Below, one piece after another: positions 1 through 45,884 of a stretch of DNA of 45,884 nt. The translations under genes were made by a program, and so were the position numbers. Numbering within the stretch: the first letter of the stretch is position 1; each line of letters begins with the position of its first letter. Source of the stretch: Armatimonadota bacterium (GTDB lineage: Bacteria; Armatimonadota; UBA5829); the NCBI GenBank assembly GCA_029907315.1, contig JARYME010000011.1, positions 1-45,884 of the forward strand, written 5' to 3'. The notes below the pieces were generated by a model, which was not told the DNA's origin, did no database searches, and saw only the letters and a list, made by a program, of their open reading frames with translations.

Positions 1-658
1 TGGGCATTCCGGCAAACGCCAGCGCTGAGGGCCAGGCGGAACCCCTGGAGATATGACGTCTCGCCAATAACGCCACCGCTGCCACCAGCAACACCCCAAC
101 CCAGTAGTGCACAAGCTTCGCAGCACCGGGTTGGTCAATTATGACGCCTGGTATATACAGCATCTCCAAAAGGAACGGGAAGTTCGAGTGGGATGCGAAA
201 TCGATATAGTAGAATCCGCCGTGCTTTATCCACAGCTTCACGACCGCGAGGTGATAGGCAAGGGAATCCCAATCGCTCATGGTCGGCGGTGCGACTGCCG
301 GAACAAACGCGGCCACTGCGAGCACCAGGAGCAGCAATCCGCAGAGCACTTGAGGTTTACTGCGCTCTCGTTTAAAGACTCGGCTAGCACCCGCCACTAT
401 ACCCGGCAGCCAGATTCCGAGCCCCAACAAGCCAAGCCCACACACCGCGGCAGGAATCCATTTGCAGTGCAGCAACTGCAGTGCAGCCGCAGCGAACAGA
501 AGAAGCGAGAGCACGCCCAGTCCAACAGCCGTATCGTATATGAATCTTTCGTCGAGCGACTCGTCGTTGCCGGACCCGCGAGCGCGAGCGATGCGGCCTA
601 GACCCGCCGCAGAGAAAACAATCAAACCAGACAAGCATACTGCCGCCAACGTCTCCAT
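1..658 (-). CDS. Membrane glycosyltransferase (ArnT/GT39-like), C-terminus cut by window edge
   Basis: This reading frame is open from an ATG at 658 to the left edge without a stop, giving about 219 residues, so the C-terminal part lies outside. An N-terminal membrane segment (residues 5-20) is followed by further hydrophobic segments near residues 43-62, 66-90 and 105-122. The first predicted extracytoplasmic stretch contains MSDWDSLAYHLAVVKLW, which resembles the Asp-containing loop of polyprenyl-phosphate-dependent GT39/ArnT-type transferases (DxxxYH followed by a Trp). Such enzymes transfer sugars from undecaprenyl or dolichyl phosphate on the outer face of the inner membrane. It starts 6 nt after the metallophosphoesterase stop and therefore looks like the fourth gene of the kdsD-kdsC operon, which fits a role in envelope glycan or lipid modification. 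The exact donor and acceptor cannot be read, and another polytopic family is possible. Confidence 0.6.
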   Translation of the reverse strand, partial: METLAAVCLSGLIVFSAAGLGRIARARGSGNDESLDERFIYDTAVGLGVLSLLLFAAAALQLLHCKWIPAAVCGLGLLGLGIWLPGIVAGASRVFKRERSKPQVLCGLLLLVLAVAAFVPAVAPPTMSDWDSLAYHLAVVKLWIKHGGFYYIDFASHSNFPFLLEMLYIPGVIIDQPGAAKLVHYWVGVLLVAAVALLARRHISRGSAWPSALAFAGMP

Positions 659-664
659 GATCGG

Positions 665-1429
665 CTACGCCCCGGGAAAAGGTATCAGCGACCTCGTCAT
701 CTCAATTCCGTCCGCGGAGATGCTTAGATCCACCCTACCGACGAATCTGCAGTGGCAGCCATGATGCAACACCGGCACAGCGCGCCGGCCGCATTTTTCG
801 TCTGCCACAGTGTGGGTATGACCCCCGAGGATTATATCTATCTCAGGCACGCTCTCAGCCAGCTGCCGGTCTCTGGGCAAACCTATATGGGTCAGGGCAA
901 CAACAATGTCGCATTGTTTGCGGAGATCTGGAATTACGTGTGAGGCTGTCTCAACTGGATCCGTAAAGAAAAAATCAGAAATCCGCCGGACAGCCATTTG
1001 CTCTGTTATGCACGGCACCGAAAGACCTATGACACCGACCCGAATGCCTGCGCGTTCCAAAACTATATGCGTTCTCGTGCCGCCGTCTGAAGGACTTCCT
1101 TCGCGCTCCTGCTCAGAGCGTCTGCGCCGCAGATTAGCACTTAGAATCGGAAAGCGCGCTCGGGAAAGCTTCGACCTGAGCCCGGCTTCTGTGAAGTGGA
1201 ACTCTCGGTTGCCCAGGCACATTGCGTCATACGGAACCTGGTTCATCAGATCGAGGACGGGTTCTCCCCCAGGTCTCCAGAATATGTTTCCAGCCCAGAT
1301 CGCATCACCGGAATCAAGCATCAAACTGTCCGGGGCGCTGCACTTGAGTTCCGTAAGGAAACGCACGTGGTCCGGAGTCAGACGGTTGTGGATGTCGGAA
1401 GTATGAAATATGACGAGCCGCCTCGTCAA
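665..1429 (-). CDS. Metallophosphoesterase, 5'-nucleotidase/UshA type
   Basis: A 254-aa calcineurin-like phosphoesterase. The dinuclear metal motifs appear in order: DIH near residue 11, GD at about 41, GNREFH at about 73 (GNHEF in the family, here with Arg) and GGHTHT near residue 204. It aligns with the N-terminal catalytic domain of UshA/YfkN-type 5'-nucleotidases but lacks the C-terminal substrate-binding domain, and there is no signal peptide, so a cytoplasmic phosphomonoesterase or phosphodiesterase is likelier than a periplasmic nucleotidase. The TTG start at 1429 overlaps the kdsC stop (TTGA), so translation is coupled to kdsC. The substrate is unknown. Placement after two Kdo genes suggests a phosphate-removal step in envelope precursor metabolism, but that is inference from position only. 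Confidence 0.8.
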   Translation of the reverse strand: MTRRLVIFHTSDIHNRLTPDHVRFLTELKCSAPDSLMLDSGDAIWAGNIFWRPGGEPVLDLMNQVPYDAMCLGNREFHFTEAGLRSKLSRARFPILSANLRRRRSEQEREGSPSDGGTRTHIVLERAGIRVGVIGLSVPCITEQMAVRRISDFFFTDPVETASHVIPDLRKQCDIVVALTHIGLPRDRQLAESVPEIDIILGGHTHTVADEKCGRRAVPVLHHGCHCRFVGRVDLSISADGIEMTRSLIPFPGA

Positions 1430-2004
1430 GCGATTGCCTCCGGACCGCCACCCTCAGCTTCCTGAAGTTCAAGCGCTGCCAAAAAGCTAGAAACAGCGGC
1501 TTCCCATTCTCCGCGGGCCTTGAGGATCATCTCGATAGCCTCCCGCACGGCGCCTTGACCCCCCGGTCGGCTGGTAACACAGTGTGCGCGTTTCTTCACT
1601 TCCTCAGTAGCGTTAGCCACGGCTATGGCTACACCGGCGCGTTCAAAAGCTGCCAGATCGTTGAGGTCGTCCCCCATAAAGGCTATTTCTTCGCAGTCAA
1701 GGCCGTACTTGTTTGCCAATTCGTCGATTGCTTTGGACTTAACCCAACAATTCTGGAAAAGCTCAGTTACTCCCAGTGCCCGGGCTCTGTCGGCCACTGC
1801 GGAAGACAAGTTCCCAGTGACCCAGGCAATCCTGAGTCCGTAGTTCATTGCCAAGCGGATGCCTAAGCCGTCGTGGGCGTGGAAGGATTTGATTTGGTGA
1901 CCGTCGTGTATGGTCATGGCACCGTCGGTGAGGGTGCCGTCGACGTCCATTGCAAGCAATTTGACCTTGGCAAGCTTTTCTTCTATGTCGGCCTTACTAC
2001 TCAC
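1426..2004 (-). CDS. kdsC: 3-deoxy-D-manno-octulosonate 8-phosphate phosphatase (KdsC-type HAD)
   Basis: A HAD-superfamily phosphatase of about 192 aa without a cap domain, as usual for tetrameric KdsC. The nucleophile motif DVDGTLTDG lies near the N-terminus, motif II is the Thr in WVTGN, and motif III/IV is the Lys of VKSKA plus GDDLND. KdsC hydrolyses Kdo-8-phosphate to Kdo in the cytosol for LPS inner-core synthesis. The frame extends to a TTG at 2037, but I prefer the GTG at 2004, which has GGAG 9 nt upstream and gives a normal KdsC N-terminus. It follows kdsD, the preceding enzyme class in the same pathway, and overlaps the metallophosphoesterase gene by 4 nt. The C-terminal ~20 residues (rich in Glu and Gly) look like a dispensable tail. 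A YrbI-like phosphatase for another nonulosonate is the main alternative. Confidence 0.88.
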   Translation of the reverse strand: MSSKADIEEKLAKVKLLAMDVDGTLTDGAMTIHDGHQIKSFHAHDGLGIRLAMNYGLRIAWVTGNLSSAVADRARALGVTELFQNCWVKSKAIDELANKYGLDCEEIAFMGDDLNDLAAFERAGVAIAVANATEEVKKRAHCVTSRPGGQGAVREAIEMILKARGEWEAAVSSFLAALELQEAEGGGPEAIA

Positions 2005-2043
2005 CGAAAGTACTCCGTTATCACCTCTTGAACGCAACGACGG

Positions 2044-3042
2044 CTAGACGATACCCGCTGCCACGAGGTCTTTGAGCATAAGCATTCCGACAGGTTTGCC
2101 GTCGACAAGGACTGGCATTTCGCCTATCTTGGGAGGTCCCTGCATTTCACGCAAGCCCTCCGTGGCAAGTCGATCGGGGGTAATTGTGTGCGGGTTGGGG
2201 GTCATCACCTCCCAAGCCTTTTTCTGAAGAGCTCGCTCGTCGGCAAGCAGTGCCCGGCGGATATCGCCGTCGGTTATGATCCCAACCAGTTTGCCATCTT
2301 CGTCAACGATGCAAGCCGCGCCGGCGCCTGCGCGCGTGATTGCAAACATCGCATCCCTAAGCAGAGCCTCCTTGCCAACAATCGCCACAGCATCGCCAGT
2401 GCGCATAACATCGCGCACACGCAATATCAGCCTCCTACCTAGGGCACCTCCCGGGTGTAGCAGGGCGTAGTCATCCTTGGTGAACCGGCGGGCTTCCATT
2501 ACCGCCAGTGCAAGCGCATCTCCAAGAGCCAGCGCGGCAGTGGTGCTGGTCGTGGGAGCCAGGTCGAGCGGACAGGCTTCGGAGTCGACCGATACGTCCA
2601 GAACTACCTCGGCATACTTCGCCAAAGTGGACTTCGTTCTACCGACCATCGCAATCAGCTTCGCGCCGATTCGGGCAATCGCCGGAAGTATTTTGACGAG
2701 TTCTTCCGATTCGCCGCTGTTGGATATAGCGAGAACGACGTCCTGCCCGGTAACCATGCCCAAGTCGCCGTGGATGCCCTCGGCAGGATGAAGAAAGAGA
2801 GAAGGCGTGCCGGTGCTGGAAAATGTGCCTGCCAGTTTCTTGCCCACAGCGCCGGACTTGCCCATCCCGGTAACGACCAGCCTGCCGCGGCACGTCAGAA
2901 TCATCTCGACAGCTTGAACGAACGGTTCGCCAAGACGGTCGATGAGCTTGAGGATACCCTCCGCCTCACGTCTCAACGTCTCGCGAGCACGCTCTAGGGC
3001 TTTGATCTTGTCTTCTTCTGTTAAGCCAGTTGATGGTACCAT
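2044..3042 (-). CDS. kdsD: Arabinose-5-phosphate isomerase (SIS plus two CBS domains)
   Basis: A 332-aa protein with the KdsD/KpsF/GutQ layout: an N-terminal SIS domain (residues ~35-185, with GKSGAVGKK and SNSGESEE loops and the HGDLG catalytic segment) followed by two CBS repeats (about 210-265 and 275-330). It interconverts ribulose-5-phosphate and arabinose-5-phosphate, the first committed substrate for Kdo. Length and domain order match the family exactly. It is the first gene of a minus-strand run with kdsC, which supports Kdo use rather than sorbitol catabolism (GutQ). A TATAAT-like -10 lies at 3068-3063, about 20-25 nt before the ATG, but I see no good -35, so the promoter is uncertain. 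Confidence 0.93.
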   Translation of the reverse strand: MVPSTGLTEEDKIKALERARETLRREAEGILKLIDRLGEPFVQAVEMILTCRGRLVVTGMGKSGAVGKKLAGTFSSTGTPSLFLHPAEGIHGDLGMVTGQDVVLAISNSGESEELVKILPAIARIGAKLIAMVGRTKSTLAKYAEVVLDVSVDSEACPLDLAPTTSTTAALALGDALALAVMEARRFTKDDYALLHPGGALGRRLILRVRDVMRTGDAVAIVGKEALLRDAMFAITRAGAGAACIVDEDGKLVGIITDGDIRRALLADERALQKKAWEVMTPNPHTITPDRLATEGLREMQGPPKIGEMPVLVDGKPVGMLMLKDLVAAGIV

Positions 3043-3151
3043 TGCAGTAATTACCAGCGGAAATTATATCACACTCGGATTCGAACGCGGGATGCGCGCG
3101 GCGGATCGAAGACTTTTGCAGTCGACTGAGCCTATTGCGCGGCTCTAGGGT

Positions 3152-3970
3152 CTAACGCCCGTGACGCCTTTGTCTGACTGCCTCGTAGAGCAGAATGCTT
3201 GCGGCGACGGCTATATTCAGCGAGTTTATGCGCCCAAGCATAGGTATGCGGACAACCACGTCCGAGAGACTTCGCACGGTTTCGGTGATGCCGCGATGCT
3301 CGTTTCCGACTATGATGAGTGTTGGCTTGGTCAAGTCTGGATGAGTATATTCAACTTCCGCCCTTGCTGAGCTGGCTACAACTTGAACGCCGTGTGCGTG
3401 CGCTTCTTTGATGACACGGGCAGAGTCCTTTTGAATACAAATTGGCAGAGTAAACACTGCGCCGCGAGATCCTCTGACCGCTCGCCGACAAAACGGATCC
3501 ACGGTATCCGCTGCCAGAATTACACCGCACACACCCGCAGCGTCTGCAGAACGAAGCAGCATTCCGAGGTTGTCGGCGTTCTCGCCAGCTTCTACCATTA
3601 TCGCCAATACGTCATCGCCTGAGAATACTTGCTCGAGTGGCACGAGCCTGCGCTCCACCACGGCAAGGCACTCCGGCGTGGGCTTTGCTTCCAAAATCTT
3701 GGCGAGCAATCCCTCAGACGCAGCGTATACCGGTATATTCGCGGCGGCAGCCTTGTCGAGTAGCTCTGCCGACAGCTCTGAAGCGGCGAACTTCTCGGAG
3801 AGGATTATGTTCCGAATGGAAGCACCGAAGTCGAATGCGCGGTTGACCAGTTCTTGCCCTTCGACAAAGAACAGGTTTTTGGTTCTGCGGCCTTCCTCCG
3901 AGGTCAGTTCTCGAAGCAAAACTATCGCCGGATCCTTCTGACCTGACACTTTGGAGGGCCACACACTCAT
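3152..3970 (-). CDS. TrmH/SpoU-family RNA 2'-O-methyltransferase
   Basis: A SPOUT-fold methyltransferase of 272 aa. The N-terminal substrate-binding domain (about residues 15-95) contains the FVEGQELV segment typical of this family. The three SpoU motifs follow: NADNLGMLLRSADAAG with the catalytic Asn and Arg, LIIVGNEHRGI, and RIPMLGRINSLNIAVAAS forming the SAM-binding knot. Members methylate a ribose 2'-OH in 23S rRNA or tRNA; which site is modified here cannot be read from sequence. The ATG at 3970 overlaps the stop of the upstream membrane-protein gene (ATGA), so I prefer it over an in-frame start at 4000. It is the last gene of the ponA-mrdA string, with no evident functional link to cell-wall synthesis. 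Confidence 0.88.
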   Translation of the reverse strand: MSVWPSKVSGQKDPAIVLLRELTSEEGRRTKNLFFVEGQELVNRAFDFGASIRNIILSEKFAASELSAELLDKAAAANIPVYAASEGLLAKILEAKPTPECLAVVERRLVPLEQVFSGDDVLAIMVEAGENADNLGMLLRSADAAGVCGVILAADTVDPFCRRAVRGSRGAVFTLPICIQKDSARVIKEAHAHGVQVVASSARAEVEYTHPDLTKPTLIIVGNEHRGITETVRSLSDVVVRIPMLGRINSLNIAVAASILLYEAVRQRRHGR

Positions 3971-6276
3971 TGCGATCCCTTCGTTTCTTGCCGTCCCCAC
4001 TCAGCATTGGCGAGTTCACTAGAGCGCAATACCAAGTAGGACCACAGCACAACAGCAACGGCAGCAGCCGCCAAGACCCCGGAATCATTGAAAATGAATG
4101 CTGCCGCCACGGCAACCGACCCGCCGACCATCGCAGCATTGTCGATCTGGTTGTATGCCTGCCAACCCGCGCGGCGCCTATTCCTTGAGAACATATATAC
4201 AGCCAGCGACGCCGCAATACTCAGCCCAAGCAGTTTGCTCCAGACGCTTGTGGAGACTAGCATCAGGTTAAGTGCTAACTTGCGCTGGGCAACAACGACT
4301 GCCCCCGCCAGCCTGCCCCCAGCTGTGCTCTCAGCCAACCGTCCAATGTGCGACTGTGCAGCAGCACCCCGCAGAAGATCAGCGGCGAACAGAACCCCCG
4401 CGCCGAGAACCACAGCAAGAAGCACGCCCAAAACAATGTTCCAAGAAGGTTTCCGACCGGACAACGCGAAGACTACGGCAGCCAGTGCGGCGGCAGTCGA
4501 TATCGCTCCGCCGGCATTCGCTCCCAGACTGGGCCATCCGACAAAGACGAATATCAACACCAGCATCAAAACGAAGACGCAGAGCGCTGTTGGTCTGCGT
4601 ATATGCCGACCGGAAAGAGCTGCAGCCGTTCCGAGCAGTCCCGCACCAAGCAGCGACCCCATGAGCTCATTTCCCAAACCGTAATAGCGCGCCCCCTCGA
4701 GCAAGCCGTAGCCCGCGACCGATGACGACGCCAACTGCGCACCGCGCATCAAATCAACAAGAATGCTGAGAACCAAGAAACCGCACAGCCATACAAACAC
4801 CCGCATCGGCGTTTTAAAAACGCGGGAGAATATAACCACCAGCGCGGCTGTACCAAACAACACAACGGCAGCAGTTCCGGGCAGTCCGCCTGAGTACAAG
4901 ACCGGCGCAAACAGCACAGCCAGCGTAAGAGCCAGCGGCAAAAGCGCCGCCCACGCGGCAGCGCACCGGACCCGCATCGAACCCGCGAGCAGCCCCATAG
5001 TCGCAAGAACAACCACAACGGACTGCAGCACACTCGCCGCACGCACGAGTACCTGCCTCTGACCCTGAAGACTGGCACGAAGGTTAAGACTCAACAGAAA
5101 ATCGAGTGGTTGCCTGCATTCGACAGCGTATATGGGTCGGCCCGTCATTTCCGGCGGCGCCTGAAGATGAAAAGCACTAAGCACGGTAGGCGCCACATCG
5201 CAGATAGTCACGAGCCCCTTGCGCCTGGTCGATGGAGAACTCAAAACTCCACCGCGGAATCCCGGACCACATATGATAATAGGGCTCAAGCGCTCCTCCG
5301 GGATTTCTGAGAAAGTCCGCGGGGAAGGAGCCAGGAGGATCAAAGTATCGTTTGAAAAGTCGAGACGTGAGGCTATGGCACCGATGAGCTTGTCGAGCTG
5401 CTTAACCGCCCAGCGCCTCAAAGCCTGTGCTTGCGCATCGGTGCAGTATTGTGCGTACCGGTCTGCCCGGTAAGTGTCGCCGACGTCGACCACCACGAAC
5501 CCGCACTTCGCCAGCGCACGATCGAATTGGGCGACCAGGTGAACCTGGTTTGTACGAACTCCGAACGGCGCATGCGGGTCAGGTTCGAGGAGCCTAGGGG
5601 AGCTGACGTCACCGCAAGCGACAAGTCCTTGCGAATCCATAGCAGCGGCGGCGCATTCGGCGTGCGGCTCGCCAGGGATGGTCGAACAGCCGACAACCCC
5701 GCTCAGAATACCATTGGAACGCAAGGTACCACCCAGCAACCCAGGTTTGGCTCGGTAGGTAGCAGCTTGGTTAACCCTCTGAATCAGTGCAATCTCAGTG
5801 TGAACAACCTCTGAGTCCGTGATAGGATTTCCGGTTCTGCACGACCACAGCTGCGCTGCCGGAATTGACCCTATCATCTGACCCGCATTGGCCGCGCGTC
5901 TGACTTCCGCCCCTCCTACAGCCATTGCGCCAGCGCCAAGCGTCAGGCAGCCGGATTCCATACCTGGCTGCTCTGTAGGCTCCATCAGCTTGTTTGGTCG
6001 GCCGGTGCGCACGTTCATAAGTCCACCTGAGCCCTTTGCCAGCAGTCGAGCTGTGTTGAACAATTCAGGTGCCGCCAAGTCGCGAACGCTTATACCCCCA
6101 GCGATTACCATAACCACTTTGCCGGGGTATCCGCCCGCCGCCGAACAAGGCAGCACCACGGCGGAAAGCACACCGAGCACACATGCGATCAGCCGGACCG
6201 CGAAGCCGAACAAAGTGGCGGCGCCAACGCGGCCGAGTGCGTTTCGAATATGCAACAGTAAAGAGTTAATCACCAC
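3967..6276 (-). CDS. Alkaline-phosphatase-like domain fused to a polytopic membrane domain, function unknown
   Basis: A 769-aa protein that I do not recognise as a named family. Residues ~20-46 form a signal/anchor segment. Residues ~50-385 resemble the alkaline phosphatase/phosphoglyceromutase fold: it starts KVVMVIAGG where active members have a metal-binding Asp, has LTLGAGAMAVGG, and ends with SPIIICGPGF and a CDVAPTVLSAF stretch like the DIxPT helix of that superfamily. The usual nucleophile and metal Asp are not evident, so this may be a non-catalytic domain. Residues ~405-760 hold about ten hydrophobic segments, with a conserved-looking YYGLGNELMGS between them. The GTG start overlaps the mrdA stop by 11 nt, which couples it to PBP2 and suggests an envelope role. 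The SpoU gene overlaps its end by 4 nt. Confidence 0.7.
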   Translation of the reverse strand: MVINSLLLHIRNALGRVGAATLFGFAVRLIACVLGVLSAVVLPCSAAGGYPGKVVMVIAGGISVRDLAAPELFNTARLLAKGSGGLMNVRTGRPNKLMEPTEQPGMESGCLTLGAGAMAVGGAEVRRAANAGQMIGSIPAAQLWSCRTGNPITDSEVVHTEIALIQRVNQAATYRAKPGLLGGTLRSNGILSGVVGCSTIPGEPHAECAAAAMDSQGLVACGDVSSPRLLEPDPHAPFGVRTNQVHLVAQFDRALAKCGFVVVDVGDTYRADRYAQYCTDAQAQALRRWAVKQLDKLIGAIASRLDFSNDTLILLAPSPRTFSEIPEERLSPIIICGPGFRGGVLSSPSTRRKGLVTICDVAPTVLSAFHLQAPPEMTGRPIYAVECRQPLDFLLSLNLRASLQGQRQVLVRAASVLQSVVVVLATMGLLAGSMRVRCAAAWAALLPLALTLAVLFAPVLYSGGLPGTAAVVLFGTAALVVIFSRVFKTPMRVFVWLCGFLVLSILVDLMRGAQLASSSVAGYGLLEGARYYGLGNELMGSLLGAGLLGTAAALSGRHIRRPTALCVFVLMLVLIFVFVGWPSLGANAGGAISTAAALAAVVFALSGRKPSWNIVLGVLLAVVLGAGVLFAADLLRGAAAQSHIGRLAESTAGGRLAGAVVVAQRKLALNLMLVSTSVWSKLLGLSIAASLAVYMFSRNRRRAGWQAYNQIDNAAMVGGSVAVAAAFIFNDSGVLAAAAVAVVLWSYLVLRSSELANAEWGRQETKGSQ

Positions 6277-8083
6277 TCACCCTTGCCGTGCCTGAGCTGA
6301 TCTCTTGAGGTTTCTTCTTACCAAAGAACACATCCAGTACTGCTCTGCATACGGGCGCTGCGCTTGTAGCACCGTGTCTGCCGTGTTCGACAATTGCAGC
6401 CACCGCTATTCGAGGGTTGTCGGCAGGAGCAAAGCAGATGAACCATCCATGCGCCGGTCGTGGAGGATCTTCCGCGGAACCTGTCTTTCCGGCGACAGGC
6501 ACATCCGGTATATCAGCCACTTTGCCGGTGCCAGAGGTTACTGCGAGTCGCATCCCCTTGGCTACCAAGTCGAAAGCTCCGGCAGGCGCATCGACTACAT
6601 GTCGCACCTCAGGCTGCGTTCGCTCTACGACCGTGCCGTCCGGCCTGAGGACTTCCTTCACTAGGAACGGTTTGAACACCTTGCCCTTGGTAGCCACTGC
6701 CGCACTCACCAAAGCCATCTGAAGCGGGCTCGCCTGCACAAAACCCTGGCCAATGGCACAGTTCAGTGTTTCGCCGGGCCACCAAGGTTTGTTAAAGCGC
6801 TTTCGTTTCCACTGCGTGTCAGGAACCGTGCCCACGCCACCGTGACGCCTGGCCTCTTGGGGCAGGTCGATACCGGTTGCCGACCCCAATCCGAACTCGC
6901 GGGCGACTTTTGCCAATCGGTCGATCCCCAAGCGGTGACCCAACAAGTAGAACCATACATCGCATGACTGCGCTATGGCTTTCATGAAGTCCACACGTCC
7001 GTGCACCCTCCAACACCGAAACCGCCGACCGAACATCAAGTATCCGGGGCAGTTGGCTGTCGTACCAACACTGCACATTCCGTATTTGAGTCCTGCAATT
7101 GCCGTAACTGGCTTGAATGTAGATCCAGGAGGATAAACGTTGTAGACGCAGCGGTTCTGCAGAGGTCTGCCCTTGTGTCTGACTATACGCTCCCAATCGG
7201 ACGCTTTCACGCGCTTCACAAATATGTTCGGATCGTAAGCCGGTTTGCTGACCATAGCCAAGACTTCGCCGGTCCGAGGGTCCACGGCTACCGCAGCTCC
7301 GACTTGCGAACCCAAAGCTCTATATGCCGCAATCTGCAAGTCCAAATCTATGGTGAGTTTTAGCGTCTTACCCGGGATCGACGGCTTTTCGCCGAGCACG
7401 CGAACCACGCTTCCTAAGGCGTTTACCTCCACCTGCTTCCCGCCGTCCTCTCCGCGAAGCAAGTCCTCGTACTGGGCCTCCAGACCATCCTTGCCAATGT
7501 AGTCGCCTGGTTTATAGTCTTTGCCAGCTTTCTTTGCTTCTTCGAGCTCTTCTTTGTTGATCTCGCCCAGGTGCCCCACGATATGAGCGACTACAGGGCC
7601 AAGCGGGTAGTTCCGGATCTGGTCAAGTTCGACACTTACCCCGGGCAGTTTCATCCTCAGCTCGCTGATGCACACCACGACCTCAAGCGGCGCATCGACC
7701 ATGACCCTTACCGGAGCACCGGGATGCCCTCCCCGCCTGGCAAAAATGGCATCCAGATCAGCCGGGGTAATTCCTAAGATACCGCACAGACTCTTCGTCG
7801 CCTCCGGATTCTCTTTCAGTTTGCTTGGTATTGCCAGCACCACAAACTGCGGTCGGCTGGTTGCGAGAACTCTGCCTTTCCTGTCGAGGATTGTGCCCCT
7901 CGGAGCACGCGTACGAATGAGCTTTATCCTATTTGCCTCCGACTGCATCAGCAGCTCTTCACCGAGCGCAATCTGCAAATACCACAGGCGCGCGACCAAC
8001 ACCAGGAATAGAAAAATGACGACGATCGCCAGCTTTCTTATGCGCGCGATTTGGAGCTTTCGGATTTCGTGCTGTGTCAGCAT
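6266..8083 (-). CDS. mrdA: Penicillin-binding protein 2, transpeptidase for cell elongation
   Basis: A class B PBP of 605 aa, normal length for PBP2. A single N-terminal membrane anchor spans residues 18-40, and the dimerisation domain contains RAPRGTILDRKG. The transpeptidase domain has the three signature motifs: STFK at 321-324 with the acylated Ser, SCD at 373-375 and KTG at 533-535. It cross-links peptidoglycan during lateral growth with RodA and the Mre proteins. rodA and mreBCD, the usual neighbours, are absent here; instead it lies 37 nt downstream of ponA and overlaps the next membrane-protein gene. This ponA-mrdA pairing places one bifunctional and one monofunctional synthase in a single transcript. 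The ATG at 8083 has no strong ribosome-binding site. Confidence 0.93.
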   Translation of the reverse strand: MLTQHEIRKLQIARIRKLAIVVIFLFLVLVARLWYLQIALGEELLMQSEANRIKLIRTRAPRGTILDRKGRVLATSRPQFVVLAIPSKLKENPEATKSLCGILGITPADLDAIFARRGGHPGAPVRVMVDAPLEVVVCISELRMKLPGVSVELDQIRNYPLGPVVAHIVGHLGEINKEELEEAKKAGKDYKPGDYIGKDGLEAQYEDLLRGEDGGKQVEVNALGSVVRVLGEKPSIPGKTLKLTIDLDLQIAAYRALGSQVGAAVAVDPRTGEVLAMVSKPAYDPNIFVKRVKASDWERIVRHKGRPLQNRCVYNVYPPGSTFKPVTAIAGLKYGMCSVGTTANCPGYLMFGRRFRCWRVHGRVDFMKAIAQSCDVWFYLLGHRLGIDRLAKVAREFGLGSATGIDLPQEARRHGGVGTVPDTQWKRKRFNKPWWPGETLNCAIGQGFVQASPLQMALVSAAVATKGKVFKPFLVKEVLRPDGTVVERTQPEVRHVVDAPAGAFDLVAKGMRLAVTSGTGKVADIPDVPVAGKTGSAEDPPRPAHGWFICFAPADNPRIAVAAIVEHGRHGATSAAPVCRAVLDVFFGKKKPQEISSGTARVSGD

Positions 8084-8119
8084 AAGGCAACAGATCGGTT
8101 CTCGGCAGCGACGTGCTGG

Positions 8120-10438
8120 CTACCTGCTCTCAGGTCTCTTGTGAACACTGCAGATATGTGTCGGCACTTCGTCCACCGGTAGACGTTTCTTCACGGTCGG
8201 GCAGTACGGTCCAGCCAGCAACCCTGTTTCAGAACACACGTATACGGTCGTGAGCTGACGTTCCTGGGTCGGGCTCGACTCCGACGGTGTTGTTGTCGTG
8301 CGCGCTTCGCCTCGTGGTTCCGCAGGGTGAATCGTACAATAAGACGTCGGCGCGTTGCCGACTTCAAAGGTCTCCAGGTGTGTAGAAGGACAGTTCGGCG
8401 TAGCCAGGAGCCCGCTGTCGTCACAAATTCTGTAAGAGCGCGTGCTTGGCGGGACTGCTTTAGTGTCGCTGTCGGTGTGCCTATTGGTTTCAGCGCTTTC
8501 GTCCGGGCTTTTCGCCGGTTCAACGTTTTCTTCTGAGTGCCGTTTTCGCGTAACTGCATTTTTCGCTTCTTTCTCTTGGCGAATTCTGTCGTAAATGGGA
8601 ATGGCCTTCAGCATGAACTCCCGCCATATAGGCACACAAATAACACCGCCGTAGGCCCGGCGCATCGGAGAGTAATCGTCATTGCCCGCCCAACAGGCGG
8701 CTACGAGTTTGCCCGGCACATAGCCGATAAACCATGCGTCCCTATCATCGTTGGTAGTACCGGTCTTGCCGCGAGCTTCCGGTACGTCCTTTGCTCGAAA
8801 TCCCGTGCCGCCTCGGCCTACTACCACCGCCCGCAGGCATTCGTCCATCATTTCACAGGTTCGCTTGGAGATCACTTGCCTGCCTTCGGGAGAATAATCC
8901 TCGAGTGTTTCCCCGCGGCTGTTTGCGACGCGAATTACACAGGAAGGCTCAACGTGAATCCCCTCGTTGGCATAGGTGCCATAAGCTGATGCCATTTCCA
9001 AAGGATGCACGCCCTTGACGCCGCCTATCGCAGTGGAGAGGTATGGTTCGAGTTCTGAGGTGATACCCATCAGCTGTGCGTACTTGATAACTCTATGTAT
9101 TCCGATTTTGTCGGCCACTTTGATCGCAGGTATGTTGATGGACCTTGCGATTGCGTCCTTTATCGTTACCCAACCGTGGTATTTTCCGTCGTAGTTCTTG
9201 GGCCGCCACAGCTTGCCGTTGGCTCCAGGTCTCACGAAAGGGGCGTCCAGGATTCTGTCCGACGGCTTCATCCCACATTCCTCGAATGCCGCGGTGTAGA
9301 CAAAAACTTTGAAGGCGCTTCCCGGCTGCCTGCCGTGACCTTGTGTGCAGCGGTTGAAATAGCTGTTGGGATTGACACTTCCCACCATTGCCCTGATGTA
9401 GCCGTTTGCAGGCTCTAGAGCCACGAAGCAGCCTTCGGTAACGTGGCGTTCCTTCGAGTGAGCGCGGATAGTTTCTCGGAGGGCTTTTTCTGCTATTTTC
9501 TGCATTTCGAAGTTGAGGGTTGTGTAGACCCTAAGACCGCCGGAGAAGATAACGTCGTCCGGATATCTTTTTCTAAGCTCCCGCACGACATAATCCACGA
9601 AATGAGGAGCGCGGTATGTGCTCCGGCCTCGCCGCCGCGGAACGATTCTTATCCGCTCTCTTTTTGCTTGGTCTCTTTCCTCCGGGGTGATGTAGCCCAG
9701 CTCACACATTCGGTTCAAAACAACGTCGCGACGCCTGAGTGCAGCTTGGAGGTTTTCATGGGGTGAGTACACCGACGGCTTCTGAGGCAGTCCCGCAAGG
9801 AGTGCACATTCCGACAGTGTAAGTTGGCTTACGTCTTTACCGAAGTAGATTCGCGAAGCCGCCTGTACCCCGAAGGCGCCACTGCCGTAGTAAACCCTGT
9901 TCAGGTACAACTCGAGGATCTTGTCTTTGGTGAAGTTGCGCTCGAGCAGGATGGCAAGAACCGCCTCCTGCGCTTTGCGCTCGACGGTTTTTTCTTGAGT
10001 CAAGTAAACGTTCCTGGCGAGCTGCTGAGTGATAGTGCTCCCACCTTGGAGTATGCGGTGTCCGCGTATGTTCTGCCACAGGGCTCTTGCAATCCCGCGT
10101 ATGTCAACACCAGAGTGTTCGTAAAAACGAGCATCCTCGATTGCGATTGTCGCGTTGCGGAGAGCCATTGGGATGTCCTTGAGCGGGACGTTGGTACGGT
10201 CCTCTCTAAAGATGCGAGCCAGGATCACGCCGTCCGCAGAGTATATGATGGTCGCCTCGGGAGCTTCGACAGCCTGCACCTTGGGTAGAATACTTGAGAG
10301 ATTCACGAACATAGCAAGCCCGACACCGACGGACGAGCTGATGCCCACAAGTATCATCACCTGCAGGGCCGTGACTATCTTGCGGATCCTGCTTTTCCGA
10401 AGCTTGGAAGAGGCTTTGTTTACTGAAGGAGGACTCAT
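8120..10438 (-). CDS. mrcA: Class A penicillin-binding protein 1A (glycosyltransferase/transpeptidase)
   Basis: A bifunctional PBP of 772 aa. A membrane anchor spans residues ~22-46. The GT51 glycosyltransferase domain (~65-240) carries EDARFYEH at 101-108 with the catalytic Glu and QGGSTITQQL at 131-140. The transpeptidase domain has SAFK at 374-377, SIN at 433-435 and KTG at 558-560. It polymerises lipid II and cross-links the strands on the periplasmic side. After a low-complexity linker, the C-terminus carries two copies of a Cys module, C672-x10-C683-x17-C701-x2-H704 and C735-x10-C746-x16-C763-x2-H766, each with a GLLA motif. GGAG lies 9 nt before the ATG. A TATAAT box is at 10468-10463. 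Called ponA in Gram-positive nomenclature. Confidence 0.93.
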   Translation of the reverse strand: MSPPSVNKASSKLRKSRIRKIVTALQVMILVGISSSVGVGLAMFVNLSSILPKVQAVEAPEATIIYSADGVILARIFREDRTNVPLKDIPMALRNATIAIEDARFYEHSGVDIRGIARALWQNIRGHRILQGGSTITQQLARNVYLTQEKTVERKAQEAVLAILLERNFTKDKILELYLNRVYYGSGAFGVQAASRIYFGKDVSQLTLSECALLAGLPQKPSVYSPHENLQAALRRRDVVLNRMCELGYITPEERDQAKRERIRIVPRRRGRSTYRAPHFVDYVVRELRKRYPDDVIFSGGLRVYTTLNFEMQKIAEKALRETIRAHSKERHVTEGCFVALEPANGYIRAMVGSVNPNSYFNRCTQGHGRQPGSAFKVFVYTAAFEECGMKPSDRILDAPFVRPGANGKLWRPKNYDGKYHGWVTIKDAIARSINIPAIKVADKIGIHRVIKYAQLMGITSELEPYLSTAIGGVKGVHPLEMASAYGTYANEGIHVEPSCVIRVANSRGETLEDYSPEGRQVISKRTCEMMDECLRAVVVGRGGTGFRAKDVPEARGKTGTTNDDRDAWFIGYVPGKLVAACWAGNDDYSPMRRAYGGVICVPIWREFMLKAIPIYDRIRQEKEAKNAVTRKRHSEENVEPAKSPDESAETNRHTDSDTKAVPPSTRSYRICDDSGLLATPNCPSTHLETFEVGNAPTSYCTIHPAEPRGEARTTTTPSESSPTQERQLTTVYVCSETGLLAGPYCPTVKKRLPVDEVPTHICSVHKRPESR

Positions 10439-10564
10439 AGTATCTTACTCCAAACGAACTTGATTATAGCATGTCGGTGAGCGCAGCCCGCAATTGCCAA
10501 GCCTGGACGAGGCGGTCTGAACGGGTATGATATAATTTGAGAAAAGCTCTCGAGACGCTGCAGA
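10439..10564. promoter_or_regulatory. Divergent promoter region between ponA/mrcA and queD
   Basis: A TATAAT hexamer on the minus strand (10468-10463) lies about 25-30 nt before the mrcA start. A TATAAT on the plus strand (10531-10536) lies about 30 nt before the queD start. Neither has a convincing -35 at 16-18 nt spacing, so they may be extended or activator-dependent promoters. The two hexamers are 62 nt apart and would drive transcription away from each other. Confidence 0.45.
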
Positions 10565-10927
10565 ATGTACGAAATATCCATAGAAGACACTTTCGATTCG
10601 GCTCACAGCCTCCGAGAATACACAGGGGCTTGCAGGAATCTCCACGGCCATACCTACAGGGTAACTGCGCGTTTTCGACTTTCGCAACTGGACGAAACCG
10701 GTATGGCTTTGGACTTTCGCAAAGCAAAAGAGTCTCTTCGGTCGGTGTTGGATTACCTTGACCACAAATATATAAACGATTTGCCTGAATTTGCGGTGCA
10801 GAATCCTACTGCCGAAAACATCGCTCGGTTCATATACGAAAGACTCAAACCAAATGAGCCGCACCTATACAGTGTAAGTGTTTGGGAAACAGCTACGTCC
10901 TGCGCTACATACTTCGAAAATGCTTAG
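10565..10927 (+). CDS. queD: 6-carboxytetrahydropterin synthase QueD
   Basis: A 120-aa protein of the 6-pyruvoyl-tetrahydropterin synthase fold, normal QueD length. The zinc site is visible as H14 (in SAHSL) and H27/H29 (in HGHTY), and C23 is the catalytic Cys in ACRNLHGH. A later DHKYIND segment supplies the conserved Asp-His, and a C-terminal Glu in SVWETA matches the pterin-anchoring Glu. QueD converts 7,8-dihydroneopterin triphosphate to 6-carboxy-5,6,7,8-tetrahydropterin, the second step to preQ0 and queuosine. queE follows 81 nt downstream on the same strand, which supports QueD over a eukaryote-type PTPS. queC, queF and folE are not in the window. Confidence 0.92.
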   Translation: MYEISIEDTFDSAHSLREYTGACRNLHGHTYRVTARFRLSQLDETGMALDFRKAKESLRSVLDYLDHKYINDLPEFAVQNPTAENIARFIYERLKPNEPHLYSVSVWETATSCATYFENA

Positions 10928-11008
10928 CATCTCACATAGGGTCCACCGTTTGCACAGCAATCGTATCTATCACGAGCCGATAAATCTCCTTGCGGGAAGT
11001 GCGCGTAG

Positions 11009-11749
11009 ATGAACCGTGTGAGCGTCGGTTGGATACACGAGGTTTTTTCTTCCATTCAGGGCGAAGGAATTTTCTGCGGCCAAAGGCACGTTTTCGTCAG
11101 GTTTGCAGGGTGCAACCTGTCGTGCAGTTACTGTGACACTCCGGGTGCTAGACTGCAAAATCCATCTGCGTGCCGCGTCGTCCCAGGTGCTGACAGTTGT
11201 AGCTGCCTGAGTTTGCATAACCCGGTCGACGCGGACGGCCTTTTTGAACACTGCAGGAATCTCGTCGGCAGAGCCGTTTGCTTGACCGGTGGTGAACCGC
11301 TGATGCAGGCCGAGTTTTGCGCTGCTTTGGCACGCAGGTTCAGACAAGAAGGCCATGTGATACATCTTGAAACCAACGGCACGCTGGCCGAAGCTTTGCC
11401 GAGTCTGAACGGGCTTGTGGATGTAATCGCCATGGATATGAAGATTCCCAGCACGAGCGGATGCGAATTGTGGCAAACACACGAGCTTTTCCTAACTAGA
11501 GCGTTGGAAACGAAAGCTTTTGTGTTCGTCAAAGCCATTGTCGACGCGCGCACTGAGGAGTCTGAAATCTTGCAGTGTGCGGACATTATCGCATCCAAAA
11601 ATCGCCGCCTGCCTCTTGTTATCCAGCCGGTGAACGGGAAGAAGAGTGTGCCTGGGGAACATCTTTTGAGGCTGCAGGAGGCGGCCCTGCGTCTTGTAGA
11701 CGACGTTCGCGTAATTCCTCAATGCCACAAAGTATTGGAGCTTCCCTGA
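11009..11749 (+). CDS. queE: 7-carboxy-7-deazaguanine synthase QueE (radical SAM)
   Basis: A 246-aa radical-SAM enzyme. The cluster motif is C35-x3-C39-x2-C42, the canonical CxxxCxxC, followed by YCDT. QGEG near residues 17-20 and LTGGEPL near 93-98 are typical QueE and radical-SAM motifs. The enzyme rearranges 6-carboxytetrahydropterin to 7-carboxy-7-deazaguanine using SAM and one [4Fe-4S] cluster, directly after QueD. A segment of about 25 residues after YCDT (rich in Cys and Ser) is an insertion compared with short QueE proteins. The start is ATG; the RBS is weak. An HgdB-family gene begins 1 nt after its stop, so the two are probably translated together. Confidence 0.92.
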   Translation: MNRVSVGWIHEVFSSIQGEGIFCGQRHVFVRFAGCNLSCSYCDTPGARLQNPSACRVVPGADSCSCLSLHNPVDADGLFEHCRNLVGRAVCLTGGEPLMQAEFCAALARRFRQEGHVIHLETNGTLAEALPSLNGLVDVIAMDMKIPSTSGCELWQTHELFLTRALETKAFVFVKAIVDARTEESEILQCADIIASKNRRLPLVIQPVNGKKSVPGEHLLRLQEAALRLVDDVRVIPQCHKVLELP

Positions 11750-11750
11750 T

Positions 11751-12770
11751 ATGAAGCGCATAGGAATAACTACCACGATACCCGTTGAGATCGTCTACGC
11801 GGCAGAATGTACTCCTGTCGATCTCAACAACGTCTTTATCACCTCACCAGACCCTGCAAGCCTCGTTGCTCGTGCGGAGCTTGACGGTTACCCTCGAACC
11901 GCCTGCGGATGGATTAAGGGTATTTACGCCACCGTGATCCAAGGAGGCTACGACGCAATAGTGGCGGTGGTCGAGGGTGACTGTTCGCAGACGCAGGCGA
12001 TGGTCGAGACTCTGGCTTCCGCGGGCGTAGAAATAATCCCGTTTGCATATCCCTACAGTCGAGACGCCGACTTGCTCCGCGCACAGATGGAAAAACTCAT
12101 AGACAGGCTCGGAACTACCTGGGAAGCGGCTCTCGAATGGAAGGAGAAACTTGACAGAGTGCGCCGCGAGGTCTGGCTACTGGACGAGCTGACTTGGACT
12201 CGCGGAACCGTTACATCATACGAGAACCATTACTACCAGGTATGCTGCAGCGATTTCAACGGTAATCCGGAAGCATTTCTTGAAGAGGTCAGGGCAGTAA
12301 ATCAGAGAGCTATGGAAGCGGAGCCCATAAGCCATTCTGGCCGACAGCCGCTGCGTTTGGGATACATCGGTGTGCCTCCGATATTCACGGACTTCTACGA
12401 ATGGACAGAATCACTCGGCGTGCGAATCGTTTTCAACGAGGTGCAGCGTCAGTTTTCGATGCCATTTGAGACGGACGATCTGGTCGAACAGTACTTGAAG
12501 TACACCTATCCCTATGACATATTTGGTCGCATCGAAGACATAAACAGGGAGGTACGCCGGCGTGGCATAGTTGGTCTGATTCATTACACCCAGAGCTTCT
12601 GCTTCCGGCAGATTCAGGACCTAATCATCCGCCGGCACGTCGATGTTCCCATCCTGACGATTGAGGGAGACGCACCTTGCCCCTTGGATGCTCGGACGAA
12701 GGTGCGAATCGAGAGCTTCGTCGAAATGCTCTCGTCAGCCCATTACCCTACCGGACTCGGCACAGCGTGA
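11751..12770 (+). CDS. 2-hydroxyacyl-CoA dehydratase/HgdB-family iron-sulfur protein, substrate unknown
   Basis: A 339-aa protein resembling the D/beta component of 2-hydroxyglutaryl-CoA dehydratase and benzoyl-CoA reductase (HgdB/BcrC family). Family-like features are an N-terminal PVEIVYAAECTPVD, an ACGWIKG segment, EGDCSQT and IHYTQSFCFRQIQD. Cys 20, 52, 78, 284 and 310 are candidate ligands; in studied members three Cys hold a [4Fe-4S] cluster. Real dehydratases need a second homologous subunit and an ATP-dependent activator (HgdC), and neither is encoded nearby. The ATG is 1 nt after the queE stop, which suggests a function linked to deazaguanine or another redox task rather than amino-acid fermentation. 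This is inference from position. I am confident of the family but not of the activity. Confidence 0.7.
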   Translation: MKRIGITTTIPVEIVYAAECTPVDLNNVFITSPDPASLVARAELDGYPRTACGWIKGIYATVIQGGYDAIVAVVEGDCSQTQAMVETLASAGVEIIPFAYPYSRDADLLRAQMEKLIDRLGTTWEAALEWKEKLDRVRREVWLLDELTWTRGTVTSYENHYYQVCCSDFNGNPEAFLEEVRAVNQRAMEAEPISHSGRQPLRLGYIGVPPIFTDFYEWTESLGVRIVFNEVQRQFSMPFETDDLVEQYLKYTYPYDIFGRIEDINREVRRRGIVGLIHYTQSFCFRQIQDLIIRRHVDVPILTIEGDAPCPLDARTKVRIESFVEMLSSAHYPTGLGTA

Positions 12771-12792
12771 ACCTAGATGAACTGTATGGTAA

Positions 12793-13278
12793 TTATGCAG
12801 ACTGACTGGCTGTGCTGATGTCCGGCACGCGTTCGCCGTTCATTATCGCGGCGATTGTCTCTTCGTCAAGCCCCAAAACGACTGCCAGCTCTTCTTCAAG
12901 AAGCTTCTTAGCCCGCTTGAGTTGATGTTGTTCGCTGACCTTTGGATATCGCGACTTCGGCTCGGTCATATGGCGTCTGATTGCACGAGCAAGTGCGATA
13001 GGATCGTTCCAGGCGAGGTCACGCAAGCCCGTTGTTTTGATGTTGTCGTCTTCCTCGCCCGAGAGGATAGCGAGAGCTTTTTTCAGCGTTTCGGGAGAAG
13101 CTACGGGTCTCAGTCCGACCTCATCGGCTGAGTCGACTGGGACAAAGATGGTGGAAGACAGCGCCGGCTTGGGAATCACATAGAATGCACGCTCTTGTCC
13201 ATCCTGGACGCGGGTTTCGATTCCGTCAATGATTCCGACGCCGTATCTGGGGTGCAAAACAAGATCGCCGATCTCCAT
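12793..13278 (-). CDS. carD: CarD/CdnL-family RNA polymerase-binding regulator
   Basis: A 161-aa protein with the CarD_CdnL_TRCF architecture. The N-terminal Tudor-like RNA-polymerase-interacting domain (residues ~1-60) starts EIGDLVLHPRYGVGII, the hallmark of the family, and the helical DNA-contacting domain follows (~65-150). CarD proteins bind the RNAP beta subunit and stabilise the open complex, often at rRNA promoters. The length matches bacterial CarD. Its ATG lies about 190 nt downstream of a near-consensus promoter at 13503-13475, so the transcript has an unusually long leader with two small hairpins. It is convergent with the HgdB-like gene and divergent from gyrA. Confidence 0.9.
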   Translation of the reverse strand: MEIGDLVLHPRYGVGIIDGIETRVQDGQERAFYVIPKPALSSTIFVPVDSADEVGLRPVASPETLKKALAILSGEEDDNIKTTGLRDLAWNDPIALARAIRRHMTEPKSRYPKVSEQHQLKRAKKLLEEELAVVLGLDEETIAAIMNGERVPDISTASQSA

Positions 13279-13403
13279 TTCGAAGACATTCCCCCTTTTC
13301 GAGATCCTTGCGCCGGATATTTCAACCGCAGATTACTAGCTAAGAAACGTCCAGCGGGCTACTTGGCAAATCGCGTTTTTTACTTTGCGCCTATCGTGTG
13401 TTA

Positions 13404-13434
13404 GTCCGTGCGGACCCGATAACAGCGCTTATCG
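13404..13434 (-). other. Tandem hairpins in the carD leader
   Basis: Two adjacent perfect inverted repeats lie about 35-65 nt downstream of the predicted carD start site: CGATAA/TTATCG (13417-13422 with 13429-13434, 6-nt loop) and GTCCG/CGGAC (13404-13408 with 13411-13415). Read on the minus strand they would form consecutive hairpins in the 5' leader. No known riboswitch consensus was recognised. Confidence 0.4.
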
Positions 13435-13474
13435 AGGTAGGCGGGGCGAGGAATCCGCTCCGAAAACCATTTAT

Positions 13475-13503
13475 AGTATATCACGCTTTGGCGGATTAGT
13501 CAA
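13475..13503 (-). promoter_or_regulatory. Promoter for carD, near sigma-70 consensus
   Basis: On the minus strand TTGACT (13503-13498) is followed after 17 nt by TATACT (13480-13475). Transcription would start near 13468, leaving a leader of about 190 nt before the carD ATG at 13278. Confidence 0.75.
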
Positions 13504-13538
13504 CCGGGTCTGACAAAGCTCCCCCACGGTGGCTATTC

Positions 13539-13568
13539 TTGACCGAACACTTACACAAATCGTATAAT
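13539..13568 (+). promoter_or_regulatory. Promoter for gyrA, near sigma-70 consensus
   Basis: TTGACC (13539-13544) and TATAAT (13563-13568) are separated by 18 nt and lie 40 nt before the gyrA TTG start. An AGAGGTGA ribosome-binding site precedes that start by 4 nt. The rest of the 329-nt carD-gyrA intergenic region holds the carD promoter and leader; nothing else was seen. Confidence 0.75.
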
Positions 13569-13607
13569 AGGACAGCTTAATTCTCCCCCTTGTGAAGAGG
13601 TGACCGC

Positions 13608-16175
13608 TTGGGAAACATCGCACGTGAGGTTATCCCTATAAACATAGAAGACGAGCTGCGGCGCTCGTATATGGACTATGCAATGAGCGTGATCATCTCA
13701 CGCTCATTCGTAGACGTCAAGGATGGTCTGAAGCCGGTCCAACGACGAATCCTCGTAGCAATGAACGACCTGCACCTCGGGCCAAGCGCCCAACACCGCA
13801 AATCAGCTAAGGTCGCAGGCGACTGTTCAGGAAACTATCACCCACACTCTTCAGAGGTCATATATCCGACCATGGTTCGGATGGCGCAGGACTTCAATAC
13901 GCGCTATCCGCTGGTAGACGGACAGGGAAACTTCGGTTCCATAGACCCCGATCCTCCAGCCGCTATGCGCTACACGGAAGTCCGAATGTCTCCCATAGCG
14001 GTCGAAATGCTGGAGGATTTGGAGAAAGACACCGTCGAGTGGCTAGATAACTATGACCAGACGCGCAAGGAGCCAAAGGTTCTGCCGGCGAAGTTCCCCA
14101 ACCTATTGGCGAACGGCACCGAGGGTATTGGTGTCGGAATGGCTTCAAAGATTCCGCCGCACAACCTCAAGGAACTCTGCGATGGCCTTATCTACCTAAT
14201 CGACCACCCCGATGCCTCTGTAACGGACTTGATGCGCTTCATAAAGGGCCCGGATTTCCCGACTGCTGGGCTGGTATTGGGAACTCGCGGCATAAAGGCA
14301 GCCTACGAAACAGGGCGAGGCCAAATTGTAGTCCAGGCACAGACTAATATTGAACCAATAGAAGGTGGGAAAAACGCCATCGTCATAACTGAGTTGCCGT
14401 ATCAAGTTTGGAAAAAGCCCCTTATTGAGAAGATAGCTCAGCTTCACAAGGAGCGGAAAATCGAAGGCATTACCGATATCTTCGACTACTCCGACCGGCA
14501 CGGTATCCGCATCCAGATTGAGCTGCGACGCGACGTGCAGCCCAGAAAGGTGCTCAACTATCTTCTGAAGCACACCGACCTGCGAAAAACATTCGGCGTG
14601 ATCATGCTGGTTGTCGTCGACGGGGCGCCTAAGATTCTAAACCTCAAGCAGCTCATGCAGCAGTATATAGACCACCGCACCACTGTGGTCGTGCGGCGCA
14701 CCGAATTCGACCTGAAGCGGGCCCGCAGTAGGGCTCACATACTCGAGGGGCTGCGTGTCGCCCTTGAGTTTCTCGATGAGATCATAGCAATCATTCGTCG
14801 GTCGCCTAACTCAGAGGAAGCTCGAAACACATTGATGTCGCGGTTCGGCCTTTCTCAGCTTCAGGCGGAGGCGATCTTAAATATGCAGCTCCGCCAACTG
14901 ACCGCCTTGGAGCGCGAGAAGATCGAAGAGGAGTACAAAGGCCTCCTAAAAAGGATGGCCTACTTGGAGGATTTGCTCTCCGATCCCGTCAAGATACTGG
15001 GGGTTATAAAGGACGAGCTGCGATATCTGAAGGACAAGTATGGGGACGAACGGCGAACGCGGATTGTGCCGATGGAAGCTGAGGAAATCGGCGAAGAGGA
15101 CGTAATCCCCGAAGAAAACGTCGTCATAACGATAACGCGGGACGGCTACATTAAGCGCGTGCCCATCGACACTTATCGCTCCCAGCGGCGCGGTGGCAAG
15201 GGCAAGATTGGTGCAACCGCCAAGGAAGAAGACAAGCTCGCACACCTATTTGTGGCAACTACGCACGACTACGTGCTCTTCTTCACGGACCGCGGACGTG
15301 TATACAAACTCAAGGCATACGAAATACCCCAAGCGTCGCGGCAGGCAATGGGCGCCGCCATAATAAACTTGATCAATATCGAGCCCGGCGACAGGATAAC
15401 CGCCACTGTAGCCGTAAGGGACATGGACGTCGAAGGCTACATGATAATGGCGACGGAGCTGGGTGAAGTAAAGAAGACCGATCTTTCGGAGTTTCAGAAC
15501 CTGCGGTCGAACGGTCTAAAGTGCTTTGACATAGAAGAAGGGGACGCGCTGAGGTGGGTCGCCATATCGCGAGGCAATGATGAGGTGATCCTCGTAACGC
15601 GCAATGGGATGTCCATCAGATTTCACGAGAACGACCTGCGTAGCGCCGGACGCACGGCAGGCGGCGTGCGAGGAATCAAGTTGGAGGATGGCGACCGGGT
15701 GGTCGGTATGGCGCTGGTGAGGCCCAACTGCGATCTGCTTGTGGTTACGGAAAACGGGTTCGGCAAGCGGACTCCGCTGGAGCAGTATCGTCGGCAGGCG
15801 CGCGGCGGCAAGGGCATAAAGACGATGAACATTACCGAAAAGACCGGTAAAATCGTCGAGACTGCGGTGGTCGATGACTCCGACAAAATAATGATCGTTA
15901 CTTCCGGCGGCATTGTGTTAAAGATTCGAGTGGCAGAGATCAGAGTGAGTGGCAGATCTACACAAGGCGTCCGATTGATCAATCTCGCTCCTGGCGACAC
16001 AGTGGCATCTCTGGCACGCGTTCCCACAGCGGAAGCACCGAGCGAGGGAGCACATCCTGCCGCAGCTCGCAAACCGCTCGAGCAACTCGATTACTCCGAG
16101 GAAGAACCCGACGAGGAAGAGCTGGAGGAAGAGATAAGTGAAGAAGACGCCGACTCGGAGGATACCGCTGAATAG
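13608..16175 (+). CDS. gyrA: DNA gyrase subunit A
   Basis: An 855-aa type IIA topoisomerase subunit. The winged-helix cleavage domain has the catalytic Tyr at Y122 in AAMRYTE. A long coiled-coil and gate region follows, and the six-bladed C-terminal DNA-wrapping domain begins near residue 500 with the GyrA box QRRGGKG at 526-532, which marks gyrase rather than topoisomerase IV. It works with GyrB to introduce negative supercoils. The pocket normally reading GDSAVYD is SSEVIYP here (81-87), so the Ser83 and Asp87 positions are Glu and Pro. The last ~25 residues are almost all acidic. The TTG start at 13608 is set by AGAGGTGA just upstream. gyrB is not adjacent. Confidence 0.95.
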   Translation: MGNIAREVIPINIEDELRRSYMDYAMSVIISRSFVDVKDGLKPVQRRILVAMNDLHLGPSAQHRKSAKVAGDCSGNYHPHSSEVIYPTMVRMAQDFNTRYPLVDGQGNFGSIDPDPPAAMRYTEVRMSPIAVEMLEDLEKDTVEWLDNYDQTRKEPKVLPAKFPNLLANGTEGIGVGMASKIPPHNLKELCDGLIYLIDHPDASVTDLMRFIKGPDFPTAGLVLGTRGIKAAYETGRGQIVVQAQTNIEPIEGGKNAIVITELPYQVWKKPLIEKIAQLHKERKIEGITDIFDYSDRHGIRIQIELRRDVQPRKVLNYLLKHTDLRKTFGVIMLVVVDGAPKILNLKQLMQQYIDHRTTVVVRRTEFDLKRARSRAHILEGLRVALEFLDEIIAIIRRSPNSEEARNTLMSRFGLSQLQAEAILNMQLRQLTALEREKIEEEYKGLLKRMAYLEDLLSDPVKILGVIKDELRYLKDKYGDERRTRIVPMEAEEIGEEDVIPEENVVITITRDGYIKRVPIDTYRSQRRGGKGKIGATAKEEDKLAHLFVATTHDYVLFFTDRGRVYKLKAYEIPQASRQAMGAAIINLINIEPGDRITATVAVRDMDVEGYMIMATELGEVKKTDLSEFQNLRSNGLKCFDIEEGDALRWVAISRGNDEVILVTRNGMSIRFHENDLRSAGRTAGGVRGIKLEDGDRVVGMALVRPNCDLLVVTENGFGKRTPLEQYRRQARGGKGIKTMNITEKTGKIVETAVVDDSDKIMIVTSGGIVLKIRVAEIRVSGRSTQGVRLINLAPGDTVASLARVPTAEAPSEGAHPAAARKPLEQLDYSEEEPDEEELEEEISEEDADSEDTAE

Positions 16176-16205
16176 GTGTGTGGACGACGTGTTCCGGAGG
16201 TTGAA

Positions 16206-16964
16206 GTGAAACTGGGTGCTGTTACATACAATGTGCTTCGTGGATGGGATCTGGAAACCATAATAACCAAATTGGAAGAAGCAGGCTTTGAGGCGGTCGA
16301 GCTGAGGACCGGAACCGGACACGGCGTGGAACCGGATACTACGGCAGAGGAAAGAGCAAGAATTAGGCAGCGGTTTGCGAACAGTGGGATCCGCTTGTGG
16401 GGTCTGGGTTCGGCGTGCGAGTTCCACTCTCCCGACGATGCTGAGCGCGCAGCTCAGGTAGCTCTTGCCAAACGCTTCATAGACCTCGCTAGAGATGTGG
16501 GCGCTGTAGGTGTGAAGGTTCGACCGAACGGGCTTCCCGACGGCGTTCCGACAGAGACCACGGTGGGTCGAATAGCCGAATGCCTGCTCGAGCTAGGGCG
16601 CTACGCCGAGCAGCACGGGGTTGAAGTCTGGCTGGAGGTGCATGGCCGCGGTACCCAAGAGCCCAGGATTATGGAGCAGATTATGGCGTCGGTGAACCAC
16701 CCGTATGTGGGTGTTTGCTGGAATTCGAACTCCACCGACGTTGTCAACGGCAGCATACGCGAAAACTTCGAACGCCTGAAACCGTGGATCAAGAGCGTTC
16801 ACATCAATGAACTCTCCAACGATTACCCCTGGCGAGAGCTTTTCACGCTGCTTAGAGAATCAGGCTACGACCGCTACACTCTTATGGAAGCCCAGCAAAG
16901 CTGCGAGCCGGAAAGGTTTATGCGCTACTACAGGGCGCTCTGGCGAGAGCTTAATCGGCCTTAG
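16206..16964 (+). CDS. Sugar phosphate isomerase/epimerase-like TIM-barrel protein
   Basis: A 252-aa xylose-isomerase-like (AP endonuclease family 2) TIM barrel. Family features include GFEAVELR near the N-terminus, VKVRPNG, WLEVHGRG with a likely metal Glu, IKSVHINEL with a His, and LMEAQQ with the last Glu. In the strand that usually carries a metal Asp (LDxxH) this protein has CWNSNSTD, so the second ligand may be Asn or the later Asp. The frame opens right after the gyrA stop, but the GTG at 16206 has a perfect GGAGG 5 nt upstream (16196-16200) and gives a standard N-terminus. Such proteins isomerise or epimerise sugars, inositols or hydroxy acids. No substrate can be assigned, and cotranscription with gyrA is likely from the 30-nt gap. 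Confidence 0.75.
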   Translation: MKLGAVTYNVLRGWDLETIITKLEEAGFEAVELRTGTGHGVEPDTTAEERARIRQRFANSGIRLWGLGSACEFHSPDDAERAAQVALAKRFIDLARDVGAVGVKVRPNGLPDGVPTETTVGRIAECLLELGRYAEQHGVEVWLEVHGRGTQEPRIMEQIMASVNHPYVGVCWNSNSTDVVNGSIRENFERLKPWIKSVHINELSNDYPWRELFTLLRESGYDRYTLMEAQQSCEPERFMRYYRALWRELNRP

Positions 16965-17011
16965 CTGCTGCCGAGCCACTGGTCGGTTTGTGGTCTGCAA
17001 GCGCAGCCTCC

Positions 17012-17046
17012 GTTGAGAACTGCGTCGAAAGTGTTCTGTTCTCAAC
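17012..17046. repeat. 9-bp perfect inverted repeat between convergent genes
   Basis: GTTGAGAAC (17012-17020) and its reverse complement (17038-17046) are separated by 17 nt, between the 3' ends of the isomerase gene and mnmE. No T-tract follows on either side, so a terminator role is only a possibility. The rest of the 175-nt gap shows no gene. Confidence 0.3.
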
Positions 17047-17139
17047 ATCGAATCTTGAATGCGCAAGAAGAGGCCAGGAAAGCCGATAAAGTGTTTCGAG
17101 CAGCAAGGTGGATGTCCGAAACAAGCGAGAGAAGTCTGC

Positions 17140-18552
17140 CTACTTGCCAATGCAGAATTCGGAAAAGATCCTCTCGAGCAGATCCTCAGTTGCAGTTTCA
17201 CCTGTGATCAGACCGAGCGCATCGCGAGCCGCAGTCAGATCAACCGAAAGCAGATCTATCGGCCGACGTGAGCGCAGCGTGGCCAGTGCCTGATCTAAAC
17301 TGTCCAGCGCAGACCCCAGTGCCTGTTGATGGCGGATATTGCTCACCACGGCAGTCTCGCCAGCGGCGGCGTCTGATATGCCAGCAATCTCTACAACGTC
17401 GGCTATGGTGTTCTCGAGATCTTCAATCCCGAGGCCCCCAAGAGCGCTCGTAAGCACAACTGGAAGCTGTGGGCCGAGTTTCTGCCTGCATTCGTCGACG
17501 ATTAGGGAATGTTCTTCCGGCGGCACTAAATCGATCTTGTTCACGACTACGACGGCAGGTCTGCCCTCCAGCTGACGAAGTATCTCAGCGTCGGTGTCGA
17601 GCACACCCTGCGAAGCATCGATGACCAGGAGCGCCAAGTCAGCAGACTGCAAGGTGCGTTGGGCAAGCTCCACGCCGATTTGCTCCACGGGGTCCTGGGT
17701 TGGGCGCAAGCCCGCCGTATCGATCGCGACAATCGGGATGCCCTTGATTTCCAAGCATTCTTCGATTACATCGCGAGTAGTGCCGGGTATAGGGGTAACT
17801 ATTGCGCGGGCGTGACGCAGCAGAGCGTTCAACAGGCTTGACTTGCCCACGTTGACACGACCGGTTATCACCACTCGCACACCCTCGCGGTAGATTCTCC
17901 CGGTCGAAAAAGTCTGCATAAGCTTACCCAGTGCACAACGCACAGACGTAATTTCTGATTCCAACCAGCAAGGGTCGGGTTCGTCTACGTCCTCAGGAAA
18001 ATCTATAGCCGCCTCTACCGCTGCCAGCACACCTAGGATTCTGTCCCGAGCGGCTCTGACCTGCAAGGAAAGCGCACCGTCGAGCTGACTCAACGCAACT
18101 CGACGCGCCTTATCGGTCTTGGCACGAATCAGATCGTTTACGGCTTCCGCCTGGGCAAGATCGATCTTCCCGTTTAGAAAAGCGCGTTTGGTAAACTCCC
18201 CGGGCTCCGCCAGCCTTGCCCCGCTCTGCAAAACCGCATTTAAAGCAGTCTTCAGTACCGCAATGCCGCCGTGGCACGAAAGCTCGACTACGTCCTCGCC
18301 GGTGTAACTTCTAGGCGCCCTGAAAACCGTAAGGACGATGTCGTCAATTGGCTCGCCAGTTGACGGGTTGACCAGTTTGCCGTGGTGAGCCGTGTGTGAT
18401 GGAAATGTTTTGACGGAGTCCCGTTTGGTTCTGAAAACCTTGTCGGCTACGTCAAGCGCCTGAGGTCCGCTAATGCGAATAACGCCGATCCCCGAAGTAC
18501 CGATAGGCGTAGCGATGGCAGCTATTGTATCAGCTGTGGACATTGCCTCCAC
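17140..18552 (-). CDS. mnmE: tRNA uridine-5-carboxymethylaminomethyl modification GTPase
   Basis: A 470-aa MnmE (TrmE), typical length. The N-terminal tetrahydrofolate-binding domain starts [20 protein letters not shown]. The G domain, inserted in the helical domain, has the P-loop GRVNVGKSS, the IPGTTRD switch, DTAGLR and NKID. The C-terminus ends CIGK, the family's invariant Cys motif. With MnmG it modifies the wobble U34 of several tRNAs. It closes the rpmH-rnpA-yidD-yidC-jag-mnmE cluster; mnmG and rsmG, often next, are not here. The GTG start at 18552 has GGAG 7 nt upstream; an ATG three codons in is the alternative. Confidence 0.95.
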
Positions 18553-18606
18553 AACAAAGCTCCTGCGAGCTGGCTTTTACACAGGCGGCCGACTGTGTAA
18601 GATACC

Positions 18607-19401
18607 CTATTTCTTCTTCGGGGAAATCACCACGTGCCGCTCGTCGCCTTCACCCTCGCTGTAGGTGTAGACGTCCGGATCGTCAGCGAGCGCCAGATGG
18701 ATTATTCTCCGATCGCGAGCGCACTGCGGTTCCAGGACCGCTTCTTTGCCTTGTTCCTTGACGGCCTTGGCGTACTCTTTGGCTTTGCGAACCAGCATTT
18801 CCTGATGCCGAACACGGTAGTTTTCGGCATCGAGTATGATTCGTCGGCGGCATCGCACTCGCCGGTTTACTATTACGCCAACGAGGTACTGCAGTGCATC
18901 CAATGTTTGGCCGCGCTTGCCTATCAGTATGGCGACTTCTGGACCTACCAGGTCTACAACGATTTCTTCATGGGTCACCGATTTCAGCTCCGGCCGTGCG
19001 TTAACCTTCATCGGCTCGATGATCTCGCGGACTGTTCGCAGGATCGTATCCACAAGCAGCTCAGTGTCATCCTCTGGGTGCTGCGCGGTTGCGCTTTCGG
19101 CTTCTGCCGGGGTTTCTTCTTGTGCTTGCGGCTCCTGTGGCATATCCTCGTCCGCGGGTATCTCCGGCTGCTGCTCAGACGAATGTACTACCTCATAGGA
19201 ACGCTCGGGTTCGGTAGCCTGGACTTCCGACTCTTTCACTCGCGCCTTTATGACAGTAGGCGTCTGGCCAAGACCTAGGAAACCCCTGCTACCTTCTTCT
19301 ATGATTTCGTATTCGAGAGCGTCGAGGCTCACTCCAAGCTGCTGAGCGGCAATCTGCAAGGCTTCTTCCAGAGTTCTTCCACTCGCTTCGATCTCTTTCA
19401 A
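18607..19401 (-). CDS. jag: KhpB/Jag RNA-binding protein
   Basis: A 264-aa protein with the three Jag domains in order: Jag_N (residues ~1-50, KEIEASGRTLEEALQ and GSRGFLGLG), a Glu/Pro/Ala-rich linker (~60-120), a KH domain (~125-200, IGKRGQTLDALQYLV) and a C-terminal R3H domain (~205-260). The RNA-binding R3H motif reads RRIIHLAL. KhpB with KhpA binds many transcripts and affects cell-wall and division genes in several bacteria. It follows yidC as in most genomes. The TTG start at 19401 is supported by GGAGG 10 nt upstream. The linker is longer than in many homologues. Confidence 0.92.
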   Translation of the reverse strand: MKEIEASGRTLEEALQIAAQQLGVSLDALEYEIIEEGSRGFLGLGQTPTVIKARVKESEVQATEPERSYEVVHSSEQQPEIPADEDMPQEPQAQEETPAEAESATAQHPEDDTELLVDTILRTVREIIEPMKVNARPELKSVTHEEIVVDLVGPEVAILIGKRGQTLDALQYLVGVIVNRRVRCRRRIILDAENYRVRHQEMLVRKAKEYAKAVKEQGKEAVLEPQCARDRRIIHLALADDPDVYTYSEGEGDERHVVISPKKK

Positions 19402-19478
19402 TTGATATCAGCCTCCGAAAAGGATACGGCCAATTACGCGAACCAACCGCCACCGGCCGCATCAAGTGTTATGCATTT

Positions 19479-20798
19479 CTACTTCTTCGGTTTGCGTCTC
19501 TTGGGTTTCGGCTTCGGTTTTTCGGGACCGTCTTCGGTGTTCGTCGAGACATCCGAATCGGGCTGGGGCTGAACGGCCTCGACAATCGCCGCTTCCCCAC
19601 TGGGTGCGTGCAGTATCAGGTACTGCTGCACGGTCTGCAGAATATTGAACACCAACCAATAAAGCAAAAATGCCGATGGGAAGCCGGCAAATATGAAAGC
19701 GAACATCACCGGCATCATTATCGACATCATCTTCTGCTGCTCGGCTTGTGTGGGGTCGACAGCCGACAGCTTAGTCGACACATACATGCTGATCACATAC
19801 AAGATGACAAGCAGCAGATCCGGCTCAGCGAGGTTCTTCGCCGTAAACCAGACCAGAGAACCCGGGTTAAACATTACAGGAAAGGAAACCAGGTGCGAAA
19901 GGCCGCTACCGATCCAAAGGAACGTACCCTTAGCGAATTGAAACTCGTAGCTGCGTATTGTGTAGTAGAGCAGCATCAGGATCGGCATCTGGACAAGCAG
20001 GGGTAGGCAGCTCGCGAACGGGTTGATTTTGTGCTGCCTGTAGATTTCCATTGTCTTTTCGCCGATGGCTTTCTGGTCGCCTTTGTATTCCTCCTGCACT
20101 TTCTTGATCAGGGGCGCGACCTTTTGCATCTCCTTCATTGCCTTGAACTGCGCCTTAGTGAGCGGCGTCAGCAAGATCTTGACCATGACAGTTATGAGAA
20201 TAATGGCGAACCAATAACTGAAGGAGGGTATTCGTCCGGTTGCCCGCACGAGCACATCTACGAGCTGGTATTTCCAGTCGGCGGAGTTGATTTTGTCGAG
20301 CTTGGCTGCGACGTCCTCCTTAACGAGGTAGGCTTCCTCTACGATTCGCCTGACCTCCCGTGCCTCGGTTCGCGTGAGCTTTTCCTCTAATTTGTGGAGA
20401 GGTTTGTCATAGATGTTGACTAGGCGTTTGAGCGTCTCGTATGCGGCGTAGAGGTGCGCGGTTTCCTGTTTTCGCTCGGTCTGCAAAGCGGCCATCTTTT
20501 TCTGAAGCACAGCCAATCTGAGCAGGGCCTCGGCACCCTGAGGCGTACCAAGGTACATTTTGTCGCCGCCCACTTTGCCATAGAGCTCCACAGCTTTTTT
20601 GAACTGCTCATTGCGTTCTACTGTGCGCTTAGCGCTCAAGGCACGCTCAGCTACTTTGTCGGCTTGACGCAGAAGCTCGTCAGCCTTTGTTTCCGCAAGA
20701 GCGGCGGACAAGCTGAGGATCGTAGAGGCAACAAGCACGATGGCGATTATCGAAAGTAGCTTCGCGATCCTAGTTTTCTTGCAAGACTTTTGTAACAC
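19479..20798 (-). CDS. yidC: Membrane protein insertase YidC with helical N-terminal domain
   Basis: A 439-aa insertase. A hydrophobic segment at ~14-34 ending ALA-E looks like a signal peptide or anchor. Residues ~35-170 are charged and helical, with TPR-like spacing (ELYGKVGG, AEALLRLAVL, AAYETLKRL). The conserved 60KD_IMP/Oxa1 core follows from about residue 185 with the cytoplasmic loop LTKAQFKAMKEMQKV and four to five transmembrane helices including INPFASCLPLLVQMPIL. A basic, Lys/Pro-rich tail ends the protein. The large beta-sandwich P1 domain of proteobacterial YidC is missing, although the cell makes Kdo. The start is GTG at 20798. YidC inserts membrane proteins together with or apart from Sec. 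Confidence 0.93.
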   Translation of the reverse strand: MLQKSCKKTRIAKLLSIIAIVLVASTILSLSAALAETKADELLRQADKVAERALSAKRTVERNEQFKKAVELYGKVGGDKMYLGTPQGAEALLRLAVLQKKMAALQTERKQETAHLYAAYETLKRLVNIYDKPLHKLEEKLTRTEAREVRRIVEEAYLVKEDVAAKLDKINSADWKYQLVDVLVRATGRIPSFSYWFAIILITVMVKILLTPLTKAQFKAMKEMQKVAPLIKKVQEEYKGDQKAIGEKTMEIYRQHKINPFASCLPLLVQMPILMLLYYTIRSYEFQFAKGTFLWIGSGLSHLVSFPVMFNPGSLVWFTAKNLAEPDLLLVILYVISMYVSTKLSAVDPTQAEQQKMMSIMMPVMFAFIFAGFPSAFLLYWLVFNILQTVQQYLILHAPSGEAAIVEAVQPQPDSDVSTNTEDGPEKPKPKPKRRKPKK

Positions 20799-20834
20799 TA
20801 TCGATTCCCCGCTAACAAATGGATCGGTCTTGGA

Positions 20835-21050
20835 TTAGGGAACAGGATCATCTCCTCCCGAAGACCAAGGGTTACACCTGACTATTCTGCAGATTCCCAT
20901 CCATATTCCCCGGACGCAGCCGTATTTCTCTATTGCTTGCGCCGTGTATTCAGAGCAAGTCGGCTGAAACCTGCAGTGCCTCGGCCAAAATCGCTTCGAG
21001 GCTTGCTGGTAAACCCCACGTATCAAGAACACAAGAATCCGGCGCAGCAT
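20835..21050 (-). CDS. yidD: Membrane protein insertion efficiency factor YidD
   Basis: A 71-aa YidD. It shows the diagnostic [18 protein letters not shown] motif, [13 protein letters not shown] and an N-terminal amphipathic/hydrophobic segment ([14 protein letters not shown]) expected to sit on the inner membrane. YidD assists YidC-dependent insertion. A longer frame reaches 21125 but overlaps rnpA; the ATG at 21050 lies 1 nt after the rnpA stop and gives normal length, so I use it. The gene sits between rnpA and yidC as in most bacteria. Confidence 0.93.
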
Positions 21051-21051
21051 C

Positions 21052-21462
21052 TCACTGCGATGAGCTGCCGGACGCGACAGCCCCACCCTCAGCCGAATCG
21101 GCCCTCCGACGAGACTCGGCGGCACTTCCCAGCAGTCCGGCCCGCCGAAACAATTTCTCCACTGCAGAGCATATCTCGTCGAAGTCGGCCTCTGCGGCTT
21201 TCTTCTTGGCGACTATCACTATGTCATAGTTTTGTTTGATTCTGGGCAGCAGCAGTCGCACGGCTTCGCGCAATAACCTACGAGTTCTGTTGCGGACGAC
21301 CGATTTGCCCACTTTGCTGCTTATGGAAAAGCCAACGCGCGTGGTCTCGCTGCGGCTTGGCGCTACGTACATGACAACGAGGTCCGTTGGATAGGACCTC
21401 CCCTTCCCATAGACCCGATTGAAATCGGACTTATGCTTGAGCCTTGCAGCTTGCGGTAGCAT
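21052..21462 (-). CDS. rnpA: Ribonuclease P protein component
   Basis: A 136-aa RnpA that binds the RNase P RNA and aids 5' maturation of tRNA precursors. The N-terminal [14 protein letters not shown] and the RNR signature [15 protein letters not shown] are clear, and the central Phe of DFNRV matches the leader-binding pocket. About 25 extra C-terminal residues rich in Ser, Ala and Gly extend past the usual end. It lies about 140 nt downstream of rpmH, an intergenic stretch with no other gene, and is followed by yidD after 1 nt. Confidence 0.94.
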
Positions 21463-21604
21463 CTAGAATTATGAACTGCAGGAAAGCCAGGTCCCTGCGG
21501 CACGGTGGATAGGAATCGCACTCAGCTGCTGCTTCACCCAAAACTCGCAAATTAGCGTGTGCCTTGTTTTCTCAGGGCAACACAGCAGCAGTACGCGTCA
21601 CCAC

Positions 21605-21739
21605 CTAAGCCGCCAAGACTTTTCTGCCTTTTTGCCTGCGCCTCTTGAGAACTTTTCGACCACTGCGAGTGGCCATACGCGCCATAAACCCGTGCACGCG
21701 CTGCCTTCGTCTGCGCTTCGGTTGATAAGTGCGTTTCAT
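21605..21739 (-). CDS. rpmH: 50S ribosomal protein L34
   Basis: A 44-aa protein with the invariant [18 protein letters not shown] start and the [16 protein letters not shown]-terminus. It is highly basic, as expected for L34. The ATG at 21739 is certain from the family N-terminus, although the frame stays open further upstream. It begins the rpmH-rnpA-yidD-yidC-jag-mnmE series. A strong promoter lies about 100 nt upstream. Confidence 0.97.
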
Positions 21740-21796
21740 CTGTGAACAGTAAATCTCCTTAAGCGAGATCAGTGGTGGTCTGTAAAGATGAAGCAA

Positions 21797-21813
21797 CCAT
21801 TGTACAGCAATGG
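21797..21813 (-). other. Hairpin in the rpmH leader
   Basis: CCATTG and CAATGG (21797-21802 and 21808-21813) pair around a 5-nt loop in the leader between promoter and rpmH. It could be a site for leader regulation of the ribosomal-protein gene, but no known element was recognised. Confidence 0.3.
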
Positions 21814-21834
21814 TGCCAATCGGAACGGCAAGTT

Positions 21835-21863
21835 ATTATATCACAGCGCGCTGCGAGTGACAA
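21835..21863 (-). promoter_or_regulatory. Promoter for the rpmH cluster
   Basis: On the minus strand TTGTCA (21863-21858) is followed after 17 nt by TATAAT (21840-21835). The predicted leader to the rpmH ATG at 21739 is about 90 nt. Confidence 0.7.
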
Positions 21864-22003
21864 CAATCTGAAGAACACCGTGTTGAAGACAACGCCAGCA
21901 CCAAAGACTCCAAAGAAGGTAGAATGAAGACATACGGGTAAGGATTAGGCGTTAATGTTGGAAGATACGCTGGGCGATCCTGCACCGGGAGGTATGAGCT
22001 GAT

Positions 22004-22435
22004 ATGTCTGAGTCGGCTTCGTTGACGCTGATAGCGATTTCTCAACTTGTTGCTACCATCGCCGTCGTGATCCTCTGCGTCGGCATGCTTTACTCGATGG
22101 TCCTTTTCCGACGCATGCTCTCAAACAAGACAGACCAGCTACTTGCACAGATCAAACCAATTTCCGAACGCGCCCAGGCGATAGCCGAACAAGCGAAGCA
22201 AACCGCCGACAAGGCACTCGAGAAAGTGGACTCAATGATGAGCGCCGCCGAGGACGCCGTCGTTTCCGCCAGCGACACGGCACGAAGTGTTTCGCGCAAG
22301 ATTGATGAGTCGTTCACCCCACGAATGGCAAAGATCGCTGCGCTTGCAGTGTCGATTGCGAAGTGCGTGCGTGTATGGCAGCATGAGTCGCACAAGCAAG
22401 TTTCCGACGACAACCCGAGTTCCGCCGATCAATAG
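22004..22435 (+). CDS. Membrane-anchored coiled-coil protein (DUF948-like)
   Basis: A 143-aa protein with one N-terminal transmembrane segment (residues ~8-36) followed by a long helical, Ala/Glu/Lys-rich stretch (~45-115) that has heptad-like spacing (QIKPISERAQAIAEQAKQTADKA in outline). The pattern resembles DUF948/YtxG-type general-stress membrane proteins, but I cannot assign a function. GGGAGGT lies 10 nt upstream of the ATG, so expression is well supported. It starts 264 nt from rpmH in the opposite direction, where dnaA would often be. Confidence 0.6.
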   Translation: MSESASLTLIAISQLVATIAVVILCVGMLYSMVLFRRMLSNKTDQLLAQIKPISERAQAIAEQAKQTADKALEKVDSMMSAAEDAVVSASDTARSVSRKIDESFTPRMAKIAALAVSIAKCVRVWQHESHKQVSDDNPSSADQ

Positions 22436-23867
22436 ACTTGGTAGAGCAGTATTTGCCGCCGCTTTCTTGCTTCTGACAGTTGTCGGTGCTGCCTCAGCTG
22501 AGGAAGCCTACCGCATACGCGTTGAGAATTTTCAAGGCGGGCTGGTGCAGGTCAGTCTGAATGGCGGCGCGAGCTATTGGACAGTCGGCAAGGTTACCCG
22601 GCCCGCCACAGCGCGCATAGTCGGCTTTGCGGCGGCTTCGTACACCGCTTCAGGCACTGTCGCGGCGATTGCGACGCACGGAATACGCATCAAGACGGGC
22701 CGGGCAGCACTGGCTCTTGGAAAAGCCCAAATACCCTTCATTTTTAGCATCGTACCGCGACAATTCGCCAAGCTTCCGAGCGGTTACGGTGGGCACGCAC
22801 CTCATTGTTCGGCTGTAATCACCGACATTGACGCAGGACATTCTATTTTCCGTAACCAGTCGCCCTACGTAGGCAACCCAGTTTATCTGGAACGCAGAGG
22901 GAAGCTCGAACCGATTCCGGAAGACTACCTGCCCAAGATAGGGGATGTAATTGTCATAAGGGTCGAACGGCCTGTCGACCCGCCGAAATGGGTGGAGTTC
23001 CGAAACGAAGTTGGAGGTGCCGTGTCAGCCTACTTTGAGGACGGCAGGAAGATACAGATAGCGCGGGTGGTTCGTCCGGTACGGGGCGTCGGTCGGTATG
23101 ACGGAACTACCTACACAGGCGTGGGCGCGATCAACACCAACCATGCTGGAGTGATTACGATTTCGACCGCCCCGCGCATGCCCACTGAAACAAAAGAAGG
23201 AGGATTTCCAGAAACCAGGGGCGGTTTTATGATACAACCAAATCGGCACGCTGCCGAGCAGCGGGAAACCTCGCCCCAGGTGATGGTAATCGGTCCCTCT
23301 GATGAGTCAGCCGGATTGGAAGGCAGTCCTCCACTGTTCTCCGGCTGCATAAACCTTTATTACTACCCCGAAAAGGCGGAGTGCTCTTACCGGGTGCAAG
23401 TAAAGATCGATGACGGAGATTGGGAAGACCTGCCTTGCTTAGTCGGTAAGATCGACAATGCGTTTGAGGCTGCGGCTTTGCAAGAGCACTTCGCAAAGAT
23501 AGGTAAACCGCGAGTCATAAGAACCGGTGTGACTGCGCTACGCATTCTGTGCGGTAACCTTGACCGGACGCTTTTGGCGAAGGATTTAGCCGCAGAAGCC
23601 AGGGCATACACTATGAGGTCGAAAACGGCAAAGACTCACGGTTTATCTGGTGTCGTTTCAATAGGTCCTGAAGGATTTCTAAAAGCACCTTGTATCGTGA
23701 ACATGTATGTAGACGGCAGACTTGTTTCGTCGGCGAATGAGTGGCCCTACAGATTCACGTGGGACACGCAGTCCGTCCCGAATGGCTGGCATTCGGTCGG
23801 CTTTGAACAGGTTTGCAACTCGCAGGTGATTGCTCTCCAGCGGAAGGTGGTGCTTATCGACAACTAG
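22383..23867 (+). CDS. Secreted protein with C-terminal Ig-like domain, function unknown
   Basis: A protein of 494 aa not recognised as a named family. A signal peptide is visible: basic start, hydrophobic run GRAVFAAAFLLLTVVG and an ASA-E cleavage site near residue 38. The mature part is beta-rich, with repeated Gly/Val/Ile strands and a RIRVENFQGGLVQVSLNGG segment. The last ~80 residues (VNMYVDGRLVSS, PYRFTWDTQSVPNGWHSV) resemble Ig-like adhesion domains that hold a YxFxWDT motif. The ATG at 22383 overlaps the previous gene by 53 nt; no good RBS supports it, and a start further upstream is possible but would precede the signal peptide by an unusual arginine-rich stretch. A surface or periplasmic role is inferred. 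Confidence 0.6.
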   Translation: MSRTSKFPTTTRVPPINRLGRAVFAAAFLLLTVVGAASAEEAYRIRVENFQGGLVQVSLNGGASYWTVGKVTRPATARIVGFAAASYTASGTVAAIATHGIRIKTGRAALALGKAQIPFIFSIVPRQFAKLPSGYGGHAPHCSAVITDIDAGHSIFRNQSPYVGNPVYLERRGKLEPIPEDYLPKIGDVIVIRVERPVDPPKWVEFRNEVGGAVSAYFEDGRKIQIARVVRPVRGVGRYDGTTYTGVGAINTNHAGVITISTAPRMPTETKEGGFPETRGGFMIQPNRHAAEQRETSPQVMVIGPSDESAGLEGSPPLFSGCINLYYYPEKAECSYRVQVKIDDGDWEDLPCLVGKIDNAFEAAALQEHFAKIGKPRVIRTGVTALRILCGNLDRTLLAKDLAAEARAYTMRSKTAKTHGLSGVVSIGPEGFLKAPCIVNMYVDGRLVSSANEWPYRFTWDTQSVPNGWHSVGFEQVCNSQVIALQRKVVLIDN

Positions 23868-23933
23868 CAAGGCTCGAGCGCTGCGCTGCGCAACGATGCC
23901 CGGATGCGATTGTAACCGCCGAAAAGTGCTATG

Positions 23934-24944
23934 CTAAGCAGCCTTCTCTTGCTGCCATCCGCCGATAAGCCTGTTCACCACCCGCGCAGCTGCATCCACC
24001 ACCACAGGATCGAACTGAGTTCCTGAGTGGCGCTGAAGTTCCTCAACTGCAGCAGACCAGGAGATGGCGGGCCTATACGGTCTGTCGGAAGTCATTGCCT
24101 CGAGGGCGTCTGCTACTGCCAGGATTCGAGAAAGAAAAGGTATTCCTTCGCCGCGCAGACCATCCGGATAGCCGGTGCCATCGTAGCGCTCGTGATGGTG
24201 CCGAATGACGGCCGCCACCTCAGCCAGTTCGTCGATTTCTGCCAATAGCTCGGCTCCGGTAGAGGGATGCTGCGATACCTCTTGCCACTCCTCCGGAGTC
24301 AACTTGCCGGGTTTGTCGAGGACTGACTCAGGGGTCGTAAGTTTGCCGACGTCGTGGATGTGAGCCGCGAGTTCCAGAGTCGCCATTCGCTCCGGGGAAA
24401 GCTGCAGCTCCTGTCCTATTTGCAGGCATATTTCCGCCATATGAGCGGAGTGGCGCCCCGTATAGCGGGACCTGGAATCGATACCTGCCGCAATTGCTTT
24501 TATGGCTTTGAACAGCACGTTCGCACGTTCTTCGGACAACCGTCGCTGCTCAATGCGCTTGCGCTGCATGTTGTTTTCGAGAACAAACGGAAGCGCGGGA
24601 AAGTCTACGGGTTTGACTATAAAGTCCGATGCGCCAGCTTCGAACGCCCGGCGACTCAATTCTATGTCACCGTTTGTGGTCATAACCACTATGGGAATGT
24701 GCGGATGCATGCGCGAGATGGATTTGGTGACCTCGAGACCACTGGTGCCCTGGAGGTGCAAGTCGCAGAGGATTACGTCGTACTCGCACTGTTTTACAGC
24801 TTCCAAAGCTGCTTCTCCGGTGGAAGCAGAGAAAACCTGATAACCGTTCCGAGCTAGAAAAGCTTTCAAGGACCCGAGTGTTTGAGGATCACTTTCTGCG
24901 ACGAGGACACGAACCTGGTGAAAATCGCTTACCTCATATTGCAT
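23934..24944 (-). CDS. Response regulator with HD-GYP c-di-GMP phosphodiesterase domain
   Basis: A 336-aa two-domain protein. The receiver domain (~10-128) has E17/D19 in the acidic pocket, the phosphoacceptor D61 (ILCDLHL) and K111. The HD-GYP domain (~145-330) has the H197-D198 pair, HHHERYDGTGYPDGL at 249-263 and ADALEAMTSDRPYR. HD-GYP enzymes hydrolyse cyclic-di-GMP (or cGAMP) to linear products or GMP. No GGDEF partner or histidine kinase lies beside it. It is convergent with the secreted-protein gene and divergent from selD. The start is an ATG. Confidence 0.93.
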   Translation of the reverse strand: MQYEVSDFHQVRVLVAESDPQTLGSLKAFLARNGYQVFSASTGEAALEAVKQCEYDVILCDLHLQGTSGLEVTKSISRMHPHIPIVVMTTNGDIELSRRAFEAGASDFIVKPVDFPALPFVLENNMQRKRIEQRRLSEERANVLFKAIKAIAAGIDSRSRYTGRHSAHMAEICLQIGQELQLSPERMATLELAAHIHDVGKLTTPESVLDKPGKLTPEEWQEVSQHPSTGAELLAEIDELAEVAAVIRHHHERYDGTGYPDGLRGEGIPFLSRILAVADALEAMTSDRPYRPAISWSAAVEELQRHSGTQFDPVVVDAAARVVNRLIGGWQQEKAA

Positions 24945-25173
24945 TCAGCGGTGCCTCCGTTTGAAGTCTGTAAGCTCGCCGCCGGGCAAACAGCCGCGGC
25001 GGGACGAGAATGTGCGCGTGCAAGCGTCATACATATGAAATTATCGGACGCTCAAGCAACCTCGCTCAGGCACAGGCTTGGTGATTTGCCGCCAAAGTCG
25101 AACATTGTTGCGCTCACGCATCACCTCAGATAACATAATGTACGCTAGAACCGGTCAACACAGGAAATGAGCG

Positions 25174-26232
25174 ATGTCGGAGCAGGAATTCAGATTAACG
25201 ACGTTGTCACACGGCGCTGGGTGAGCTTGTAAGCTGGGAGCCCAGCAGTTGGCGCAGGTTCTGCGCCTGATGCCGAAAGTGACGGACCCAAACGTTCTCG
25301 TCGAGCTGTCGACGGCGGACGATGCCGCCGTGTACCGGGTCACCGACGACATCGCCATTGTTCTGACCGTCGACTTCTTCACACCCATCGTAGACGACCC
25401 CTATGAGTTCGGGCGGATAGCCGTCACCAACGCCCTCTCGGACATTTACGCAATGGGGGCACGCCCTGTGGCAGCACTCAACCTTGTGGCTTACCCAGCT
25501 CGAACCAAGAGTCTGGACATGCTGGAGCGAATATTGAAAGGCGGAGCCGATCAGGCGGTAGCCGCAGGCGTAAGCATAGTGGGCGGGCACTCTATCGACG
25601 ACCCCGAGCCCAAGTACGGCTTGGCAGTTATGGGACTGGTCAACCCCGCGGAAATAGTGACCAACGCAGGGGCGCAGCCCGGCGATCATCTGATTCTCAC
25701 GAAGCCGTTGGGCACAGGTATTATATCTACAGCCATCAAGAAGCAGTGCGCGCCGTCCGACATCGTTGCCCGCGCAATTGACGTTATGACCACCCTGAAC
25801 GCAGCGTCGGCAGAGGTGATGAAGAGAATAGGTTGTAGCGCGTGCACGGACGTCACGGGTTACGGACTAATTGGACACCTGCGTGAGATGGCAACTGCCA
25901 GCAAGGTGGGCGCTGTTGTCTACGCGAACAGGGTACCAATGATCGAGGGCGTCAAGGACCTACTCGATCTTGACATGGCGCCTGGAGGAACCGAGGCAAA
26001 CCTTGAGTATCTAACCAGCAGTGGAGCCGTGGTCTGGGATGATGCCGTCCCGAACTACTATCGGCTTCTGCTATGTGACGCGCAGACTGCCGGTGGGTTG
26101 CTGATAGCCGTGAGACCGGCTCAGGCAGAAAGGCTGATCGACGAGCTTCATGCAGCAGGCGTAACCGAGGCAGCAGACATCGGCACAATAACGGAAGATT
26201 CGAACTGCCAAATAAGGGTAATATTGGGTTAG
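25174..26232 (+). CDS. selD: Selenide, water dikinase with selenocysteine at codon 17
   Basis: SelD makes monoselenophosphate, the selenium donor for Sec-tRNA and selenouridine synthesis. The frame is open from ATG 25174 through a TGA at 25222-25224 to a TAG at 26230-26232, 352 residues in all. The TGA is codon 17 in SHGAG-U-ACK, exactly where SelD proteins have catalytic Cys17 or Sec, with C19 and K20 conserved after it. The rest is a standard AIRS/PurM-type kinase: DFFTPIVDDPYEFGRIA, NALSDIYAMGA, GGHSIDDPEPKYGL and TKPLGTG. A TTG start at 25249 would lose the whole active-site loop. A stem-loop begins right after the TGA. Reading through requires SelA, SelB and SelC, which are not in the window. 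A ferredoxin gene follows by 24 nt. Confidence 0.9.
25222..25253 (+). promoter_or_regulatory. Predicted bacterial SECIS element in selD
   Basis: Directly after UGA (25222-25224) the strand folds into GCTGG (25233-25237) with CCAGC (25242-25246), loop GAGC with a G at its tip. Weaker outer pairs including wobbles extend the stem to 25225 and 25253. Position and size fit bacterial SECIS elements, which SelB binds within the coding region. No program was run on the fold. Confidence 0.6.
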
Positions 26233-26256
26233 TAACCAATAAGGGGGTTTACATCC

Positions 26257-26439
26257 GTGAAAGCAACGATCACCGACGACTGCACCCTGTGCGGACTGTG
26301 CGAGGACACTTGCCCTGAAGTATTCACCATGGGCGACGAAAAGGCTCAAGTGAAAGTCAACCCAATACCGCCGGAGCTCGAGGACAAGGCCAAGGAAGCA
26401 GCCGAGCAGTGTCCTGTTCAAGCAATCGTGCTTGAGTAG
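26257..26439 (+). CDS. [4Fe-4S] ferredoxin
   Basis: A 60-aa single-cluster ferredoxin. The first three ligands are C9, C12 and C15 in the CxxCxxC pattern, C19 follows as CP, and the last ligand is C52 in CPVQAI. This matches mono-[4Fe-4S] ferredoxins of Thermotoga type, where C19 pairs with a further Cys as a disulfide; that second Cys is missing here, so C19 is free. It is a small soluble electron carrier. The GTG start has a GGGGG stretch about 9 nt upstream. The 24-nt gap from selD suggests a shared transcript; the redox partner is unknown. Confidence 0.9.
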   Translation: MKATITDDCTLCGLCEDTCPEVFTMGDEKAQVKVNPIPPELEDKAKEAAEQCPVQAIVLE

Positions 26440-26538
26440 AACCCGCCAGGGTTCGAAGGCGACCAGCGGACTTTGAGTTTTCGACTGCATCGCTACGGTA
26501 CCGGTTCGCAGGAGACCAGCGGATGGAGGAGCCGGCTT

Positions 26539-27324
26539 TCAGCTGCGGCCTACTAGTCGGTACATTGAGCCCAAGGGAATATGGTGTGCTTTGATGCCGA
26601 ATGTGCTTTCAATGTACTCGGCAAGCTTCTTTAGACCAGGCTCCTCTGCCACCGTGTGATTGACAAGCACCAGAGGCAGACCTTTATCCAGGACCCACGA
26701 ACCTTCTGCCCAGTAGTGCATGCCGTCGTCGGTTCCGATAATGGCGTCGGCTCCTAGTTGAACCATCTTATGGTAATCGGTGCCTGCTCCGCATCCTATG
26801 CCGACCCTGGTTATCTTGGCCTTCGGGTCGCCGACCATCTCGACGCTGTCCTGGCCAAGGGGCTTCGTCTTTTCTAGCACGTATTCCGCCAATTCCTGAA
26901 GCGTCGAGACGGGCGCCGGGTGCACTGCTTCCATCGCGTTTCCCGCAGATCCGCCCGTCAGCCCCAAGTGGGCTGCCCAAGCGTCGACGATGCCGATGTG
27001 CGGCACACGATCCCATACGTCGTGGCAGCGGAACACCACCAAACCTTTTTCTTCGCAGAATCGCCTTTTGTTTGCCTCATACGGCTGAATTTCGCCCTTT
27101 CGTGCCACTTGGGGTTCTGGGTACTCGAACTGCTCGTGTGTGATGAAAAGGTTGCAACCCAGTGCGTGGGCCTTCTTGAGGGCATCTAACCTCGCTTGCC
27201 AACCCACCGCTACGGCTTTTATTTCGGTGTTTGGGTCACCAATTTGGAAGTGATCAGTCGTCGCGTTCCAGTTGACCCACGTACCCATCTTGCGGAAGTG
27301 ATCAAAAAGTTCCTGAGCTGTCAT
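26539..27324 (-). CDS. Nif3-like dinuclear metal centre protein (DUF34), copy 1
   Basis: A 261-aa member of the NIF3/YqfO/YbgI family. The usual metal ligands are seen with one change: H63-E64 in THEQFEY where many members have His-His, H101/D102 in RCHDVWD, and H223 with E227/E228 in VNHTVAEEP. Family members form hexameric toroids with two metal ions per subunit, and their physiological role is unsettled despite the GTP cyclohydrolase type 2 label. It is about half identical by eye to the second copy at 28740-29522. Both follow carbohydrate-active genes; this one starts 6 nt after a sulfatase stop and is last in its operon. A GAGG ribosome-binding site lies 4 nt before the ATG. Confidence 0.85.
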   Translation of the reverse strand: MTAQELFDHFRKMGTWVNWNATTDHFQIGDPNTEIKAVAVGWQARLDALKKAHALGCNLFITHEQFEYPEPQVARKGEIQPYEANKRRFCEEKGLVVFRCHDVWDRVPHIGIVDAWAAHLGLTGGSAGNAMEAVHPAPVSTLQELAEYVLEKTKPLGQDSVEMVGDPKAKITRVGIGCGAGTDYHKMVQLGADAIIGTDDGMHYWAEGSWVLDKGLPLVLVNHTVAEEPGLKKLAEYIESTFGIKAHHIPLGSMYRLVGRS

Positions 27325-27330
27325 GTTACC

Positions 27331-28743
27331 TCACCAATCCACGTTATTGACCAATTCTACGCCTGCCTCTCGGCAGCGTTGAATCCAGTGTTCGTAGGTC
27401 TCGCCCGGCGAAGGAGACTGCGGATTAGGCACGTGAGCTTCTTGAAATACCCTCTCCGCCTGACGAACTACGTCCGGCTTTTCGGAAGACAGGTCGCGTT
27501 CATGGGCGGGATCGTCTTCTGCATGATAGATCTCGATGCTGCTTCTTGGATTCGGCCTGTACGCCCACCAACATCCCAACCGCGCAGCCTGCTGGTTGCC
27601 GAACTCCCAGTAGAAATAGTCGTGTTCTCGCTGGTCAGACTCGCAACCGAAAAGGGTCGGCAGGATCGATATGCCGTCACACGGCTCTGGTATCCTTGCG
27701 CCAGCAAGTTCGGCCGCGGTCGGCAGGAAATCCCAAAACGCCCAGGGATGAGTGCTTACCGCACCTGCCTTTATTCGACCAGGCCACCACGCGATCGCGG
27801 GAACACGCACCCCACCCTGATAAAGGTTCCCTTTTTCACCCTTGAATGGTCCCCTGTGGTGAAACACATCGTCAAGGGACGGATCCTTCGCCGCGCCGCC
27901 TGCACTATAGCCGTTGTCTGTCGTGAAGAATATTAGGGTGTTCTGATCAAGCCCAAGCTCGGTGAGCAAGTTTAAGAGATCGCCGATCGCCGCGTCCATG
28001 CGGGTCACCATGGCTGCATAGATACGATGAACCAGGGGCCAAGGCTCATCCTTGTACCGGCCCAACTCCGGGACTTCGTGCACTCCATGCGGAATAGTGT
28101 ATGCAAGGTATAAGAAGAATGGTCGATCTGCGTTTCGACGAACGAACTCCAGCGATTTCTCCGCGTACAAATCGAACGAGTATTTCGGATTGGGACCAGC
28201 GCAGCCGTTGGGTATGATGCGGCCTGACTCGTCGTATTCGTTAGGTTTCAGATGATCATGACCGAAATTGTCCGGAATCTCTATCTTCTCATAGTTGTGG
28301 TAGAGAAACGGAGGATAATAGCTGTGAGCGTGGCGCTGGTTCAGATACCCGAAGAATTCGTCGAAGCCCTTACTATTCGGCAGACCTGGCTGTCCGGGTA
28401 CAGATAACCCCCACTTACCAAAGACTCCGGTTGCATAACCTACTTCGCGAACGACTTGTGCAACCGTAGTGTCTTGTTCGGTGAGGCAAGGTCTGTAGAA
28501 TCCCCCCTCAAACCGGACCATATTGTCGCGAACACTCGCGTGTCCCGAGTGCAAGCCCTGCATCAAGCAAGAACGAGATGGTGCACAAACGGTAGACCCG
28601 CTGTAGCAGCTCGTGAAACGCATCCCTTCCTCAGCCAGGCGATCGATGTTGGGAGTAGAAATGAGCTTCTGCCCGTAACAGCCCAAGTCGCCCCAGCTGA
28701 GATCGTCCGCCATAATCCAGATTATGTTGGGTTTGCAAGTCAT
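27331..28743 (-). CDS. Sulfatase, formylglycine-dependent (CAPSR type)
   Basis: A 470-aa arylsulfatase-family enzyme with no evident signal peptide. The N-terminal metal motif MADDLSWGD and the catalytic C53-A-P-S-R, whose Cys must be converted to formylglycine, are followed by GKWGLS, the FFTTDNGYS Asp-Asn metal motif and an HHRGPFKGEKGNLYQGGVR stretch as in the family. It would hydrolyse sulfate esters of a glycan or other organosulfate. It lies in the middle of a six-gene operon and its ATG overlaps the stop of the upstream Nif3-like gene (ATGA). The substrate cannot be inferred from sequence. Confidence 0.92.
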   Translation of the reverse strand: MTCKPNIIWIMADDLSWGDLGCYGQKLISTPNIDRLAEEGMRFTSCYSGSTVCAPSRSCLMQGLHSGHASVRDNMVRFEGGFYRPCLTEQDTTVAQVVREVGYATGVFGKWGLSVPGQPGLPNSKGFDEFFGYLNQRHAHSYYPPFLYHNYEKIEIPDNFGHDHLKPNEYDESGRIIPNGCAGPNPKYSFDLYAEKSLEFVRRNADRPFFLYLAYTIPHGVHEVPELGRYKDEPWPLVHRIYAAMVTRMDAAIGDLLNLLTELGLDQNTLIFFTTDNGYSAGGAAKDPSLDDVFHHRGPFKGEKGNLYQGGVRVPAIAWWPGRIKAGAVSTHPWAFWDFLPTAAELAGARIPEPCDGISILPTLFGCESDQREHDYFYWEFGNQQAARLGCWWAYRPNPRSSIEIYHAEDDPAHERDLSSEKPDVVRQAERVFQEAHVPNPQSPSPGETYEHWIQRCREAGVELVNNVDW

Positions 28744-29522
28744 TTCAACACGCTATACATGCAGCCCTGAGCAATGAACTCGGTCTTGACTTGGCTGAAC
28801 TGCTGAGAGATATAAGCCACCAGATTCCGCAAACCGGGCTCCTCAGATGAGGCGTGGTTCACGATTATAAGCGGTGTATCCGTTTCGAGCGCCCATGCGC
28901 CCGTGTACCAATAGCGGGTGCCGTCGTCGGTCCCTATAATAACATCTGCTCCGAGTTCGACCATATCGCGGACTCGTATGATAGCCCCGCAGCCGATACC
29001 CACTTTGGACACCGGCTTGTTCAAATCGCCCACCACTTCGACCCACGGCTGACCAAGATATTCCGTAGCTGCTGCAACGTGCTTGGCAAGATCTCCGAGC
29101 GTCCACGCGGGCGATTCGTGAACGGCGGTGAACTGAGCTGATGCCACGCGGCGTCCCAATCCCAGGTGCTTCGCCCATGAGTCTACGATACCAATCTCAG
29201 GCATTTGGTCCCAGACGTCGTGACAACGGTATATCACGAGGCCGTTGTCCTGGATAAACTTCCTCTTCAATTCTGCTTGCGGGTCTGAAAAGATCGAATC
29301 GGAATCCTCTCTGTGGCGGTAGAAGGTCGGCTCGTGGGTAACAAACAGATTGCACCCGCGTTTGATAGCCTCTTTGAGTGCTTGCGTGCGCGACTGCCAC
29401 GCCACCGCAATTCCTTTTACTTCCGTTTCGGGATCGCCTATGATGAACCGATCAACCGTGTTCTCCCAGTCGACCCATTTGCCAATTTCTTTCATGTGAT
29501 TGTGCAGGTCGATAGCCTTCAC
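28740..29522 (-). CDS. Nif3-like dinuclear metal centre protein (DUF34), copy 2
   Basis: About 260 aa, closely related to the copy at 26539-27324: both share the pattern GCNLF-THE at 57-64, YRCHDVWD-type segments at 99-105 and a His-Ser-Ser-Glu-Glu or His-Thr-Val-Ala-Glu-Glu third metal motif. Again the first motif is His-Glu. The GTG at 29522 overlaps the upstream GH stop (GTGA) and has GGAGGTG 4 nt ahead, so I use it rather than an in-frame start at 29552. It is coupled to a sulfatase on the other side. A catalytic or metal-delivery role for this family in glycan or sulfate use is not known. Confidence 0.85.
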   Translation of the reverse strand: MKAIDLHNHMKEIGKWVDWENTVDRFIIGDPETEVKGIAVAWQSRTQALKEAIKRGCNLFVTHEPTFYRHREDSDSIFSDPQAELKRKFIQDNGLVIYRCHDVWDQMPEIGIVDSWAKHLGLGRRVASAQFTAVHESPAWTLGDLAKHVAAATEYLGQPWVEVVGDLNKPVSKVGIGCGAIIRVRDMVELGADVIIGTDDGTRYWYTGAWALETDTPLIIVNHASSEEPGLRNLVAYISQQFSQVKTEFIAQGCMYSVLK

Positions 29523-30874
29523 TTTCCACCTCCGTGAACATACAAAACCCAATCGTCGACGTTTGCCGGTTTCGTAAAGGACACGAGTTGTCCGGCGTCA
29601 ATGTTTTGCTCCGACAGCCACTTGCCGCCTTTCGGATCGTATACCTGAGCCACGACACTTCCAGGAACCGCCCTCAGATCCAGAGTGACAACATTATCGC
29701 TTAGGACATACACGACATACTCCTTGCCGGGATTTGCAAGGCAGGAATTGACGTCAGAGTTGCTTATCAGTTCGTGATGGGGTGTCATCTCCCAGAACCG
29801 CACCCCGGATTCGCGAATAAAGCGTATAAGCTTACCGTAGTAATCGCGTATGTTCGGGTCAACCCTCCGTCGCCAATAACCTCCGAATCCGCCCCAACCT
29901 GCCGCTCCCCCGGCAAACGAATACCAAGCCGCCCTGCGCAAGTCGTCCGCACTCGCCGTCATAAGTCGCGAACCGTCTGGGTCGAGCCAAAACGGCATGC
30001 CTCTGCCGACGTTCTTAGCAAGCATTCGCTTGACGTCGGCCGGCGTATTGGGGCCGTGATCGGAGAAGCCGTCCGCATTACGGGCGAGCCTGCCACCGTT
30101 TTGGGTAATGGCTTTTCGCGTTCGAGACTTGACATAGCTGATCACAGCCTCGTTCCAACGGCTGTCCGACCCCAGAAGTTCGTTTCCCACTTCGAAGAAG
30201 ACGTTGTCGAAATCCTTGGTGAACTGAATGGCGCGGTCTATGATGCGGCGCTGGTAATATCCGACGCCTCGATTGTTGAGGAAGTCGTCCGCTCTGTAGA
30301 ACTCACCTGATTCGTCCGTATTGCCGTCTCCGTTCAGGTCCAGATCGCCGTAGAAGCTGCGGACCTGATTCTTGACGTTCCAGTAGGAGTTGATCCAGCG
30401 ATGCTGCTCGGTGCCTCCCCTGATGTCGACCCCGTCAAACAAGCACACGTGCAGGAAAACGCCATATTGTTTTGCCAGTCTTGCGTGGTATACGAGGCCG
30501 TTCCAAAAACGGTCGTCCCATCTGTCCAGATCCGCCTTGCCATTAATGTATCGAAAAGGTACCGGGGTCGGATTTCGTTCCCAATACTGAGAGCCCTTGC
30601 CTCCCAGGGCATTGATTCCGAGGCTGAGGCGAACGTAGTTCAGACCATACTTTGCGCCCTCGACAATCATATCGATGTAGCGCTGTGGCGAGTCGTTGTA
30701 GTATCCAGGAGCAACCGACGCCCAGCAGTATGCGCCGACAAAGAAGAAAGGTTTGCCGGAACCGTCCTGGAAATAGCGTCGAGAAGAGTGTACCGTGACG
30801 TCGCCCGCCCAACAGAATTCGTGTAAAACCAGAGCGCATATTCCGGTCGCAATGATCGTTCGAACCAACTGCAA
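29519..30874 (-). CDS. Secreted glycoside hydrolase, GH5/GH140-like
   Basis: A secreted protein of 451 aa. Residues ~1-24 form a signal peptide (LQLVRTIIATGICALVL). The central TIM-barrel-like domain has YVRLSLG, VFLHVCLFDG and FFEVGNELLG, where E232 fits the acid/base Glu after Asn in clan GH-A enzymes. A C-terminal beta domain ends DPKGGKW...ANVDDWVLYV, resembling the putative collagen-binding domain that follows DUF4038/GH140 barrels. A loop at ~177-191 (DLDLNGDGNTDESGE) has EF-hand-like Asp spacing and may bind calcium. The TTG at 30874 has a perfect GGAGGT 7 nt upstream and is preferred over the TTG at 30895 that overlaps the sulfatase stop. Substrate unknown; neighbours suggest a sulfated polysaccharide. 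Confidence 0.75.
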   Translation of the reverse strand: MQLVRTIIATGICALVLHEFCWAGDVTVHSSRRYFQDGSGKPFFFVGAYCWASVAPGYYNDSPQRYIDMIVEGAKYGLNYVRLSLGINALGGKGSQYWERNPTPVPFRYINGKADLDRWDDRFWNGLVYHARLAKQYGVFLHVCLFDGVDIRGGTEQHRWINSYWNVKNQVRSFYGDLDLNGDGNTDESGEFYRADDFLNNRGVGYYQRRIIDRAIQFTKDFDNVFFEVGNELLGSDSRWNEAVISYVKSRTRKAITQNGGRLARNADGFSDHGPNTPADVKRMLAKNVGRGMPFWLDPDGSRLMTASADDLRRAAWYSFAGGAAGWGGFGGYWRRRVDPNIRDYYGKLIRFIRESGVRFWEMTPHHELISNSDVNSCLANPGKEYVVYVLSDNVVTLDLRAVPGSVVAQVYDPKGGKWLSEQNIDAGQLVSFTKPANVDDWVLYVHGGGK

Positions 30875-30891
30875 CTTACCAACCTCCGAGA

Positions 30892-32220
30892 TCAAAATGG
30901 TGCATCCGATCCACCAATGTGAGCGCCTCCGGGTAGGTCCGACACGAACCTCTGCGCAATTTGCTTGAGCTCAGTCACGATATGCGGGTACTCGTCCGAG
31001 CGGTCCACGGATTCCCTAATGTCCAGCTGCAGGTTATAGAGCTCAGGCTTGGGCAGTAAGCGGTCTTCGCGTCCGAGGTGCAGTTTCCATTTGCCCACAC
31101 GGACAGCTTGGAGAGCATTGGTGACAAAGTAGAAGAATGGTTTGGAGGGCAAGCTTGCACCCGGAACTGTCAGAAGTTTGGTTATGTCACGCCCGTCAAT
31201 CGGGCGGTCGGAAGGCAATTTGCCGCCAGCCAAACGGATCAACGTTGGAAAGATATCGAGGTTGGTCGCCGGCTGGTGACAAACTATCCCCGCCGGGATA
31301 AGGCCTGGGCAGTAGGCGACAAACGGCACCCGCACGCCGCCCTCAAAGACTTGACCCTTCTTTCCACGCAGTATACCTGCCGACCCCAGGTTGGGCCCGT
31401 TATCACTAGTAAACATAATGAGGGTGTTGCGCTCCAGCCCCAGCTCGCGCAGCGTATTCACTATTTGACCAACGCCCCAGTCGATACATTCGACCGCATC
31501 GCCGTACAAACCGCCCTTGGACCTGCCTCGAAACCTTTCGGAAGCCGATACAGGATTGTGAGGCATATTGTGTGCTAGGTAGACGAAGAAGGGTTTGTCC
31601 TTGTTCTGCTTGATGAATCCAATGGTTTCGGCGGTGTATCTTTCGGTCAAGGTCTCTTGAATAGCCGGCTGTTCGATAATTTGTTCTCCCCGCATGAGCG
31701 GACAATTAGGTCTGCCGTCGACACGGTCTCCCATGTTGTTGGAGTAAGGGATTCCATAGTAGTAGTCAAAACCGTGGCGCGTGGGTAAGAACTGGGGCAG
31801 GTGGCCAAGGTGCCATTTGCCGATCAGCGCGGTTGCATATCCCAAGCTCTTAAGCGCTTCTCCGATAGTCTGCTCGCTTTCAGGTATTCCCGTAGTATTG
31901 ACGGGGCCTAATATCCTGGTCAGTCCGGAGCGAATTGCGTAGCGACCTGTGAGCAAACCGGCTCTGGAAGGCGTACAGACCGGCGCACACGTATCGAAGT
32001 CCGTGAAGCGCACACCCTTCGCTGCAAGCGAATCGACATTAGGCGTATGAATCGTAGGCGAACCGTAGCACGAAAGATCACCGTAGCCCAGATCGTCGCA
32101 GTTGATCAGAACGAAGTTCAATCGCCGCGGATGCCGGTCAGCCGCGAGCACGGGATGTCCTGCCACGGCAGCCGCAACAACACTCCGCAGAAAAGCTCTC
32201 CTAGTTATCAAAGCACTCAT
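30892..32220 (-). CDS. Arylsulfatase A-type sulfatase with Tat-like signal
   Basis: A 442-aa sulfatase. A twin-arginine-type signal starts TRRAFLR and is followed by a hydrophobic run to ~residue 27, so export is likely. INCDDLGYGDLSCYG supplies metal Asp residues, C82-T-P-S-R is the formylglycine motif, GKWHLG follows, and FTSDNGPNL supplies the later Asp-Asn. It closely resembles the truncated sulfatase at 44640: both share FLPTRHGFDYYYG and ETLTERYTAE, indicating paralogues. An AGGCGGG stretch precedes the ATG. It precedes the GH gene by 17 nt, whose ribosome-binding site lies in that gap. Confidence 0.93.
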   Translation of the reverse strand: MSALITRRAFLRSVVAAAVAGHPVLAADRHPRRLNFVLINCDDLGYGDLSCYGSPTIHTPNVDSLAAKGVRFTDFDTCAPVCTPSRAGLLTGRYAIRSGLTRILGPVNTTGIPESEQTIGEALKSLGYATALIGKWHLGHLPQFLPTRHGFDYYYGIPYSNNMGDRVDGRPNCPLMRGEQIIEQPAIQETLTERYTAETIGFIKQNKDKPFFVYLAHNMPHNPVSASERFRGRSKGGLYGDAVECIDWGVGQIVNTLRELGLERNTLIMFTSDNGPNLGSAGILRGKKGQVFEGGVRVPFVAYCPGLIPAGIVCHQPATNLDIFPTLIRLAGGKLPSDRPIDGRDITKLLTVPGASLPSKPFFYFVTNALQAVRVGKWKLHLGREDRLLPKPELYNLQLDIRESVDRSDEYPHIVTELKQIAQRFVSDLPGGAHIGGSDAPF

Positions 32221-32269
32221 ATTTCGAAGCCCGCCTCTAAAAATGAGTCGTCTATAAGTCTGGAACAGC

Positions 32270-33643
32270 CTACTTCTGTGATTTTACTGCTTTCCTTTCA
32301 GCCAGCACGGCGTCGAATGGATCTCCCTGCCAATGTGGTTTTGATTTCTGCTCCTCAAGCCATTGGTTCATCCAATAGTCCCTGCACTCGCACACTATAT
32401 CCTGGCGTTCGGAGGCGATGTTGGTTGTCTGGTAGGGGTCCTTGACCATGTCGTAGAGTTCGATTTCCTCGTGCGGGTAACCCATATTGTCGAACGTTTG
32501 GATGAACAGGTGGGTTTTGGTGCGCACAGCCCTCTGCACCGTGTAAAGCGCGTGCCCCCATACCAAGCGATCGCGCTCTTTCTTCGGGGGTTCGCCGCGA
32601 AGCTGCGGTGCGAATGAGATCCCGTCCCAGTCCTCAGGTATTTCGGCTCCGAAAAGCTCACACAGTGTGGGACTTAGGTCGATGTTGTAGAGCATAGAAC
32701 CGCACCTTGTACCGGGCTTTGTGACGCCGGGCCACTTGACGATAAGCGGAATATGGTGAATGCATTCGTCGGCGTTCACGTGGTCGGAGTATATACCGTG
32801 TTCGCCGAAAGCATCTCCGTGATCGGAGGTAACAATGATCGCGGTCTCGTCCAACAGCCCACGGTCAGCCAAGTAGTTCAGCACGATTCCAACGTGATGA
32901 TCCACGTATGCAATCGCCGCATCGTAGCCGGTTACCATGTGCTCGAAGTCCTTGCGCGATCTAATGGCATCCGGCATCAGAGGCACCGGGCTCTTCCCGT
33001 TCGCGAACTGTGCAAGCGCAGTAAACGGACCTTTTATATGCTGATGTCGGCGTATTGCGTCTTCATCGGGCCAGGGTTGGGTAACAGGATAGTCCTTGAA
33101 CCTATCCGCCCAAGAGGCATCCATTTTGTATATGCGGTGGGTATCCCAGTAGTTTATGTGAAGGATGTAGTTTTCGCGGTCGGCATTGTGGTTCAACCAA
33201 CGCATCAACGGCTCATGAATCTCGGGCGCAGTCTCGCCGCCGCCTTTGAGATTCGGCGTATGGAACTCTGCCCATCCGCACTCGAACCAGAACATGTTGT
33301 GACGGTCGGCGAAGTTCGAAAAGCTCACGGGGTAAACGTTCGCTTTGCGAAGCCTGCGCATCAGCATCTCGTTGTCGGGCTGAGGACCGCCGTAATTGCG
33401 CGTTCGGATATAGAACTTTGCCCCAGCGCCGAGATTCGAGACGACACCGTTCCTGATCCCAAATCTACCCGAGGACCAATTCATCCTAGATGGCAAGCAA
33501 GGAGAGTCAGCGCAGTAGTACCGGTCAAAGACGACCCCCTGTCTTGCCACGGCATCTATGTTTGGGGAAGTAGGCCGGTTGTAACCATAACAGCCAAGAT
33601 GATCGGGACGTAGACAATCTATATCAAAGATAACCATTCTCAT
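32270..33643 (-). CDS. Sulfatase, formylglycine-dependent (CLPSR type), likely cytoplasmic
   Basis: A sulfatase of 457 aa, first gene of the accessory operon. MRMVIFDIDCLRPDHLG gives an N-terminal metal site with Asp residues and no signal peptide. The catalytic motif is C49-L-P-S-R. TSDHGDAFGEHG is the late metal motif in Asp-His form, as in N-sulfoglucosamine and related sulfatases. This class often acts on glycosaminoglycan-like or heparin-type sulfates, but the substrate here is unknown. The ATG at 33643 has an AGAGG sequence upstream; an in-frame start at 33664 is less likely. Upstream lies a 334-nt gene-free stretch shared with aroA. Confidence 0.9.
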   Translation of the reverse strand: MRMVIFDIDCLRPDHLGCYGYNRPTSPNIDAVARQGVVFDRYYCADSPCLPSRMNWSSGRFGIRNGVVSNLGAGAKFYIRTRNYGGPQPDNEMLMRRLRKANVYPVSFSNFADRHNMFWFECGWAEFHTPNLKGGGETAPEIHEPLMRWLNHNADRENYILHINYWDTHRIYKMDASWADRFKDYPVTQPWPDEDAIRRHQHIKGPFTALAQFANGKSPVPLMPDAIRSRKDFEHMVTGYDAAIAYVDHHVGIVLNYLADRGLLDETAIIVTSDHGDAFGEHGIYSDHVNADECIHHIPLIVKWPGVTKPGTRCGSMLYNIDLSPTLCELFGAEIPEDWDGISFAPQLRGEPPKKERDRLVWGHALYTVQRAVRTKTHLFIQTFDNMGYPHEEIELYDMVKDPYQTTNIASERQDIVCECRDYWMNQWLEEQKSKPHWQGDPFDAVLAERKAVKSQK

Positions 33644-33977
33644 GTGAGTAGGACCTCTTACCAAACAGGTGGGCTGACTGTGGTTCAGCCAAGATTCTTT
33701 CGTTAGTAGTGTTACAAAACCGCACCGCCATATCCTTCACATGGACATCCGCTTACACCAAAAGTCTTGCCCCAGCATCAAAAGCCGCACTCGATCTGAA
33801 GTTACGAGAATCTGCAAGCGCAATCGGGCGCGAAGCCCAAAACCGTTAAGCAGCCCACAGCATTAGCAGAGCGTGCATCCTAAAGTAAGCGGAAAGGCAT
33901 TAAGGAAGTTGACAAACACGCTCTCAGTTCGGTATGGTTAAGAAAGTGTGTAGTGAGGGGAGAGCACCTGGGGACCG
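33644..33977. other. Gene-free stretch between accessory operon and aroA
   Basis: This 334-nt region separates the minus-strand sulfatase operon from plus-strand aroA. The only element I see is the aroA promoter near its right end. No convincing minus-strand promoter, tRNA or small gene was found. Confidence 0.5.
33909..33938 (+). promoter_or_regulatory. Promoter for aroA
   Basis: TTGACA (33909-33914) and TATGGT (33933-33938) are separated by 18 nt, about 40 nt before the aroA ATG. The -35 matches consensus exactly; the -10 differs at two positions. Confidence 0.6.
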
Positions 33978-35246
33978 ATGAGGTTTATCGTTCGGAAGTC
34001 TAAACTGCAGGGCAGCGTACAGATTCCCGGGTCCAAGTCTCACACCATAAGGGCTGTCGCGATAGCGGCACTTGCCAGTGGAACGTCTTGTATTCGGAAA
34101 CCCCTTGTGGCTGAAGACACGCTGGCAGCGGTGCGTGCTTATAGGCTCTTCGGCGCCGATATAGACTGCGGCGAAGACTGGGTTGTGCGCGGCGTGGCGG
34201 GAAAACCCTGCACACCCGAGAACGTTATCGACGTGGGTAACTCCGGCACGACGCTGTACATAGCGATGAGCAGTGCCGCGCTTGCGCCGGGAACGAGCGT
34301 TCTCACTGGAGACGACCAGATACGAAGACGGCCGGCAGGTCCATTGATCGCAGCGTTGAATCAATTGGGAGCTTCTGCTGAGTCGACCCGCGGAACTGAC
34401 AGACCTCCCATCATAGTTCGCGGACCAATGCGCGGCGGCACAGCAAACCTGGACGGAAGTAAGACGTCGCAGTATTTGACCAGCCTGTTGATAAACTGCC
34501 CCCTTGCGGCAGAAGACACTGTGCTGAGCGTCCACAACTTAGTCGAGAAGCCGTATATCGATATGACGCTCTCGTGGCTGGCAGAGCAGCACATACGAAT
34601 AGACCGAAGCGATTACGAAGAGTTTCGCATAGCCGGCGGGCAGAAATACTCAGCATTCGACAAGCAGGTCCCGGCCGATTTTAGCTCCGCGACGTTTTTC
34701 TTGACCGCCGCTGCTGTAACCGGTTCGGAACTGATCCTATTGGGCCTTGACCCCAATGACACGCAGGGCGATAAACGAATAGTGGACGTGCTTTCTAAGA
34801 TGGGTGCTGATGTCGAATGGCTGGAGGACGGGCTGCGGATAAAAGGAAACGGACTCGTCGGAGGTACCTTTGACCTGGGCGATACGCCGGATGCCCTGCC
34901 GGCTCTCGCTGTTACTGGGTGTTTTGCTGAAGGCGAAACGCGGTTGATAAATGTCGGTCAAGCAAGGCTGAAGGAAACCGACCGGATAACCGTTATGTGC
35001 TCGGAACTCTCAAAGATGGGAGCGCAGGTGGAAGAGTTGCCGGACGGCTTGGTTGTGAGACAGAGCCAACTTCGAGCAGCACAAGTAGATGGTCACGGCG
35101 ACCACCGAGTTGTAATGGCTTTGGCGGTGGCAGGTCTGGGATGCGAAGGGGAAACGGTTATCGAAGGCGCGGAAGCAGTTGCTGTAACGTTCCCCACGTT
35201 CGCGGATTTGATGAAAAGCGTCGGCGGGGATATTCGAACTGAGTAG
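33978..35246 (+). CDS. aroA: 3-phosphoshikimate 1-carboxyvinyltransferase (EPSP synthase)
   Basis: A 422-aa EPSP synthase, normal length. It joins phosphoenolpyruvate and shikimate-3-phosphate. PGSKSHTIRA supplies the N-terminal substrate Lys/Ser, GNSGTT is the PEP loop (with the glyphosate-critical Gly retained), DDQIRRRP supplies the PEP-binding Arg, LDGSKTSQYLTSLL matches the SSQF(L)(S)A region, and the late RLKETDRI and GHGDHRVVMA motifs contain the catalytic Glu/Arg and Asp-His. The NSGTTL variant is closer to Gram-positive and archaeal forms than to the enteric NAGTAMR. It stands 114 nt before a chorismate synthase homologue, the next enzyme in the pathway. Confidence 0.95.
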   Translation: MRFIVRKSKLQGSVQIPGSKSHTIRAVAIAALASGTSCIRKPLVAEDTLAAVRAYRLFGADIDCGEDWVVRGVAGKPCTPENVIDVGNSGTTLYIAMSSAALAPGTSVLTGDDQIRRRPAGPLIAALNQLGASAESTRGTDRPPIIVRGPMRGGTANLDGSKTSQYLTSLLINCPLAAEDTVLSVHNLVEKPYIDMTLSWLAEQHIRIDRSDYEEFRIAGGQKYSAFDKQVPADFSSATFFLTAAAVTGSELILLGLDPNDTQGDKRIVDVLSKMGADVEWLEDGLRIKGNGLVGGTFDLGDTPDALPALAVTGCFAEGETRLINVGQARLKETDRITVMCSELSKMGAQVEELPDGLVVRQSQLRAAQVDGHGDHRVVMALAVAGLGCEGETVIEGAEAVAVTFPTFADLMKSVGGDIRTE

Positions 35247-35360
35247 AAAGCTTTACCAGCCTCCGGATATCGGCTTCCGACTGTTGGCCAAGATAGCTGA
35301 CAGCCGTAAGCTGATGACTAGACGTCAAAGGCTGAGAACGACAGAAGAGGAGGTAATCGA

Positions 35361-36698
35361 ATGATAGGCTGCCACTTTGGAAGGATTTTTCAGGTGACGG
35401 TCTCCGGAGGCTCTTACCAAGATGGGCTGACGGCGTTGGTACAGGGCGTGCCGCCGGGGATGTACATCACCGAGCAGGAGATCTACGGCGACTTGCTGCT
35501 CCGTAAGCCCGGCGCGGATGAACTTTCAAGCCCGCGCAAGGAACCCGACCTGCCGATTATATACACGGGCCTGAACTGTGCGGACACAGTCCCTGGAGCC
35601 GGCAACAAACTCCAGACCAACGGCACTCCACTAACCATACTCATCCCCAACCTGGACCGTCACGACATACACGTCAAGCAGTATCAGGACACCAACCGCA
35701 CGCCTAGACCGGGGCATGCGTCCTATGCCTCTTTCCTGAAGTATGGTCCTGCAGACGATGCAATCGGTGCCGGTTTCTTCAGCGGACGCTACACGGCAAC
35801 AATTGTGGCAGCGGGTTACATTGCGAAGAAGATCCTGGGCGCTTGTGGCATAAGGGTTTTCTCGTATGTCCGTGAGCTTGCCGGAGTGCGATGTCCTGAT
35901 GTGGACCACGAGACAGCCTTTACATACACTGAGTCGTACAAACGGATGCGCAGGGACACGGACCCGTTCAATCAAGAGCTCTATGTAAAGGGCCGCCTGC
36001 ACATGGATATGCGATTCCTGGAGAAGGCGCGCGTATTTGCAGAGGTGGAGCAACAGATAGACGAAATCCGCAACAAGGCACCGCGTATTCCTGCTGAGAA
36101 GATTCGTGAGGAGTACGGCGTTCACGAAGTGATAAACTGCCCAGACATAGCCGCAGCGGACGAGATGATGGAAGCCACACGACGCATTACCGAGACAGGA
36201 GATTCGGCCGGCGGTGTAGTAGAAGTTGTAGCGCTCGGTGTCCCACCTGGGTTGGGTGAACCAGTGTTTATGAAATTGGACGGTGAGCTAGGTCGAATGC
36301 TCGGCATCGCATCTATCAAAGGCGTAGAGGTCGGCGCGGGTTTCCACGTCAAAGACATGACCGGTTCGCAGTGTAACGATCAGATGCGCGCGGTTGATGG
36401 GAAGGTGGTTTTCCTGTCCAACAACGCCGGAGGCATCACAGGGGGCTTATCGACAGGCCAACCGATCGTGGCGCGAGTGGCAGTAAAACCGACTCCGACC
36501 ATCAACAAGCCGCAGAAGACGATTGACAAATACACGCTCGAGAATGCCGAACTTGCTGCAATAACCAGACGCGATCCGACAATAGTAAACCGCGTTTGGC
36601 CTGTGTGCGAGAACTTCACGGCTTTGGTGCTTCTGGATATGCTGATGATTCACTACGGCTACCAAGCCGTAAAGGAAAAGATCGGCTCCGGAACTTAA
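35361..36698 (+). CDS. aroC: Divergent chorismate synthase-family protein
   Basis: A 445-aa protein, about 60-80 residues longer than typical AroC, with an inserted segment near residues 190-270. It aligns over its length: FGRIFQVT, VQGVPPGM, RKEPD, RPGHASYASFLKYG, AAGYIAKKIL, GVPPGLGEPVF, GVEVGAGF, SNNAGGITGGLSTGQPI, AVKPTPTI and RRDP. Chorismate synthase eliminates phosphate from EPSP using reduced FMN. The invariant N-terminal GESHG is GGSY (Y19 replaces the catalytic His), GGGRSSARET is GAGFFSGRYT, and SNHAGG is SNNAGG. The second active-site His (H119) stays. The start is fixed by AGGAGGT 6 nt upstream. Activity is uncertain; it may be a lineage-specific AroC or a related flavin enzyme. 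Confidence 0.75.
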   Translation: MIGCHFGRIFQVTVSGGSYQDGLTALVQGVPPGMYITEQEIYGDLLLRKPGADELSSPRKEPDLPIIYTGLNCADTVPGAGNKLQTNGTPLTILIPNLDRHDIHVKQYQDTNRTPRPGHASYASFLKYGPADDAIGAGFFSGRYTATIVAAGYIAKKILGACGIRVFSYVRELAGVRCPDVDHETAFTYTESYKRMRRDTDPFNQELYVKGRLHMDMRFLEKARVFAEVEQQIDEIRNKAPRIPAEKIREEYGVHEVINCPDIAAADEMMEATRRITETGDSAGGVVEVVALGVPPGLGEPVFMKLDGELGRMLGIASIKGVEVGAGFHVKDMTGSQCNDQMRAVDGKVVFLSNNAGGITGGLSTGQPIVARVAVKPTPTINKPQKTIDKYTLENAELAAITRRDPTIVNRVWPVCENFTALVLLDMLMIHYGYQAVKEKIGSGT

Positions 36699-36717
36699 GC
36701 CGCTGAATTAGGACACC

Positions 36718-36744
36718 AGCCGTCTGCGCCTCGCGCAGACGGCT
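36718..36744 (+). terminator. Hairpin after aroC, probable terminator
   Basis: A perfect 12-bp stem (36718-36729 with 36733-36744) with a 3-nt loop begins 20 nt after the aroC stop. A T-rich but not continuous stretch follows. It would end or attenuate aroA-aroC transcription before the GH43-like gene. Confidence 0.65.
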
Positions 36745-36772
36745 TACACTTTGGTTGAGTGAGAGACGAGAA

Positions 36773-37771
36773 ATGAACATACTCGAGTTTGAAACCACAC
36801 TCTTTGAGCTTCGGGAAAGAAAGTATCGCCATCCAGAAGTCGATGTGATCGGACAAGGCTTCAGACCTGTAAGCGGCAAGTGCGCCGACTTTACGGTCGT
36901 TGAGCACGAAGGACGGTATCATTTCTTTTATATTGAGCGCAGGCTGGTCGAAGGCACGCCCTTCTACCCCGGCAACGAGATCTATTTTGGGCACGCGTCG
37001 ACGGCGAACTTTTTCGACTGGGAAGTGCACGACCCGGTTATGCTGATTCGGCCAGGCACATGGGAAGGCGCACACGTGTGGGCGCCGTGCATTATGAAGT
37101 ACCGCGGGCGTTACGTGATGGCTTACACCGGCGTAAACACTCGTATTTCTCAGAATATCGGGCTGGCGTTCAGCGATAACTTGTTCGATTGGGAACGCTG
37201 GGAAGGAAACCCGATTTCGCCGTGCAAAGACAAGCCCTGGGCTGCTTGGTGGGAGGACCACATTTCCAGCTGCCGCGACCCTCATATATTCGAGCATGAA
37301 GGCAGAGTCTGGATGACCTATACAGCCAATACCAAAGAAGGAGCCTCTTGTGTGGCACTCACCAGCACGACTGACCTAGAACACTGGGAAGATCACGGTC
37401 CCATACTTGTGGGGCCAAGCGAGGGGTATGAGTGCAGATTAGAGGGCGGACATGTGCAGGGCAGTCTGGAATCGACGAACTTGCTGACTAGGAATGGAAA
37501 ATGGTACTTGCTCGTGAGCGCTGCTATTCGTGGTACGAACGTTCGGCACTGGATCTTCGAAAGCGACCGCATGGACAAGTTCGATTTCGATGTGCGCCGC
37601 GAGTTTTGGCCGCAGGGAGGCGGTGTGGAAATTGTCAAGGACCGAGGAAATAGGTCGCTGATTGCTGGTATGTGCTCCGGGTATATCGGCTTCGGTGAAG
37701 TTGATTGGTCAGTTCCGCAGCCGGTAGGTCGAAGTATTTCGTCGAGAGAACAATTGGAGGCTTGGGTGTGA
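36773..37771 (+). CDS. GH43/GH32-like five-bladed beta-propeller protein
   Basis: A 332-aa protein with the repeated-blade pattern of GH43/GH32/GH68-type glycosidases: DFTVVEHEGRYHFFYI, HVWAPCIMKYRGRYVMAYTG, SCRDPHIFEHEGRVWMTYT and KWYLLVSAA. Asp in the first blade (CADF), Asp in RDPH and a Glu in LEGGHVQGSLES (a late blade) fit the nucleophile/pKa/acid triad, but I cannot confirm which are catalytic. There is no signal peptide. Such enzymes cleave arabinosides, xylosides, fructosides or related glycans. The ATG at 36773 is preferred over the TTG at 36755. It is not tightly linked to the sulfatase operons. Confidence 0.7.
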   Translation: MNILEFETTLFELRERKYRHPEVDVIGQGFRPVSGKCADFTVVEHEGRYHFFYIERRLVEGTPFYPGNEIYFGHASTANFFDWEVHDPVMLIRPGTWEGAHVWAPCIMKYRGRYVMAYTGVNTRISQNIGLAFSDNLFDWERWEGNPISPCKDKPWAAWWEDHISSCRDPHIFEHEGRVWMTYTANTKEGASCVALTSTTDLEHWEDHGPILVGPSEGYECRLEGGHVQGSLESTNLLTRNGKWYLLVSAAIRGTNVRHWIFESDRMDKFDFDVRREFWPQGGGVEIVKDRGNRSLIAGMCSGYIGFGEVDWSVPQPVGRSISSREQLEAWV

Positions 37772-37862
37772 GCGAAGCGGATATTCGTCTGACTGAGGCG
37801 GAGTGCTGTTTTGTTTAGGAAGGGACTTGCAAGAATTGCAGCAAAGGTTTATTGTAAAGGCG

Positions 37863-37882
37863 TGGTCTTCGCTATAAGACCA
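37863..37882 (+). other. Hairpin upstream of the acsE-like gene
   Basis: TGGTCTT (37863-37869) and AAGACCA (37876-37882) pair around a 6-nt loop, 12 nt before the GGAGGG ribosome-binding site of the next gene. It could influence translation or be a weak transcription stop. No riboswitch consensus was recognised. Confidence 0.3.
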
Positions 37883-37908
37883 GCAAGAACGAACGGAGGG
37901 TAAGAACC

Positions 37909-38733
37909 TTGCTTATTGTAGGCGAACGGATCAACACAAGTCGAAAAGTCAAAGGCGAGCCAGTTGTAGAGCGTGCTGTAGTAAATCGAGATGCCGATTA
38001 TATAAAGGACTTGGCTGTAAAACAATTTGAAGCCGGGGCGACGTATATAGACATCAACGCCGGTACGCTGACCTCCGGGGAACCAGAAGCCCTGGAGTGG
38101 CTGACAAAAGTGGTCATGGAAGCGGTGGATGCCCCGATTTCGTTCGATACGCCCAACCCGGCGGCCCTTGCAAGGGCACTGAAGGCTTATGACCCGTCGA
38201 AGGGCCAGCCGATGATCAACTCAATCACGGCTGAGTCTGAGCGCTACTCGAATGTGCTTCCGTTTGTGTTGGACTACAAAGCTAAGGTTATCGCCCTTGC
38301 CATGGACGACAGCGGAATCCAGCAGGATCCGGCAAAGCGGCTTGCTGTGGCTAAGAACCTGGTCGAGAAGCTCAGCGATGCCGGAGTGCCGATGGACGAT
38401 ATATACGTGGATCCGCTGACGTTTCCTATAGGAACGGGCAGCGATGTCGCAGTGGCAATGCTGGATATTATCGAAAAGATCAAAGCGGAGTATCCTGAAG
38501 TTCACGTGATAGCAGGACTATCCAACATCTCGCACGGAATGCCTGCGCGAAAGCTGCTGAACCAGGCCATGACGGTACTGGCTATGGGCAGAGGACTAGA
38601 TGCGGGAATACTTGACCCGAACGATCGCTACTTGATGGCACTAATATACGCTACGGAAGCACTTCTCGGTCGGGATGAGTACTGCATGAACTACATAACA
38701 AAGTCGCGTGAGGGTGCATTCGAAGGTTTGTAG
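37909..38733 (+). CDS. Methyltetrahydrofolate methyltransferase-like protein (AcsE type)
   Basis: A 274-aa pterin-binding TIM barrel of the DHPS/MeTr family. VGERINTSRK, YIDINAGT, PISFDTPNP, INSITAE, VDPLTFPIGTG and GLSNISHGMP match AcsE and related methyl-THF:corrinoid methyltransferases. AcsE moves the methyl group of methyl-THF to a corrinoid protein in the Wood-Ljungdahl pathway; related proteins serve methionine synthesis or methylotrophy. Being just ahead of metF, metV and fhs, it probably acts on the same methyl-THF. The corrinoid protein and CO dehydrogenase/acetyl-CoA synthase genes are not in the window. The TTG start is set by GGAGGG 8 nt upstream. Confidence 0.85.
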   Translation: MLIVGERINTSRKVKGEPVVERAVVNRDADYIKDLAVKQFEAGATYIDINAGTLTSGEPEALEWLTKVVMEAVDAPISFDTPNPAALARALKAYDPSKGQPMINSITAESERYSNVLPFVLDYKAKVIALAMDDSGIQQDPAKRLAVAKNLVEKLSDAGVPMDDIYVDPLTFPIGTGSDVAVAMLDIIEKIKAEYPEVHVIAGLSNISHGMPARKLLNQAMTVLAMGRGLDAGILDPNDRYLMALIYATEALLGRDEYCMNYITKSREGAFEGL

Positions 38734-38769
38734 ACATTGGGTGCGCACCGGCGCGGTTGACACTGGGGT

Positions 38770-38794
38770 ACGGCTCCGAGAGCCTCGGGGCCGT
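38770..38794 (+). other. Stable hairpin between the acsE-like gene and metF
   Basis: An 11-bp stem (38770-38780 with 38784-38794, one G-T wobble) with a 3-nt loop lies about 40 nt after the acsE-like stop. No T-tract follows, so it may be an attenuator or a processing site rather than a terminator. Confidence 0.4.
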
Positions 38795-38837
38795 GCTTGC
38801 GTGAGTGCGGACATTTGAGATTCGAGGCTTGAAAGAT

Positions 38838-39797
38838 ATGGTGTCAGGAAGTCGACTTGAACGGCTGCTAAGACAAGGTGAATTCGTCGTATGCGGGGAG
38901 ATGAGCCCGCCGCAAGGCGCGGACAAGGCTCCGATTCTCAAGAAATGCGAGTACTTTCGCGGCTACGTTGATGCGGTAAACCTCACGGACAACCAGACGG
39001 CCATTGTGCGAATGAGCTCGATTATGTCAAGCGTGTTTGCCATCGAAGGCGGCTGTGAGCCGATTATGCAAATGACGTGCCGCGATAGAAACAGATTGGC
39101 TCAGCAGTCGGACCTTTTGGGCGCGTATGCGGCAGGGATTCGCAATGTGCTGTGTCTGACCGGCGACTACCAGACGTTCGGCAACCAGGGCGACGCCAAG
39201 GGAGTGTTTGATCTGGACTCGGTGCAGCTAATACACACGGTTGCCGACATGAACAGTGGACGGCTGCTCTCGGGTGACGAGCTGAAGCCGCCACCCGCTT
39301 TTTTCATTGGGGGTGCGGCGAATCCTTTCGCCGAGCCGCTGGAAATGAGGATAATTCGGCTCGAGAAGAAAGTTGCAGCCGGGGCACACTTCATTCAGAC
39401 CCAGCCTGTTTTCGATTGGCCTAAGTTTGAAAAGTGGATGTCGGCGGTGCGCGATGCCGGACTCGACCAAAGAGTCTTCATAATAGTCGGGGTGATGCCC
39501 GTAAGATCGGTCAAGGCACTGCTCTATATGCGCGACGAAGTGCCCGGGATGAGCATTTCTGAGGAATGCATCAAGCGAATGGAATCGGCACAGGACCCGA
39601 AGGAAGAGGGTGTAAAAATGTGCGTCGAAACGATGCAGCGCTTGCGCGAGACCCCGGGCGTTCGAGGCATCCACATAATGCCCGTGATGTGGGAATCTAT
39701 TACCCCTCGCTTAGTTGAGGAAGCCGGGCTGCTGCCGCGGCCTGAGCCTTTGCCTGTGGAAGAAGAAACAACAGCAGAACCCGCGGAGACCAGTTAG
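38838..39797 (+). CDS. metF: Methylenetetrahydrofolate reductase
   Basis: A 319-aa FAD TIM barrel that reduces methylene-THF to methyl-THF. The family motifs include GEMSPPQGAD, VNLTDNQ, MQMTCRDRNRLAQQSDLLGA, LCLTGD, FFIGGAANPF, FIQTQPVFDW and IVGVMPV. It is followed 3 nt later by metV, and this MetF-MetV pair is the arrangement of acetogens, where the complex takes electrons from ferredoxin or partner proteins. I prefer the ATG at 38838; a GTG at 38805 is in frame but has no RBS. The C-terminal tail (PLPVEEETTAEPAETS) is acidic and likely disordered. Confidence 0.92.
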   Translation: MVSGSRLERLLRQGEFVVCGEMSPPQGADKAPILKKCEYFRGYVDAVNLTDNQTAIVRMSSIMSSVFAIEGGCEPIMQMTCRDRNRLAQQSDLLGAYAAGIRNVLCLTGDYQTFGNQGDAKGVFDLDSVQLIHTVADMNSGRLLSGDELKPPPAFFIGGAANPFAEPLEMRIIRLEKKVAAGAHFIQTQPVFDWPKFEKWMSAVRDAGLDQRVFIIVGVMPVRSVKALLYMRDEVPGMSISEECIKRMESAQDPKEEGVKMCVETMQRLRETPGVRGIHIMPVMWESITPRLVEEAGLLPRPEPLPVEEETTAEPAETS

Positions 39798-39799
39798 AA

Positions 39800-40243
39800 A
39801 TGAGTAAACTGACCGAAGCGATTGCAGAATTCACTGAGAGGCACCCGACGCTCTACCGCTGCGTGCTGTTCGGAGAAAACGTATTCAAGAAAGCCATTTT
39901 CGGCTGCCAAGACTGTGGGCAGTGTGTATTGAGCTACAACGCTTTTGTATGCTGCATGCGGTGCCCCAAGCAAATGCGCAACGGACCTTGCGGCGGGACT
40001 AGACCGAACGGGCGCTGTGAGGTTTATCCCAACCGTCCATGCATATGGTGGCTCATATACAAACGGGCTAAGTGGATGGGACGTGTAGCGAAGCTGAAGA
40101 AGTACCACGTGCCCGTCGATAGGCGCTTGGAGCATACCAGCGCGTGGATGAACATGTTCGCGGGCCGTATCCTGCCACTGGATTTGTCCAAAGAACTGCG
40201 CGAAATAGAGCTGCCGAAGAAGGACCCGCCGCCGAAGTGGTAG
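39800..40243 (+). CDS. metV: MetV, zinc/iron-sulfur partner subunit of MTHF reductase
   Basis: A 147-aa Cys-rich protein with GCQDCGQCVLS (C36, C39, C42), CCMRCPKQMRNGPCGG (C51, C52, C55, C64) and RCEVYPNRPC (C73, C81). The PKQMRNGPCGG pattern is diagnostic of the MetV/methylene-THF-reductase C-terminal family (DUF5981-like). In acetogens MetV forms a complex with MetF and links it to redox partners. Nine Cys fit iron-sulfur or zinc sites. It starts 3 nt after metF and precedes fhs by 93 nt. Confidence 0.88.
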   Translation: MSKLTEAIAEFTERHPTLYRCVLFGENVFKKAIFGCQDCGQCVLSYNAFVCCMRCPKQMRNGPCGGTRPNGRCEVYPNRPCIWWLIYKRAKWMGRVAKLKKYHVPVDRRLEHTSAWMNMFAGRILPLDLSKELREIELPKKDPPPKW

Positions 40244-40336
40244 TTCGGATTTGAATCTTTTGCCGGGCGCTTCGACAGTTGAACACGGTGTGAGTCAACT
40301 TCGAAAACCAAGTATTTCCAAGCTGAGAGGTGGTTT

Positions 40337-42004
40337 ATGCTATCCGACGTAGAGATCGCCCAGCAGAGTAAGCCGAAGCACATTCGAGACATTGCCGGTG
40401 AACTGGGACTGACCGAAGATGATCTCATCTACTACGGCCGCGACAAAGCTAAGGTACCTCTGGAAGTCCTACAGCGCCTCAAGGACAAACCGGACGGGAA
40501 GTTGATACTGGTCACTGCGATAACGCCTACCCCTGCCGGCGAAGGAAAAACAACAACCGCGATAGGCCTAGCCGACGCGCTCCACAGGCTCGGGAAGAAA
40601 ACTTGTCTTGCTCTGCGAGAACCTTCTTTAGGACCGTGCTTCGGGATCAAAGGCGGTGCCGCCGGCGGTGGATATGCTCAGGTTGTGCCGATGACGGATA
40701 TAAACCTGCACTTCACGGGCGACTTGCACGCCGTGACAACCGCCCACAACCTTCTCGCTGCAATGCTCGATAACCACATTCACCAAGGCAACGAACTAGG
40801 TATAGACATCCACTCCATAACCTGGAAGCGCGTAATGGACATGAACGAGCGCGCTCTGAGGCAAATCGTAATAGGGCTCGGAGGAAAAGCAAACGGCGTC
40901 CCCCGTGAATCGGGTTTCGACATTACGACAGCCTCGGAAGTGATGGCCCTTTTGTGCTTGTCCTCAGACAGACAGGACTTGGAACAACGGCTGGAGCGCA
41001 TAATTGTAGCGCTGGACAAGAACGGCAAGCCGGTGACCGCGAAGGACCTGCAGGCTTCGGGAGCGATGACCGTGGTCCTGAAAGACGCCATAATGCCGAA
41101 CTTGGTCCAGACCTTGGAGCACACACCGGCATTTGTTCACGGCGGGCCGTTCGGGAACATAGCCCACGGCTGCAACTCGATAATCGCCACGAGGCTGGGT
41201 CTGAAGCTGGCAGATTATCTAGTGACGGAAGCTGGCTTTGGAAGCGATTTGGGGGCTGAGAAGTTCTTCAACATAAAGTGCCGAGTGGCGGGGCTGAAAC
41301 CGTCGGCTGTGGTAGTCGTCGCCACGATTCGCGCCCTGAAGATGCACGGGGGAATGCCGTTAACCGATTTGCAGTTGAGTAATCCCCAAGCCTTGGAGAA
41401 AGGCATTGAAAACTTGGAGAAGCACTGCGAGAACGTCCGAAACGTAGGGCTGGAACCAATTGTAGCAATCAACAGGTTCCCGAGCGACAGCGCAGAGGAA
41501 ATTGAGGTGCTGTCTAAGTTCTGCAGCAGTGCCGGGGTAAAATGGGCTTTGTCTGAGGTCTGGGCTAAGGGAGGCGAAGGCGGCATTCAACTTGCGGAGT
41601 TGGTGCTGGAGGCTTCTCAGCAGGAGTCGCGTTTTGAACCCTCGTACCCTCTGGAGATGAGCATAAAGGACAAGATAAACCACATTGCCCAGAAGTTCTA
41701 CGGTGCGGATGGGGCTAAATTCTTACCGGCGGCTGAGTCTCAGATCAGACAGATCGAAGCCCTGGGATTCGGGAACCTGCCCGTGTGTATGGCGAAGTGC
41801 CAGACATCGCTGTCGGACGATCCGAAGGTCTATGGCAGACCAAAGAACTTCGAGATCACGATACGAGGAGCCAAGGTAAGTGCCGGTGCTGGCTTTGTGG
41901 TCGCCTATGCAGGAGACATAATGACAATGCCAGGACTACCAAAGGTGCCCGCGGCGACGAAGATTGGCATGAAGCCAAACGGAGAGGTGTACGGCCTGTT
42001 CTAA
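40337..42004 (+). CDS. fhs: Formate-tetrahydrofolate ligase
   Basis: A 555-aa enzyme of standard length that joins formate to THF with ATP to make formyl-THF. The P-loop [28 protein letters not shown], THxFTGDLHA-like [38 protein letters not shown] and NRFPSDS are all family hallmarks. It begins the methyl branch that metF-metV completes; folD (the middle step) is not here. A GAGAGGTGG ribosome-binding site precedes the ATG. No terminator is visible after its stop. Confidence 0.97.
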
Positions 42005-42106
42005 GGCTGTCCACGCAAAGCTACGAATTAGGTCTAACCTGGCTGAACCAATTGTAGCCACTCTACGATAATATAGCATGGGTGATCCAAATCTCTTCCC
42101 AAGCTC

Positions 42107-42135
42107 TTGCGCTGCAAGATAATTTGTGGTATACA
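42107..42135 (+). promoter_or_regulatory. Promoter for the prepilin gene
   Basis: TTGCGC (42107-42112) and TATACA (42130-42135) are separated by 17 nt, about 45 nt before the prepilin ATG. Confidence 0.5.
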
Positions 42136-42180
42136 GAAAATGGTCGAAATGATTAGGCAATTAACCCGGGGGTGGTCAAA

Positions 42181-43041
42181 ATGCGTGCCAGAAAACAATT
42201 AGGATTTACGCTTATCGAACTGTTGGTTGTGATAGCGATCATCGCTATCCTAGCTGCTATATTGTTCCCGATTTTCATCTCGGCGCGAGAAAGTGCCAGA
42301 GTAACAAAGTGTGCAGCGAATCTTTCCAACATCGGCCGTGCGTTGGCAATGTATCGCGATGACTACGATGGCCGCAACTGCCATATCTGGCAGAATGGTG
42401 TACGTTCTCCGGGCGGTGCTGATGACCAAGGCAGCTTTTTCTGGGTAATAACACGCTACGTGGGCCAGAAGATGGATTGGTCGACGCCAACCGGTAACGA
42501 AAACAAGGACCGCAACACGGTTTACAAATGCCCGAGTGCCCCTTGGCTAAAACAACAGACACAGGGCACCGTCACGGTGGAGGGTAAAACTTACCAGATA
42601 GGTATCGGCAGCAGATTGAACGTTGGCTTTGCCTACACGATGAATGAAACTAACTGGAACCACGGAAAGTTTGCCGCTGGCGGGCTCAAGGACTGCGAGT
42701 TCAAGCGGCCTTCGCAGATAATATTTGTGGGCGAAGGAATGGGATGGGTATCCTACGGAATCGGTTACGGAGACGGCAAAGTCATCAATAACAACCAGAT
42801 TTCAGGTCCGACCACTTCCGGGGATGGTTGGAATAGCATCAATCCGGCTCCTGACGAAATCATTCCTATGGTTGACCGCGGTCCGAACGGTGAAACTGGT
42901 ATAGGGCCTCGCCACGGGTCCTGGTGCAAGATTTACAACTTGCGAGTTAGCCACAACGGCGGCACTATGTTCTTGTTCTACGACGGACACACCAAGCTCT
43001 TGAAAGTAACTAAGGGACTGAACTGGAGAGTAGACATCTAG
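42181..43041 (+). CDS. Type II/IV pseudopilin-like prepilin with H-X9-DG motif
   Basis: A 286-aa prepilin. The N-terminal cleavage site is G8|F9-TLIEL with E13 (the fifth mature residue), followed by a hydrophobic helix [17 protein letters not shown], as processed by PilD-like peptidases. The C-terminus has [14 protein letters not shown], the H-X9-DG motif of the DUF1559-type prepilins abundant in Planctomycetes, Verrucomicrobia and Armatimonadetes. The middle holds many Asn, Gly and aromatic residues. The ATG at 42181 with a G-rich RBS upstream is preferred over a GTG at 42172. It has its own promoter and a strong terminator, so it is a single-gene unit. Probably exported as part of a secretion or surface fibre system. 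Confidence 0.9.
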
Positions 43042-43078
43042 AAGAGCCAGGCCGATTCTCTCGCCCTCCTTCCGATAG

Positions 43079-43113
43079 CACGCCGCGCCCGAGCTTGGCG
43101 CGGCGTGTTTTTT
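43079..43113 (+). terminator. Intrinsic terminator after the prepilin gene
   Basis: A perfect 11-bp GC-rich stem (43079-43089 with 43097-43107), 7-nt loop and six Ts (43108-43113) lie 38 nt after the prepilin stop. This is a textbook Rho-independent terminator. Confidence 0.92.
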
Positions 43114-43130
43114 GCGGTGGATCAGGAAGG

Positions 43131-43160
43131 TTGGAACGGCTTAATGGACTAAGCTATAAT
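43131..43160 (+). promoter_or_regulatory. Promoter for the right-end sulfatase pair
   Basis: TTGGAA (43131-43136) and TATAAT (43155-43160) are separated by 18 nt, about 43 nt before the sulfatase ATG at 43204. Confidence 0.65.
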
Positions 43161-43203
43161 AAACCACCTAAGTTGCACATGCACTGAAACCGACGCGACT
43201 ACT

Positions 43204-44643
43204 ATGCAAGACGGCAATTTGACTCGGAGAGAAGTTCTGAAAAGGGCAGCGGTGTTGGGTGCTTATGTGCTCGTTCCGTCGGCAGTAAGCGGAGAATCTG
43301 AGCGGGCATCCGACTCAACCGGTCAGAAGAAAAGACCGAATTTCCTTTTTGTGTTTCCCGACCAGCATCGTTTCGATTGGGTGCCGTGGAATCCGAAGGT
43401 GCCCGTTAGAATGCCCAATCTCGAAAAGTTGGCGGCGCGGGGAGTTCGGTTCAATTGGGCTTTCACCCCCTCGCCGCTGTGTGCACCGGCGAGGGCTTGT
43501 CTGGCATCAGGACGTGAGTACGAACGATGCGGGGTGAAGAACAACGACCAGGATTACCCGATCGACCAGACAACTTTCTACAAGCTCTTGCGCGATGACG
43601 GCTACTGGGTGATGGGCTGCGGTAAGTTCGATTTGCACAAGGCCTCGCCGATATGGGGTATTGACGGCAAGAACCTGCTGACCGAATGGGGCTTTTCGGA
43701 CGGTATCGACAATGCCGGCAAGCAGGACGCGGTCGCTTCTGGACGCGATAAGCCCCGCGATCCTTATATGGCTTTCCTGGAACGGCGCGGGCTGAGGCAA
43801 CTACATGTCGAAGACTATCGAAAACGCTCCCAGGTGGGCAAGGCGGCAGTGTTCCCAACTCCGTTGCCGGACGATGCCTACTGCGATAACTGGGTGGGCC
43901 AAAACGCTCTGGAGCTGATCCGAAAAGTGCCCGCAGGAAAACCGTGGTTCTTGCAGGTGAACTTTGTGGGACCGCACCCCCCATGGGACATCACGGAAAG
44001 TATGACAAAACTCTACCAGGACGTCGAGTTCCCGCAGCCGAATGGCGGCACTCAGTTGACGCCAGAGCAAAACGTTGCAGTTCGGAGAAACTACTCGGCA
44101 ATGGTAACGAACATCGACCGCTGGTTGGGACTTTTTGTAGACGAGCTAGCGAGCAGAGGCGAGCTGGACAACACGTTCATCATATACTCAAGCGACCACG
44201 GGGAAATGTTGAACGACCACGGGCTTTGGGGCAAGTCAGTGCCGTATCAGCCTTCGGTCGGTGTACCGCTAGTGATTGCGGGGCCAAGTGTCCGAAAAGG
44301 ATTGGTTACAAACAGCCCTACAAGCTTGATCGATTTGACGGCGACCATCTTGGACTACGCCGGCATCAACGCTCCGCCAACTGTGGATGGGATCTCGCTG
44401 AGGCCGGTGCTGGAAGGTAAGAAGCAAAGGCACAGGGACTACGTGCGCTCCGGGTTGAACGAGTGGCGACTGGTATTCGACGGTCGGTACAAGCTGGTCA
44501 GAGGTTATCCGGAGCGGGACGATCTGCTGCTTTTCGATCTTGAAGCCGACCCTGAGGAAAATCGGAACCTAGCAGCCACCCATAAAGACACAGTGGAACG
44601 GCTGTCTGTAGTCATTGGACCGAGGGAAGGAGAAAAGAAATGA
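43204..44643 (+). CDS. Sulfatase with Tat signal (CAPAR type)
   Basis: A 479-aa sulfatase. LTRREVLKRAAVLGAYVLV is a Tat-like signal, so the enzyme is probably exported folded. VFPDQHRFD supplies the N-terminal metal site (Asp-Gln form), C93-A-P-A-R is the formylglycine motif, GKFDLH stands where the family has GKWHLG, and YSSDHGEMLNDHG is the late metal motif of Asp-His type. The motif pattern is of choline-sulfatase/iduronate-sulfatase-like enzymes more than arylsulfatase A. It has its own promoter and no strong RBS. The next sulfatase overlaps its stop by 4 nt (ATGA), so the two are cotranslated. Confidence 0.92.
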   Translation: MQDGNLTRREVLKRAAVLGAYVLVPSAVSGESERASDSTGQKKRPNFLFVFPDQHRFDWVPWNPKVPVRMPNLEKLAARGVRFNWAFTPSPLCAPARACLASGREYERCGVKNNDQDYPIDQTTFYKLLRDDGYWVMGCGKFDLHKASPIWGIDGKNLLTEWGFSDGIDNAGKQDAVASGRDKPRDPYMAFLERRGLRQLHVEDYRKRSQVGKAAVFPTPLPDDAYCDNWVGQNALELIRKVPAGKPWFLQVNFVGPHPPWDITESMTKLYQDVEFPQPNGGTQLTPEQNVAVRRNYSAMVTNIDRWLGLFVDELASRGELDNTFIIYSSDHGEMLNDHGLWGKSVPYQPSVGVPLVIAGPSVRKGLVTNSPTSLIDLTATILDYAGINAPPTVDGISLRPVLEGKKQRHRDYVRSGLNEWRLVFDGRYKLVRGYPERDDLLLFDLEADPEENRNLAATHKDTVERLSVVIGPREGEKK

Positions 44644-45884
44644 GCGATGGGGAAAGATTAATTACGCGTCGGAGATTCTTGCAAGCCGCAGTCGGAGCGG
44701 CTGCATCTGTGGCTGTCTGCGGCAGTTCGCCAGCGAAGCAAGAGCTTCCGAACTTTGTTATCATCTACGCCGACGACCTGGGCTACAACGATCTTTCGTG
44801 CTACGGTTCAGAGCTTATTCATACTCCTCGGCTCGACAGAATGGCCGCTGAGGGAATAAAGTTCACGGATTTCTACTCAGCGGCGGCTGTTTGTACGCCG
44901 TCTCGGGCTGCTCTCCTGACAGGATGTTATCCTATAAGGGTAAATCTGCCGAGCGTGCTGGGGCCATTTTCACCGATAGGAATCAGTGACAAGGAAATAA
45001 CGCTGGCCGAACTGCTGAAAACCAGGGGATATGCCACAGCGTGCATTGGCAAGTGGCACCTTGGAGATCAAAAACCTTTTCTGCCGACACGTCACGGATT
45101 CGATTACTACTACGGCCTACCTTACTCCAACGATATGCCGCGGCCGAACTGGCCTGTACCGCTGATACGCAACGAGGAGATAATTGAGCAGCCGGTGGTC
45201 CAGGAAACCCTGACGGAACGATATACCGCGGAGGCTATTCGGTTCATAAAGCAGAACCGCTACCGGCCGTTCTTCCTATACCTTGCACACACGATGCCAC
45301 ACGTGCCATTGAGTGTTTCGAAAAGGTTTGCCGGCAGGTCCAAACGGGGCCTATATGGGGATGTAGTTGAATGCATCGACTGGAGCACCGGCGAAATACT
45401 CGATACTCTTACAAGCCTCGGGCTGGACAAGAACACGCTGGTCATATTCTCGTCCGACAACGGTCCGTGGCTCTCGATGAAGGAAAATGGAGGCAGCGCG
45501 TTGCCTCTGCGCGACGGTAAGGGCACTACCTGGGAAGGAGGTATGCGCGTTCCGGGCATAGCTTGGTGGCCAGGTCGGATCCCGAAGGGCGTAGTCTGCA
45601 GAGAAGTCGTTTCCACGATCGACATCTACCCGACATTTGCAGCTCTAGCAGGGGCGAGGGTTCCAACTGACAGGATTATTGACGGCAAAGACGTGCGCCC
45701 GCTGTTGTTCGGGGAAAAGTCCGCGGTCAGTCCGCACAAGGCGTTTTTCTACTATTGGAAGGACGAACTGCAGGCGGTACGATCCGGCAAGTGGAAGCTG
45801 GTGCTGGAGCATAAGACTCGAAGCGGGCAGACAGTTATACCACAGCAGCTTTTCAATCTTGAGACCGACATAGGCGAAACTACT
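44640..45884 (+). CDS. Arylsulfatase A-type sulfatase with Tat-like signal, cut by window edge
   Basis: The frame opens at ATG 44640 and has no stop before the right edge, giving 415 residues, close to the full length of its paralogue at 30892-32220. TRRRFLQAAVGAAASVAV is a Tat-type signal. YADDLGYNDLSCYG gives metal Asp residues, C85-T-P-S-R is the formylglycine motif, GKWHLGD follows and FSSDNGPW is the late metal site. It shares FLPTRHGFDYYYG, ETLTERYTAE and GLYGD-VECIDW with the other copy, so the two likely act on related sulfate esters. The end near QLFNLETDIGE corresponds to the last ~25 residues of typical members. Confidence 0.92.
   Translation, partial: MSDGERLITRRRFLQAAVGAAASVAVCGSSPAKQELPNFVIIYADDLGYNDLSCYGSELIHTPRLDRMAAEGIKFTDFYSAAAVCTPSRAALLTGCYPIRVNLPSVLGPFSPIGISDKEITLAELLKTRGYATACIGKWHLGDQKPFLPTRHGFDYYYGLPYSNDMPRPNWPVPLIRNEEIIEQPVVQETLTERYTAEAIRFIKQNRYRPFFLYLAHTMPHVPLSVSKRFAGRSKRGLYGDVVECIDWSTGEILDTLTSLGLDKNTLVIFSSDNGPWLSMKENGGSALPLRDGKGTTWEGGMRVPGIAWWPGRIPKGVVCREVVSTIDIYPTFAALAGARVPTDRIIDGKDVRPLLFGEKSAVSPHKAFFYYWKDELQAVRSGKWKLVLEHKTRSGQTVIPQQLFNLETDIGETT

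Follow-up and report, generated by a model that had tools for sequence, protein, structure and literature searches.

A probable selenocysteine codon at the active site of selenophosphate synthetase in an Armatimonadota bacterium, and apparent loss of the selenocysteine trait in a sister species

Introduction

Selenophosphate synthetases (SelD) that themselves contain selenocysteine (Sec) have long been known in bacteria, including epsilonproteobacteria such as Helicobacter mustelae (PMC4607533), and a survey found Sec in 19% of prokaryotic SelD proteins, always at one position, with Cys in the remainder (PMC4561486). In these described systems the UGA codon is followed by a bSECIS element inside the coding region, and selA, selB and selC are present in the genome. 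H. mustelae has kept the Sec trait with SelD as its sole selenoprotein (PMC4607533), while bacteria that have lost the entire trait are well known (PMC1794560). The published bSECIS model requires a 4–16 bp stem, an apical loop of 3–9 nt that has G in its first two positions, a distance of 16–37 nt between the UGA and the loop, and a minimum free energy (MFE) of −7.5 kcal/mol or lower (PMC13188914).

Here we describe a selD gene in a 45,884-nucleotide stretch of DNA (contig JARYME010000011.1 of assembly GCA_029907315.1, hereafter ‘the window’) from an uncultured member of the Armatimonadota. The enzyme and the position of the presumed Sec residue are the same as in the systems above; the host phylum differs, and the arrangement itself is standard. 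Since Sec-containing SelD is familiar, we regard the locus as an ordinary addition to a known kind of gene, with which one more Armatimonadota genus would join the users of selenocysteine. A full-text literature search combining ‘Armatimonad-’ with selenocysteine returned no match with either word in its title or abstract.

Results

The selD reading frame and its in-frame UGA

The selD gene (positions 25174–26232, forward strand) begins with an ATG codon at 25174 that is preceded by an AGGA motif, and reads MSEQEFRLTTLSHGAG up to a TGA at 25222–25224 (codon 17), followed by ACKLGAQQLAQVLRLMPK, in which the residues directly after the TGA are ACK. No further stop is encountered until the TAG at 26230–26232. 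Translated with TGA as Sec (U), the gene gives a selenide water dikinase of 352 amino acids that matches TIGR00476 over its full length at 387.1 bits (curated cut-off 125). A phmmer comparison with E. coli SelD (3u0o) extends over residues 1–324 (E = 1e-79) and places the TGA on the catalytic Cys17 within SHGAGCGCK. The two homologs thus share the active-site loop SHGAG-x-xCK, including the N-terminal Cys/Sec position and the following Lys (SHGAG-U-ACK in the window), and differ at residue 17, which is Cys in E. coli and predicted to be Sec in the Armatimonadota protein. A preliminary description of this DNA, made from its letters and open reading frames, had proposed the same start, the TGA at codon 17 followed by ACK, and the equivalence of that codon to the catalytic position, all of which are confirmed here. 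It had also warned that a conventional gene call from 25249 would miss the active-site loop. The standard ORF call is indeed a 327-amino-acid frame from a TTG at 25249 that leaves the loop out, so that standard annotation would truncate selD; the gene call is corrected here.

Codon 17 in related SelD genes

Among named relatives, the closest were metagenome-assembled genomes (MAGs) assigned to Armatimonadetes/Armatimonadota (JAAYKG010000012, 65% identity, and JAUSGG010000025, 61%). Clear SelD proteins were present in roughly half of 150 related genomes, the majority of them with one in-frame TGA, and the weaker matches among these genomes corresponded to related AIR-synthase-type proteins. Codon 17 was TGA in most of approximately 110 SelD loci, drawn from many phyla, and TGC or TGT in all others; the comparison of homologs that the preliminary description had recommended therefore turned up no sense codon other than Cys. 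The 16 codons 5′ of the TGA also align to SelD N-termini across phyla. Among family members, G005, G009 and G011 carry TGA at codon 17, while G004 and G008 carry TGC and yet have kept selA, selB and tRNA-Sec. Exchange between Sec and Cys at this codon is the normal pattern for SelD.

The in-frame UGA of the window thus lies where homologs carry either Cys or Sec. Because the reading frame matches SelD both before and after the TGA, and because the TGA recurs in dozens of independent genomes, its presence is not a matter of chance. As judged from these comparisons, the SelD encoded here is very probably a selenoprotein in which UGA is decoded as selenocysteine.

Selenocysteine machinery in the same genome

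The window corresponds to contig 22 in a MAG (G000) of 3.31 Mb and 186 contigs, estimated to be 97% complete and 2.8% contaminated. The preliminary description had expected selA, selB and tRNA-Sec elsewhere in the genome and would have taken the absence of selB and tRNA-Sec as evidence against its reading. All three were found: selA on contig C133 (576.7 bits, cut-off 267.9; an open frame of 469 codons with no internal stop), selB on C14 (390.8 bits, cut-off 242.25; 669 codons, likewise without an internal stop), and tRNA-Sec (selC) on C38 (78.7 bits, cut-off 47), which ARAGORN calls as tRNA-SeC with the anticodon UCA. Since these genes lie on other contigs of a MAG in 186 pieces, contamination during binning is possible in principle, at the estimated level given above.

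A second kind of Sec cassette was seen in two of the related genomes (L180 on G011:C121 and L181 on G003:C176), where tRNA-Sec, selA, a Cys-type SelD and selB are clustered. The SelD of this cassette is an open frame of 544–562 amino acids with a Cys-rich N-terminal extension (CICNPKKGCPC), and G011 carries it in addition to its Sec-type selD. The cassette looks like a separately acquired set.

Loss of the trait in a sister species

A second genome of the same genus (G002; 97% complete, 20 contigs) contains a selD remnant (L135 3871–4191, contig C8) in the same gene order, between a response regulator gene and a NIF3-like gene. Approximately 765 nt of the middle of the gene are missing, and the active-site loop is altered to SRGAG-U-ACM. 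The selA gene is reduced to frame-broken fragments with stops (contig C3; L165 1792–2542) and selB to a single short fragment with stops (contig C18), while a 97-nt remnant resembling tRNA-Sec, unrecognised by ARAGORN, is located roughly 5 kb away from the selB remnant (selC and selB remnants at L164 1226–1487 and 6600–6776). The presence of remnants of selA, selB, selC and selD indicates that the Sec system was in the common ancestor of both species and that, on this sequence evidence, G002 lost the entire trait recently. With recognisable traces of all four genes, G002 is a clean example of such loss, and the pair of intact (G000) and broken (G002) genomes offers a natural case for how, and in what order, the trait is lost.

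The decay in G002 raises the question of whether selD in the window is itself turning into a pseudogene, with the UGA a genuine stop or the entire Sec system decaying as well. We consider this highly improbable: all four genes are intact in G000 (SelD is full length, the SelA and SelB frames are open, and the tRNA-Sec is called by ARAGORN), and the UGA is common to distant relatives and is therefore not a lesion. Still less credible is a gene that starts at TTG 25249, leaving the upstream SHGAG-TGA stretch untranslated or decayed and yielding a shortened SelD-like protein from which the active-site loop is missing. The standard 327-amino-acid ORF does exist, but its product would lack both the catalytic residue and Lys20; the alignment of the 16 codons before the TGA to SelD N-termini and the AGGA before ATG 25174 speak for the longer frame, and the sharing of the same TGA by most relatives in practice refutes the shorter one.

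Two hairpins downstream of the UGA

Two stem-loops follow the UGA on the forward strand. The preliminary description had pointed to a 5-bp stem with a GAGC loop and a wobble extension, beginning right after the TGA. That hairpin exists (25233–25246, GCUGG-GAGC-CCAGC, −8.3 kcal/mol, z −2.15), but it begins 8 nt after the TGA and its loop lies 13 nt from the UGA, outside the 16–37 nt of the model. A second hairpin at 25251–25267 (GGCGCAG-GUU-CUGCGCC, −12.5 kcal/mol, z −4.6) satisfies all rules of the bSECIS model for spacing, loop, stem and energy: it has a 7-bp stem, a 3-nt apical loop of G followed by U, a distance of 33 nt from the UGA, and an energy below −7.5 kcal/mol (PMC13188914).

Pairing was counted in 79 ungapped Sec-SelD and 22 Cys-SelD sequences. 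At least six of the seven pairs of the hairpin at 25251–25267 are present in 62 of the 79 Sec-SelD genes and in none of the 22 Cys-SelD genes (Mann–Whitney p = 8e-13, kinship ignored), and its mean pairing of 6.2 of 7 was not reached in any of 1000 sets in which synonymous codons had been shuffled among the sequences (mean 5.7; kinship again ignored). When every four-pair helix within the 51 nt downstream of the UGA was ranked, this hairpin came first. The stem covaries, with compensatory versions in near relatives (GACGCAA-GUU-UUGCGUC in G011 and CUCGCAG-GUC-CUGCGAG in G016). Some Sec-SelD genes, such as that of G028, are without a counterpart of it. Rfam yielded no SECIS match, whether searched at the gathering threshold or with E values as high as 5. 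From its energy, its pair conservation and its fit to the model, we conclude that the hairpin at 25251–25267, and not that at 25233–25246, is probably the upper stem-loop of the main bSECIS. The counterpart of its stem is broken in the Cys-type selD genes of G004 and G008 (L026 and L028), in which Sec has changed to Cys without loss of the trait.

It is unlikely that the hairpin at 25233–25246 carries SECIS function, alone or jointly with the one at 25251–25267. Its outer pair is kept in only 9 of the 79 Sec-SelD genes, and its pairing in Sec genes does not surpass that in Cys genes (means of 2.16 and 2.18 of 5 pairs); its spacing and its lack of wide conservation speak against it as the main SECIS. 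On the other side, G011 and G016 keep all five of its pairs with compensatory changes, which makes a local helper role conceivable. It is possibly a lineage-specific helper or a product of chance.

Proposed mechanism

We regard it as close to certain, on the sequence evidence above, that 25174–26232 encodes a selenophosphate synthetase with a catalytic Sec17, the Sec being inserted via SelB and the predicted bSECIS at 25251–25267. In the proposed scheme, SelA would make Sec-tRNA-Sec from Ser-tRNA-Sec and selenophosphate; SelB carrying the Sec-tRNA-Sec would bind the bSECIS, so that Sec is inserted at UGA 25222–25224; and SelD would convert selenide and ATP to selenophosphate for the synthesis of Sec, including that needed for its own translation. 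Sec insertion and the enzymatic activity of SelD are expected here from established knowledge of the family.

Selenium use in the host genome

SelD is the only selenoprotein detected in G000 among the few families searched. Neither a Sec-containing formate dehydrogenase nor a Sec protein of the AhpC-TSA family was found there (its formate dehydrogenase-like protein has no in-frame stop), and the stretch around selB, read by eye with TGA as Sec, contained no obvious second selenoprotein. Searches of G000 for selenouridine synthase (SelU) and for YqeB were likewise negative. Among relatives, G016 encodes a Sec-containing protein of the formate dehydrogenase type, and both G005 and G009 have an AhpC-TSA protein whose gene contains a TGA. 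A more speculative reading, which we think doubtful, is that SelD is the sole selenoprotein of G000 and that the Sec system, without a selenouridine or selenium-cofactor trait, is kept chiefly for its own key enzyme, while the sister species in the same genus recently lost its four sel genes. If true, a self-serving Sec system would be seen beside its own collapse.

Neighbouring genes

A small gene directly downstream of selD (26257–26439, forward strand) encodes a 60-amino-acid ferredoxin (FdxA_fam NF058577 at 31.1 bits, short of the curated cut-off), and it is found beside selD in the family members examined (L026, L027, L028, L029 and L030). Since G002 retains this gene after loss of selD (L135 4218–4397, 80% identity over all 60 residues), the ferredoxin is probably not dedicated to selenium. 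Further downstream are a NIF3-like gene (26539–27324) and sulfatase genes at 30892–32220 and 43204–44643, probably also at 27331–28743 as judged by a counterpart in G002 (L135); part of this gene order (sulfatases, NIF3-like) is common to G002. The window also contains genes for MTHFR and formate–tetrahydrofolate ligase of C1/methyl-branch metabolism, close together at 38805–39797 and 40337–42004.
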